Positions 1 through 64,000 of a DNA stretch of 64,000 nt are shown here, piece after piece (the first letter of the stretch is position 1; every line of letters starts with the position of its first letter). Position numbers and translations under genes: made by a program. The stretch spans positions 1,488,001 through 1,552,000 of the forward strand of contig NC_003070.9 in assembly GCF_000001735.4 (NCBI RefSeq), in the 5' to 3' direction. The DNA is from Arabidopsis thaliana (taxonomy: Eukaryota; Streptophyta; Magnoliopsida; Brassicales; Brassicaceae). Below the pieces are notes generated by a model. The model worked only from the letters and a program-made list of their open reading frames with translations, was not told where the DNA came from and ran no database searches.

Positions 1-18
1 ATATAACACTTAACTTAC

Positions 19-1828
19 ATCCCATCTAGCAGGATCAAATTTTCTTGGATCTGGAAAGACTTCAGGGTCGATGTGGACATCCCTAAACCATGTCAAAACC
101 TTCCAACCTTTTGGGATCAAATAGCCTGCAAGATTTATCAAATCATGCTAAATATTTAGGTGCACTTTAAGAAGGTGTTTTGTATTTCATATAAGTCATG
201 TGTTTACATGTATACTAACCATTCATTTCAACGTCAGTCTTTGCCTCTCGAAAAGCAGTGAGTGAGAATGTTATGACTCGAAGTGTCTCATCGACAACCT
301 AGTGAAGAAACACCTCTTTCAAAATCACCAAAAACAAATCGCATACAAAATCTCTGTTGCGCTATACTCATAGGTGACCAGAATCTAACCTGCGATAAGA
401 ATTCCATTTTCCGGGTTTCTTTTAGAGATAGACCTTTTTGACCTTCAGGCCTACTTTTCAGGATCATTTCTTGTTCAGCCTATTGTACCATCATATGCAA
501 AACACAAGAAAGTATAAGATGATGATAAGGAAATGAAATCGTTTTTTTCTCTCCACTTACCTTTGCTCTTTGTAGAACCTCAGGGTGTTCTTGTAGAAAA
601 ACGGTAGCCCACATAATGGTGTGGCCAGAGGATTCATGACCGGCATTAAGATACATCAGAAGAACATCGATAATCTCTTCGTCATCCAAAGTTTTTCCAT
701 CTTCATCTTTAACATTAAGAAGATTGTCTAACATATCTTTCTTATTTGATAAAATGTTCTGCTTCCTTTGATTTCTGCGCTCAGTCACTATGGACTGAAA
801 GGCAGCTACAAGTGTTTTCCTCGCCTGCAAAATAAATAATAATGATCTTCAAAATCTTCCAAAAGAAAGAATATTGAATTTAGTAAAAAAGGGTGGTTTA
901 ATTTAGACCTTGAGTGCTCTATGATAAGCAAATCCAGGAATATTGACTGCCATTGCTCGAACCCCATAGTTAAGAGCTGTATATTCTCGTTCCAATGCAT
1001 CCATTACATTCTCACTCTCAGAGCTGAGAAAGATGTACATGATGATCCTAAAGGTGAGCTTACGCAGATGAGTCAAGAACTCGAACTCTCCCATTTTGGT
1101 CCACTTGTCCAGAACAGTAATAACGTTTTCTTCAATGTACGGTATATAAGTAGAGAGGGCTTCATGGCCATTGACTGGAGCAGCAGTCAAACGCCTGAGA
1201 CGCTTGTGTTCCTCGAAAGAGATACCAACGAATGACTTCCTTCCAATGAGTTCCATTGTAGATGTTGGCCAACCTGGCTTGAACGCATCATCGTCTGTCA
1301 GCACACGCCGGCAAGTGTCTGATGTTGTTACTATTATACTTGGGTTCCCGAACATGTGTGCTTTATATATACCTTTAGGTCCATACCTTCACATCATTGA
1401 CAACAAAATTAAGTCCCAAAATCAAAATCAAGGTATAACATGGATCACTACAAGAATTTTGCGACCTAGGGACTAGAAGTGGAGCTTGAACGAAATAAAA
1501 GTGATGAAAACAAAGCCAATGCATAACATAGATCCCTCCACTACAAGAAAACTGGGAGATAGAGATTACGAGTGACTAAAGGTCTTTACCTTTTGATTAA
1601 AGTGCGAGTGAAGGAGTCAGGGTCAGAAGTCTTGAAAGCTCTGAGAAAAGACAACATGTTGCCAATGAAAGGCCAACCCAAATCACCTGGTGGCAGATAG
1701 TGCCTGTTCTCCCCAAGGCTGGACTCATAGAGCCACACATTCACCTTCCTGACCAACCAATTCAGACCAAAACATCCCAACACCATCAGAGGAAACCATA
1801 CTGGGATCCAACTCGTTGTCTCCGCCAT
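19..1828 (-). CDS. KAO1: ent-kaurenoic acid oxidase 1 (CYP88A3), 3' end outside window
   Basis: Cytochrome P450 of the endoplasmic reticulum that converts ent-kaurenoic acid to GA12 in three oxidations, an early gibberellin step. Six exons are in the window, in transcription order 1590-1828, 909-1386, 561-824, 390-479, 220-298 and 19-125. All junctions are GT-AG and frame is kept, giving the first 419 residues of a protein of about 490. A hydrophobic anchor lies at about residues 7-27. The I-helix oxygen-activation motif is visible as AGHESS and the K-helix ExxR as ETLR. The heme-binding cysteine loop lies beyond the left edge. The next upstream gene on the same strand is about 1.6 kb away. 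CYP88A4 (KAO2) would look almost the same; I chose KAO1 from the neighbours. Confidence 0.95.
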
Positions 1829-1894
1829 AGACTTTTCACTTAGTTAAACTTGCCAACTTTTGTTTGTCCCTTTTTTTCTTTTCTCATAAATGGA

Positions 1895-1902
1895 TATTTA
1901 TA
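1895..1902 (-). promoter_or_regulatory. TATA box of KAO1
   Basis: On the minus strand this reads TATAAATA, about 67 bases upstream of the KAO1 start codon. It implies a short leader that begins near 1865. Confidence 0.55.
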
Positions 1903-2730
1903 TCCTCATCTTCATGTAGATACGTGTATTACATTACTCAATACCTGGAAAGTCTACAAGTAAAACTGGTAAAATATCTTTTAATCTGGAAAAAATCTTG
2001 TCCATGCAATTCCTGGTAGTAATATTATATCTTATTTTTGTTTCTAAAGAACAAGAGAGAATCTTAGCGGGATAGAATTTATTTATGAAAGAGATTTCTA
2101 ACCAAAACGAGTGTTCCTATCTAATTTGTGGTGGGAAGATACAAAGGGACACACGGCTAGCTCCTAAGGATTAACCGAAATTACTTCCATTTTGGGTTCT
2201 CTATATGGCAAATGCCTCTCTGTATATTCTTCTTCAAGAAAATAAGTTAATTCACCAAAACCAGTACTATCATCTCTACATGTGTCGAGCATGAGTATAC
2301 TAATTCATCGATAAGATCCCGTTGATACTAAAACTAAGTAGCAAATGTAGATCCAAATGCAAAACAGTGAACACATTCGTTAAACAACAGAGAAACAAAA
2401 CACTCCAAGAAGATTAATTAGTCTAAAATTAATACTAAACTTTTTCTTATCAATTTCTCTTCTTTTTTTTTGTCCACATTCTTCTTCAAGTTGTTTAATT
2501 TTGATCAGTTAAAGCTTAATTACAACTAAAAAATCCGTTGATTCGACCTCTCTGAACGTAATTTTCAATACGTAGATCAACAAGTGAATTTCACTAAGTT
2601 TGATCCTGGAAATTTCGATTAGGGTGTACGACTACTTCACACTCGGATTCAGACACCAACAACAACAAAAAATCAAAACTTTGGTAGACACACATGGAGA
2701 GGAATCGATAAAGTAAAAGAGAACCAGACC

Positions 2731-2892
2731 TTAATTAAGATAAAGCAATGAGAGAGAAGAGACCACTTGACCCTCAGATTCTGCGAATGGCTCAATAAAC
2801 TGGTTCCAGTACTCGTCGGAGTTACCATCTTCGGCATCACCAAGTTCTCTCACAAGGGTTTCGACTTTCGAGTAAGAAGCAGCTTTCGGGCC
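2731..2892 (-). other. Coding-like fragment without a start codon
   Basis: This is an island of near-normal coding composition in the AT-rich spacer between KAO1 and the galactosyltransferase gene (1829-3459). The minus frame is open for 53 codons and reads as an acidic peptide including VETLVRELGDAEDGNSDEYW. It has no methionine, and an in-frame TGA lies directly upstream, so alone it is not a gene. The opposite strand also carries a plausible hydrophobic reading, LVPVLVGVTIFGITKF. I do not recognise either. It may be a lone exon, a gene relic or chance. Nothing else in this spacer looks coding. Confidence 0.3.
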
Positions 2893-3459
2893 TCAGACGA
2901 CCGAAACCCAAACCAATAGAACCAAAGTGTCTGTTTTGACATGTGACCAAGACCAACAAATAAAAGTCTCTAACTTTATCCTACTTTCCCAAGTTTTATA
3001 CTTTTCAAAGTAATTTTAGAGACATTGTTAAGTTTTACAGTTTACTGCGCCTAATGATTTCCAGAGAGGTTATTACACAGTATCCGATTTCTGTCTATGC
3101 AATAGTTTTATGGATCCAAAAGAATCAGGGCATAGTGTTTTGTATTTGATGTAAAAATCCACAAGTTGCTTCATTTTCAAGCCACCCAAAACGAACAAAG
3201 CAGCAGGGGTGTTCACTGTAGTGTTCAGTTTCCTTATACCAAAATGGAAACGCCACAATCACAATACGCAATTGCGATTCTTGCCAGAGGTTTTCACACT
3301 TATCTCTAATCCTTCCTGCCTCTTCTATTCTATGTACCTATGAATACAAAAGTGGATATCTCTTGGAATTGTATATCTGGACGACCTTCCTCTGATCTTT
3401 GAGCTGTTTTTGGGGGCTGAGCAAAACCGTTATGTTTTTACCATTCCTCTGTTTATATG

Positions 3460-5931
3460 TCAAAACGTGGCACTCCAAAGAGCCTTTTCACCTTCACCGC
3501 AACGTCTATGAACCTCTTTGATGCGATCTGCGGATCTGCAGATTCCGCTGCAGCTCCAGTCGAATGATGCTACACAGATGTTTCCAGCTTGTGCTTTCCA
3601 TTCGCAATCTGCAAATACCAAAACTGAATCTTTTAACATATTTTCAGTATGTTTCAGGTTGAAAGATTTGATGTTATTGTCAAACTTAAATCATTTAGGT
3701 TCTTGGTAAGACTTTGTATCAGTAGAGATTTTGATAGGGACGAGTCATCTCTTTAGATAGGTTAAGGTCTCTTCATTTTTAAGCCTTTTGCTTTAAAGCA
3801 GATATTATTGTAGTTAGGTCCCCAACACCAAAGATGTTGACGTTTTTTCTGTCTAAGTAATCAAAATATGTACATTGATTTTTGAAGCATCTTAAAAGGT
3901 ATCACAGCAAGCAGGAGATGAAAAGAGCTTAAGACTTACCAGGAGGAGTTCCGCAGCATAATCTTCTATCATCAATGTGTTTAACATCAATCCCGATAAA
4001 CCAAGCTCCTAGCGAAACATCTTCGTTCGCATACTTGTGAAGAACATGCCTGAAACATTTAACATGTATAAGAACGAAGAGTTACATGAGTTAACAAATG
4101 AGCTATGATACAATGTAATCTCATCTTCATCTTACTGATTGATTGATATATAAGAAGCCAAGTCCCTTGAAATGGCGTATAACTGTCCAGTAGCATGACG
4201 GAAGTATTTGTTCCCATTTTCACCAAACTTCCAGTACTCTGGCTCATGGTACCTCACCCCTCTGCTCCATAAAACAAAGATGACTTAACAAGAATACAAA
4301 ATTGATATGAAGGAGGAAACTGGAAGATGCTTTACTTTTGAGAGAGGACAGGGCCAGATTTCATGCAACCAATATAGACCCGTGGTTTTTTCCGGTGTCT
4401 AACAAGAGTTTCCCCAAGAGTTGCTGCAGACATTTCAGTGAAACATTGAACCCATTAGTATTGCCAGTATAAGGTATGCAAAATGACATAAAGAAAACCA
4501 ATTCAATTCGTTGATTTTAGAACTTACCTATATTGACATGAACATCATCATCTACTTTGACATAGAAATCTGCATCCCACATCGAAAATGCTGTAGAAAA
4601 GTAAGTTTTCGTCTTGCCTGACAACTCTAGGTACCCTTCAACATGGTCCTATAAAAAACAAGTGAGTAATGAGAATGAAGATAAGAGCTAGCCTTAGACT
4701 TGTTAAACAGTGAACTATATTCAGAACTATACCAGTCTCAAGAAATCTCCATGCTTCCTGTCCTCAGCTTCTATAGCTCGATCTAGAATTCCCCCGGTCG
4801 TGGCACTATAGAACAATGACACACATCATCAGTATACAGAGAACCAAAATGAAACTCACATCAGAAACTAAAGAAAACAAAACTTCACCTGTGACCAATG
4901 ACAAACCGGATGATAATCCCCTTCTCCTCTTCTAGTCTCTTCCTTTTTTCACCTGAAAACAACAACATTTCAATCAGATACAACCATCAAGGAACATAGT
5001 TGATCAAAGATAAAAGTGTAATAAAAACCTTGAGGCATCCAAGTTGCTCGAATAGAATCTCTTCTCTTTCTGCTACTAAAAGCTGTATTAATCCCAACGA
5101 CCATCAAAAACCGTCTCTGTTCCTGAGGTTGCTTCTTCCCCATATCATCTGATAAAGGAGCACCGTTTTGTAAAGATTCCTGAACTGACCTTGCTGCAGC
5201 TAACTCCATCTCTAAGCTTGAAATGGTCTTATCCAATGTCCTGCAGGTAACAACACAAAACAAATTATTAAACATCAAAACTTCTATGTTATATTTGAAA
5301 TGACACAGCAAAAGATTGAAACTTTACTGTAATGCAATATGTGTATTGGCTACTTCTCCAAACAAAGCCTGAGGATCTCTTTTGACTTCTTTCTGGTAAA
5401 GCTAATGGAGAAACCAATCAGATTGGATTATATAAAACACAAGTTTCATAAATCAAATAATGAAACCAGTTAAGAAGAATCCATGTTGACTCACAGCTTT
5501 TGGATTGCAGCCTTCAGAGACCAGCTTCAATCTCTCAGCTTCGGTTACAGATGGATGAGACATGCCTTTAGATTCCGGAATATTCCACATCCTGCAACAA
5601 CAACAACAAGAACAAAATCATGTCTTTGAAATCTCAAAGATAGTGAATTAGTAGGCAAAGCCATCAAATTTAAGTTTTGTTAATTATGTCTATTAAAAGA
5701 GTAATTAAATCTGTTGATTACACACACACAAAAAAACACAATTAGAAACTCAGGAAACAGAGTAACGAGAAGAAGACGAAAGAAAGAAAGAATCAATTTT
5801 TAAAAAATTTCGGTAATTTACCGATTGGTGAAGAACATTCCGACGCAGAAGCTTCCTAAGCAGAGTAATATCGTCCATTTTCTCGATACGAAGCTTCTAG
5901 AAGAATACTCTCCTTTGATCTTCGCAGACAT
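3460..5931 (-). CDS. B3GALT2: Probable beta-1,3-galactosyltransferase, GT31 family
   Basis: Type II Golgi membrane enzyme expected to add beta-1,3-linked galactose to protein or glycan acceptors. Eleven exons in transcription order: 5822-5931, 5495-5591, 5328-5401, 5029-5240, 4889-4952, 4733-4805, 4528-4648, 4336-4423, 4136-4261, 3940-4049, 3460-3608. They sum to 407 codons plus stop with all junctions GT-AG. A membrane segment lies at about residues 19-38, followed by a DUF4094-type stem and a Galactosyl_T domain with the metal-binding run KVDDDV. The C-terminal part is cysteine rich. The family is certain from the motifs. The member number B3GALT2 (AT1G05170) is from memory, and the true acceptor cannot be read from sequence. 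Confidence 0.93.
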
Positions 5932-6571
5932 TTTCCTCACAAGATGTAAAGAAAAATAAAGATCCTCAGAAGAACTCTCAATACAGTAGCTATCTCAAGC
6001 AGATTAGCTCTATCATCGGAGAACCAAACTCTATAAATCAGCTCGAAGAAACCCAGAAATAGACCCAACAACAAAGAAGAACAGCTGAAATCTCCACAAC
6101 TTTCCAAATCAAAATCTGAGATTTCACAGATCGAAAGAAAATTGAATAAGCTCTCTGTGTTAGTCTCTTTGATTTTCGCAGGAAAACAAAAAAATTGGAG
6201 AGAGAAACGACTTTACAGAGAAGAAAGACGAAATCAGAACGACTTCTTAACCGTCTCTCTAGTTCCTATTTAATAAACTGACCAATATTTTGAGATATTT
6301 ACCAAAATGTCCCTCTTATCAAATACTACTATGTATTAACCTTTTTTTTTTGTCATATAGTATTTCACCAAATATAATTTACCTAGTTACCACCATCTCT
6401 TTATTTGTGACCGTTACCGATTAATAATGCTAGTAAATTAAACATAACTATGATAAAAACAAAACGCATTATGTCACTAAAAACAAAACAAAATTCGCTT
6501 TATATTTGGAGTTTTTTTTTACTTACTATATCACCATTACAAACAAAATGAAGCATGGCATCACGGTTTTT

Positions 6572-6625
6572 GGTCTCTATAATAGATTAAAAAAAAAAAA
6601 AAATCTAGGTCTCTATAATAGATTA
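6572..6625. repeat. 18-bp direct repeat flanking poly(A)
   Basis: GGTCTCTATAATAGATTA occurs at 6572-6589 and again at 6608-6625. Between them is a run of 14 A (part of a 15-A stretch) followed by TCTA. The layout resembles a target-site duplication around a bare A-tail, or a local duplication by slippage. Confidence 0.7.
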
Positions 6626-8908
6626 GATAAAACTTGTTGATATAAAACAACATATCAGATGAAATTAATTTATCTTCCAGCTTGTGATATGTAAATAGCC
6701 TAGCTATATATATATATACGTTAATAGGTATGTCACATACGGTATGTCTATTGCTATGCGTAGGGATTTTGAGATATTGAAATTAGAGGCACTTTAATTG
6801 GTTGACTCTGACTTTTAGCTTATAGAGCTGGTCCTCGCCACATGGTCATAATAGGTGGTGAGTTAAATTGGTTGGTAAATAGTAATTGAAAATTCAATCG
6901 TTGAAATATAAATAAGGGTATACATTCATTTTCACGTGCACTTTACGAACCAACACCGTTAGTTTTATGATCTTTCATGTATAGTGTAACCCATCAATAA
7001 TGCTTCATCACATTCGTTTAGATTTAGTTTAACGCAACTATTTTATGTTTTGATGGCCATCGTTTATGGCTTCACGTCCATTTTTCGACCCATTGACTCC
7101 ACTTTTGTATGTCTATCGTGTTATTCCAACAAAAGAAATCGATTATTTATGCAAAACTATCACTTTATTTTTGTTTTGTGTTTTTGTCTTTAGTCACAAC
7201 TAGGATGTTTTACGTCAAACACGTTTAAATTTCAAATGATCACTTAAAAAATAAATAAATGCATTTTAATTCATTAGACATTCTGCGACTGTACATACTA
7301 ACGATCATGTGATGCTTTCTGTTTTGCATCACAAGGCTCACTGCAAAATCAGTATCCCAAAATATAATGACTATAGTGGGTCTCACCTCACGAGCTTCTT
7401 CCACGTGTCATCATTAACGTTTTACAATCCATTGATGTATGTTTGAGAGTTTTGTGTAACTTCTGTCCATAATGATGCCACATGCATGACTTTGGCCATC
7501 GATTTGTTCTTGAGTTTTAATAATCCCCCTTTGACATATATATAATATGTTCTGTCCCTAGGTTTAGTTTTGGGGGTTTCTGCATCTTAATTTTAATGGA
7601 TAGTTTTATTTTTTCCGACAATACTGGTCATTGTTAATTTATTTGGTTTAAAAAAAAAAAAAAAGTGTAAAGATGCTCTCTGTGTTTAACCAATTTACGT
7701 TAGATTATATAAAAGTCAGTTTATCGGTTGATGCCACTACAAATTTTCAATTCCCTATGTCGTAGAATTATTATGAAAATCAATTCAAAAGACATCTTTT
7801 CACTCCTAGGGAACACATATATATGTTGTAACTGAAACGCACATATCTATTTTTATTAAATATACTATATAATACTGAATTTTGTATATGTTTAGGTGGA
7901 CTCTAATTCTTTTTCTCAACCAGGTTTCTGAACTCAATCGTGAGGAAAAATATATATTCAAGTTTTTGTTTCCTTCACGTAATATTCCATCGATGGCTGT
8001 GCTCATGGCATGTGAGCAATCAAAAGGTCGGTGCTGTTTTGAATAACAAACAGAGAGACTGCAATGAATTGATTGGATCAATGTTATCCACTTCTATTTT
8101 ATGTTAATAAGCTTCAGATCTATCATTGATTTTTTTTTATTCATTGCATACGGAAAACTATTTTATGGTCTTATAAATTGAGAATGGGGGTGATGGTCAA
8201 GTATAACGTGTATGGTGTGTCATTATTAGCTGTTAATCAAACCACATGGTTTATTTCAAACATGTTTGTCTATATATACACACATATATTTCAGATTTTT
8301 ATGTTATAGATATGTTGCACTTGCACATTATTTCCTCTCAAAAGCAATGCCTAAAAAAGCTATAATTTTTTAATAGGTGGTAGATCAATGTGTAACAAAT
8401 TATATGGCAGTAATTTTAGCAATTTTTTTTTAAAGATAGTTTTCATTTTTTTGCAAAAAGAAAAAAAAAATGGAGTCAATTTTGTTTTTTAAAAAGAAGA
8501 AGATGCAATTTTCATGTCTCTTACGTTAGCCAACCGATTGATATAATGATTTTTGGTGTACCAAAGAGGAAGCCACAAGACTTAAATTTTCCATAACCAT
8601 CAAAGTGAAGTAGACACATGCTTTAATATACTTGTACATTATTATACACACAGATGTATGGCCACCAATAATTTAGAGAAATGAGAGAGTGTCATTTAAT
8701 TTAAGTATTCACCGTTGGCAACCGATGGACATTGAAGCTCTCCATATAATCATAATGAAAGGTACGGGTCGTGTTACCTGAGTTTTACCTTTTTAGTTCA
8801 ATCACTAACCCAAATCTTCCGACCGGTCGGTTATGTTTGGTTTAATTTGGTATATTGGAGAATCAATGAATTGGTAGTGTGAGAGAGGAGAGGATGGTAG
8901 AAGTTAGG

Positions 8909-8998
8909 TGCTTTGCTTGAAAGAGGAGACTGTCACTTTACCTAATTCAATGTCTAAGTTTGGTCAGTCGATCTCTTCTTCAAGCAAAACCCCTTTAA
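8909..8998 (+). other. Possible RNA hairpin
   Basis: The segment TTTGCTTGAAAGAGGAGA near 8912 can pair with TCTCTTCTTCAAGCAAAA near 8972 with one bulged A and one G-U pair, leaving a loop of about 40 bases. The stem is about 17 to 20 base pairs. I do not recognise a known microRNA. No conservation or expression can be seen from one sequence. Confidence 0.25.
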
Positions 8999-9282
8999 AG
9001 CTGACATCCCAATTTCCATCCATCCATCTGTTTCTTGTTGCTAACTCCTTTCTCAGACCTTTTCTTTTTTAATAATTGTCTTTTTCCTATCAAATTTACA
9101 CATACTATGTAGATAAATACCAGAAGGAAAAACAAAAGTAACAAATCGGGTCAAACTTATCAAAATTGGATGCCGAATGAATTTTAACATTGGAACTAGA
9201 ATCTTCCCAAGAAAAAAGTGTTTAGTCAAATCTCATGATTGAAACATGATTAAGGAAACTTCTACGTTCATCTTACTTAAAG

Positions 9283-9310
9283 TTTTTTTTTTTTTTTTGT
9301 GTGTGTGTGT
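9283..9310. repeat. T16-(GT)6 microsatellite
   Basis: Sixteen T followed by six GT units, in spacer DNA. Confidence 0.85.
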
Positions 9311-10028
9311 CACGTATTCAAGTTGTATTTAAGTAAAACTTAAAACTAGCAAATCTTAACTTTTAAATTAAGTTCATACCGCTAGTGTGTGTCATTAGCA
9401 TAATGCGTTACCAAAGTTCTATCTCAGACTATGTTTTAAGGGTGATGATTGATTTAGATATGATATTAAAAGATTCGTTTCGCATCATTAGTGCTTTTCT
9501 TTTGTCAAATGCTGTTCACAAAATTCAAACGTAATGTAGATGGAAACGACATACGCTATGTCGGCTGCGTTCGACATTAGCAGTTCACAAGACTATATTA
9601 CCTCTCATGTGTTTATACATTATATATATTTATATACTACAGTACATATTTAAACAAATGCATAAGAAAAAGGGTATAATTGATACTTTTATATCGAAAA
9701 CGAAATGTCATGGTAGTAACAAGTGAAACCCACCGAGCTTCAATGGCCTCTATTATTCATGCATTTGCCATAATAACCCTACACCACCCAATTCAAATTG
9801 TCTTTATTGCCCCAAATCCCTAAATTGGATTTGTGGTTCTTGATGTTATTAATTCTTTGATGCCCATTAACTTTTTAGACAATTTTAATATTATATTTTG
9901 ATTGATCTTATTCTTGGACCCCATTTTATTGAGAGTAACTTTTGAGCTTTGATGTTAACGTAATGCAAATTCTTGTCGTTTGTATGATTTGCAGAAATCA
10001 TCTCATTAAACCTTTTGCCGACTAGAAT

Positions 10029-10149
10029 CATGTGGAGAATGGGCTTACTGTGTCCCTTTTTATGAGACTCATGGAGAATGAGCTAACTGTGGCCCATTTT
10101 ATGTGACTCCCGTGTAGAATGGGCTTACAGTGGCCCATTTTATGAGATT
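10029..10149. repeat. Three diverged copies of a ~40-bp tandem repeat
   Basis: Copies at about 10029-10069, 10070-10108 and 10109-10149 share the core GAGAATGGGCTTAC then TGGCCCATTTTATGAGACT with small changes. Each copy contains GGCCCA- or GGGCTT-like words. The array lies just downstream of the AXR1 stop codon, in or near its 3' UTR. Confidence 0.75.
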
Positions 10150-10356
10150 AGCTTCATTTAACCTTCAAATATTTCTAACCTCAAGGACAAAGCAAAGCAA
10201 GATTTTCGAAGATTCTGAGTCGGATGGTCTCAGCTGAACTGTCATTGAAAATTTTGTTTCTCAGTAGTAGCAAAAAGATTATCTTTTAATCAGAAGAATA
10301 ATATATGATAGAGCTCTTTCTCTCTGTTTCAAGCCAATGTGTTAAGGAAAGATCTT

Positions 10357-13300
10357 CTACAATTTCAATAACTGAGACTTGTGATCAATGCCATTGAAGA
10401 TGTAAGTCCCCAACATCGGAACAAACTGCTTTGTGACAAGCTGCAAACAAAGATAGAAAGAGACAACTACATATTCAATTACCTCGTTAAGCATGTCCAG
10501 AAGCTAGCGACTTCCCCATAAGACTAACTGAATTTGAAACAATGAGAAAGAAATATGAATCGAACCTTGATGACTTCTTGAGATGCGATTCCTCCAACAA
10601 AGGCAGAAACCACATGAATCTCTGAGGCACCAAAGCGACACATCTCATGGATAAGGTCATCTGGGAGTACTGAGCCGTTACAGCCCAAGTCGGTAAGAAG
10701 ACTCAAGGCAGTAGTTTTTAATCGAGAAATGTCCTCATCCATTCCTCTACCAAAATGTATTGCATGTTAATAGCCAAACAAGGACCCATTGTTCAAAAAT
10801 AAAGATTAAGCTTAGTGCCATAATGAATTTCTTACCCATCAAACTGCCCAGGAAACTTGTTATAGTTGGCAGCAAATCTGTCCGCAGCTCTAAGAAGAAT
10901 ATAAAATCCCATTGCACCACTGCGACAGTAACAATATTTAAGTATAAGAGCTAAACATGCAAGCCTAGAAAAATTTTGAACTAAATCCAGAATCTATTTT
11001 TTCTGCTGTGTAAGCCTAAGATGAACTAAAAAGTTTGGTTAGCTCAGGTCAACTAAATGAATAGCTTATACAGTAAATTATGCAGTTTTGAAAAAATGCT
11101 CCTGCAATATTCAATCACAACATCTTATGGCATGTATGAGACAGACAAAAGAGTGAACATTTTGTAGAAAGGTCATCTTTCAAATCATCTGATGTTTTTG
11201 TACTCATATGAAAAGGGAAAATTCGCACCTGTAATCCTCGTCCGCTAAATACTTTTGAATTTCAGTTACAGAAGGATTTCTGAACTCGTCCTCTACCATA
11301 CGATATCTGCACAACTACAAAGGACGGATTATGGTTTATGCTTTACTCAAATCATATGTTTCTGATAATGCTCCGAAGAAAAAGTAAACAAGCAATAGGT
11401 AAAACGTTGACATTAGAAAACAAATTAAACATGTTAGGAAGTTTAGTATACTCACTTTAAGTTTCCTTGCATTCTTGCAGAAGCTCTTGATTGTTGGTTT
11501 TGGGATGCTGCTCGGATCTCGACCGATTTTCTTTAAAATGTTTTTAACTCGTTCCTCAATGACAAGAAAATCAGCCTCGGCTTTGGCTAAATAGATTTTC
11601 TGCAAATTGATATAGTGTCTGCAAAGAGAAACCATACAGCTACATAACCAATGTGAAAAATAGACTGAGGGTGAATTTCAGTGCCATAGAGGCAAGTGCA
11701 CTAACTCTGTTGAAGAGGTCATATCTGGTATAGAACCTTCAAGGGGTGCCTCTCCACCACCTTCATTTAAAACAAACTCCTGCAGGTGGTTATGTACGAT
11801 TATGATTTCAATCAAAATGAGTTGCAGTTTGCACTTCCTAAATGAACATAAAATTATGAGTTCTGGCAGAGCAGGTTTCAAGTTTCAAACCTTCAGAGCC
11901 GCTACCATCACCCAAAAAGCTGAGGAGTTTGAATTCACTTCAGCACAACTATCATTAATTAATTTTTGAACCTCTGAGCCTGGAAGAGAAAACAGGTTTG
12001 GTTCAACATGAAGAATACTGTGATTTGACCCGTGACAGAGCTTTCTGTTAGTTTAGCTCCAATATCAACAATCGCTACACCTATTAACTCAACCATGGAA
12101 ACAGTAAACATTCTAAGTCAAGTTTCTACCTAGACCAAACAAGATATCTACTTACTGATTCCTCGAGGAGCAAAAACTTTGAAAGCGGCTTCAATGGCTT
12201 CTTTGTAGTTATCTTCATCCGTAGATACCATCTTGGACTTAACCAAATCCTAAGAATTCAAGGATATAGATAATTAAAACAAGAAAGCAAGCTCGCTAAT
12301 AAATTTTATAAGTTACAAAAAAGAACTAAACCTTAAACTCTTTTTTCTCTTCCCTGGTTGAGGGAAGATTACCACTATGGGATTGAGCCCACTCCTCAGC
12401 CATCTTTACAAGAATGACGACGTAAGGTATGTGCTTATGTGCAGCGGCCGGCTCTGATACATTCAGATCAATGGTCTCCACAAAACTGCCGTTCATTAAA
12501 TAATTAAGAATATCAGTAAGTACTCAGTCGTCCATCCACAACCATAATGTTAAAGGATGCCAGAACAACATAAAGTGAGAGGATATGAGAGCAGTGGACC
12601 TCTTGAGTTCAGGCCATGGATTATTCAGGCGGAGGTCGTCAAGAAAATGATCAGGTTTTGAGTCAATTATGGGGTGCTCCTGATAAAAAAGAAAAGAAGA
12701 GAGCTTAGCATATATTCTCATTGGCCAATATCCTAACCACGGCATACCACAAAGTAATCTAAACTTTATCACAAATTGGGTCTAGACAGGTGGTATTAAT
12801 TACCTTTACAGAGATGCGAACAAACCCAGCAAGGCCATAAGAGCGAACCAAAACCAACTTAACGTTTGCATCTCGACAGATTCTATCAAGTTTCAACATT
12901 GAATCTTCCACCAGCTGCAACCAATCAATGTCGAAAAGGGGATGAAATAACGAACTTAAATAACAATAACACAGGAAAAAGAAGCCTAATAAAGCAATAT
13001 CCCGTGAAGAGGACGAGGAAAAGTACATATGAGAAACTAACTAAAGAACATTGAATAGAAGGTATCATGATCCATGGTGAGTGACTGTGTAAGCAAAGAT
13101 TAGAACTTTGAAAAATTGTAACACACAAATCATTAGAGAAGATTACAAATAGAAAAACAATGGTACCTGAGTGGCTATAACGAGAGTGAACTGAGAGAAG
13201 AAAGATGGGTTAGTAGTAATCAACGTGTCTGGATTCTCCTCAATAAACTTGGCGTTAACAGAATCATTAAGCTCTTGGAGAAACGCACAAACAGATTTGG

Positions 13301-13775
13301 CTTTTGATTGGCCAACACTCTTCGCATCGACTTCACATGAAAAAAAAAAATCATCATAACGCAAGCAAGTCCCCCAAAACCCCCAGAAGAAACACAATCA
13401 AAAAGTTTCAAAATTAGTCAGTACCCATGAAATTGTTCCCAAGGTCACCAAATTGAACCTTAGATCCATCAACAACGGTGATGCTACCAACACCACCAAG
13501 TACGAGATTCTTCAAAGCCTCGGAACCAGTAGGGCCACAATTGAGTAAACAGATACTCGCTTCTTCCAAGGCCGCTTGACCTACCTCCCCCCAAATCCTA
13601 ATCAGTCAACCCAACGATTACTACTTCATCAATTTTCCTCCCGACAAGAGTAGTTCGAAGTAGAGTTTAAGGAAAAAGAGTATGTATACCTGAGCTGACG
13701 ATCGTACTTGGTTTTAGGTTCTACCATTGTTGGCTCTTCTTCAACATGTCTCCTGGATCTTTTTACTGCTTGCAT
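10357..13775 (-). CDS. AXR1: AXR1, NEDD8/RUB-activating enzyme E1 regulatory subunit
   Basis: AXR1 pairs with ECR1 to activate the ubiquitin-like protein RUB/NEDD8, which is then joined to cullins. This keeps SCF-TIR1 active and so allows auxin response. Fourteen exons in transcription order: 13690-13775, 13425-13597, 13167-13330, 12804-12914, 12600-12679, 12332-12485, 12156-12249, 11891-11979, 11706-11779, 11456-11618, 11229-11314, 10836-10919, 10566-10746, 10357-10440. All junctions are GT-AG and the total is 540 codons plus stop, the known length. The N-terminal ThiF-like half starts with YDRQLRIWG and continues through the nucleotide-fold region around [10 protein letters not shown]. It lacks the catalytic cysteine domain of a full E1, as expected for the regulatory half. 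The start is the first ATG of the frame. Confidence 0.97.
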
Positions 13776-13849
13776 CTTCGCAGCTCAAGCGAGAGACGAT
13801 TTTTGCCTCCGGTGAACTGATAAACAAAAAGACTTTTCTTCAATCAGGG

Positions 13850-14195
13850 TTTTTGTTTATTTCCGAATATTTTATTGTTTTTAGGAAATTTATCGTTTGA
13901 AAAAAGTTATCTACCAAATTAAAAAATCGATATTAATATCTTACTGATTTTTTATATATATAAGCAAATAAGAAAATTTTGTAAATATTTTTTTTAAAAA
14001 AAAATTGTGAAAAAGAAGAAGATATAAGCAAATAAGAATAATCACCATGATATTGTTTTTTGTTTTATTTCCGACTATTATTATTCTTATAGGAAATTTT
14101 CGTTTTTTAAAAAGTTATCTACCAAATTAAGAATACAGATATTAATATCTTACTGTTACGATTTTTTAGATATAAGAAAATAAGAAAATTTGTAA
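13850..14195. repeat. Diverged AT-rich direct duplication upstream of AXR1
   Basis: A segment of about 135 bases at 13850-13985 recurs at 14057-14195. Shared words include AAAGTTATCTACCAAATTAA and GATATTAATATCTTACTG. A third, shorter match, AAAAAGTTTATCTACCA, lies near 14232. It sits between the AXR1 start and the 3' end of the ribosomal L6 gene. The rest of 13776-14514 shows nothing else. Confidence 0.7.
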
Positions 14196-14514
14196 TTAAA
14201 AAAAAGAAGAATAGATTAAAAAATTGTTTTAAAAAGTTTATCTACCATGATTTTTGTCCGATTTGGATTGGTTTGGTTCAATAAGGAAACATAACAATAG
14301 AATCACACCGATGAGGCACTTTGTGCCCAAGTTCTTGTTCAATCAAAGCACTAAAGAAATTTTTGTCAGAGCATCAAAAACAATTAATGGGTTCCTTTAA
14401 AAACTTACTCAAGAATCCCAACACAAACATCTTCATTTCTAAACAAATTTGAGCAAATACACATAAACATTGAAAGGAAGAGATAAGTAAGTAGATAATA
14501 ATGAAAAATGAAGA

Positions 14515-15738
14515 TCATTTCTTCTTTCCAGCTTTTCCTTCCTTCCTCCGAACTATCTCATCGGAATACTTGACTCCTTTCCCCTTGTATGGCTCTGGTG
14601 GCCTCCACTTCCTAACCGTTGCAGCAAACTGCCCGATTTCGCTCTTGTCGTATCCACTCACAGTGATTCTTGTGTTCTCTTCCACTTTCACTTTCAGACT
14701 ATCCGGTATCTGCATCTTCACCGGGTGTGAAAACCCGAGATTTAGCACCAGCTCCTTTCCGTCTACTGTTGCACGATAACCAACACCCACAAGTATAAGC
14801 TTTTTCTCAAATCCCTTTGATACTCCCACAACCATGTTATCGGTAAGCGTCCTAAAAGTCACACAGAAGTTAAAAAAAAAGATTAGAGAACAAACGATCT
14901 TTTAACCTCAAAAAAGTTAAGGACTTCATTGGATGACAAGAAAAGATGAGAAGTTTGTAACCTGAAAAGGCCGTGCATTTGGTTGGCTCTTCTAGTTTCG
15001 ACGGTTTTTTTGACCCTTAAGAAACCGGATTCTTCCTTTGTAAGCTCAACTTCGCGTGGGTAAGTTAAAGCCAGCTCTCCTAATGGACCCTTCACTTTCA
15101 AGTCTTGACCTTCCAATGCAATGGTTACATTGGAAGGTACAGCGATCGGTTGCTTTCCTATCCTTGATTCTTTGCACTCAATGGTCTTACTGGAGTAACC
15201 CACTTGAGCAAAAGGTGTGCTTGAGACCTTGAACACATTTCTATCTCCCAAAAATGCTGACCTAAAACAAAGGGGAAGTTATCTATCTATCTTCAGATAA
15301 AACATGTCAAGAAAGTAAAACTCTACCAGATATATATCTAAACCAATACACAGAAACTGTTATTGGAACAAAGATAACGTTAGATTAAGGAAGAGAAACA
15401 TTCTTGTAGAACTTTCAGTTTCCATGGCTAAAAACCCCTCTAGAATCCTGCTTTTTACACAGTGAGTTCCGCATAACACATTCAAATTCCCAAAATAAAA
15501 ATCCACAATTTCAAGAGTCCATAACCAATTCAACATTGCCATCGATTTAAAAAGATAAAAATAACCCATTCAAAGAGATTCCTTATACTTGGGAGGCTCA
15601 TGAACACAGTTTATAGAGATTTTTGAGTAGAAAATGCCAAGTAAAGAAAACGAAACCCTAGCGGAATGAAGAAGCTCTATGGTTTGTAGTATATGAAAAG
15701 TACCTGGGTTGAAAAGATGAGACGAGTGAGGAAGCCAT
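14515..15738 (-). CDS. RPL6 (EMB2394): Plastid 50S ribosomal protein L6
   Basis: Nuclear-encoded protein of the large chloroplast ribosomal subunit, needed for plastid translation. Three exons: 15704-15738, 14962-15261, 14515-14851, giving 223 codons plus stop with GT-AG junctions. The first 40 or so residues are rich in Ser and Phe, as in a transit peptide ([15 protein letters not shown]). Mature L6 begins near [11 protein letters not shown], with the two L6 repeats following and the conserved PEPYKGKGV near the end. The tail is Lys rich. The acceptor of exon 2 is fixed by frame: the nearer AG at 15257-15258 leads to a stop. The EMB2394 name is from memory of AT1G05190. Confidence 0.95.
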
Positions 15739-15872
15739 TGATAAGATTTGATGATGGAGCTCTAAGCTCTGCTCCAGAAGGAGGATGAAGAGAAGAAGAA
15801 GAGCGTTTTATCCAGAAAAGACTTATCCATCGTCAGCTTCTGTAATCCCCTCTTTCAAATCATTACTTTCAC

Positions 15873-15996
15873 GGCCCATTAGCTCACTATTTTCGGCCCA
15901 TTACTTTTAACCATCCTTCTGTGGGACAATTCATTATTTGTGTAACCCATTTATCTATATTGATCATGGCCTATTATCTCACTGTTTCTAGGCCCA
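15873..15996 (-). promoter_or_regulatory. Site II (TGGGCC) cluster upstream of L6
   Basis: Three copies of GGCCCA occur at 15873-15878, 15895-15900 and 15991-15996, which is TGGGCC on the gene's strand, 135 to 260 bases upstream of the L6 start. Site II elements are TCP-factor sites common in promoters of ribosomal-protein genes. This is inference from motif and place. Confidence 0.6.
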
Positions 15997-17390
15997 TTAT
16001 TATAATAACTGTTCACAAAATTTACCCAATGAACGTGGAGTTTGGATTAGATTAATGAAGTCAATAGATTATTAGTAGATGCGTTTGGATCAAAATTGTG
16101 CATCTTTCCCGATTAAGTATGTTTTCAAGTCGAATCTTTTAAAGGCATGGATTTTAAACTACTCTTAACAGACAAATTTAAAAATGAAATGGGCCCTTAC
16201 CCTCAGAAAAATCCAAACAACAAATTGAGAAGATTCAAAGAAAAAAAAGATGAACTGTATATTTATTTTCCTGGTTCACATTTCATTTGGTCAAGATATT
16301 CTTGTTCTAAATAAATAAAAAGTTCGATACCGACAAGATATTTGTGGATTCAGTGGCATATTTTATTTTGTGTTAACAATTAACAAATGAAAATTTCAAT
16401 AAGGAACTATGTAATAACAAATGCAGCTCTTATAAGTTTTTTTTAATAACATTCCTTAATGAACACTCTAAAGACAAAAAATAGTCGACCATGTGTTTCA
16501 TGCACCTTTTATCATATGAAATCAATAGTACAATTACTTTACTATTTATGTCTGAAAATATCTTTTTCTTTTCTTTTTTTTTTGTGTGAAATTGATTTGA
16601 CAACCGTTGAGGAGACTTATTCTTTGACGAAGGCGGCCTTGGAGCAATTAGGTCGTCACTCCTCACATTCACATTTTCAATTATTATTTTGCCTCATGTC
16701 ATACGTAGTTACCCTAATTACCATTTAACTATATCCGTTGTAACCAAAAAGAAAAATGCATCAACTACCTTAATAAATGATAGTTACCAATAAGAGCCAA
16801 CGTAAAAATTTGATTTATCGAATAGTATGAGGACACAAGTAAAGCATCGATCATACTACCCCACACCTTGGCCTACGTCTTCACTGACCACTCCAGAAAT
16901 AGCACTCCAAAACAAAATTTACAAAATTTCATAAAATACCAAAAAAATAAGTAATGATAAGGAAGAAAATAGGGAAAAAAAAGGAGAGAGAATATTATGA
17001 ATTATTCTTTGCTTGAGCTCAGAAACAGTTCTTCTTCTGCTTCTTCGACTTCTTTTCTCTGTCTTTCTTCTTTATGCTTAGTGCTAAATCACTCGTTTAC
17101 TTGTGAAGATTATGGATCTCTGATTAAAGTTTGTTTCTCGTATTTATTCCAAGGTTGCTTCTTCTTTTTCTCAATTGGATCTTTTAATTTTTGTTTTTCT
17201 TTATGTTCTTACATATATAATCTTTAGTTATTTGTTCATTGAATTATTTATTACACTTTTTGCTTCTTTCTCTGCGAACCATCTTTAAGACGGCCCTCTT
17301 ACACTTCATTATTTTCAGTTCTTACTTGCACATGTAAAGCACCAGTTTCTAGAATCAAAGGGCCTCATATAAATACATTATTTTATACAC
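15997..17390. other. Spacer upstream of GLR3.4
   Basis: AT-rich spacer with pyrimidine tracts near 16560 and 17160. Short ORFs here are AT-driven and show no domain. It probably holds the GLR3.4 promoter. Confidence 0.5.
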
Positions 17391-17398
17391 TATAAATA
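17391..17398 (+). promoter_or_regulatory. TATA box of GLR3.4
   Basis: TATAAATA lies about 250 bases upstream of the GLR3.4 start codon, which predicts a leader beginning near 17420-17430. A CAG acceptor-like site at 17559-17561 leaves open a leader intron. Confidence 0.45.
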
Positions 17399-17641
17399 AA
17401 TATACAGACACAAAAATCTGTATACACCAATCTCTCTACAGAATCTAACTCCCGATTTCTTGGTTGGTTTTGCCTTCTTTCACCAGATTTCTGGACCATC
17501 TTTTTTGTCTTTTGTTATAATCTCAATTTTGATTCAGGTTGGGCATTGTTTATTTCGCAGGTGTTACTCCAAATAAATCAAATGGTTATATGAGACCAGG
17601 ACAAAGAAAAACTAGTGCTTTTGCTGGAAATTGTGATAAAG

Positions 17642-21002
<3,361 letters not shown>

Positions 21003-21351
21003 TCAGATAAGAGTTTAAATGACTATTAACATACTTAGAGGGTAAATAAACTTGTCAGAAGATTTTGTAATAGGAAAGTTCAAGGAACCACAAAGCAAAG
21101 CTAAATTGTAAATCTTTTTTCTGAGTCGTAATGAAAAAAGCATCTTCATCAGAGTTCACATTCAGAGAGAAGCTTGCAAGTGAACAGATTAAGCAATAGA
21201 TAAAACTGAAATGAAACTCCGAGTATCAATTTTATTAAGAGAAAATAAGATGTTGTTGACACATATTGAAGGTAAACTTAAAATCACAGTGATGGCGCTT
21301 ACACGCTCAGCTAAAAAGTATGCAGGAATAAAAAAGGGAGTGAATATCACT

Positions 21352-22249
21352 TTACTCAAGCTTTGCTTCTTCAAGTTTAACTTCTCTCTTTGGAGGTTCC
21401 AGGTCGAGGTATTTGAATGGCTCTGTTGGCTCCTCTCTGAAATAAAAAGGTGAATGGTTCAGCCTCCAGATCTAGTATGAATAATAAACCAAACAACAAG
21501 AAAGCAGAAAAGGCTAAACGTCTGTCTATTGTTAAATAAAAAAGACGAGAAACTGGTTTAGCGGGAACAATAGCTGGTGGACAAAGAATTAAGAACCATT
21601 CATTCAGTGGCAATGGAACAAGCAGCAAAGATTCTGCAGCTTAGTATCAAACAACACTTGATGGTATGATAAAGTATGAAATTGCACATACCCTGGCTTA
21701 GAGCGCATACATCGGTAGAAGAGTTTGAAAGGTCCTGGAACTGTCTTGAATGGGTTTCCCTCGAATAACGCCTGAAAAAGTTACTAAAATACTATGATAT
21801 GAATAGATCAAGAGGATACTTTTCAAACAATCATGGCCCAAACCAAGCAATTTTAGTTCTTCCATTGAAACAAAGTCAATAAGCTGATACACGCTTCAAC
21901 AAACAAAATTGAAGAATAGATTCATAAAAGCCAATGAATTTAGGTATTAATCGTTCATGATCAAATGCCATTAACCATCATCCTCCCCACATTATGAAAA
22001 GTAACAGAACCCTCGAAAAACCCTAAATTGATTTCACTGAATCTCTGCTGTTATCTAAGAGAGATCTCTCCAAAGGTTTATCAGAAGGAAAAAAAATGGA
22101 ACTTTTTAAATTGAAACAAGGAAGGAAATGGTGAGAACCTGGATAACGTCTTCAACACGATCGTTGCAGCGGTGAGCTTTGGGCTCACGGTGACCTTCCG
22201 GTAAACCCCATGGACTCTCTCTCCTCGGCACTGGTCTCGTCTCGCTCAT
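21352..22249 (-). CDS. Small conserved plant protein of unknown function
   Basis: Three exons, 22139-22249, 21692-21771 and 21352-21436, encode 91 residues with GT-AG junctions. The protein is hydrophilic, rich in Pro, Arg and Glu, with no membrane segment or clear signal. It includes ESPWGLPEGHREPKAHRCND and ends with a charged Lys/Glu stretch. I recognise it as the AT1G05205 position but know no function. It is head to head with the first TMEM97-like gene, with 219 bp between start codons. Confidence 0.85.
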
Positions 22250-22468
22250 CTTTCTCTTGCTCCTGGTGAAATCTCAAACGCAGTTGAAAAATTGAAATCA
22301 CACCTTAACTTAACCACTTGATTGAACCGGCGTATTCTTTCCGGTTTGTTATTTCGGTTTGAATAAACCAATAATTTGATCTTCTTCTTCTTCTAGGTTT
22401 TTCCAGTCAACGACTCTCAGAACTCAGATTTGAAGCAAAACATCAATCGGAGAAGGAAGAAAGAAAAG
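22250..22468. promoter_or_regulatory. Divergent promoter
   Basis: These 219 bases separate the start codons of the small unknown gene (minus) and the first TMEM97-like gene (plus). They must hold both leaders and promoters. CCGG-containing and AACC words (GAACCGGCG, TTCCGGTTTG, TTTCGGTTTG) cluster at 22324-22364. No clear TATA box is seen. Confidence 0.5.
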
Positions 22469-23485
22469 ATGGGAGCTTTAGGGAAGCTAATCGACGTAGC
22501 TCTCTTCGTATACTTTGTTTCAATGGCGATAATTGCGCCGCTCATCGACGGGCAAACCTCACTTCCTTCAGGAATATATCCAGCGTTTCTCACCGATCTG
22601 AAAAGCAAGTACATTGCCGATTTTGGAGATTACTTGCTCATGGAGAAGCCGCATTTCCTAGTTGGACTCGTTTGGCATGAGCTTCTGTTCTTATGGCCGC
22701 TCTCCATTGCTAACGTCTACGCCATTCTTGCCGGAAAGTCGTGGTTTGGTACCACCTGCTTGTTGTATGGAGCTTCCCTCGTCACTTCCATGGTACAGTG
22801 GTTTCTATTTTGTCTCTACATTTACTGAATTATTGGTCTGAACTTGGGAGACTTTGTTTAGTGTTGATCTTAGGAGATTATCTGCAAGCTGATTATGTTC
22901 AAGTTTATAACTTTGTCCTGCAAGCATCATTAGAGCTAATGTTGGTTAACGGTTTGCTGAAAATAAGTTAAAGTTCTCAACTTTGCTTAGCGTTCTCCTT
23001 TTCAATGTGAATTATATATCTGTCACTGTTTCTTGGCGGAATGGTGTTATTTTCTTATCTGCAGTGACTTATTAGTTAAAGTTCTTAACTTTTCTATATA
23101 TTCTCAATGTTATTTGTAGATTATTAGTGTTTCTTGGTGGAAATATATATCTTTCCCTGCAATGAAAAACCTTGAAGTGCAATATGCTGGTCTGCGTTCT
23201 TGTGGACCTATGGTTTATGCATTGGCTATATTCTGCTTGACTATGTGCCTATTTGTTTTTTGCTTCTCATCTTCTTACCTTTTTCTTCCTGTAAATGTTT
23301 AGGCTGCAATCCTAGGAGATATGATAGGTTCAGGGAAGGCATCTGATCGATTGCTAATGATGTATGTGCCTTTCATGGGTTTTGGGATTCTGGCTGTTCT
23401 TCGTGGCTTAGTTTATCGATCCACCAAAAACACTGGATCTTCTGGCAAGAGATCCACTATCATGCCCAGAAGAAAGCTGGCCTGA
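22469..23485 (+). CDS. TMEM97/sigma-2 receptor-like membrane protein, copy 1
   Basis: Two exons, 22469-22792 and 23303-23485, encode 168 residues. Four hydrophobic segments are visible, the first at about residues 7-25. The layout matches the EXPERA fold of TMEM97, an ER membrane family linked in animals to sterol handling. The plant role is not known to me. The tail is basic and ends PRRKLA, a possible dilysine-like ER signal. The ATG is the first in the frame. A second copy lies 457 bp downstream on the same strand with the intron at the matching codon. This corresponds to AT1G05210. Confidence 0.9.
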
Positions 23486-23942
23486 GATTCAAAAAAAAAA
23501 AAAAGCAGTTGATTTTTCTCTCTGGAAGACTTACTCATCCTTTTTCTGTATATGCCTAGAAAGAGGTGTTTATTTTTCCTTGTGAAAACTTTATTGCTTT
23601 CTGATTTATGTGGAATTCTTGTTTGTTGACTCAGCAACAATGAAATGTTTACTTGGTTGATATAAAATTCATTCTTGACACTACTGCCTGTGCTCTTCCA
23701 GTTCCGCGCCACTGGACTAGGGTCTTAACTTGGTCCTCTTTGAGTCTTGTTTGAATTGGTTCGGTGTAATTAAACCAGCAATTAGTTATAAAAATTAGAA
23801 AGAGAGAAATAGCTCGGGTCTGTTGGTTCGGTTAAGTAAAACCAACAATTAAATAAACCGTGCGTGAATCTCAAGAATTCGTCTCTTCTTCTTCTTCTGT
23901 TTCATTTTTGTGGTCAACGACTCGGGAGAGAGGCAAAAAAAG

Positions 23943-24656
23943 ATGGGAGCTTTGGGGAAGCTGATCAACATCTCTCTGTTTTTCTTCTTCGCACTGATGG
24001 CTATCAATGTACCGCTTCTCAACGGTCAAATACTATTTCCTGGAATCTACCCGAAGCTCCTCACCGATCTGAAAGACTGGTACAGCTCTGAGTTCAACGA
24101 TTACCTCTTCATAGAGAAGCCTCTTTTCTTCGTTGGACTCGTCTGGCATGAGATCATATTCCTATTGCCTCTCTCCATTGTCAACATCTACGCCATTCTT
24201 ACCAGCAAGTCGTGGTTTGGTACCACTTCTTTGTTGTATGGAGCTTCTTTCCTCACTTCCATGGTACATTTTCTTCTTTCTCTTCATTTTCATTTGGCTC
24301 AGTCTATGTATATTTGTTTTTGATGTTGTTGATCTGTAAATGTTACAACTTTCTTGATTTGGAAACGAAAATTCTTTTGGAGTTCTATATTTTAGTATAT
24401 GTGATTGCTCTGCTTCTCTGAGAAGGCTAGATTGTACCGCTTTGTTTGTAAGTTTCTTTCACGTTTTGTTTTTGTGTGTTTTGTGAATCTCTAGGCTGCT
24501 ATACTTGGAGACATGATAGGTTCAGAGAAGGTGACTAACAAATTGCTATTGGCGTATTTGCCTTTCGTGGGTCTTGCAATTCTGGCAATGCTTCGTGGTC
24601 TGGTGACTTGTTCGACCAAAAGATCAACTGTTTTAGCCAGGAGAAAGCTTGCTTGA
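23943..24656 (+). CDS. TMEM97/sigma-2 receptor-like membrane protein, copy 2
   Basis: Two exons, 23943-24263 and 24495-24656, encode 160 residues. It aligns over its length with the preceding gene: both begin MGALGKLI, share GLVWHE and KSWFGTT, break at SM before the intron, resume with AAILGDMIGS and end RRKLA. It is eight residues shorter, with most of the loss in the loop before the tail. The pair is a tandem duplication. The leaders also share GTCAACGACTC, so the duplicated unit reached into the promoter. Matches AT1G05220. Confidence 0.9.
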
Positions 24657-25387
24657 GGATAAACCAGGGTAATTTCTCATTTGAAAACTTTACTTTATCA
24701 CATGGTATGAATGTTCAATGTGAAAACATTATCCCTTCTAGAAATTTTGTTCAAGTATTAACTCAGCAACAATTCCTTGGTTGAACTTAACCTAAACAGA
24801 ACCAAAAGGTAAATTTACTTGGCAATGGCCCTTTTGAGAGACACTCATTGTCTGGTAAAAAAAAGTGTGAGCTTTCCCCTAGACAAACTCACATAAGCTT
24901 ACAAAAGTACCAAAATACTTGTATAAGATATTTATACAAAAGAAAGACAAACTCCAAATTCCTGATGATGGTCCATCTAACCACAAGAAGGAAAGAAAAA
25001 CAGTAACTGTAACACAAAAAGAAATCCGAAAGCATTCTTTCTAACCTAGTTTTTGTTTTTGTCTAATTCAGTATGTGACAGGGGAAGTCAAATTCCCGAA
25101 CCTCGTAAAACCATCTACATATTCACTTTCAAGTAAAAAGTTTTTCACTGCTTAGTTTCATCAAATAAGCAGACCAAAACTTAACACTAACAAACACTCA
25201 ATGGTATTCTCTTGTGAGGTTCGATCTTGACTCCTCCGCTTTTCTCAAACTGAAATCTCTCTCTTTTTTCCATCATCACCATTTTGTTATTTCCTGCAGA
25301 AAGAAGAAGAAAAATATGATTACATCATATAATGGCGTAAAAGCGAGAAGAATATATTTAGTGAAAGTAGTACCTAATGGATGGTTT
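24657..25387. other. Convergent 3' interval
   Basis: About 730 bases between the stop codons of TMEM97-like copy 2 (plus) and HDG2 (minus). It must hold both 3' UTRs. I see no further gene or repeat. Confidence 0.6.
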
Positions 25388-28300
25388 TCAAGCAGTCTCA
25401 CAAGACATTGAAGCTTTGATTCTCTCAACAGTGCAAGCTATTAGATTGTTGACAGTTGCAACAGAGCCAAGAGACAGCTTAGCCGTAGGAACTGAGTCAA
25501 CCAGAATCTGAAAAGCAACAGTCAAGAGCGACCCTCCATCTCCTCCAGGGGCTCCACTATTGGCATTACCATCAGGAAGAATAGCAAAACCTGATGGAAG
25601 CAGAGCCACATAGTCTGGATCACCTCCATTAAGCACTATGTTCATAGCTACAATATCGACTGGAGCATAGATCACAAAGGAAGCTGTAGGATCAGTGCAG
25701 CTCTCTTGTAGGATCAGCATATTGCTCTGGCTAGAGTTTGCACTCTGTGACATAAAGAAAGATTGAAAACTCTTAGCTAGGATCAGATGATTATAACAAT
25801 AGTTCAAAACCCGGTGTAACTCACATTTACCCGAAGAAGAGAAACACAGTTTCCGGTATCCCTCCCGTTAGCAATATGTGCCATTTCTTGCACAACTCCT
25901 CCATTAGACAGAATATCCCACTGCAAAATCTCACAAAAACATCAAAACTCTGTCCAAAACAGAACAAGAGAGCGTAGTAACTAAAATAGTTACCTCATTT
26001 CTTGAATTCTCGTCTCTGAGGAAGTCAAAGACTCGCTTTGGAGGAACAGGGATCCAAAAAGAAGTGGCTGCACTAAGAACAATACCAGGAGGCCTTCCTG
26101 GATCATCCACACTCTTCCTAGTCATCACTCTAACATCTTCAGCTCCTGTACCGGACAATGTAGTCCACGTGTGAGCGGTTGAAGCACTCACTCCTGCACA
26201 AAAGCTTATAACCATCCGCTCTGCCAATTTCAGCATACTCCTCCTCCCTTCTTGGTTGGTTATCACTGCATATTCATTAATATAGAACTGTGATTCTGAC
26301 TCTGACTCTGATTATGAAAACTGTTTATGAAACAAACAGTAGGTTATACCGCCAACTTCTCCAGAGGAAATGTTTGTAGCCATGACACTAGCTAACCGCT
26401 CGCATTGGCGGTCAAGAATGGCTACCCAGCGTTTAGCACCAAAGGCATGACCAGTACTAACCATGTGTTTGTATAAGTTATGAACTCCTCTGTCATCAAC
26501 TTCCACATGCTCCACCCAAGTCACCTGTTACATTAATTCTCTCTACTTAAGTAAACATTTTGTATAACCTAATGTTTTTATTATATTACCTTAGAATATC
26601 CATTTGGCAATTCTTGAATCAAACATCCTGAAGCTCGCCGCCTGCATCTAGCCGGGGGATTTGGTTGGAGACTATCCAACGAAATATCGACAACCGCCCA
26701 CGAACCATCTCCTTGTTGTTTACAGTAACGTGCGAAATAGGTTTCACGTGTTGGGACTAATGGAGATGGAACTTGAAACTCTGCACTCATCTGCAAGCAA
26801 AACAGAGTGGTTATTTCAGTTTGAAATTTAATTTTTACAGAATAAAAGCAAAAAAAATTACCACTTGAAGAGCTCCATTATAGTTTCCTGCAACTCCTGT
26901 CGATAAAACCGCTAATGTCATTGCTCTAGAAACCATCCCCGCGAAAATCGTCGACCATTGATTCTGCAACATCATATCAATGTTGTTGAAACTAAACAGA
27001 GAAGATTGCTTTTAAGTAAAATGAAAATGTTAATTACCACATCCATGAGAATCTCAACGATGTTAACATGATTCATGATCACAACCGCGCTTTCTCGCGA
27101 AGCTTCTGATCTATATCCAGCCGGTCTAGGTCCGATCCCTCTAGGAAAGGTCCTTGCATATTCTTCTTCGTCTAAAACCAAACTCTTCCACAGAGGCTCG
27201 TCTACTTGAACCATCCTCATGAGCTCTTCCATTGCAGCCACGGATAAGTCGATGATGACAGGTTTGTCAGATTCTGTTGGTGCAGTGATGGACTTAAGGA
27301 GATCGTTTGGATTGTTTCCATAAGCTTCTCCTCCAATATTTCCCATGGCGAGTTCTAGTGGACGTGGAGGAAGAGGAGGAGGAGACATAAGTGGATAGTT
27401 TGAGACTGGCTTGCCTACGTATTTAGCTGCGATTGCGGATATACGGTCGATCTAAAACAGACAAATAAGAAAGATTATTGATCCTTGTGGTTTTCAAAGT
27501 TTGGTCACAAGAAGAAACGTTGAGTAATGTTGTTATTATGTACTACTACTCCTTACAGTTCCAAAAATATCGTTTTAGTATCTCAATTTAATATCATAAT
27601 TTTTTCTATTCTTCAATGAAAAAAAAATGTTTAAATTCTCTAATTTCAATACAAATCTATAAAAGTTTTTATTTTATGAAGAAAGAAATGATTATTGTGA
27701 AAGCGATATAACATTAGTGGTATAAAAACAAATTCTAATTTTTTATTTTATCTTCTTGACAACATTTAAGTGTAAAACTCTTAACATTATTTGAACATTT
27801 AAAATAGTTGATTCTCATACCTCTTCCCTTAATCGAGCATTTTCGAGACGGAGTTGGTGTTCGTCGAATGACATTTCTCCGATAGCTGTTGGACCACCAC
27901 AATTAGGACACGAAGCATTTGCAAGAGCCTCTCGATATCTTAGGTTGTCGTTTCGAAGCTTTTCGTTCTCCGCCCGAAGATGTGAGTTCTCATGCCGCTC
28001 GTGATGATTCTGCGCAAATAAAACTTATATTCCGGTTATCTCTAAAGTTTTATACAAGTGATTTATTTCTAATTTGGGTAAAACGAAGGAACAAAGGATT
28101 TTACTTAAAAAGAGGAAAAGTGTATGTTTCAAATAAAACACTCGTGTACACGTTATGTGTTTCACCGTATTTGCATAACGTAAGCATATGTGTCCAAAAC
28201 GTTTCAATCTATAGATTATATATGGCTCTAACTAAGATAATAAATAGGCAATGTTGTTACAACCAAACAATTTTCTATAGCTTGATCCGCCAAATATATA

Positions 28301-29024
28301 GTTCTGCCAAAGGAACAACTTTTCAATTGAAAAAAAAAATAAGTAAGAAATTTTAAGTCAAAGTGTCTCAACTAGATCTAAAATCTGCCAAAAGTCAATG
28401 AATTCATTCTGAAAGAAAACACCAGCCACCCAAAATGTTCTTAAGTATAAAGATAAGCCCTTCAATGTATATATACAAGACTTAATATGAATGAAATAAC
28501 AATTTAATTAACAAGTATATATATTTTCTCTAATATATATAGATCCATTAACTAATGTATATATGTTCATAATATAAAAAGTATACCTTCATTTGGGTAC
28601 GTTTGTTTTGGAACCAGAATTTGACCTGAAGAGGTTCCAAATTCAATTCACGGCTTAGCTGTTTCCTTTGCTTGTCATCTGGGTGAGGACACTCTTTGAA
28701 GAACCTATTTAACAACCAAAACAAAAGAATTGTCAAAAAACACACAAGAAAATTGAAGTAAGTGAGTAAGTTAAACACATACGCTTCCATCTCCTGGATC
28801 TGAAGTTGGGTGTGTCGATGATATCGTTTCTTCTTGTTAGGATGAAGAGGATCTTGGTCGTTTCCTGATCCTCCTTCTTGATTCTCACTTCCCGATTTAG
28901 TATTCGGACTGTCGAATTCATCGTCCCGAAGAAATCCTTCATTATTGTTGTCTTCATGGTTGTAGTTGTGGTTATTGCTGTCTGCGTTGTTCATAGCCGC
29001 AAGCAGCATATTTGGCTCGAACAT
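25388..29024 (-). CDS. HDG2: HD-ZIP class IV transcription factor HDG2
   Basis: Epidermal (L1-layer) transcription factor; HDG2 is known to promote stomatal and trichome differentiation alongside ATML1. Ten exons in transcription order: 28783-29024, 28587-28704, 27821-28009, 27038-27451, 26862-26963, 26590-26790, 26350-26524, 25994-26265, 25825-25920, 25388-25744. All junctions are GT-AG; total 721 codons plus stop. Domains in order: acidic Asn-rich N-terminus, homeodomain at ~64-120 with the recognition-helix run [13 protein letters not shown], a leucine-zipper-loop-zipper with paired Cys (CPNCGG) at ~120-190, a START domain at ~240-465, and the HD-SAD region to the end. Everything is full length. 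A leader intron seems to lie upstream. Confidence 0.97.
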
Positions 29025-30792
29025 CTTTTCTTATACTCCGGAAACTGAAAGCAAACCCTAGAAGCAAAAAAAAGTAGAGAGTTTTGTCAAAATTTAGGGT
29101 TTGAAGAAGAAGGGAAATTTCTTCGAGGCTGGAAAAATATGGCAATACTTTTGTCCACGTCAACAACTTTACAACCTTCTTTTTGTATGAACAACAATAA
29201 CTTAAATCTTTCTTCGGAGTCGTTTATCTTTCTTCTTGAAGATCATACAAAATGATATAAGCAAACAGAAGAATTGGAGATGATTGTAGGAAACAAAGGA
29301 CCCACTAATTGAAAGCAAGAAAAAAGAGCCTTGCATAAAAAAGACATCACAATCACAAATTAATTTGTTATTGAATAACCAACCCAAAAATAATGAATTT
29401 TCACATACTCAAAATTATTCGAAACTACCGATTTTTTACCCTTTTAAAAGAAAAGAAAAAAACTAATCAGCAGACTGAAATAAAAACTATGATTGATTCA
29501 AGAGTCATATCATATGTAGTGTAGATGGAAATCAATTGTTGTCCAAAGAAAAAACTTTAAAATTTCTACACTATAATAGCTTTGATGGATGGTGATTTAA
29601 TTTAAAATTTCGAGGTATTTTGATCAGTTTTGATTTAGATGGGATAGGAAAGAGAAGACGAAAAGAGAAATGTTGGACTCATTTGTTCAAAGCAAATAAA
29701 ATGGGAAAAAGTAGGTACAAATAAATTCCCAACTCTATCCTGTTTATTAAAAAAACAATATTTTCGTGAGAACAAAACAAAATTTAATTAAATATAATCA
29801 TTAGTAGATTTTCAAAAAATAAAAACTCTTCAGGAAAAAGTGTAAACTACTATTTGGCGATTAAGAAAGAAAAAAAAATTGAAATGAAAAAAATAGTATT
29901 ATATCTGTGCACCTGTGCGACGGACCAACATATAGTTATTATACAACTTACAACCAACGTGACATAAGGCCTGGGTGATGTATTAATTTTTTCCAGCTAT
30001 TTCTTATCATCATCATCGTATTTAAACGTTTTTATTACACACATTAATATGTAAATGTATACTACTACTATAAAGTATATACACGTGTTTATATATAAAA
30101 CCAAACGTATAATGAAAATAAGGATATACGAAGAGAATACAAACCTTTCTGTTTTTTTTGGTAGGCAAGGGAATACTAACCTTTAATCTTTCCTCTTTAT
30201 TGTTTTCTTGAAGGTTTCATCTCTGACTATGCAGAAATTGATAAGATTATTTAAAGAAGAATACAATAAATCAGAAAGTCAGAAAGCAAATTAGGAGAGG
30301 AATGAAAGATATTAGAGGCAAGAAATCAATTAATTAATGCTAAAGAAGGCAAAATTTAAGACAAAATATAGATGACTAACTGAAAATTCAACATACAGGA
30401 TATATTAAATTATAAAAAAAAAACATCATGAAAGTGAGAGTTTTATAAAGATGCTAAGAAAACTGAAGTGTAATGGATCCAATGATACTTTAAACAAATA
30501 AATTTGTGTACATGAATTAATGGATAAAATAAAGAAAACAGCAGAAATGATGAGGTTTTCGAGACATACACTGGGATATAGGAAGAAGCGACGAAACCCT
30601 AGAGGGAGAGAGAGAGAAGAGTAGAGCGGTGTCTGGTCTGAGATTTGTTTCTCGGAAAACCGCTGATGGTTTTGTGAAGCGCGGTTTTGTTGGCGAGCAA
30701 AAGGTTTGAAAGGTAGGTGCAAATCTTGGAGGAAGAGAGATGAGAGAGTAATGACAGAGAGAATTGAGAGGGTGCAATGAAATTAAATGGTG
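29025..30792 (-). other. HDG2 leader and probable 5' UTR intron
   Basis: A GTATGT donor preceded by CCCAGT at 30569-30570 and acceptors TTCTAG or TTTCAG about 20-35 bases upstream of the HDG2 ATG frame a likely leader intron of about 1.5 kb. The first leader exon (30570 to about 30790) is CT rich. The two overlapping minus-strand ORFs in it (30426-30804) are consistent with a low-stop CT-rich leader, not genes. An L1-box word lies in the intron at 30052-30059. Confidence 0.5.
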
Positions 30793-30822
30793 CGAGAGGG
30801 ACACTTAATTATCCTACACGCT

Positions 30823-30834
30823 TATATATATATA
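30823..30834 (-). promoter_or_regulatory. TATA box of HDG2
   Basis: On the minus strand the run reads TATATATATAAG, placed about 30-40 bases upstream of the CT-rich leader. A GA microsatellite lies next to it. Confidence 0.5.
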
Positions 30835-30999
30835 GAGAGAGAGAGATATGTTACAATTTATTTTATTTATGTTACAAAATTATGTGTTGTTTTTCATCTT
30901 ATATACAATGTCAACCTAAAATAATTTTATTTTTTATTTATTTAAAATATTATAATGTGGTGAGGAATGACGGCTAACGGTCTATGAGCCTATGAGACT

Positions 31000-31007
31000 T
31001 ACATTTA
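31000..31007 (-). promoter_or_regulatory. L1-box upstream of HDG2
   Basis: TACATTTA on the plus strand is TAAATGTA on the gene's strand, a perfect match to the L1-box TAAATG(C/T)A bound by HD-ZIP IV proteins. It lies about 170 bases upstream of the TATA run. HDG2 and its relatives bind this element, so self- or cross-regulation is plausible. Confidence 0.6.
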
Positions 31008-32917
31008 TCTATTAGATATGTAGTTATTTTTAAAAAATCATTAGCATTATTCATAACTTATGCATATGCAATAAATCACCACTTAACAAAATTAACTATA
31101 TTAAAAAAAGATTTAACTATATTGAAATTTGCTTTAATACAGTTCTCCATTTACAGAAAAAGTTAGACAATAGTCCCCATTTGTCAAGGATACAATTTTA
31201 AAAGTAATTTTCTGAAATTTTAATACTCTTAGATTATTTATAATATGGAAAAAAATTATATAGTTTTTTAACTAAAATTCAATGACTTGTTATAGTTAAT
31301 ATTTATCTTTATGAGATATAAATTTAATTTTTACTTTCAAAAAATATGACTATTATATTTTTAACTATTTTATTTTATTATTATTTCATATCTTTGTTAT
31401 AAATTTAATTGTAAAGAAGGAAAATTTCATGATTCTTCTTCCACATGGCATTTTCTTAAATATTATAGAAGTTTAGGTTGTATTATTGTTAGTCAGACAG
31501 AAGTTGATTGAGTGATGTATTTATTTTATTTCATTTAAAAGAAGAAAATCTAAAAATCATCACCTTAATTTTGAGTTTTGTTTACGAAACAATTGTTTTT
31601 TCAATTTAAGGAAGTCAATGAAATATCACTTTTTTCACAGTAAGACTTCATTTTACATGCCTAGAAATATTAATTACTTTGTGGCCCAAGCATTTATAAC
31701 TATAACGTGCAATTAAGCTATTTAAAATACGGATCACCCATTAAAAAGGTGATAATTTGTAAAAGCCATGCATTCATCTTAATTTATCACGCGAATATAT
31801 AGAGAAATATACTGCGTATTTAATTACCTAGTTCTTAAGCTTTGTTTTTTTTTTTAAAGTCCTTATAGCTATAGCTTTAACACTCAAGTTTTTCTTTTCA
31901 GTAAGTTTATACTTTACCTAGATTCTTTAAAATAACTATATATAAAAAAACAATAACCCAACTTATTTCTGATTTTTACTGTATATATGTAGGTACAGAT
32001 ATATAGATGGAGTTATACGTACGTACGTATGCGATAGGGTGGCGAATAGTTTCGACGCATTAAATGTGTACACAGAGGCTGCATGGGCTTTAGGCCATTT
32101 ACTGCTCTCATGCCTCTCTTGCACTTTAACCTCCTCTTCCTTCTTCGTACTCTCCTACTAAAAAAAACTAGTAATTCAACGCCTAACATTTTAGTTTTTT
32201 CTTTTTTTTTTTTTTTTTTTTTTAGTTTTTTCTTTTTTCCTGCTACATCACTAAAAGTTAATTATTTCAAAAAAGAATTGCTACAATACTATTCACATTT
32301 TAAGTTTGTTTCATCCTCGTAAGTCTCAAATATTTATTTTTAGTTTATTTCTTTTTTTTGTCAAACTTTTAGTTTATTTCAATTAGTGTTTTTTCTGCCA
32401 ATATGATCAAATCTGAGATTCAAAATGGAATTCTTCTGTTGAAAAAATGGATGCTTTTGTAATAAATTCAAGATCGTAGTTTTTTTTTGTTTCTGGGCTT
32501 CGTATATGGGCCATAAGACGGAAGTAAACTTTTGGCCCATTATATATTTTATCCCCAACGAGAATGGCAAGGCCGAAAGTCTCATTCTCCGAGAGTGGAA
32601 AGTTAGTTAAGGAAAATGATTGATTTTTTTGTTTTGTTTTGCATTAGTCTATAGGACGACTTGTTTCACAAGAAACTAGCCGTATATTGTAATATCCAAT
32701 CACTGAATTGAGCAACTTGGATAGTTTACATTGAGAATGCAGGAACGTGGATTCCACAAACTATAACAGTTTATTATAGTTTTTAACTTTTGAGAGCTAA
32801 GGACTAATAAAAAAATTCCCCAAACTACATCTTCTCCAAAGTCAATAGCTTTTCAAAGCGCAAAAGATGATTTGAAGCTTTCTTAATCGTTGCATGATTT
32901 CGATTTCTTCTAATTGT
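31008..32917. other. AT-rich spacer between HDG2 and PER1
   Basis: No gene supported. It has a very AT-rich stretch at 31010-31980, an ACGTACGTACGT palindrome-like run near 32018-32029, a 22-base T tract at 32202-32223 and GGCCCA words near 32509 and 32535. Confidence 0.55.
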
Positions 32918-33102
32918 GGAAATTTAATATATTTAATTGCAGCACCAGCAGAGATCAAGAAGATAGTGGAGGCCATGCAATGTCCTCCTCGAGCTCCTCT
33001 TGTATTTCAACCCTCATTAAGAAACAGAGGAAAAATGCAAATGGGATTATCTAAATCTTGTTTGGCATTTCTCCATGGACTATTTCAAAGCCGCTGGGTG
33101 AT

Positions 33103-33110
33103 CTATAAAA
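33103..33110 (+). promoter_or_regulatory. TATA box of PER1
   Basis: CTATAAAA about 92 bases upstream of the PER1 ATG. The mirror copy at 39261-39268 serves PER2. Confidence 0.65.
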
Positions 33111-33201
33111 GGCCTGAGAATGTCTCCTTCATCTTCATCTCCAAAGCTCGTTCTCACCTTACTTGGCAAACACTCAACGAAGAAAGGAGAGAGAGACGGT
33201 A

Positions 33202-34447
33202 ATGGCGATCAAGAACATTCTCGCCCTTGTGGTTCTTCTTAGCGTGGTTGGAGTTTCTGTCGCCATTCCACAGTTGCTTGACCTCGACTACTACCGGTCT
33301 AAGTGTCCCAAGGCAGAGGAAATTGTTCGTGGTGTCACAGTACAATATGTTTCTCGCCAGAAAACCCTTGCCGCTAAACTTCTAAGGATGCATTTCCATG
33401 ATTGTTTCGTCAGAGTAAGCTTGGTTCACTTGTTCGAGACTGTTAACCAAGGGATATGAAAAAACTAGCTAGTCCTAACACTCTTTTGTAATGATTCATG
33501 TAGGGATGTGATGGTTCCGTTCTTCTGAAATCTGCAAAGAATGATGCGGAAAGAGACGCTGTCCCCAACCTGACCCTGAAAGGTTATGAAGTGGTGGATG
33601 CGGCCAAGACAGCGCTGGAGAGGAAGTGTCCTAATCTCATTTCTTGCGCTGATGTTCTTGCCTTGGTCGCCAGAGATGCCGTGGCAGTGGTAACATTCCA
33701 TTTTCGCAATGGACTAGTGATTTTGTCATTCCAAAACTGAAGACTATAGTATGTATATAACTTATTAATTGTCTTTGAACAGATCGGGGGACCATGGTGG
33801 CCGGTTCCATTGGGCCGCAGGGATGGACGCATCTCGAAATTGAACGATGCATTGCTAAATTTACCATCTCCTTTCGCCGACATAAAGACGCTGAAGAAGA
33901 ACTTTGCCAACAAGGGTCTTAACGCTAAAGACCTTGTGGTTCTCTCAGGTATGTCTGCAGCTGGCACCTTATGATGTGCAATTCTCAAAAGAGTTATCAA
34001 TTTGAAAGCTGAACAAAAATGGTTTCTTGAGTAGGGGGTCACACCATTGGAATCTCTAGTTGCGCTCTCGTCAACAGTCGTCTCTACAACTTCACAGGAA
34101 AGGGCGATTCTGACCCATCCATGAACCCTAGCTACGTGAGGGAATTGAAGAGAAAGTGCCCGCCTACAGATTTCAGAACCTCACTGAACATGGACCCAGG
34201 CAGTGCGTTGACATTCGACACTCACTACTTCAAGGTCGTGGCTCAGAAGAAAGGGCTCTTCACATCTGACTCTACGCTTCTCGATGACATTGAGACCAAA
34301 AACTACGTTCAGACTCAGGCCATTCTCCCTCCTGTGTTTTCTTCTTTCAATAAAGATTTCTCCGATTCCATGGTCAAACTTGGTTTCGTCCAAATTCTTA
34401 CCGGCAAAAATGGTGAGATCAGGAAGAGATGCGCCTTCCCTAACTAA
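33202..34447 (+). CDS. PER1: Class III peroxidase 1, secreted
   Basis: Secreted heme peroxidase that oxidises phenolics with hydrogen peroxide in the cell wall or apoplast. Four exons, 33202-33414, 33504-33689, 33783-33948 and 34035-34447, encode 325 residues with GT-AG junctions. A signal peptide covers about residues 1-22. The distal heme site is RMHFHDCF with GCDGSVLL after it; the proximal histidine lies in LSGGHTIG. The eight conserved disulfide cysteines are all present. The intron positions match those of RCI3 in this window. The coding sequence is the same as that of PER2 on the other strand, so expression reads cannot separate the two from coding sequence alone. AT1G05240 by order. 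Confidence 0.95.
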
Positions 34448-34778
34448 TTTGGATCGATCAGACCGGGTTTCGGATGATTTTGAGTCTACACGTTTTTCTC
34501 TGCTTATTTTCTTTCTTTTTCTTTTTTCTTTCACGGAAGTTTGAGCTTTGGTGTTGTCTTCTTCTGTTTCTTCCATGAATAATTGTTTTTTGTTGAGTAA
34601 CTTTACATTTGTATTCTTTACGGTGACTGTGTTTTGTAATGGAAAAAGTTTGTTTCGAATTCATCCGTTAAACGTAAACCTAAATTAAACAAAAATTATA
34701 ATTGGAAAGCAAAACATTTTGTAAGCTTCGTGGTGTTTTTACTATGAATTAATATTTATGTTTGTTTTTCACGGTTAA

Positions 34779-35480
34779 TGGTTATGGTTATTAACCGTTT
34801 TAATAATTTATTTTCACGGTTAATGGTTACAATAATAAATGATCTATTTTCACGGTTAATGGTTACGGTTATTAACCGTTTTATACGGTTATGATTACGG
34901 TCGGGGTATGGTTAATAAACGGTCTGGTTACGATCCAAAATACGGTTACGGTTAGAATTTGGTCATACTTTGATGACACCTTTTAGGGGTTTGGATGTTG
35001 TGTCCAATTAGTTTACAAAAAATTGAAAATTTAACACTTATAAGAAAAAACCTTTTAGTTTTAATAGTAGTAATATAAAAATATTGTTTAAAAAACATTT
35101 TTAAATAAAATAAAAATATTGTTTTAAAAACATTTTTAAATAAAATAAAAATAAGTGTTAAAAAGTTAAATTAGGTGTAAACTATATTGAACCGATGACG
35201 CCTCTTAGGGGTTTGGACGTTGTGTCCAATTAGTTTACACAAAATTTAAAAATTTAACACATATAAGAAAAAACTTTAAAGTTTAAAAACCTTATAGTTT
35301 TAATAGTATTAATACAAAATATAGTTTTAAAAACATTTTTAAATAAAATAAAAATAAGTGTTAAAAAGTTAAATTAGGTATAAACCATATTGAACCGATG
35401 ACGCCTCTTAGGGGTTTGGACGTTGTGTCCAATTAGTTAACACAAAATTTAAATATTTAACACTTATAAGAAAAAACCTT
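34779..35480. repeat. CGGTTA array and three diverged ~200-bp direct repeats
   Basis: Directly inside the left arm, 34771-34960 carries repeated CGGTTAATGGTTACGG words, partly palindromic. Then the block GGGGTTTGGACGTTGTGTCC plus AATTAGTTTACACAAAATTT, TTAACACTTATAAG and long A/T runs occurs three times, starting near 34968, 35195 and 35393. No coding potential. Confidence 0.7.
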
Positions 35481-35585
35481 ATAGTTTTAGTAAGAAAATA
35501 AAAAAAGGAAGAAAAACAAAAATAAGGAAGGAGGAAAGTAAAATACCTTGTTGGGCTTGGGAAGCAAAAAGGGCCCAAACAGCAA

Positions 35586-35726
35586 AGTCCATTCGAAAGC
35601 GTAATGTGGGTCCACCGTTCTCTTGTGGTTGTCTTCTCTCGTGAGAATTTTTTCTGATCTTCCGCTCGAAAAGTCCATTCGAAACCCTTAGACGAAACTC
35701 TGAGAATTTTTTCCGATCTTCCTCTT
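35586..35726. repeat. Short duplicated block in the peroxidase spacer
   Basis: AAGTCCATTCGAAA and GAGAATTTTTTC(T/C)GATCTTCC occur twice about 60-85 bases apart. Downstream, TAACCGTTGGGATTATA is also doubled near 36122 and 36149. The 35700-36070 segment has higher GC and looks like a gene leader without an ORF behind it. Confidence 0.55.
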
Positions 35727-36469
35727 GTTCATCCTCTCACACGATCAGATCTGACGGCGAAGGCGAAGAAGCAAACGTACGTTCATCGGAGTGTTGGCGT
35801 CGACATTAGCTTGGCGATTGATAGTTTGATTTTCATCTTCAGATTCTAAAATCAAATCCAGTTCAACTGAAATCGATCTCGATTGGAGAGGGTTATTCAA
35901 TCAATGATGATGAACTCGAACTCACGGCTTACTTCAATGTCGATCGGCGAAGAGAAAAAAATGAGAATGATGATAGATTTTGGTTTTCGTTTCTCGAAGA
36001 AGAAAAAATAAGAAAGAAGTAGAGGTGAATAGAGAATTTTGATTTCTCAAGTATGAAGAAGAAGAGGAAGAAGAGAATGCGTGAGAGTGTATTTATAATA
36101 AGCAAACAAGGTTCTTGGTTCTAACCGTTGGGATTATATTTATTAATCTAACCGTTGGGATTATAGAGGAAATCTAAACTTAGATCCGATTTCCATTTTA
36201 CTAATATCAATTTAAACAAGAGGAAATTTCGTTTTAGTTGTTTCCTTTTTTCGATGCCTTTGGTTATTTCCTTCTTGTGATATAACGGTTAGAAGAATCA
36301 TCTTTTTGATCAAGAATAGATGGTTTTATAAGTATGTAACTTCCTTTTGTCAATATTATTTGCTTACTAATTTCATTCTAAATGGTTTTATGCTTTCTTT
36401 TAGGATCAGGTTTATTTGTTGTATACAGAAAAACAATTTCCGTTCCTAACATGTTGTGCTGGTACAGGC

Positions 36470-36699
36470 AATGTTTGTTTTTGGAGCAGAAGCTAGATTC
36501 TGAGGACTTGATTGACATCAGGCTACCAATGCTAGTCTATGTGTCAGGAGCCATGAATGATTGATTGCTTTGGTTTTGAACCAGCGAGGAACGCTACCAT
36601 ATCCTCAATCTTGATTCTTACCCCTACATTCTACAACTCCATGGCTATGTTCAGTTCCCTCAGAGGAAACCACATTGTCTTCTTTGATGTTAGTAATGT
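36470..36699 (+). pseudogene. Decayed cellulose-synthase-like (CSLD-type) fragment
   Basis: Broken pieces of a cellulose synthase superfamily protein, in order on the plus strand. MF-FGAEA is followed by EDLID-IRLPMLVYVS, which is joined directly to GAMN; the normal REKRPGY...KKA between them is missing. Then come ILNLDS-PYI (family: ILNLDCDHYI), YNSMAM, QFPQR, and NHIVFFDV (family: NHNTVFFDV). Frames shift and stops occur between pieces, so it is dead. IRLPMLVYVS followed by GAMN is typical of the CSLD clade by memory. The fragment covers about 100 residues of a ~1,100-residue protein, around the first catalytic Asp. It lies in the spacer of the peroxidase inverted repeat, and no other CSLD part is seen nearby. 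Confidence 0.85.
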
Positions 36700-37338
36700 A
36701 TACACTCTTTAGTGCCAGTGGTCGTTGACCATTAGTAAAGCCATGGGTATTGTTATAATATGGAAGGCGAATTTAGATCTAAAGAGCTCATCCAACATAA
36801 AGAAGAGAGATTTAAAAGAACAAATTGCAAGTATCATTTGAAGCAGAGACAATGAGAAGAGCTCCATCCCTAAACAACAACCGTGTCAAGCATGGTGCCT
36901 AATGTCTGAACTATGTTTGATGACATATGCTCAATCGTAGTCATTCACCTTTTGAATTTTGTCTTTTCTCATATACCGCACAAGTAGATTCCAATATCTA
37001 ACCAACATCCAGTCACAATTTTGAATACGACAAATCAACGAAGCCCCACATAAACAAACAATCAAAGAAATTTTAATCTCATAATAAAGGTAAACGACAG
37101 TAATGGTACACGTATTATTAGCTAGTACAGTGAACAACAAATCAACACAATAATGTTGAACTAGTTCGTTGCATCAGGAACATCATAGTAGCGTATAATA
37201 AGTGTGTTTTGTTACCGGGCCTAAGGTGTAAGGTCTTGTATGAAAGTTCTGTTTTCTTGATGGATATAGTCCAGAGAAGATCCGAATCCGATTCGACTGT
37301 GATTTTCTCTTCTTTAACCGTTTTAACTATGAATTAAT

Positions 37339-37516
37339 ATTTTTGTTATTGATGGCCTTAACTTTAGTATGTTTTACTTCGGCCTTAACATTCATCAATA
37401 ACAAAAATAAAACACACCTATGATAAGGCCAATGTTAAGGCCAAAGTAAAACATACGAAATTTAATATGTAAGGCCAAAGTCCAATGTTATCATATGTAA
37501 GGCCAAAGTCCAATGT
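37339..37516. repeat. Nested foldback cluster
   Basis: ATTTTTGTTATTGATG (37339-37354) is the exact reverse complement of 37393-37408. The 26 bases at 37367-37392 pair with 37431-37456 with one mismatch. TAAGGCCAAAGTCCAATGT then occurs twice (37470-37488, 37498-37516). A further inverted pair, GAATTAATATTT near 37331 and AAATATTAATTC near 37615, spans the inner edge of the right arm. Confidence 0.8.
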
Positions 37517-37592
37517 GTTTGTTTCCCACCTATGATCCTAAAATTATCAATAAAAATGAAAACTCCTTGACATAAAAACATAAATAAATTTT

Positions 37593-39454
37593 TTAACCGT
37601 GAAAAACAAACATAAATATTAATTCATAGTAAAAACACCACGAAGCTTACAAAATGTTTTGCTTTCCAATTATAATTTTTGTTTAATTTAGGTTTACGTT
37701 TAACGGATGAATTCGAAACAAACTTTTTCCATTACAAAACACAGTCACCGTAAAGAATACAAATGTAAAGTTACTCAACAAAAAACAATTATTCATGGAA
37801 GAAACAGAAGAAGACAACACCAAAGCTCAAACTTCCGTGAAAGAAAAAAGAAAAAGAAAGAAAATAAGCAGAGAAAAACGTGTAGACTCAAAATCATCCG
37901 AAACCCGGTCTGATCGATCCAAATTAGTTAGGGAAGGCGCATCTCTTCCTGATCTCACCATTTTTGCCGGTAAGAATTTGGACGAAACCAAGTTTGACCA
38001 TGGAATCGGAGAAATCTTTATTGAAAGAAGAAAACACAGGAGGGAGAATGGCCTGAGTCTGAACGTAGTTTTTGGTCTCAATGTCATCGAGAAGCGTAGA
38101 GTCAGATGTGAAGAGCCCTTTCTTCTGAGCCACGACCTTGAAGTAGTGAGTGTCGAATGTCAACGCACTGCCTGGGTCCATGTTCAGTGAGGTTCTGAAA
38201 TCTGTAGGCGGGCACTTTCTCTTCAATTCCCTCACGTAGCTAGGGTTCATGGATGGGTCAGAATCGCCCTTTCCTGTGAAGTTGTAGAGACGACTGTTGA
38301 CGAGAGCGCAACTAGAGATTCCAATGGTGTGACCCCCTACTCAAGAAACCATTTTTGTTCAGCTTTCAAATTGATAACTCTTTTGAGAATTGCACATCAT
38401 AAGGTGCCAGCTGCAGACATACCTGAGAGAACCACAAGGTCTTTAGCGTTAAGACCCTTGTTGGCAAAGTTCTTCTTCAGCGTCTTTATGTCGGCGAAAG
38501 GAGATGGTAAATTTAGCAATGCATCGTTCAATTTCGAGATGCGTCCATCCCTGCGGCCCAATGGAACCGGCCACCATGGTCCCCCGATCTGTTCAAAGAC
38601 AATTAATAAGTTATATACATACTATAGTCTTCAGTTTTGGAATGACAAAATCACTAGTCCATTGCGAAAATGGAATGTTACCACTGCCACGGCATCTCTG
38701 GCGACCAAGGCAAGAACATCAGCGCAAGAAATGAGATTAGGACACTTCCTCTCCAGCGCTGTCTTGGCCGCATCCACCACTTCATAACCTTTCAGGGTCA
38801 GGTTGGGGACAGCGTCTCTTTCCGCATCATTCTTTGCAGATTTCAGAAGAACGGAACCATCACATCCCTACATGAATCATTACAAAAGAGTGTTAGGACT
38901 AGCTAGTTTTTTCATATCCCTTGGTTAACAGTCTCGAACAAGTGAACCAAGCTTACTCTGACGAAACAATCATGGAAATGCATCCTTAGAAGTTTAGCGG
39001 CAAGGGTTTTCTGGCGAGAAACATATTGTACTGTGACACCACGAACAATTTCCTCTGCCTTGGGACACTTAGACCGGTAGTAGTCGAGGTCAAGCAACTG
39101 TGGAATGGCGACAGAAACTCCAACCACGCTAAGAAGAACCACAAGGGCGAGAATGTTCTTGATCGCCATTACCGTCTCTCTCTCCTTTCTTCGTTGAGTG
39201 TTTGCCAAGTAAGGTGAGAACGAGCTTTGGAGATGAAGATGAAGGAGACATTCTCAGGCCTTTTATAGATCACCCAGCGGCTTTGAAATAGTCCATGGAG
39301 AAATGCCAAACAAGATTTAGATAATCCCATTTGCATTTTTCCTCTGTTTCTTAATGAGGGTTGAAATACAAGAGGAGCTCGAGGAGGACATTGCATGGCC
39401 TTCCACTATCTTCTTGATCTCTGCTGGTGTTTCAATTGAATATATTAAATTTCC
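37593..39454 (-). repeat. Inverted repeat, right arm (holds PER2)
   Basis: Right arm, the mirror of 32918-34778. It is one base longer because of an extra A in GTGGAAGGCC (left arm GTGGAGGCC). The arms are tail to tail across a 2,814-base spacer. Confidence 0.93.
37924..39169 (-). CDS. PER2: Class III peroxidase 2, secreted, coding-identical to PER1
   Basis: Four exons in transcription order: 38957-39169, 38682-38867, 38423-38588, 37924-38336, encoding 325 residues that I read as the same as PER1, with identical introns. The function, signal peptide, heme sites and cysteines are as for PER1. The promoter is shared only for the first 280 bases upstream of the ATG; beyond 39454 the flanks differ, so the two genes may be regulated differently. 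PER1 and PER2 converge, so read-through from either would make RNA complementary to the other. AT1G05250 by order. Confidence 0.95.
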
Positions 39455-41734
39455 TATGAAACACAATTGACTATTGTTTATAAGATAAAATAATGGTCAT
39501 TTCGCCTTATAAAACGGAATTTTTCACATTAGACATTCACGAATGTCTTGCACGTTATCATTTAGTGGACATTGTTCAAACGACAACTCATAAAATAACA
39601 TTAGAAATATGTATCTGTTTTCAGTTACTAAGACCCAACTTGCTAATTAAATTCTTAAGTAATTTCTTTGGGAAAAATTGAATAGTTGAATACGGTCTAT
39701 AACGAGTGTGGAACACACGTTCCGTGACTATTCTTCTAGACGCCAGGTCATGGAAGAGGGCATGTTTACTTAGTCGCTAGAAAAATAACGAACCCGTCCA
39801 CAAAACCTTAGTCAACTAGACAACTAGGCAGAACCGGCCGACCCGAACAGAAATCTGCAAATCCACATATTTCTAACATGTTTTGGCCCCGGTCCGAATT
39901 GTTTCCGCTTATAAATTACAGGGAAAATCCTTTTTCAAGATATTTCCAAAAGAGTTTAAAATTTAAAGATTTCTTTCATCAAAATCTTCTCTAGCCTCAC
40001 TTATTTTTCCAGGATGAAAATCTAAAAATATCCTCTCAAGTTTTTTTTTTGTTTGTTTAGAATCCACATATATATATATCAGTTTATTAGAAGATGCCAA
40101 CGTTTGACAGACTTAAAGAAATAAATTGGCGTGGTAATCTGACGAAACGCCACTCCTGATGATAGGAAAATATTTCGAGCAGTTGAAATGCTCTCGTCCG
40201 TTTATGAATAATTCAGTTCTATAGAGTAGTTGTGTGAAATTTTAATTTGTTCTCCTCCCCTAGTATAATATAATGTTTTAATATCATTGCGCATGTTACA
40301 AAACAAAGATTAGGCATCAAGATATAAGAAACACCAATTTAGGACAAAACAAAAATTCCAAAAAAAGAGTATACGTTGTAAAGTTGGACATATATATTAG
40401 TTTTATGTTCTAGTGACTATTGTATCGGTTATGACTTATATTATTAAACTACGTTGTAATTTGAAATTTTATTTCACTTAAAAACATGCATTACAAGATT
40501 AATTCGGATAATGATATAACGGCAACACTAATCGTCTATCAGAAAACATGACTATACGTGTCCTACTGTTCGTACATATATGTTTAACAAAAGTAATTTT
40601 ACTAGGATCATTACCATATGGTATATCTTAGCATCTGAAATTAGTCTATCTACCAAGTCGCAGTTAATCCTATATACTTCTATTATACATTAAAGAACTT
40701 AAAAAAAAAAGAAGATCTTAAGAATATAAAACAAGGTTAATAATCTTGGAATACTCTCTTGCTCATTAGCAGTTGTTCTTTTGCGGTTCTTTTAGTTGTA
40801 CTACTGCGGATTAGGTCGAGTACGTATTGTAGTTTTGGAATTAAAAAAAATATCACTCTCGAAACGAGTTTTTTTTTTTTTTTTGGATGGGAAGATGTCG
40901 GCAAAAACGAGTTGTTCTTCAGTGAAAAATCAAAGTACGTTATGTCTTGAGGTGATTGATCATCCAAAAATTTAGAGTATTCAAGATTACCAATATTCTA
41001 GTACTCGATCGCGACTAAAATAAATGAATCCAAAATAAGATTCCATATAATCTCAATTATGTTATAAAAAAAATTACAGTTGTTGATTATGACATCAGAA
41101 CACTCGATACTTTTAATTACATTCAGCTAATCTTTCTATGTTACTAACTCACTAAAATCTACTGTTGGCTTGACTTTTTGTATCGATGATTATGACATCA
41201 TAACGCTCAACACAATCTATTGCGTTTTGGTATATAAAAAAACAAAAATCGTTGATTATGACATCATAACGGTCATTAAAATCAAGACTTTCTATGTTAC
41301 TAACTTACTATAGCTTGATTTATGGACCAAACATTCACCATCTTTTACCATATCTAATACTTTTGATATTTTTAGTATCAGAGTATATTTTTGATATTTT
41401 GGTTAATATATATTAGAAAACAAATTCGCTACGTGTTTTAGAACATACAAATTACAAATTAGTTTTACAAATTACAGGAAAATAAATATAAGTGGAAAGA
41501 CGTAAACTTTAATTAACTTTTTTTTATAAAAAAACTCTTCCAAATTGCCTCATTGAAGTGTAACATTATCTCTTCATTAGTAAGAGTATTAAAAAACCAT
41601 TTTGTAATTATGAATAAAAATTTCTCAAATTTTTATTGTGGCGCTGATTATGAGCCAGAAAAATAAAGTAGAAAAAGAGCACATGTTAGTTAGCTTAGAT
41701 GGACCCACTTCTACTACCAAACATGCAAACTCTT
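39455..41734. other. AT-rich spacer between PER2 and RCI3
   Basis: No gene supported. It holds scattered A/T tracts and, at 41082-41275, a set of direct repeats given separately. Confidence 0.55.
41082..41275 (+). repeat. Three direct repeats in the RCI3 promoter
   Basis: GATTATGACATCA is found at about 41085, 41188 and 41253. Two copies continue to GATTATGACATCATAACG, and all share similar flanks. TTTCTATGTTACTAACT also occurs twice, near 41132 and 41290. The set is 550-750 bases upstream of the RCI3 ATG. TGACATCA resembles a bZIP half-site, but no binding is known to me. Confidence 0.7.
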
Positions 41735-41744
41735 CTATATAAAC
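41735..41744 (+). promoter_or_regulatory. TATA box of RCI3
   Basis: CTATATAAAC about 90 bases upstream of the RCI3 ATG. Confidence 0.65.
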
Positions 41745-41826
41745 CTATGTTAACGTCTCAATACATCACACAACATAATCCTCCCAAACAGAGAGAGTCT
41801 CAAAAATTAAACCAACAAATTTAAAG

Positions 41827-43271
41827 ATGAATTGCTTGATAGCTATAGCTCTTTCAGTCTCTTTCTTTCTTGTGGGAATTGTTGGACCGATCCAAGCTCA
41901 ATTGCAGATGAATTTCTATGCCAATTCTTGTCCTAATGCTGAAAAGATTGTTCAAGATTTTGTTTCAAACCACGTTTCTAATGCTCCTTCTCTTGCTGCT
42001 GCTCTCATTAGAATGCATTTCCATGACTGTTTTGTCCGAGTAAACTCTTCTTTTCCCTCTTTTTTTTTCTTTTTTTCTTTATATAGTGGAACATTCTGAA
42101 TAACTACGAAACTAATTAATGACGGATATATATACATGTACATGTAGGGTTGTGATGGATCAGTGCTTATAAACTCAACGTCAGGAAACGCAGAGAGAGA
42201 CGCGACTCCTAACCTAACGGTTCGAGGGTTTGGCTTCATCGACGCAATTAAATCTGTGCTTGAAGCTCAATGCCCTGGAATTGTCTCTTGCGCTGATATT
42301 ATCGCTCTAGCTTCTCGCGACGCTGTCGTTTTCACCGTAAGCATCATATTCATCACATAACATTACTCTAAATTAAAAAATCTTAATTAGTATTTCTCAT
42401 CATAAATTCTGACCTTTGGTATGTTGTAGGGAGGACCGAATTGGAGTGTACCGACCGGAAGAAGAGACGGGAGGATATCAAACGCAGCGGAGGCATTAGC
42501 CAACATTCCTCCTCCAACCAGTAATATCACCAATCTTCAGACACTCTTTGCAAACCAAGGACTTGATCTTAAGGACCTCGTTTTACTATCCGGTAAAGCC
42601 TAAACTCATTCCACACTCTAAGAATAAAAAATTATTGAGTGTTTTAGAAGAAAATATTTGCGTTTAAGATTTATAAAACATGTGTTAATCATACACACAA
42701 AAAACGACTATTATGATGGTTTCACAATAACCGAAAAGTAATACTTATTATGATTTCAATAAAGAAAATTAGAAAGTACTGTTTTTATGATATAGAGAAC
42801 ATTTCAACCTAGAGTTTCAAGATATATTTACAAGAAATATATGTGTTATAAACAGGGGCTCACACTATTGGTGTATCTCACTGCTCGTCTTTCACAAACC
42901 GTCTCTACAATTTTACGGGTCGTGGAGGCCAAGATCCGGCTTTGGACAGCGAGTACGCAGCCAATCTCAAGTCTAGAAAATGTCCTAGCCTCAACGATAA
43001 CAAGACCATCGTAGAGATGGATCCAGGGAGCCGCAAAACATTTGATCTAAGTTATTACCAGCTCGTACTCAAGCGTAGAGGTCTGTTTCAATCAGACTCT
43101 GCTCTCACCACTAACCCCACAACACTTTCAAACATAAACCGGATCTTGACGGGTTCGGTGGGGAGTTTCTTCTCTGAGTTTGCCAAGTCAATGGAGAAAA
43201 TGGGTCGGATCAATGTCAAGACTGGTTCAGCTGGAGTGGTTAGGAGGCAATGTTCCGTTGCAAATAGTTAA
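41827..43271 (+). CDS. RCI3: Class III peroxidase 3, rare cold-inducible
   Basis: Secreted class III peroxidase, known as RCI3/PER3, linked to cold, dehydration and low-potassium responses through production of reactive oxygen. Four exons, 41827-42039, 42148-42336, 42430-42592 and 42856-43271, encode 326 residues. A signal peptide ends near PIQA-QLQ (residues 1-24). The distal site is RMHFHDCF, the proximal one LSGAHTIG; the eight disulfide cysteines are present. Intron places and phases are the same as in PER1/PER2, but the protein differs in many places, so this is an older duplicate. AATAAA-like signals lie near 43400. Confidence 0.96.
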
Positions 43272-43805
43272 GGGGTGGAAATGTAAAAGATTTGGGAGCT
43301 TGTGGGGGTAGTTGTGATAATAATTAATAAGGATGATTGTGAATTTATGATGTGGCCTTTTGGGATTTGTGTGTATGGATTTTGTTACAGACTTCGTCAA
43401 TAAAGAAATAAAAAGATTTTACTGCTTTTTTTTTAACATATTTGGCTTGTCGTGTATGAATCATGACATTTTAGTTGGTTTGAGTAGTAACACTGTCATT
43501 TTGTAGATAGAGTTATATGCAATCTGGATAGAGGATCCAGATTGTTTAATTGCTTTTAGTGGCAGTTTTGAAACGAGTATTTTCACCTACCCCTAGCTCA
43601 AACTCGGATTACTTCCAACTATCTAAAGAAAATACCGAAAGACCAAAAAAAAAGCTTTATTATTTTCATCAATAAACGTACAGAAGTGAAAAAAAAGAAA
43701 AAAAAGAAAGAGTAAACGAGTGTAAAAGTTATTTGAGTTTGTATCATTCCTTCGTATGGCTCAGGAGAAAGAAGAGAAAAACTCTGCCCCAATTACAATC
43801 CTTTT
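43272..43805. other. Convergent 3' interval between RCI3 and the TraB gene
   Basis: About 530 bases holding both 3' UTRs. AATAAAGAAATAAA near 43400 fits the RCI3 end, and an A-rich stretch near 43690 lies on the TraB side. No gene seen. Confidence 0.6.
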
Positions 43806-46305
43806 TCACTTTCTTCTTGAAAGAAGTATACCCGAAACTATAGCTGTCCCTGCAACTGCAACTGCCACTGATGATATTATTCTCTTTAACGTAAACACTG
43901 ACTTGTCGCTTGGTATCTCCATTAGATCATTCATCTGCAATTTCCGTGAAAACGAACATAAATCACAATCCGAAACAAAAATAAGCTCCTTCATTCAGAT
44001 ATTGAAACGACAACAAACCGTAATAGGTTGCTTCCAATTCTTCTTGATTCCATTAATATGTCCTTTTCCGATAACTGCTACAACCGAACTATGGTCACTT
44101 GCAACTCTCAGCAAAGAGGATGCCATGTACCTGCGCATTTCATTTATCAGGATGTGAAGTCGATGATAATTTGTTAATTCTTCTCTATATTTGCTACTAC
44201 CAGCATTTCTATTTTTAGTTTACGAATCTGATAAACTACATAGAGGGAATAGAGAATACTAACTGGTCTCGCTCATGCACAATTGTATCCATGAGAGTTG
44301 GAAATTCCTTGCTCATTTCTTGAATCACCAAAGTCACCATATCCACATTGTCCATATCTTTCAGCTGAACCAGTCCAATTTACCATTGATCGATAGTTAG
44401 AATCAATGTATATTTGTTAGGACAAATCACACTTAATTATTAGATGTGCGGAAAAGGAAAAAAAATAATACAGTAAGACTTACCATTTTCTCGAGTTCCT
44501 CAGCGCCCGGCAAGAAGACAGCTTGAAACAGTATGGAGTATAAAAACTTAACCTTGTGCCATAGAGGCATCTTGGCCCATGTTCTCTTTAACGTAATCTG
44601 CTTCGAGAAATACAAAATTAATGAGTATACTGAGGATTGAGGAACGCTTTTGAAAGAATATACGCTCATGAAATGCATAACATTATTAAAAGACTGTTTT
44701 GAAACTACGGACAAACATATCATTATCACCTGTACAGGACGATCACCAAGTATCACCTTGCCGCCATATTTAATCGCCTCTTCATACGCCACACGAAACT
44801 CAGCACCAGGAAAAACCTCAAGATGACTGGCGATCTAACAGAAGGAAAGGATGTAAATTTTTGGTTCAGAGACTTAAAGCTTCCATCAAAAAGTTTCTTG
44901 ATTAAGGAAAACCTGCCTTTGCAAGAAACCATCCATAAAGTATTCCGAATGTGTTCTGTTTCTGCTTCCAACTTTCTATCATGTCCGACATGGTTGGAAT
45001 CTAGAAAAGCAAATATATTACCATTTCAGAATAAGCAAAAGGGCTAGAACCGTGTATAAGTACTTAGATCTGTGAAATCTCATCACCAAAGCCATAGCAT
45101 ATAGAGCAAGTGATGTACAAGCATCATAGAAATTTCCTCTAAGATATAGGCAGCCTCTGCTTTGTGATTTAGTGAAGAAATTTTGGCAACACTAATCATT
45201 CTAAAGATAGAAAGAGACACTAACAAAACTAATCATCACACAATGATATGCATTTTTTCCAAAATCACTCACAATGATAGATCTTCACAATATACAAAGA
45301 AGAAAACCAAATTGGAAAGAAGAAGCAGAATCACAATTGTGAAAGGCAAACCTTCAATGTTTGAGGTTTGAGAACAGACAATCGGCTCGAACACAATTCA
45401 ACGAAGACAACCTGTGATATCAACAACTTGCTTAGACCTGAACATAGACAAGATAAAGATATCAAACCTCAGTCCTCAATGAACACATCTAAAGAGAAGA
45501 ACCTCTGGTTTCAAGATGCTGATTATTGCTTCAACTTCAAGACAGGATTGCTGCAAGCAAGGATATACAGGATTATTCCACTATGAAAGACTGAATGCTA
45601 ATCTAAAACAAAGAGCTAAGCATTTCTTTTTCTAGCCTATACAATCAAACAAAACCCAATCTTGCTGAATTTAGCAATTTTGTTTCCAGAAAATAAAGAT
45701 TATTACTAAATCAAAAACCCTAACTCCATTTCTGGCAACTGTTCTGACACAGCCAAAAACACGTTATTTCCCCAAAAAGGTTTGATAAATTTCTTGAATT
45801 CCACATGCAATTTTCAGCTTTCTCCAAAGATTCCAAGAACGAGACTCTCTGAACCGTTCACTAGTTACCAAAATATTAGTTCAATTCCAAGACAGCTCCT
45901 TTGCAAACTTAGAACCAAATGAAATCGAAGAACGAGGATTACCTTTGATACATGAGCAGTACCAACCAAGTACACATCGCAAGATCCACCATCCGCTGTT
46001 GACTCGCACGTCAGAATCACAACACTTTTCGCCAATTCCTCCGGTAGCTCCACTTTAGTAGCCTCCGATGAACACTCGCCGCCATCATCATCCGCTCCAC
46101 CGCCATCGCCGCCGCTAAACACAGAATCGGAGCCTCTAAATTCTTCCTCCGCCGCTTCGTCGAGCAGTTCATCCTTCTCCACATTAACTATGCTGTCGCT
46201 TAAAGAGATATCGCCGGTAGGCCTAGGGTCATCGATGTGAACGAAGTCCTCTCCAGAGTGAACCTCCGGCTCCGAAGACGGCGATTGCGTCGGCTCTATC
46301 GTCAT
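43806..46305 (-). CDS. TRB1: TraB-family protein (probably TRB1)
   Basis: Tail-anchored TraB-family protein; I recall AT1G05270 as TRB1, an ER-mitochondria contact protein that helps mitophagy. Ten exons in transcription order: 45943-46305, 45503-45550, 45352-45411, 44917-45000, 44730-44834, 44484-44597, 44264-44364, 44019-44130, 43806-43934 are nine that I can place, and they keep frame to 371 codons plus stop; I count nine, not ten. An acidic N-terminus comes first, then the family motifs GTAHVSK, VELCSSR and GKGH, and one membrane helix near the end (SSVAVAVAGTAIVSGILL) with a basic tail. EDFVHI at residues 19-24 fits an ATG8-interacting motif. The intron after 44917 starts with GC rather than GT. 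The gene symbol is from memory. Confidence 0.88.
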
Positions 46306-47078
46306 CGAAATCGAGGAGATGATGGCAGATTTAGTAATATTGAAGAATCCGGAGGGCGAAGATAAAGAAGATAGGGATCACGCAAATGGTAACGAAAGAA
46401 AGAAGGCAAGGAAGGTATTAACAACGGTGGCAAAGTCGTCTAATCCCCCAGCTAATGTTACGCTAATTAATACTACTTAATTAATTTACCTTAATCACTT
46501 CCTATTACTTTCCAATTTCGCTTTAACTGGTTTAACCGGATTTGTATTTGGCCCGCATCAATACGGTCGCATTTATATTTCAAATAGCATTATTTTCGGT
46601 TTACTATTTTGTTCTTCTTCATTTTTTGAACAAAATAAACAAGAGTGTGTGAATGTGACTTGATACGATTGTAGCACGCTAATCGTAAAGGGAATCAACT
46701 GCAAAAGTGAGCGACTGAGATATCTAGGATTCTTAGCTTGTAATAGAAGTAAATTATCATTCTTAGTTTTTATATCTTAAAGTAAAGATGTAACCAATAG
46801 AAATATATTAAATCTAGGGTGAATTTGGTAGGTAGCCTAATTTTAAGTATAATGTCATTTTCATCAATTTCAGTGAAGGTCCACCCTAGATTATATTCAT
46901 GTCATGTTCAGTTTTTTGTCACAAAGTAATCTCAAATGCTCCAAATGTTGAAAGGCAACCAGCCAATTAACAACTTAATGTTAAATTTACAAAAAGGAAA
47001 GAAAAAAAAACTATTTTTAGGTTCAAAATTAATGGATGGCAATATTGTAAAGGTATAATATAATTAGTTACGGTGAAA
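46306..47078. other. Spacer upstream of the TraB gene
   Basis: About 770 bases with the TraB promoter and the end of the DUF604 transcript. AT rich, no ORF of note. Confidence 0.55.
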
Positions 47079-49432
47079 TTAGGGATGAATATAGATGAGC
47101 TCATCCTCTTTGCACTCTCGCAGTCCAATTTCCATTATGTTGCCACCAGTTGAAGAAGTTGGTAATATATCACAACACTGCCTTCTGGGAGCCTTCAACT
47201 ACCGCATTCAAAACATTTATTTTGTTATGATAAAACAAACTTAAATCTAATAAGTAAGAAGCAAATTTTCTTACGAAATACTATATTTTTAGGGTGCTAC
47301 TTTAAAAAGTTCACTCAATATAGCAACTTTGACCACTACTAACCCCAATATTCCTAATTTTGTTGGTCTATACGAAAATCGAAAGGAAGTATCTATACGT
47401 AAAGAAACCATAGTAATTGATATTTTAACAAATATATACTAATCTAGAAAATGATTTTCTCTAATGGACTTTGCTGTCAAAAAAAAAAAAAAGATTTTCA
47501 CTATGGCCAAAAAATTCTACTAATCTATCCTATATTTTGTTATTTAAAAAAAAATAAAAAAATAGAAAAGATAGAATGAAGTACTTGTCTGATATTGGGA
47601 TCGAGTCTTCTTGAAAACACTCTAATCTCATGAATTTTGCGAGGCGATGTAACAGGATCGTAGGTGCAATTCTCGTAAGCTTGCTTATAAACACTTTTAA
47701 TGGTTCCATCATGGCTACTAGAAGAAACATGTTGCATGTAGAAAGTGACAGGTCGTTGGCAAGGATCACGATGAATCTCTCTTGTGTTGAATGTGTAAAC
47801 ACTTGCTAATCCGCCTGATTTTTGCCATGGTCGGAACGTCTCTTGTGCCCGCAAAACATCCCGTAGAAACAAATGCCTGCCATCAATCTAACAATTGAAA
47901 CAAACATTTAAATTTTGAATTAATAACATTACGTTATTGGAGTCCTGAACAAAAAAGGGTAAAAAAGTATTAACCTGAACAGTATATCCCCAAGAGACGG
48001 AGATGGTCCAAGAGTACCAACGGTCGTAGCAAACGGATAGTTGAAAAATACGGAGAGGGTCGAGTTGTACGGCGGAGAAAAGGTGGCGGACCGCGGAGAA
48101 AGTGGTTGAGTTTGGAAAGATTGGGTCAATGTGAGCCATGTGGTGTAGTGACACCAACGGTCTCGTTGAATGTGATGTCAATATTCCCAATGCATTTCCT
48201 CTCACATCAAACTGCTTCAAAAATAAAAACAAATATCTCTAATCAGTTTTTTTTTTTACTAATAACTATTAATTACGTACATATAGACTTTAAAACCTGA
48301 TGGAAGCCAGGCTCTTTAGACAATCCAACCCCAAGCTCAAGCACACAAGCATAAACCCTAGAGTCTCCTCCGTACAAATGTGGATATCGTTCGATACAAG
48401 AATCGAAATTTCTAGCTAAAACATTAGCCAATGAGCTGCTTAAAGCGTACCCACCACCCCCGAACGCCATGTCGTGTCCGAACATAGAGTTCTGGTGATA
48501 AATCTCCGAGGTTGATCCTATGTAATACCATGATGTGTGGTCGTATTTGGAGAGAGTTCGAGCGAGGTTTTCAGGAATGAAAATCGTGTCGTCGTCTCCA
48601 AATACGTACCATCTTACTTCTTCTGAGGAGGTGTTGAATAGCCTGACAGTTTCTAGAACGCACCGCGCGATTCGGATCGCGTTTCTGTCACCGCCTCTCC
48701 AAGTGTACCTGTAGACGCTTGTCTCATTAGGCCGATTCGATTTAACTGTACCCTAATTTGCAAGTTAAATTGATTAAGGAATAAAGTAGGAATATCAACT
48801 AATTAATTTCTGTCTTTAAATTGTTTTCATATATAAAATTACAAAAAAATGTCACAATTCAATATTTTAAATTTATATATCCTATACTTTAAATCTTTAA
48901 TAGACGTTAAACTAATAAATCGCAAACTATACTTATTTTTAATTTATGATGAAACAGAAGTTGAAACTTTTTTCTGACTAAAAAACAATAAACAAATTGA
49001 ACTAAATTACCTGAACCGGGAAGTATCTTGGGAAACACAAACCGGAGGAAGGAGATATGAATCTGTGTGGTTTTGAGAAGACGGCAAGGGACGCTCAACA
49101 AAGACGCAGCCTCTCATTTTCTGAGCATCCCACCAAAGCTTAACGTATTCTCTACGTGCACGCCACGAGATCGCGCTTGAGCCTATCCCAAAGACGATGT
49201 GCTCGATTTTTGTCGGGCTCTGAGATTGATCTTGATCAGAAGATGAGAAGTATGCATGAATAGAGTTTTTAGATTGAAGTCTTGAGGCCGAGATGAGGAG
49301 GTAGACCAACAAAATGAATACAAAAAGTAGTATGCAGTTTACCATACGCGTCACGATAGTCGAAGAAGAAGACGAATAATATGTTTTCGAGACGGGTCGA
49401 AATGGAAGACACATATTTATGAAACAGAACAA
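47079..49432 (-). CDS. DUF604 fringe-like glycosyltransferase
   Basis: Predicted type II Golgi membrane protein with a fringe-like (GT31-related) catalytic domain; acceptor unknown. Five exons in transcription order: 49011-49432, 48297-48708, 47975-48211, 47585-47887, 47079-47198, all GT-AG, giving 497 residues. A membrane helix lies at about residues 31-49. The family run RWYVFGDDDTIF holds the metal-binding DxD, and FGGGGYALS follows. The C-terminus is the DUF604 region with several cysteines. The start is not certain: ATGs at 49432 and 49412-49414 are in frame, and TATA-like words at 49471-49480 and near 49440 would leave a very short leader for the first. The shorter form would be 491 residues. 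AT1G05280 by order. Confidence 0.9.
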
Positions 49433-51151
49433 ATTTGGGTTATAAATGAGTGGAAAGATCTTAAGTGGACTATATATATATGGTAGGACGGTGGCAATAT
49501 ATATTAAAGTGTTTGTAGCAGCGGCGGAGGAGGAGGGTTGATCAGAGGGAGAGCAATGGAGTCATGTTAAAAATGGTTTTAGTGTAAGGAATTAATGCTG
49601 ACTAAACTATATGTAAATAACTAGTATTGTGATTAGGCACGGAAGCTAAGGCGTAAATAAAGAAGGAGTCTAATAAATTATACTAGTAATACGTTTCTTG
49701 TACTTTGTATTTTTTCAAATTAAAGTAATGTACATCTTAATTAATTGGAGATGCTTATATATTTGGTAAAGGAATCTATTACTCGACACATGTCAAATTA
49801 TTCTCAATTCACTTAGTTCCATACAACAATAAAAAAAATTCTTAAACGAAAAAGCGAGTTTTTTTTTATTAACAATAGAGACATTTTTACTTAACAAAAA
49901 GAAACAATAGAGATCGTTTTTTAAATTTTAATTTTGCCATAACAATATAGAATTCTTTTCTACTTTTGGTCATTAATTAGCAAGAATGCAAGATACATGT
50001 TATGTTTTGTATAACGAGTATCAAATACTCCATCTGCTAGATTTATGATGATATAATTATTATATAATAAATGACAAAAGTAAATCATTAATTTAATGTT
50101 TAGTAAATGATGGCTAGATCTCGTTCCTAACTTTATTTTGGTCAATTGTAAGATTTTAAATCGGACTTGTCCAATTAAGGCTTGGTTTTTATTTATTATT
50201 GTTCGATGGTTTTTTAAATGCTCATATATTATATTCCATATATAGTTATTACTTATTACACACTAAAATATTGAGACGAGACGAAACAAGCAACGTTTAG
50301 TAACGTAAATTTAGCTGTCCTCAACATGTGCAGTGTCACAAGATCCGAGCCGCAGGGAATATTAATATATTTCTAAGACAGTTGAGTTTTGTTTCGTGAG
50401 AAATGATTAAAGAACTTGTTATTAGGAAAAATTAAAAGGCCATGACAAACACGTATCTTTAATTTGCAAAAGAGGTGGTTTATATATTCTTGCTTCTTCT
50501 CCAATCGGCTATTTTTTTCTTAGCATTCTACTGTATGTCCACCAATCGATTATTGTCACATTTATTTTTAAAAGAGCTATATGATGAAGACAATGGTTTG
50601 AGAAGAAGAAAAAAAACTTGCCAAGTTGCAGGTTTAAGTCTTTGAGAAGCAACTCCCACAGAAATTCATTCAAAACTTAATCGATCAAACAAAAACCAAA
50701 CCAAACCAAATTTAACCGAACAAAAACCAAATCAAACGAACCGAATTAACTTTCGGTTAGAGTCTTACCGAAAAATTTAGTTATTGTTTTTGGTAAAATA
50801 ATTTGACAGTAACTGCAATAAAGCTCCTTTAAGAAATAAATAAATGTAAATAATAAAAGAAAAAAATAATTTTGGAAAAAAATCTATAGAGTGGAATCAA
50901 AACACTATAGTAGAGAACTAGAGATCGTTTTGACCTCTCTGTGAACCTTTGCAGTCCTTTAAGCGTGTGCATCCAGTGGATATCGATATCTCGACCAATC
51001 AGACAAAACCACTGAACTACAAAACACCCTTGGCAAAACAAAGTCCAAAAAATCATGGAACCATAATGATGATGATCATCATATATATTATTGCAACCAT
51101 CTTTTTATTTTCCTTATTTGGATATCACAATTGAGCTTGGTTATCATTAGC
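49433..51151. other. AT-rich spacer, no gene supported
   Basis: It has TATATATATA at 49471-49480 upstream of the DUF604 gene and an AACCAAAC/AACCGAAC simple repeat at about 50688-50750. Short ORFs near 50830-51134 have no domain. Confidence 0.55.
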
Positions 51152-52546
51152 TCATGTTTGTATTTTCCCTTTGTTAATATCATTAGCTCGTGGGTCATAG
51201 TCATAATCAGCACCAGCTTTTGTAAATCTTCCTTTCATTCTTTTCTTCGTATCTGCTGTAGATTTTCGAGATTCATATCTAATTTGTTTCCCAAACCTGC
51301 ATTGTTATAAATTTGAACTTGTAAGTACGTATACACTTGCATGGAGTTATCTACCTATAAGTATAATGAGGTGTAATACCTACTTGCGTTTCTTCTTCTT
51401 TTCGAAATATCTTTTCTTGGCCTCTTCTCGATCTTTCGGACTAAATCCCTTAACAGGTACAAATGTTTGATTCTCCCATGGTAACATCTCATCGGTAAGT
51501 ATCAACTGCGATTGTCCACAGTCAAGTTGAACAAGAGCGTTAGGGAGTATTGCAAGATCATTGGTCTCTTCCTTTGCTTTTGAGCCAATCATTTGGTTTA
51601 TAAAATAATCTTGAGAACTTGCATTAGCCAAAGCTTCAGTGTTGTAATCTTTATGTATATCCGATGACATACCAGATGCTGAAGTTGGTAAAGTCTATTA
51701 CACAATGAAACAAAAATATATAAATAAGTCAACCATAATTAAAGATAATTAATATGCGACAGAATTAAAGCTGATGTTTACATTGGTCGGCGTGGTCTCT
51801 GAATTGTCTCTTGCTAATTCATCGATTAGCTCCGTGAGGATCAAATCTTCCTCGGGGTTATATTGTTTTAGGTCTAATACTGCTGCCTCGGCGCCATCAA
51901 AAGTGTTCATCAAAACATTCTCTATATCTTCTTTAGTTTCGTAGCTTTTGAAGCCTGAGCATGAACTATCCTGCGTAAAAGTGACACACAGGAAACAATG
52001 GAACGAGTTAAGCAAACATATATATCTCATAACAATGAACAAAACCCCTCTTTAACAAAATAAAAATAAATAAGTATATACCTTAGGAATTATGTCCAAA
52101 TAATCGGGCTGAAGCGTCAACACTTGTTGATCACTATAATTCTTTGTATGATCTTCAAATATTTGAAGGATTTCAAAAGATGATGATGAGTCCTCATTAT
52201 TGAGAGGTAAGGAACCAAGGGAAAATTCCCAATTGCGATCGATAAAAGAAGATGAACAAGACGAAGAAGAGGAATCAAGATCCAGTGGAAAATTATATGC
52301 CGAATAATCACTAGCATCGTTTCTAAGAAGAAGAAGAAAACGCGAGATTACATTGGGATTTGAAAAGCATGATTGGCATAGGCACAACCCTTGTTCAAGG
52401 GATTCTACAAGAGCGGTCTGCGAAACGCAATTATTACACAACGGAATCCGCGAATAGTTGTAATTGTTTACACTACTCTTAGAGTGTAACTTCAAATCAC
52501 ATTGAAGACAAAGCCTAGCCAAATGCTCGCACAATGGTGATCCCAT
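51152..52546 (-). CDS. CCT-domain protein with truncated B-boxes
   Basis: Likely nuclear regulator of the CONSTANS-like/CCT-motif group. Four exons in transcription order: 52082-52546, 51782-51970, 51384-51694, 51152-51296, totalling 369 residues, GT-AG throughout. The C-terminal CCT domain (~307-348) starts [19 protein letters not shown] and continues IRYESRK to GRFTK; it carries the expected basic residues. The N-terminus lines up with CONSTANS-like B-boxes: [10 protein letters not shown] and LCNNC then LCLCQSC. The first CxxC pair normally before it is absent, and the C of the second box is changed to E (ALVES). The middle is acidic and Ser/Asp rich, as in an activation region. A function is not known to me. 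AT1G05290 by order. Confidence 0.88.
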
Positions 52547-53300
52547 TTTTTACACTTAATTTAAAAACAAAAAAAAAAAAGAAAAAAAAAAGATACGAAC
52601 AGTGTAAAATTTGAGATCTATAGATTTGAAAGAAAGAAAGGCATTGTAGATATGAGATCTCAAGCTTGTGCTTCTTTTATACTAATTAAGAGTTACTTTT
52701 TACACGTGGTAAATATCGATGCTGTGTTATGAATTAATAAAAGCATATTGATCGGATTCCGTTTGCTTGATAGGGTTTTTGGGGTGGCAGATTGGTAAAT
52801 AGTAGGAAACTTTTTGGACGAAACCGTTAAAGACAGCTTTGTTAGAAATATGACGAAAAAATCAAATCAATCAGCGAAAATTTCGAATTTTCAAGTTTAT
52901 AATTTAGAATAAGAAAAAAATATAACAGAGAATTTAGATTAAGATTGGTTAGAAAGTTCTTAACCTTTCGAGTCTAAATATAATTTAACAGTTTTGAATC
53001 TCACTGTTATAACGTTTTATCCTTGATTTTCATCTATATCCATCTGTTATATTTCCCTTGCAGATTGCATGAACATTGTTGAAGAAATTTCACCAAAATT
53101 CACAGTTTATAATATTTCCCACATGAAATTTTACTGTGACTAAATCATTGCCACGCCATCAGAGAGTGGCCTTCATCTAAGCTTAGAATTAATTATTAAA
53201 CGAATTAAATATTTTGAGATTAGAAGAATTAGTAAACTTATACTAAATAATTGTATATTAAATATGATATTAAGCATGACTTTAGAATTTAGAGTTATAA
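52547..53300. other. Spacer upstream of the CCT gene
   Basis: About 750 bases with A-rich tracts near 52569-52591 just upstream of the start codon. No gene seen. Confidence 0.5.
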
Positions 53301-53455
53301 TATTAGTTAAACCAAACCGACCCGAACCATTCGGGTTGTAGAAAAGTTTATGGGTTGGGTGTAGAGTTTGGTTCAGCTTCGTTTGGTTCAGTTGGGATCG
53401 GTTTGAGTTCAGATGGTTTAGTTTTGTTTGGTTTGGTTCGGTGAAAATGCCGAGC
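53301..53455. repeat. GGTTY/AACCR simple repeat
   Basis: Degenerate repeat of GGTTTGGTTCGG-like words, with AAACCRAACC words at its left end. It overlaps the last 100 or so bases of the DUF1218 reading frame. Confidence 0.7.
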
Positions 53456-54323
53456 CCTTGCTACAATAGACGATATGTAATATATGCCAGAAACAATGGC
53501 ATGAAGGAAACACACTTTGCCTCCAATAGAGAACACATGGTTGTTTGTGAATCTACATCTTATTCTTGACTCTGTGTTCGACCATATCCCATTCGCAAGG
53601 ATCAATGCTCCAAAGATTCCTACGACCCTGTTATCAATTAACCATCATCGTGTCAAACTTTAAACCATAATCCAATCAAGAGCTTTTAACAAATGTTTTT
53701 CTTAAAAAATAAAATAAATAAATAACAAATGTTATTGGTTTGAATACGTGATAAAACGTTAATCTTAAAACAATATGGTGGAATGTTTAAATACTGATTA
53801 TTATTTTTGTGAAATCTACTTAAGTTTACTACTTACTTTTATAAATCATGATATTTATCCATTTAAACACGATACAGATCATATATACAGAGAATCGATT
53901 AAAGTTATTACCAAATGAGAAAAAGGCATGCCATGTTGAAGTATGTAGTGATCTTATTCTTAGGTAAGGCGCCGAGTGCTTGGAATAGATTGGAGATAGA
54001 GCATCCGATCACATTGGCACTGACATGAGCTGTTGCCAAACATGACACTGCAATTATCCCTAACACGAAAGCTGTTTTGCTTGGAGCTTTACACTCGAGC
54101 TTATCGTGCTTCACCTGCCAAAAACACAATTCAACCATCAACGTCATCATCATCATAATCACATTTCTTGATTAAGATATATATATTTTACATATTGTTG
54201 GGCGGCTTGGGCTTGTAATCCGACGAAACCAGCGACGATATCTAAGCCTACAGTCAAAACAATGCAAACAATGATGACGGTAATTATGCATCCTTTCTTC
54301 TCCGTTCCTTTCCCCTCTTCCAT
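53348..54323 (-). CDS. DUF1218 four-helix membrane protein with repeat-derived tail
   Basis: Three exons in transcription order: 54192-54323, 53912-54114, 53348-53627, keeping frame for 204 residues. Four hydrophobic segments (near 12-34, 54-77, 104-124 and 147-165) with a Cys-rich loop match DUF1218 plant membrane proteins, some of which (MWL proteins) affect cell wall lignin. The short charged N-terminus ending EKKGC is typical. The last ~30 residues, rich in Thr, Lys, Pro and Glu, are read from the AACCR simple repeat and are not seen in the family. Either the true stop was lost or the last exon is spliced further. AT1G05291 by order. Confidence 0.8.
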
Positions 54324-55842
54324 TCTCTATTATAAAACAAGTTTTGTCTTCTTGTTTTCTTGTTTTAAGAGGTTAAAGAAAAAGGGTTAATCAAGAAGAA
54401 GCGATCAGATTCCTTGTTAAATTGAGAATCTTGTGTGAAAGGTTTTTTTTTTAAGTTTAAATAGAAATATTATCTAAACAAACCTATTTTAATTGTTGTT
54501 TTACAGTATTATGACATGTGGGGTAATTTATAAGTTATAAGATTCTTATACATGTTTACATGGATCTAATACTAATCAAATCGTCACACTTGTCCAATAG
54601 AAATAAGTAGATATAATTAAAGTAACAAAACAATAATATCTTTCACCAAAATCTATTTAAATACCTATAGATATCTATTTCACAGTAGTTATAGAAGATA
54701 AAATTACAAAAAACAATCAATCCAAAATAAATTTTCACTCTTGTTAACAAAGTTATTATTATTAGTGTAGTCTTTTAAAAATTATATATATAAATCAATA
54801 CAAAAATGAAAAATACAAAATAAATACACAAACGTTATGAATTCATAATAATATCTAAAATCAATTTAGCAATTCAAAATTTGTGAAATATTCTACTTCT
54901 AACAATACACATATTTATCAGAATAATCATCATTTGTAATATATAGAATCATAATATCTATGATGATAATGTATCATTTACACATGTTACCCTAACAGCG
55001 ATAAATTATTAGCTTCAGTATCAAACATGTGGAACTTAAAAATAAACTGACACGGAGGATCAGGCAAGCAAAACAACACTTGAAGGATTTAGAGCCTCAA
55101 GCATTTTAAATCAGATAATGCTTGATAATTTTCAGACAAGTTATTTCTTTGGCTTTTTGAGCCCTTTCCTAACCATTATGTGATGATATTTGTATGCAGA
55201 GAGGAGAATTTCACATGAAACAACCCCCAAAATCCAAACACACAAAATAAGACATCTATCGTGATGAAATGTCCACCAACATCTTTGAACTATCTTTTTG
55301 GGGTAAGATTAACTTGGATCAATATAATTTGTAGATAAGATCGAAACTGTAGAAAAGTTCAACAACATAGCCTCTACATAACACTACATAAACTTCTCTA
55401 ACGTTAAAACTTAAAACCATATGAAAAATCATGAATTGTTCAAAAAAAAAGCACTATTTACATATGGGTCCGCTAAATATAAAACAGTTTTTTTTTTAAA
55501 TATAACAATTAAGGCTCCCGAAACAATTACAAGAAATTAATTCGTTTAAATTAGGGTTCTACGTAAAAACCTTTTGACGTTACAGAAGGTGAAGAAGAAT
55601 ACACACTATACCTTTTAATACATGAACGGAGAAGGAGCAAACCCTGGCGATGCTATATGGTATGTGATTGCGTTTCTCCTGCGCGCATTCAACCAAAATT
55701 CATATTTCTCATATATACTATCAAACAAATATTTTATGATAATGTCATCATCATCTACAAAACATCAGCAAATAAAATGAATTGGAAAATAGAAAAATCA
55801 TGAATTATACCAGGCGCTCTTCAGTGTCGTATATCTGCGGGA
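54324..55842. other. AT-rich spacer left of the small ORF
   Basis: Very AT rich from 54460 to 55560. A 52-codon plus-strand ORF begins at 55622 (MNGEGANPGDAIW...) with a GTATGT donor-like site after its thirteenth codon. It may be a first exon of the small gene proposed next, or nothing. Confidence 0.4.
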
Positions 55843-55856
55843 AAACGACGTCGTTT
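55843..55856. promoter_or_regulatory. Perfect palindrome AAACGACGTCGTTT
   Basis: A 14-base perfect palindrome with an ACGT core, 29 bases upstream of the small ORF at 55885. Similar AAAACGACGTCGTTT words are, from memory, common near Arabidopsis transcription starts. Confidence 0.5.
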
Positions 55857-55884
55857 CTCTGGCTACAAATTTACCAAAAGAGCG

Positions 55885-56058
55885 ATGAGTTTCTCCGGCG
55901 AATACGGTGGTGGATCCGTCTTCGGAAATGGCAGAAAGAGACGGCCGCCACCGTTGGGTTCCGTCGATCCTTCTCCGCTCCGGAAAAAGCGGCGCGCGGC
56001 GGTTAACACTTGGAGAGATCGTCGTCTTCATGCGCGCGTGAGAATCAATCGCGGTTGA
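55885..56058 (+). CDS. Candidate small protein, 57 residues
   Basis: A GC-richer island in AT-rich spacer. The ORF begins MSFSGEYGGGSVFGNGRKRR and is strongly basic, with a second patch PLRKKRRAA that looks like a nuclear signal. Codon use and composition are unlike random spacer. I know no family. It may be a real short gene, the last exon of one starting near 55622, or a relic of a larger gene. No TATA box is clear. Confidence 0.4.
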   Translation: MSFSGEYGGGSVFGNGRKRRPPPLGSVDPSPLRKKRRAAVNTWRDRRLHARVRINRG

Positions 56059-57257
56059 AGAAGAAGAAGATGATTCCTCTCGTTCTGCCGGAGATGAAAA
56101 ACATTTTAATTAATTACTCTTTTTATTTTTTAATTATATTTCTGACTGGATTTTACATATTATTTATAATTTGCTTAATTTCGATTTCATTTAATGCAAA
56201 TGGATTTTATTTGCTTGATTTTCGATTCTTTTCCATATGATTTTTATTTTTATTTCCTTTGTTTGTAATAGATAAAACGTTTCAGTTTTGGTTAAGTTGT
56301 GTTTTATCCACAGTCTGTTAAGCTTTTCTAACAGTATTTTGTCAGTCACAAAACGTATTTAATTCTATTTTTTGCAACAAATATTATGTTTTCTTTTCTT
56401 TTCTTACATTATCCATTGCGATTAACAAGGATAATGGATTATTTTCGGATGACAAAAGAAAAGGATAATGGTTTTTTTCTGAATTTGTCCAAAGTGATTA
56501 AAAAAATCATAGCTAATTAGTAATGTTAGGATCTCTAGAATGTAAAAATATTTTTTAAAAAGATACTCTAAAAACTATCCTATTTCACTCTTTTCTTTTT
56601 CAGTAACTGTAAAAGTCAGTAAGATACTAATCTCCATCTATTTGTCAAATTTCATCTAAACACGTATGATATCTTATAATTTTGATATCTAGATACGGCC
56701 AACGTTTACTTTGTCAACAAACAGTCAACGTTCAATTTTTTTTATTTTTTTTTGAGATCTTTATCAGTAAAGATTTTTTTTTTTTTTTTTTTTATCAGTA
56801 TCAGTAAAGTTCACACCGGAACATTTTTCCAACTTTCTGTTCACCTACTTAGAAGAATCGAACTACTAACATTTCGTTGGCACTTGGCAGTGTAACCGTC
56901 ATCTTGAAAATAAAATTCACTCCAATAAGGGATTTATATATTTGACCATACATTTTATTAATACACTTTAAATTTTTCTCTTTAACTATAGGAAACTAAA
57001 ACTTGAATTTTGTTTACAAGTTTACACTAAAAACATAAAACGATAAAATGAAACAAAAAACAAAATTTTGAAACCAATAATTGTCAAGAAACGAGAAGGG
57101 TATATAATTTGTATGAAACAAGACTATAAACTATAAGTTTGTGTCAAAAAAAAACAAAGACTATAAACTATAAGTGAATCATATAACGTGTCATCTATTA
57201 GTGAATTGGTTGTAGTAGAGTCATTTTGAATTCCATATTGCATAATGGTAGGCCCAT
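56059..57257. other. Spacer right of the small ORF
   Basis: AT-rich, with a T tract near 56769-56792. Holds the 3' UTR of ZIP5 at the right end. No gene seen. Confidence 0.55.
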
Positions 57258-59709
57258 TTAAGCCCATTTAGCTAAAAGTGACATAACCCCTGCTCCAACA
57301 AGAAGAGAGATATGAGCCATGATTTGAAGTCTAGTGTTAGACTGCATCTTAGGGTGCATAAAATCTGCTGCGAGAAAGTCCACTAGAGACATATAGATGA
57401 GGATGCCTGCAGATGCAGCGTTAAGGACTCCCTGTACGATCAGAGCCGTTGGACTCGAATCATCATAAGAGCTTGAAATTGCCATTCCAACCGCGATTCC
57501 TACCGGCGTCGTTACAGAGAAAAAGATCGACATTATTGTAATTGACATACAATTGAAATTTCCCTGCGAAAGATATGAGTTAAAAAGATCAGAGACACAC
57601 ACAATTGAGAGTAACTTTATGAATTAATCAGCTAAATTCGTAGATTAATTTTCCTTGAATGCACTTATTTTGTTATAAAGGAATTCGTTTACATCCAAAA
57701 TAACTTTAGATTTTGGTTTAGAAGACACATATAAGTAAGCCAGGTCCGATGTTATAATTTAGAGTGTGTCAGATTATTTATCTGATTATGTCAAATGTTT
57801 GACAAAACAATAGATTGTCTATACATCTTTTGTCAAACATGCATTCAGAGCATATATTCAACTCTTGGATGCATTCTACCAAAAAAATTTTTAATAACTC
57901 TGTCTGGTCTAATTCATTTTAAACTTTATAGTGTTTTTTTTTTGTAATTTAGTGAAGATATATAAATATCTGACAAAAAAAGGTTAAATGTATATGTTGA
58001 AAAAATAAGTCACTGTTTGAAATTTGCAAGTGGTAGAGAGTAGAGATAAGTCAAAGAAAGCCGAAAAGATGGACGCAAAAATCAATAGATAAATATCAAT
58101 GAAAACTATACCTGTTTTGTGTATATTGATCTTAATTATGATTCTTCTATTAAAAGAAAATTATGAAAAAAGAGAGGATATAATTACCTGGGCGATGCAA
58201 CCACCAAGACCAAGACCCTCGAAGCATTGATGAAACATTAAAGCAGCAAAGAGAGCTTTGGCAGTGTCTGGACTTTGTGATGCTCCCAGTGATATTCCTA
58301 TTACCACTGAATGTACTATTATTCCCACTTCCAACACCTATTTTATAGTTATCAAAATTATTAAGTAATTAGCTTCACTTTTTACATAAAGCTAAAAGGA
58401 TTAGGATTCTATGGAATCTACATGCAAACTCATGTGGCCTCATATGGACCCATCACTTATTATTGTATCTCTATTTTTATGCACAGTTTCATACACAAGA
58501 AAAGATTTCATCTTGATCTAATTTTAGGTTTTCCGACATTTTGTTGACTCACTTTCACTTCAAACTTATACTTATATGATACAACCCGTATGACTATTAC
58601 CAGTAACTCTATTAAGAGCAAGAGTTGGTTTTTCTGGCTTTATCTTTTGGGGACCCTATAATTAATATGTGGACAAATTTCTCCCAAGAATCTTTTACCC
58701 GCCAGGACCAAAAAACCATGGACCTTAAAATTTTAATTTACATAAAGAAAAACTATATGATATATATATTAATGATATATGTAAGTTTTATATAATTCAA
58801 TTAAAAAATATAGTTCTTTTTATTATGTCAAACCAGACTAGTACATAATCAACCAAAAAAAATAAGAGTATATAATCTACAAAATGCTAAATATGGAAGT
58901 TGACGACAAAATTACTTAAGAAAAACAAAAACAAGTTGACGAAGAAAAAAATAAACAATAGGCAAATGAAAATTCAGTGACATATTCTCAACATGGTCAT
59001 ATATATTTAACTTTTTTTCCTTTAAGAAAGTTTAGAAAACAGAGGTCAATTAAAGTAATTAATTAATAAATTAGTTAATTACCTGTGCAACAACTCGAGT
59101 CCGGTGAAGCTGAACCTGGGATTCACCAGATTCCACGCCAACAATCCCGTGCGTGTGACCGTGAGCATGCACGTGCAACCCGAGCTCGTCTCCACCGCCA
59201 CCGCCACCGCCAGCGTCTTGTTCCTCACCGTCACCAATCCTCTTAGACGTTTTAAAATGCGCTTTATGGAAATACGACGTGGCAAAAGAGTCAACGGAAA
59301 GAGTCAAAATCGCAGCGACCATCGCGATAAAGCCTGTGAACGGAAACTCCCAGGCTTCTCCTTTCAGACACGGTGACGTCAGCTTCTCGTAACCTTCAGG
59401 CAACACATGCATAAACCCCGTTGCGAGGATTACGCCGGCGGCGAAGGCTTTCGTCACGAAGAAGAAAGTCGTCTCCGGTTTAAGCGACGGGAAGAACTTG
59501 CCTAGTAACGGAAACATAACGCCGATAACTCCGGCGGCCAGAACGGAAGGAATTGCGGCGATCTTGTATTTTTTTGCTCCGGCTTTGTTTGCCTCGTCGT
59601 CTTCGTGTGAACACTCGCATTTAGACTCGCCGGCGGATACGGCGATGAAGAGGAAGGAGATGAAGAAGAAGAAGAAGAGTAAGAGCTTGACGTTTTGTGT
59701 GATTCTCAT
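57258..59709 (-). CDS. ZIP5: Zinc/iron-regulated transporter ZIP5
   Basis: Membrane transporter of the ZIP family moving zinc (and related divalent metals) into the cytosol. Three exons in transcription order: 59083-59709, 58188-58337, 57258-57563, giving 360 residues, GT-AG throughout. A signal-like hydrophobic start ([18 protein letters not shown]) is followed by a Cys/His motif (CECSHED) and eight membrane helices. The loop between helices III and IV holds a Gly run and the metal-binding [10 protein letters not shown]. Helix IV carries [12 protein letters not shown] and helix [12 protein letters not shown], the transport-path motifs. The family is repressed when zinc is plentiful; a matching response element lies upstream. 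Confidence 0.96.
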
Positions 59710-62135
59710 CTTATCGATTAGGGTTTGAATTTGAATCTCTTCTCGATGATAATGATAAATGATGACGACGCGAAGAATGGAAGAATAAAGGACAAAATAC
59801 GGGGGGAGATTGGGAGTGATCGATGTATTTATCTCAAAGTGTGTGTTACACAGTTATATAGTTATATTTTAACAGGTGCTGTTCTAAGAGAAGACTTATT
59901 TCTTTAATTTTTTGTTATATTATATACTTTAATATGACATTCAATATTTATTTTAATTTGCTTTTTTTTCTCTGTAGAACTCAAACAAGTTTGACTCCAT
60001 AATTCAAAGAAGAAAATACATGAAAAATCACTAGGCCCGTATTTGTTTTTGTCCCTCGAAATAAATTAAAACATTTAAATTTTAAATAAAAACGAATGAA
60101 CGTTAGTTGTATATTTCATAAATAATTTGTAATAGATGTGATTCAAGAAAATGATTCTAAAATAACTTACTCGAGGTTGTCAAAAACTGAGCAGAATTTT
60201 TTGTCTATCCTCATTCGAACATAAACAAATAATAATCGATTATTCGCAATCATTTTGGTCATGATGATCAAATGGCCCATGTGATCTGTGTAATCAAATT
60301 CGCGAAGAATCTAAACAATAATTAATTTTAAATTGATAAGAAAAGGGAAATGCGTATGCGGCCATCGAACATGTTGTTTTAAAAATTTTAGCCATGGTAC
60401 AAAACTACAAATAGTTAGTCTTGGAGCTACTAATTTTTTATTTTTTTTTGTTAAAAATTAAATTATAGATAGTTGAGAGCTACTTTGAGGGGATGAAATA
60501 AAAGAAAAATCGAATCTTTAGGGAATAGATTTTTAAAAGTGAGAAAGATCCTCTACTACGTTCATACATGCTACGTGTAACTATGAAACTGTTTTTCTCG
60601 TGAATACTTTAAAAAATACGATTATATCTTAACAAACACTAAAATAAAGAGCTTAACTATATGTCGAGAGAATGTCGACATAAATTGTACGGAACTATCT
60701 AAAACACAATTTCCCTTCTCTCTTTACTTAAGCACATGTGAAGTCAACCGACTCAAACGTCTGATTATGTCGATATTATGACTCTATTTTCCCAATTTCC
60801 CTTTCCTCGATTTGGACTTTAACATGTATGTCTTACGTATTATTTAATAATTCTATCTAAATCTCTATCCTGTTACCTTTAGGTCTACGCATAGATATTT
60901 TGCTTTTTTTGAAAAGATGCAAGTCTTAATAAACCAGAGCTAAAATCATCTAAAATGGCATCGATGTCATCTTGATTATTGACCATGATATGTTTTATTT
61001 CAGAATCGTGTGACATTACTACATAGTACATATGTTTACTGCATTCGGACTTCGTACAAATTAAAATTGAATGTTTTGTAGTTGCTGCATACCATGCGGC
61101 ATGGTCATACATATGCGACGCAATACACAAAAATATAGCACAAAAAATCACAAGAGACTACAGTACTATATATCTCGTCCAACCTGGAAGAGCTTTAAAA
61201 ATCACGAGTTTTGTTTTCCCCAAAACTCAGGAATTTCTAACTTCTTTAATTATTGCTTTTTTTAGCGAAATTAATTATTGCTTTTTTGTTTTTTGGCAAA
61301 GAATTATTGCTTTATGATGTGTAGATATTTGTTTTTGTGGATCTCATCTAATATGCTGAAAACCTTTTACAAGAAAAGAAATACTGCTGATTTGATTTGA
61401 GGGATATTATCTACCAACAAAAATGAAAATATCCACTCAGTATATACTTCCCAGAATTCATCTTTTAACGATTTGATCATTAATTTGTGCCTCAAAATAA
61501 AAACATACTAAGATAATTTTATTTGTGTCAACGGCACACAAATACCTTCAGAGTTTAATATAGTAATTTGTCTCTACTTTGAATTGTGGTAGTACATGAA
61601 TTTTTTATTATTATTATGGCAATAGTACGAATTCAATTACTATATCATAAGCTTCGGTAATGAAGTTTTTGATACTTTACTCAAGTAATGTTTGCATGTA
61701 TTCAAAATCCAAGTTTTGATATCCATTGGTTCATTAGAAGATAAAACTTTTTTTTTCTTCTTCCAAGTTAGACGAGACAAGTAGCATATAGCCCATCGAT
61801 ATATGAGTGCCAAACCCTATATAACGTGAAAGCCGTCGGATGATTAATGAATGGGGCCATTTATAATGAATCACTTTGACAATTTTGTATTCCTGAGACA
61901 AATCAATAATCTTCTCAAAAGTCAGCAGTTGAAGACTGCATAATTAATCGTTCAAACTTTGAAACTGAGTTTCAACAACTTTGTGTGGTTGTGACGAATG
62001 ATATATGATACTTTTGTTTTAAGTACAGAGATTGATTTATCCTATTTCTCTACTGAATCAATGTTTCTTTCTACAAGACAATTTACACAAAAAGATGTAT
62101 CTTCTTTACGGAAACAAAATCCATAGAGACAAAAA
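59710..62135. other. Spacer upstream of ZIP5
   Basis: AT-rich promoter region and beyond. Apart from the ZDRE I see no gene. The 88-codon minus-strand ORF at 60885-61151 has no domain or normal codon use I can confirm. Confidence 0.5.
60672..60681. promoter_or_regulatory. Zinc-deficiency response element (ZDRE)
   Basis: ATGTCGACAT is a perfect RTGTCGACAY palindrome, the site bound by bZIP19 and bZIP23 under zinc shortage. It lies 963 bases upstream of the ZIP5 ATG. Near-matches ATGTCGAGAG (60661) and ATGTCGATAT (near 60767) flank it. Confidence 0.8.
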
Positions 62136-62267
62136 TTAGGAAATCTGTTGAGAAGAGAGATAGACGATTTCTTCGTCTGTTCGAGAGATCGAGTGTGAAT
62201 CTAAGTGGAACAGATCGTATATCGGAGGCGAATACTCCGGCGGCGGTGCTCTCCGTTGTGATCGCAT
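62136..62267 (-). CDS. Candidate small protein, 43 residues
   Basis: A GC-richer island. The minus-strand ORF starts MRSQRRAPPPEYSPPIYDLF and continues through HLDSHSIS to DEEIVYLSSQQIS. Composition and codon choice look coding. It is tail to head with the pectinesterase, whose stop codon is 348 bases away, so it could also be part of that gene's 3' region. No family known to me. Confidence 0.4.
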   Translation of the reverse strand: MRSQRRAPPPEYSPPIYDLFHLDSHSISRTDEEIVYLSSQQIS

Positions 62268-62614
62268 GTCGTATGTTGATATATTGAACCGAACCGGTAA
62301 AGTCCGAACCCGGATCTATTTTATCGGTTTAGTAAAATTAATGTAGTCACAATTGGATAGTCGTCGTTGTCGTCAACAATTAATGTACCTATTTCTAATT
62401 TGTTCCTAGAGACTTTTCAATTCGATTGTAATCTTTATAATTTGGAGGTTATGTATCATATATATATAAATAATTTTTTAACCATTTTGAACTTTAACCT
62501 GCAATGATTCAGTTTAAATCATTGGTAAAAATTGCACTTTCTCCAATCATAATGTTCCGATTCAAGATATATAAAAAGAGTATATTCCAACGAGTTTTGG
62601 TTGATATATTTCCT

Positions 62615-63970
62615 TTAAAGGTCAGAAAACTGTAACCATTGATCTCCATCAATAAAAGACGTGTTAATTAATAGAGCAACTTGAGTCTCATTAAGTTTTT
62701 GAACATATGGTGCTCTCTTTGACATATCTGCTCCTGGACCCGAACAATTATACTCTCCATAAAATATAGTCCTGTAAACAAAAACAATGTCACTTAGTAT
62801 TAATCAACCTTCCTTATAACAAAAAAACAAATTTATAGAAAAATTGTGTTTTGTACTTACGCGTCCCTAGAGGGATCGTTGAAGTTGTTCCAGCCTTCGG
62901 GTGCGATAACATCGGTCATAGTAGTGGAAACGAAAACCACACGTGAGTAAGGCCGCCATGCACGACCTAGCCACACGTGACCAGTTCCACCGATTGTGCA
63001 GTTGACGAAGGAGAAGCCACTGTTCTCGTCCTTGGAGCTACGCCCATTTGCAGTCACGGCTCCGTTAACTGCTTTTGAACCTGGGCTCAATTGATTAGCC
63101 ATTGATATTATTCGACAGTCCTACACATCACAATACAACATGGAACTTAATTATATTGGAGCCATTAAACCAAAACACAAAAAGTAACCTAATAAAAAAT
63201 ATATAAATTACCTGATAGAGAGACTTAGCGTTGCCGAAGATGAAATCAATGGATCCTTGAATGTAACAATCCTTGAAGTAATGACGACCTCTATCGTCAT
63301 GAAGAGTGTCTTGTGCTCCGAAGAAACCGCATCCCACAAACGCTGATTCATCTCCGGCGATTCTTATTGCCACCGCCTGAGCTCCTACGTCTCCTGGCTT
63401 TGGTATCGGTGCCACGTTCTATCACAATATATATCACGGTAAAGTTATCTTTAATTTGTTGATACTAGTTAACCTTATCCGGTTAAATTAAAGGAAAGCG
63501 TACCAAAAAAATTATGAGAAAACCGAGTAAAGAAGAGAACACTAATTCGACCATATGGTAACCAAACCGAGAAAAAGCCGAGAGAGGAAATATCAAACCG
63601 ATTAAAGCAACATCTTTCAAAAATATACTTCAAACTAAAGCTATAGTTTTATAAGAAATTGAAATCAAAACTGTACTAAATCGAAACAATTGATTACCGG
63701 TTTCTGTTTATAGTAACCATTTCATATCATGTTTGATTTTATCCCTTGATTAGTTTCTATTTAAGTACATATGTTAATTGATAAATTAATGAAATTACCA
63801 TGAAACTGATGTTCTTAGCGACGAACTGAGAACCAAAGACTTGGACCGTGGCACAATAAAATGTGCCATTAGCTGAGTAGGCAGTGTCGTTCCACGCAAT
63901 GGCTGTAATGTCGAAGCCTTGTCCTTGCAACGTTATGTTTGGTTTAGTCTTCGGAATCACCACTTTTTCA
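62615..63970 (-). CDS. Pectinesterase (PME8-like), 5' end outside window
   Basis: Cell-wall enzyme that removes methyl esters from pectin. Four exons are visible in transcription order: 63799-63970, 63212-63418, 62861-63120, 62615-62771, giving the last 265 residues. The family's catalytic motifs are present: Gln in GAQAVAIR, Asp in GAQDTL, Asp in DFIFGNA, and Arg in [10 protein letters not shown]. The acceptor at 63971-63972 shows that at least one more exon lies to the right. Whether it has an inhibitor-like pro-region cannot be told. AT1G05310 by order. Confidence 0.93.
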
Positions 63971-64000
63971 CTGCCATGCAATACTTATATATCATTTACT

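Follow-up and report, generated by a model that had tools for sequence, protein, structure and literature searches.

The 64,000-nucleotide stretch of Arabidopsis thaliana DNA analyzed here (the window) carries two peroxidase genes, PER1 and PER2, arranged tail to tail within inverted arms of 1861 and 1862 bp, the cores of which are perfect reverse complements over 1809 bp (Table 1). On balance, this pair appears to derive from an older inverted duplication that was scarred at its inner end and recently homogenized by arm-to-arm gene conversion.

Table 1. Features of the inverted peroxidase pair (positions are those of the window)
Feature	Position	Strand	Description
Left arm, identical core	32970..34778	+	1809 bp; holds the PER1 gene, promoter-proximal region, and 331 bp 3' of the stop
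Right arm, identical core	37593..39401	-	1809 bp; holds the PER2 gene in the opposite orientation
Left outer edge	32918..32969	+	52 bp; diverged homology to 39402-39454
Right outer edge	39402..39454	-	53 bp; homologous to the left outer edge, but diverged
PER1 coding region	33202..34447	+	Exons 33202-33414, 33504-33689, 33783-33948, 34035-34447; 325 aa
PER2 coding region	37924..39169	-	Exons 38957-39169, 38682-38867, 38423-38588, 37924-38336; 325 aa
Spacer	34779..37592	.	2814 bp; AT-rich repeats; its two ends have no further homology to each other
36-bp tandem array	34766..34883	+	Short palindromes (CGGTTAAT...ATTAACCG); the left arm has its inner end inside this array
Possible chimeric scar	37314..37347	+	Array-like TTAACCGTTTTAA plus a diverged gene-tail copy
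Foldback-prone AT-rich palindromes	37338..37465	.	Near the inner end of the right arm; 17-bp perfect and 35-bp 91% inverted repeats

A repeat search of positions 30000-42000 found 0 differences between the core arms and extended the match outward to 32918 and 39454 at 94% complementarity. In the gapped alignment, the full arms differ by 3 substitutions (at left positions 32934, 32940, and 32942) and by a 1-bp indel, the right arm having one more A at position 39402, with all 4 differences confined to the outer 53 alignment columns. The description of the locus in an earlier note, a tail-to-tail inverted peroxidase duplication with near-identical arms, is confirmed to the base; the agreement that the same note had claimed for the exons, introns, leader, and about 330 bases past the stop is likewise complete, with 0 mismatches in the 232 bp upstream of the ATG, in 4 of 4 exons, in 3 of 3 introns (89, 93, and 86 bp long in both arms), and in the 331 bp past the stop. 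Coding constraint does not explain the identity of the core, because 831 of its 1809 bases are non-coding and all of these are identical between the arms. Chance is ruled out as the origin of the match: when the window was dinucleotide-shuffled 10 times, exact inverted matches were at most 16 to 19 bp long. When the window was compared with itself by blastn (E values up to 1e-6, matches of at least 60 bp), the arms were the sole inverted pair among 6 self-match pairs.

Each arm encodes the same 325-aa protein in an intact four-exon gene with an open frame, GT-AG borders at 3 of 3 introns, and its own TATAAA (at 33104 on the plus strand and at 39262 on the minus strand). In a phmmer search, residues 29-325 of the PER1 protein matched peroxidases from soybean, royal palm, banyan, and horseradish (best E value, 3.7e-72). 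The protein contains 8 Cys residues, as well as HFHDCF at position 64 and GGHTIG at position 189, which we take to be the distal and proximal motifs, respectively, of class III peroxidases; by homology, it is a class III plant peroxidase of the secreted plant class. The genes are taken to be A. thaliana PER1 and PER2 (At1g05240/At1g05250; AtPrx01/AtPrx02), presumably on chromosome 1 and, according to the neighboring gene order and locus numbers that we assume, adjoined by At1g05260 (AtPrx03). A third peroxidase exon is found at 42852-43271, and a GLR3.4 match at 18 kb of the window supports the assignment to A. thaliana. The left arm is called PER1 and the right arm PER2 after the earlier note and the presumed sequence of the locus numbers. 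The naming itself relies on that presumed gene order and on the protein identity given in PMC3515866. The identity of the two proteins, which are kept as separate UniProt entries (P0DI10 and Q67Z07), is already published (PMC3515866). That source resembles the present case in dealing with two genes for identical peroxidase proteins, but it speaks of the proteins, whereas the identity of the introns, leader, and 3' region and the inverted order come from the DNA analyzed here. Among the literature matches listed, titles and abstract beginnings did not present the locus as an inverted repeat or a conversion tract.

Beyond the arms, the flanking sequences are unrelated. In nested comparisons, outer flanks of 200, 500, and 1000 bp were no better than shuffles (318 of 500, 83 of 500, and 105 of 300 shuffles, respectively, were as good), and the same was true of inner flanks of 200 and 500 bp (360 of 500 and 500 of 500). 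The earlier statement that nothing matches outside the arms holds for the direct flanks, where all 5 comparisons behaved like shuffles, but not for the spacer, in which 28 bp of the gene tail recur in diverged form. This copy (37320-37347) matches the gene tail at 34735-34762 in 26 of 28 positions (∼7% divergence) and has the PER1 orientation; it overlaps by 7 bases the TTAACCGTTTTAA at 37314-37326, which is also present in the left array. None of 500 shuffles scored as well as the tail copy; for the opposite orientation the signal was weaker, with 13 of 500 shuffles as good, which indicates that AT-rich likeness adds some noise. The foldback near the inner end of the right arm is strong (z, -3.36; 0 of 100 shuffles as good), whereas the other breakpoint regions fold unremarkably (left outer edge, z of 0.10; right outer edge, z of -1.60; left array, z of -1.38, with 21 of 200 shuffles as good). 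The longest stop-to-stop frame in the spacer does not exceed 106 codons. A 60-codon frame at 36382-36561, which we take to resemble a cellulose-synthase motif, was rejected as a gene after Pfam (E values up to 1) and two solved-structure searches (E values up to 10) came back empty, and the structured RNA search gave 0 Rfam matches at gathering score in the window.

The distribution of differences argues for conversion of an older pair. The arms are more alike than their homologous outer edges (0 differences in 1809 core columns versus 4 in the 53-column edge), with a P value of 5.9e-7 for finding all four in the outer edge and 1.2e-6 for either end, both optimistic because the limits of the edge were set after the differences had been seen. 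Taken together, the edge and the 28-bp tail copy have 5 substitutions in 81 columns versus 0 in 1809 (P = 1.3e-7). At a substitution rate of 7e-9 per site per year, the core would be younger than ∼0.12 My (95%) and the outer edge alone would be ∼4 My old, both being very rough figures. The order of events, the gene conversion itself, and its mechanism are read from this pattern in one sequence of the locus: an inverted duplication would have arisen earlier, marked at its inner end by a scar resembling that of template switching; later, pairing of either the inverted copies or sister chromatids would have led to one arm being copied over the other. The earlier note had offered a very recent event or gene conversion as the alternatives; the data support this choice, and the diverged edges allow a lean toward conversion.

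A single recent inverted duplication, produced by template switching or break-induced repair less than ∼0.1 My ago, is a credible but less probable origin, under which the edge changes would be repair errors or older homology that the repair had used. It fits the absence of differences in the core, the lack of homology past the edges, and the location of the inner end in a palindromic tandem array, beside a possible scar and a strong foldback; replication-based rearrangements favor palindromic and foldback sites. However, the three other breakpoint regions fold unremarkably, and both the clustering of four differences in 53 columns and the 7%-diverged tail copy need extra assumptions. On the other side, the conversion step rests on 4 sites, because the edge is short and homology is gone beyond it. 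Two further points count against conversion: at the inner end, the mirror side lacks a margin of diverged homology, and clustered changes at junctions are possible after error-prone break repair. Prx01 and Prx02 are both implied in Eutrema (PMC10856686), which speaks against a recent duplication and suggests that the pair may be old; this evidence is indirect and compatible with an independent duplication. The main text of that paper mentions TsPrx01 and NoffPrx01 0 times each, and its Table 1 lists 5 A. thaliana gains versus 4 named in its text (PMC10856686). An extended version, in which repeated arm-to-arm conversion would have kept the pair identical since before the Arabidopsis/Eutrema split and provided a double dose of a root-hair peroxidase, seems rather unlikely; it predicts that each related species would have its own pair of identical arms.

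The earlier note had pointed to assembly error through collapse or flipping of the region. A collapse, in which one consensus stands for two real, slightly different arms and the identity is overstated, is improbable. Identical inverted arms of 1.8 kb are longer than Sanger and short reads, which favors such a collapse, but the differing edges and unrelated flanks speak against it, as do the separate UniProt entries for an identical protein (PMC3515866), which perhaps come from the same assembly. A pure artefactual duplication fails to explain the differing edges and unrelated flanks.

Whether the pair acts as a hairpin-RNA silencing locus, a role that the earlier note had suggested and for which the analysis gave no support, is a question of function, separate from the three origin readings. 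Convergent read-through would then yield dsRNA and 21-24-nt small RNAs lowering the expression of PER1/PER2 or their relatives. The PAI-type arrangement of tail-to-tail, near-identical arms is indeed present, but such a role is very improbable. Each arm keeps its own TATAAA, the same 232-bp promoter-proximal region, and a complete-looking 331-bp 3' region, and 2814 bp of spacer separate the convergent gene ends. Both genes have silique expression values or are reported as regulated (PMC5231383, PMC7923490), albeit in RNA-based reports that cannot separate PER1 from PER2, and transcriptional reporters for PRX01 show activity in root hairs (PMC9141322), a promoter assay that does not test the endogenous transcript. 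This layout and the published expression speak against silencing of PER1/PER2. The pair would instead supply a single root cell-wall peroxidase at double dose. The consensus of a root-hair element was absent from positions 32000-40500, with one match elsewhere in the window.

Since the arms are identical, short reads, qPCR primers, RNAi triggers, guide RNAs, and T-DNA flanking tags that fall within them cannot distinguish PER1 from PER2. Papers nevertheless report the two genes apart: in A. thaliana, one study reports salt repression for AtPrx01 and no significant response for AtPrx02 (PMC10856686), and another study gives both exactly -4.01 (PMC7923490), while an older array paper has the joint entry "AtPrx1,2" (PMC3091679). 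The main text on the root-hair triple mutant prx01 prx44 prx73 mentions PRX02 0 times, its single PRX2 match being a docking passage that names PRX24Gv (PMC9141322), and passages of PMC8999671 name Prx01 and not Prx02 and are silent on the PER1/PER2 duplication. In the setting of this triple mutant, an identical gene lies only 2.8 kb from PRX01. For genome evolution, the locus would offer a compact and clearly delimited system in which to test conversion between inverted gene duplicates in a selfing plant.

Large inverted repeats on sex chromosomes are kept alike through arm-to-arm gene conversion. Such palindromes, willow being one example (PMC7023750), are a close parallel. They have near-perfect arms and are diverged outside, as is the case for PER1/PER2; unlike them, the PER1/PER2 pair is autosomal and small, with one gene per arm and conversion deduced from one sequence. 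The PAI1-PAI4 locus of the A. thaliana strain Ws is similar in having tail-to-tail genes with shared sequence identity in the same species (PMC3203196). There, a foreign promoter is fused to the repeat, a minority of transcripts enter the palindrome, and the locus is methylated and makes small RNAs (PMC3203196). The PER1/PER2 arms differ in that they keep their own promoter-proximal DNA and are separated by a 2.8-kb spacer.

The inverted repeat comprises two genes placed tail to tail and facing each other, with arms that are separated by a gap of 2814 bp. In a gapped alignment, the repeat reaches 32918 and 39454, exactly the interval proposed in the earlier note. Its 4 differences (3 substitutions and one 1-bp indel) are all confined to the outer 53 columns, here called the edge. 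The claim made there that exons, introns, leader, and ~330 bases past the stop agree base for base was borne out segment by segment, with 0 mismatches in the 232 bp upstream of the ATG, the 4 exons, the 3 introns, and the 331 bp after the stop; 831 of the identical bases are non-coding. Exact inverted matches never exceeded 19 bp in 10 dinucleotide shuffles of the window.

Coordinates of the repeat and its parts (window positions)
Feature	Position	Length	Complementarity
Left arm (PER1)	32970-34778	1809 bp	100% to right arm
Right arm (PER2)	37593-39401	1809 bp	100% to left arm
Spacer	34779-37592	2814 bp	
Tandem array	34766-34883		
Possible scar	37314-37347		

The gene in the left arm has four exons, GT-AG borders at each of its 3 introns, and an open frame that runs to 325 codons; an identical coding sequence results when the mirrored exons are read from the right arm. 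Residues 29-325 of the encoded protein match solved plant peroxidases (best E value, 3.7e-72), and 8 cysteines and the HFHDCF and GGHTIG motifs are present; judged by its sequence, the protein of both arms is a class III peroxidase. Elsewhere in the window, residues 17-461 and 488-580 of a GLR frame (18068-19849) agree in the printed alignment with the solved Glutamate receptor 3.4, which we take to be the A. thaliana protein; mismatches occur only at the termini of the two aligned stretches, which are probably splice sites. This match identifies the organism as Arabidopsis thaliana. Another peroxidase exon is located at 42852-43271, where At1g05260 would be placed by the gene order of this region. 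Because of the class III assignment, the GLR3.4 match, and this exon, the pair is taken as PER1/PER2 (At1g05240/At1g05250, or AtPrx01/AtPrx02). The identity of the two proteins is not new, since the available part of a UniProt paper already uses PER1/PER2 as its example of identical proteins (PMC3515866). Two direct-order frames (22397-22828, which matches the EXPERA family, and 23868-24323), 74% alike over 375 bp, appear to form an unexceptional tandem duplicate of older date, in contrast to the perfect inverted pair nearby. A 44-bp T-rich run (32195-32238; 83% T matches) lies ~700 bp left of the left arm.

Under random spread, the chance of all 4 differences falling in the outer 53 of 1862 columns is 5.9e-7 (1.2e-6 for either end), a value matched by the Fisher test of edge clustering but optimistic, as the edge limits were set after the differences had been seen. 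Beyond the edge, homology was undetectable: all flank pairs compared, 3 of 3 on the outside and 2 of 2 on the inside, scored like shuffles. Divergence is about 6-7% in the edge and in the possible scar in the spacer, and 0% in the core. Taking 7e-9 substitutions per site per year would bound the core at about 0.12 My and date the edge to about 4 My, rough figures that, like the divergence values, rest on 53 and 28 columns.

On the one sequence considered, a perfect core with a diverged rim would be most simply explained by an older inverted pair, lately homogenised by gene conversion: the inverted duplication would have come first, earlier than the core identity implies, and recent conversion would then have evened out the arms, leaving the diverged rim. 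A single recent duplication, in which the differences are junction errors, is a real rival with a smaller but tangible chance of being correct. In a paper on Brassicaceae peroxidases (PMC10856686), TsPrx02 of Eutrema salsugineum is tabled as the ortholog of At1g05250, AtPrx01 is stated to be repressed in the roots "of both species," and Prx01/Prx02 are not among the four recent A. thaliana gains named, all of which fits an older pair with conversion. Against an older pair, TsPrx01 and NoffPrx01 are both absent from the main text of that paper, and its Table 1 has five gains versus the four named. Collapse of nearly identical arms by the assembler is less likely and would be surprising. Among the matches listed from the open-licence literature, no paper treats the locus as an inverted repeat in its title or the start of its abstract.

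The spacer contains a third copy of the gene end, 28 bp long (37320-37347 versus 34735-34762; 26 of 28 positions), whose score was reached by 0 of 500 shuffled spacers; in the opposite orientation, the best match of the spacer is weaker and was equalled by 13 of 500 shuffles. This tail copy shares a 7-base overlap with the 13-mer TTAACCGTTTTAA (37314), which is found elsewhere in the window only at 34791, within the 36-bp tandem array that holds the inner end of the left arm. The right arm itself also opens with TTAACCGT (37593), which occurs in the window 5 times on the + strand and 3 times on the - strand, with 1 of the 8 outside the locus (6247). The 13-mer and tail copy together may be a scar left at the palindromic array by a replication-type rearrangement. 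DNA adjoining the inner end of the right arm forms a strong foldback (z -3.36; 0 of 100 shuffles as good), and the folds of the left array (z -1.38; 21 of 200 shuffles as good) and of the outer edges (z 0.10, 112 of 200; z -1.60, 12 of 200) are unremarkable. This single-stranded foldback (37300-37600) resembles a small foldback element. The spacer also holds AT-rich tandem copies of ~203 bp (34972-35504; identity between copies, 84.7% and 87.4%) and a 60-codon frame (36382-36561), perhaps a captured gene fragment. This frame seems to resemble a cellulose-synthase motif, and it matched nothing in Pfam or among solved structures.

Because the whole coding region and the 331 bp beyond it are identical, published short-read differences between PER1 and PER2 are suspect. 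Salt is reported to repress AtPrx01, with no significant response listed for AtPrx02 (PMC10856686), so that their responses differ in print despite indistinguishable coding regions and 3' ends; elsewhere, both are given as exactly -4.01 (PMC7923490), and wild-type siliques have near-equal PER1 and PER2 values, 10.644 and 9.311 (PMC5231383). Silencing by the full PRX2 reading frame, as used in PMC9740967, should affect both genes. In the main text available for the prx01 prx44 prx73 mutant, PRX02 is unmentioned (PMC9141322). PMC9740967 cites earlier work in which lignin was altered in prx2, prx25 or prx71 T-DNA mutants and describes its own prx2 T-DNA line as having no apparent phenotype; the presence of an unaltered second copy may be relevant to these differences.

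The possibility, raised in the earlier note, that the pair acts as a small-RNA silencing locus appears unlikely. Each arm keeps 331 bp of 3' sequence, the ends of the arms are 2.8 kb apart, both loci are in print as expressed or regulated (excerpts of PMC5231383 and PMC7923490), and root hairs show PRX01 reporter activity (PMC9141322). These points concern layout and expression rather than small RNAs themselves. In favor of such a role, PAI1-PAI4 of strain Ws is, according to the available text of PMC3203196, a tail-to-tail inverted gene repeat able to feed small RNAs; there, however, the small RNAs arise when transcription that starts at a foreign promoter reads through into the palindrome, whereas each arm of PER1/PER2 has a TATAAA of its own (33104 and 39262).
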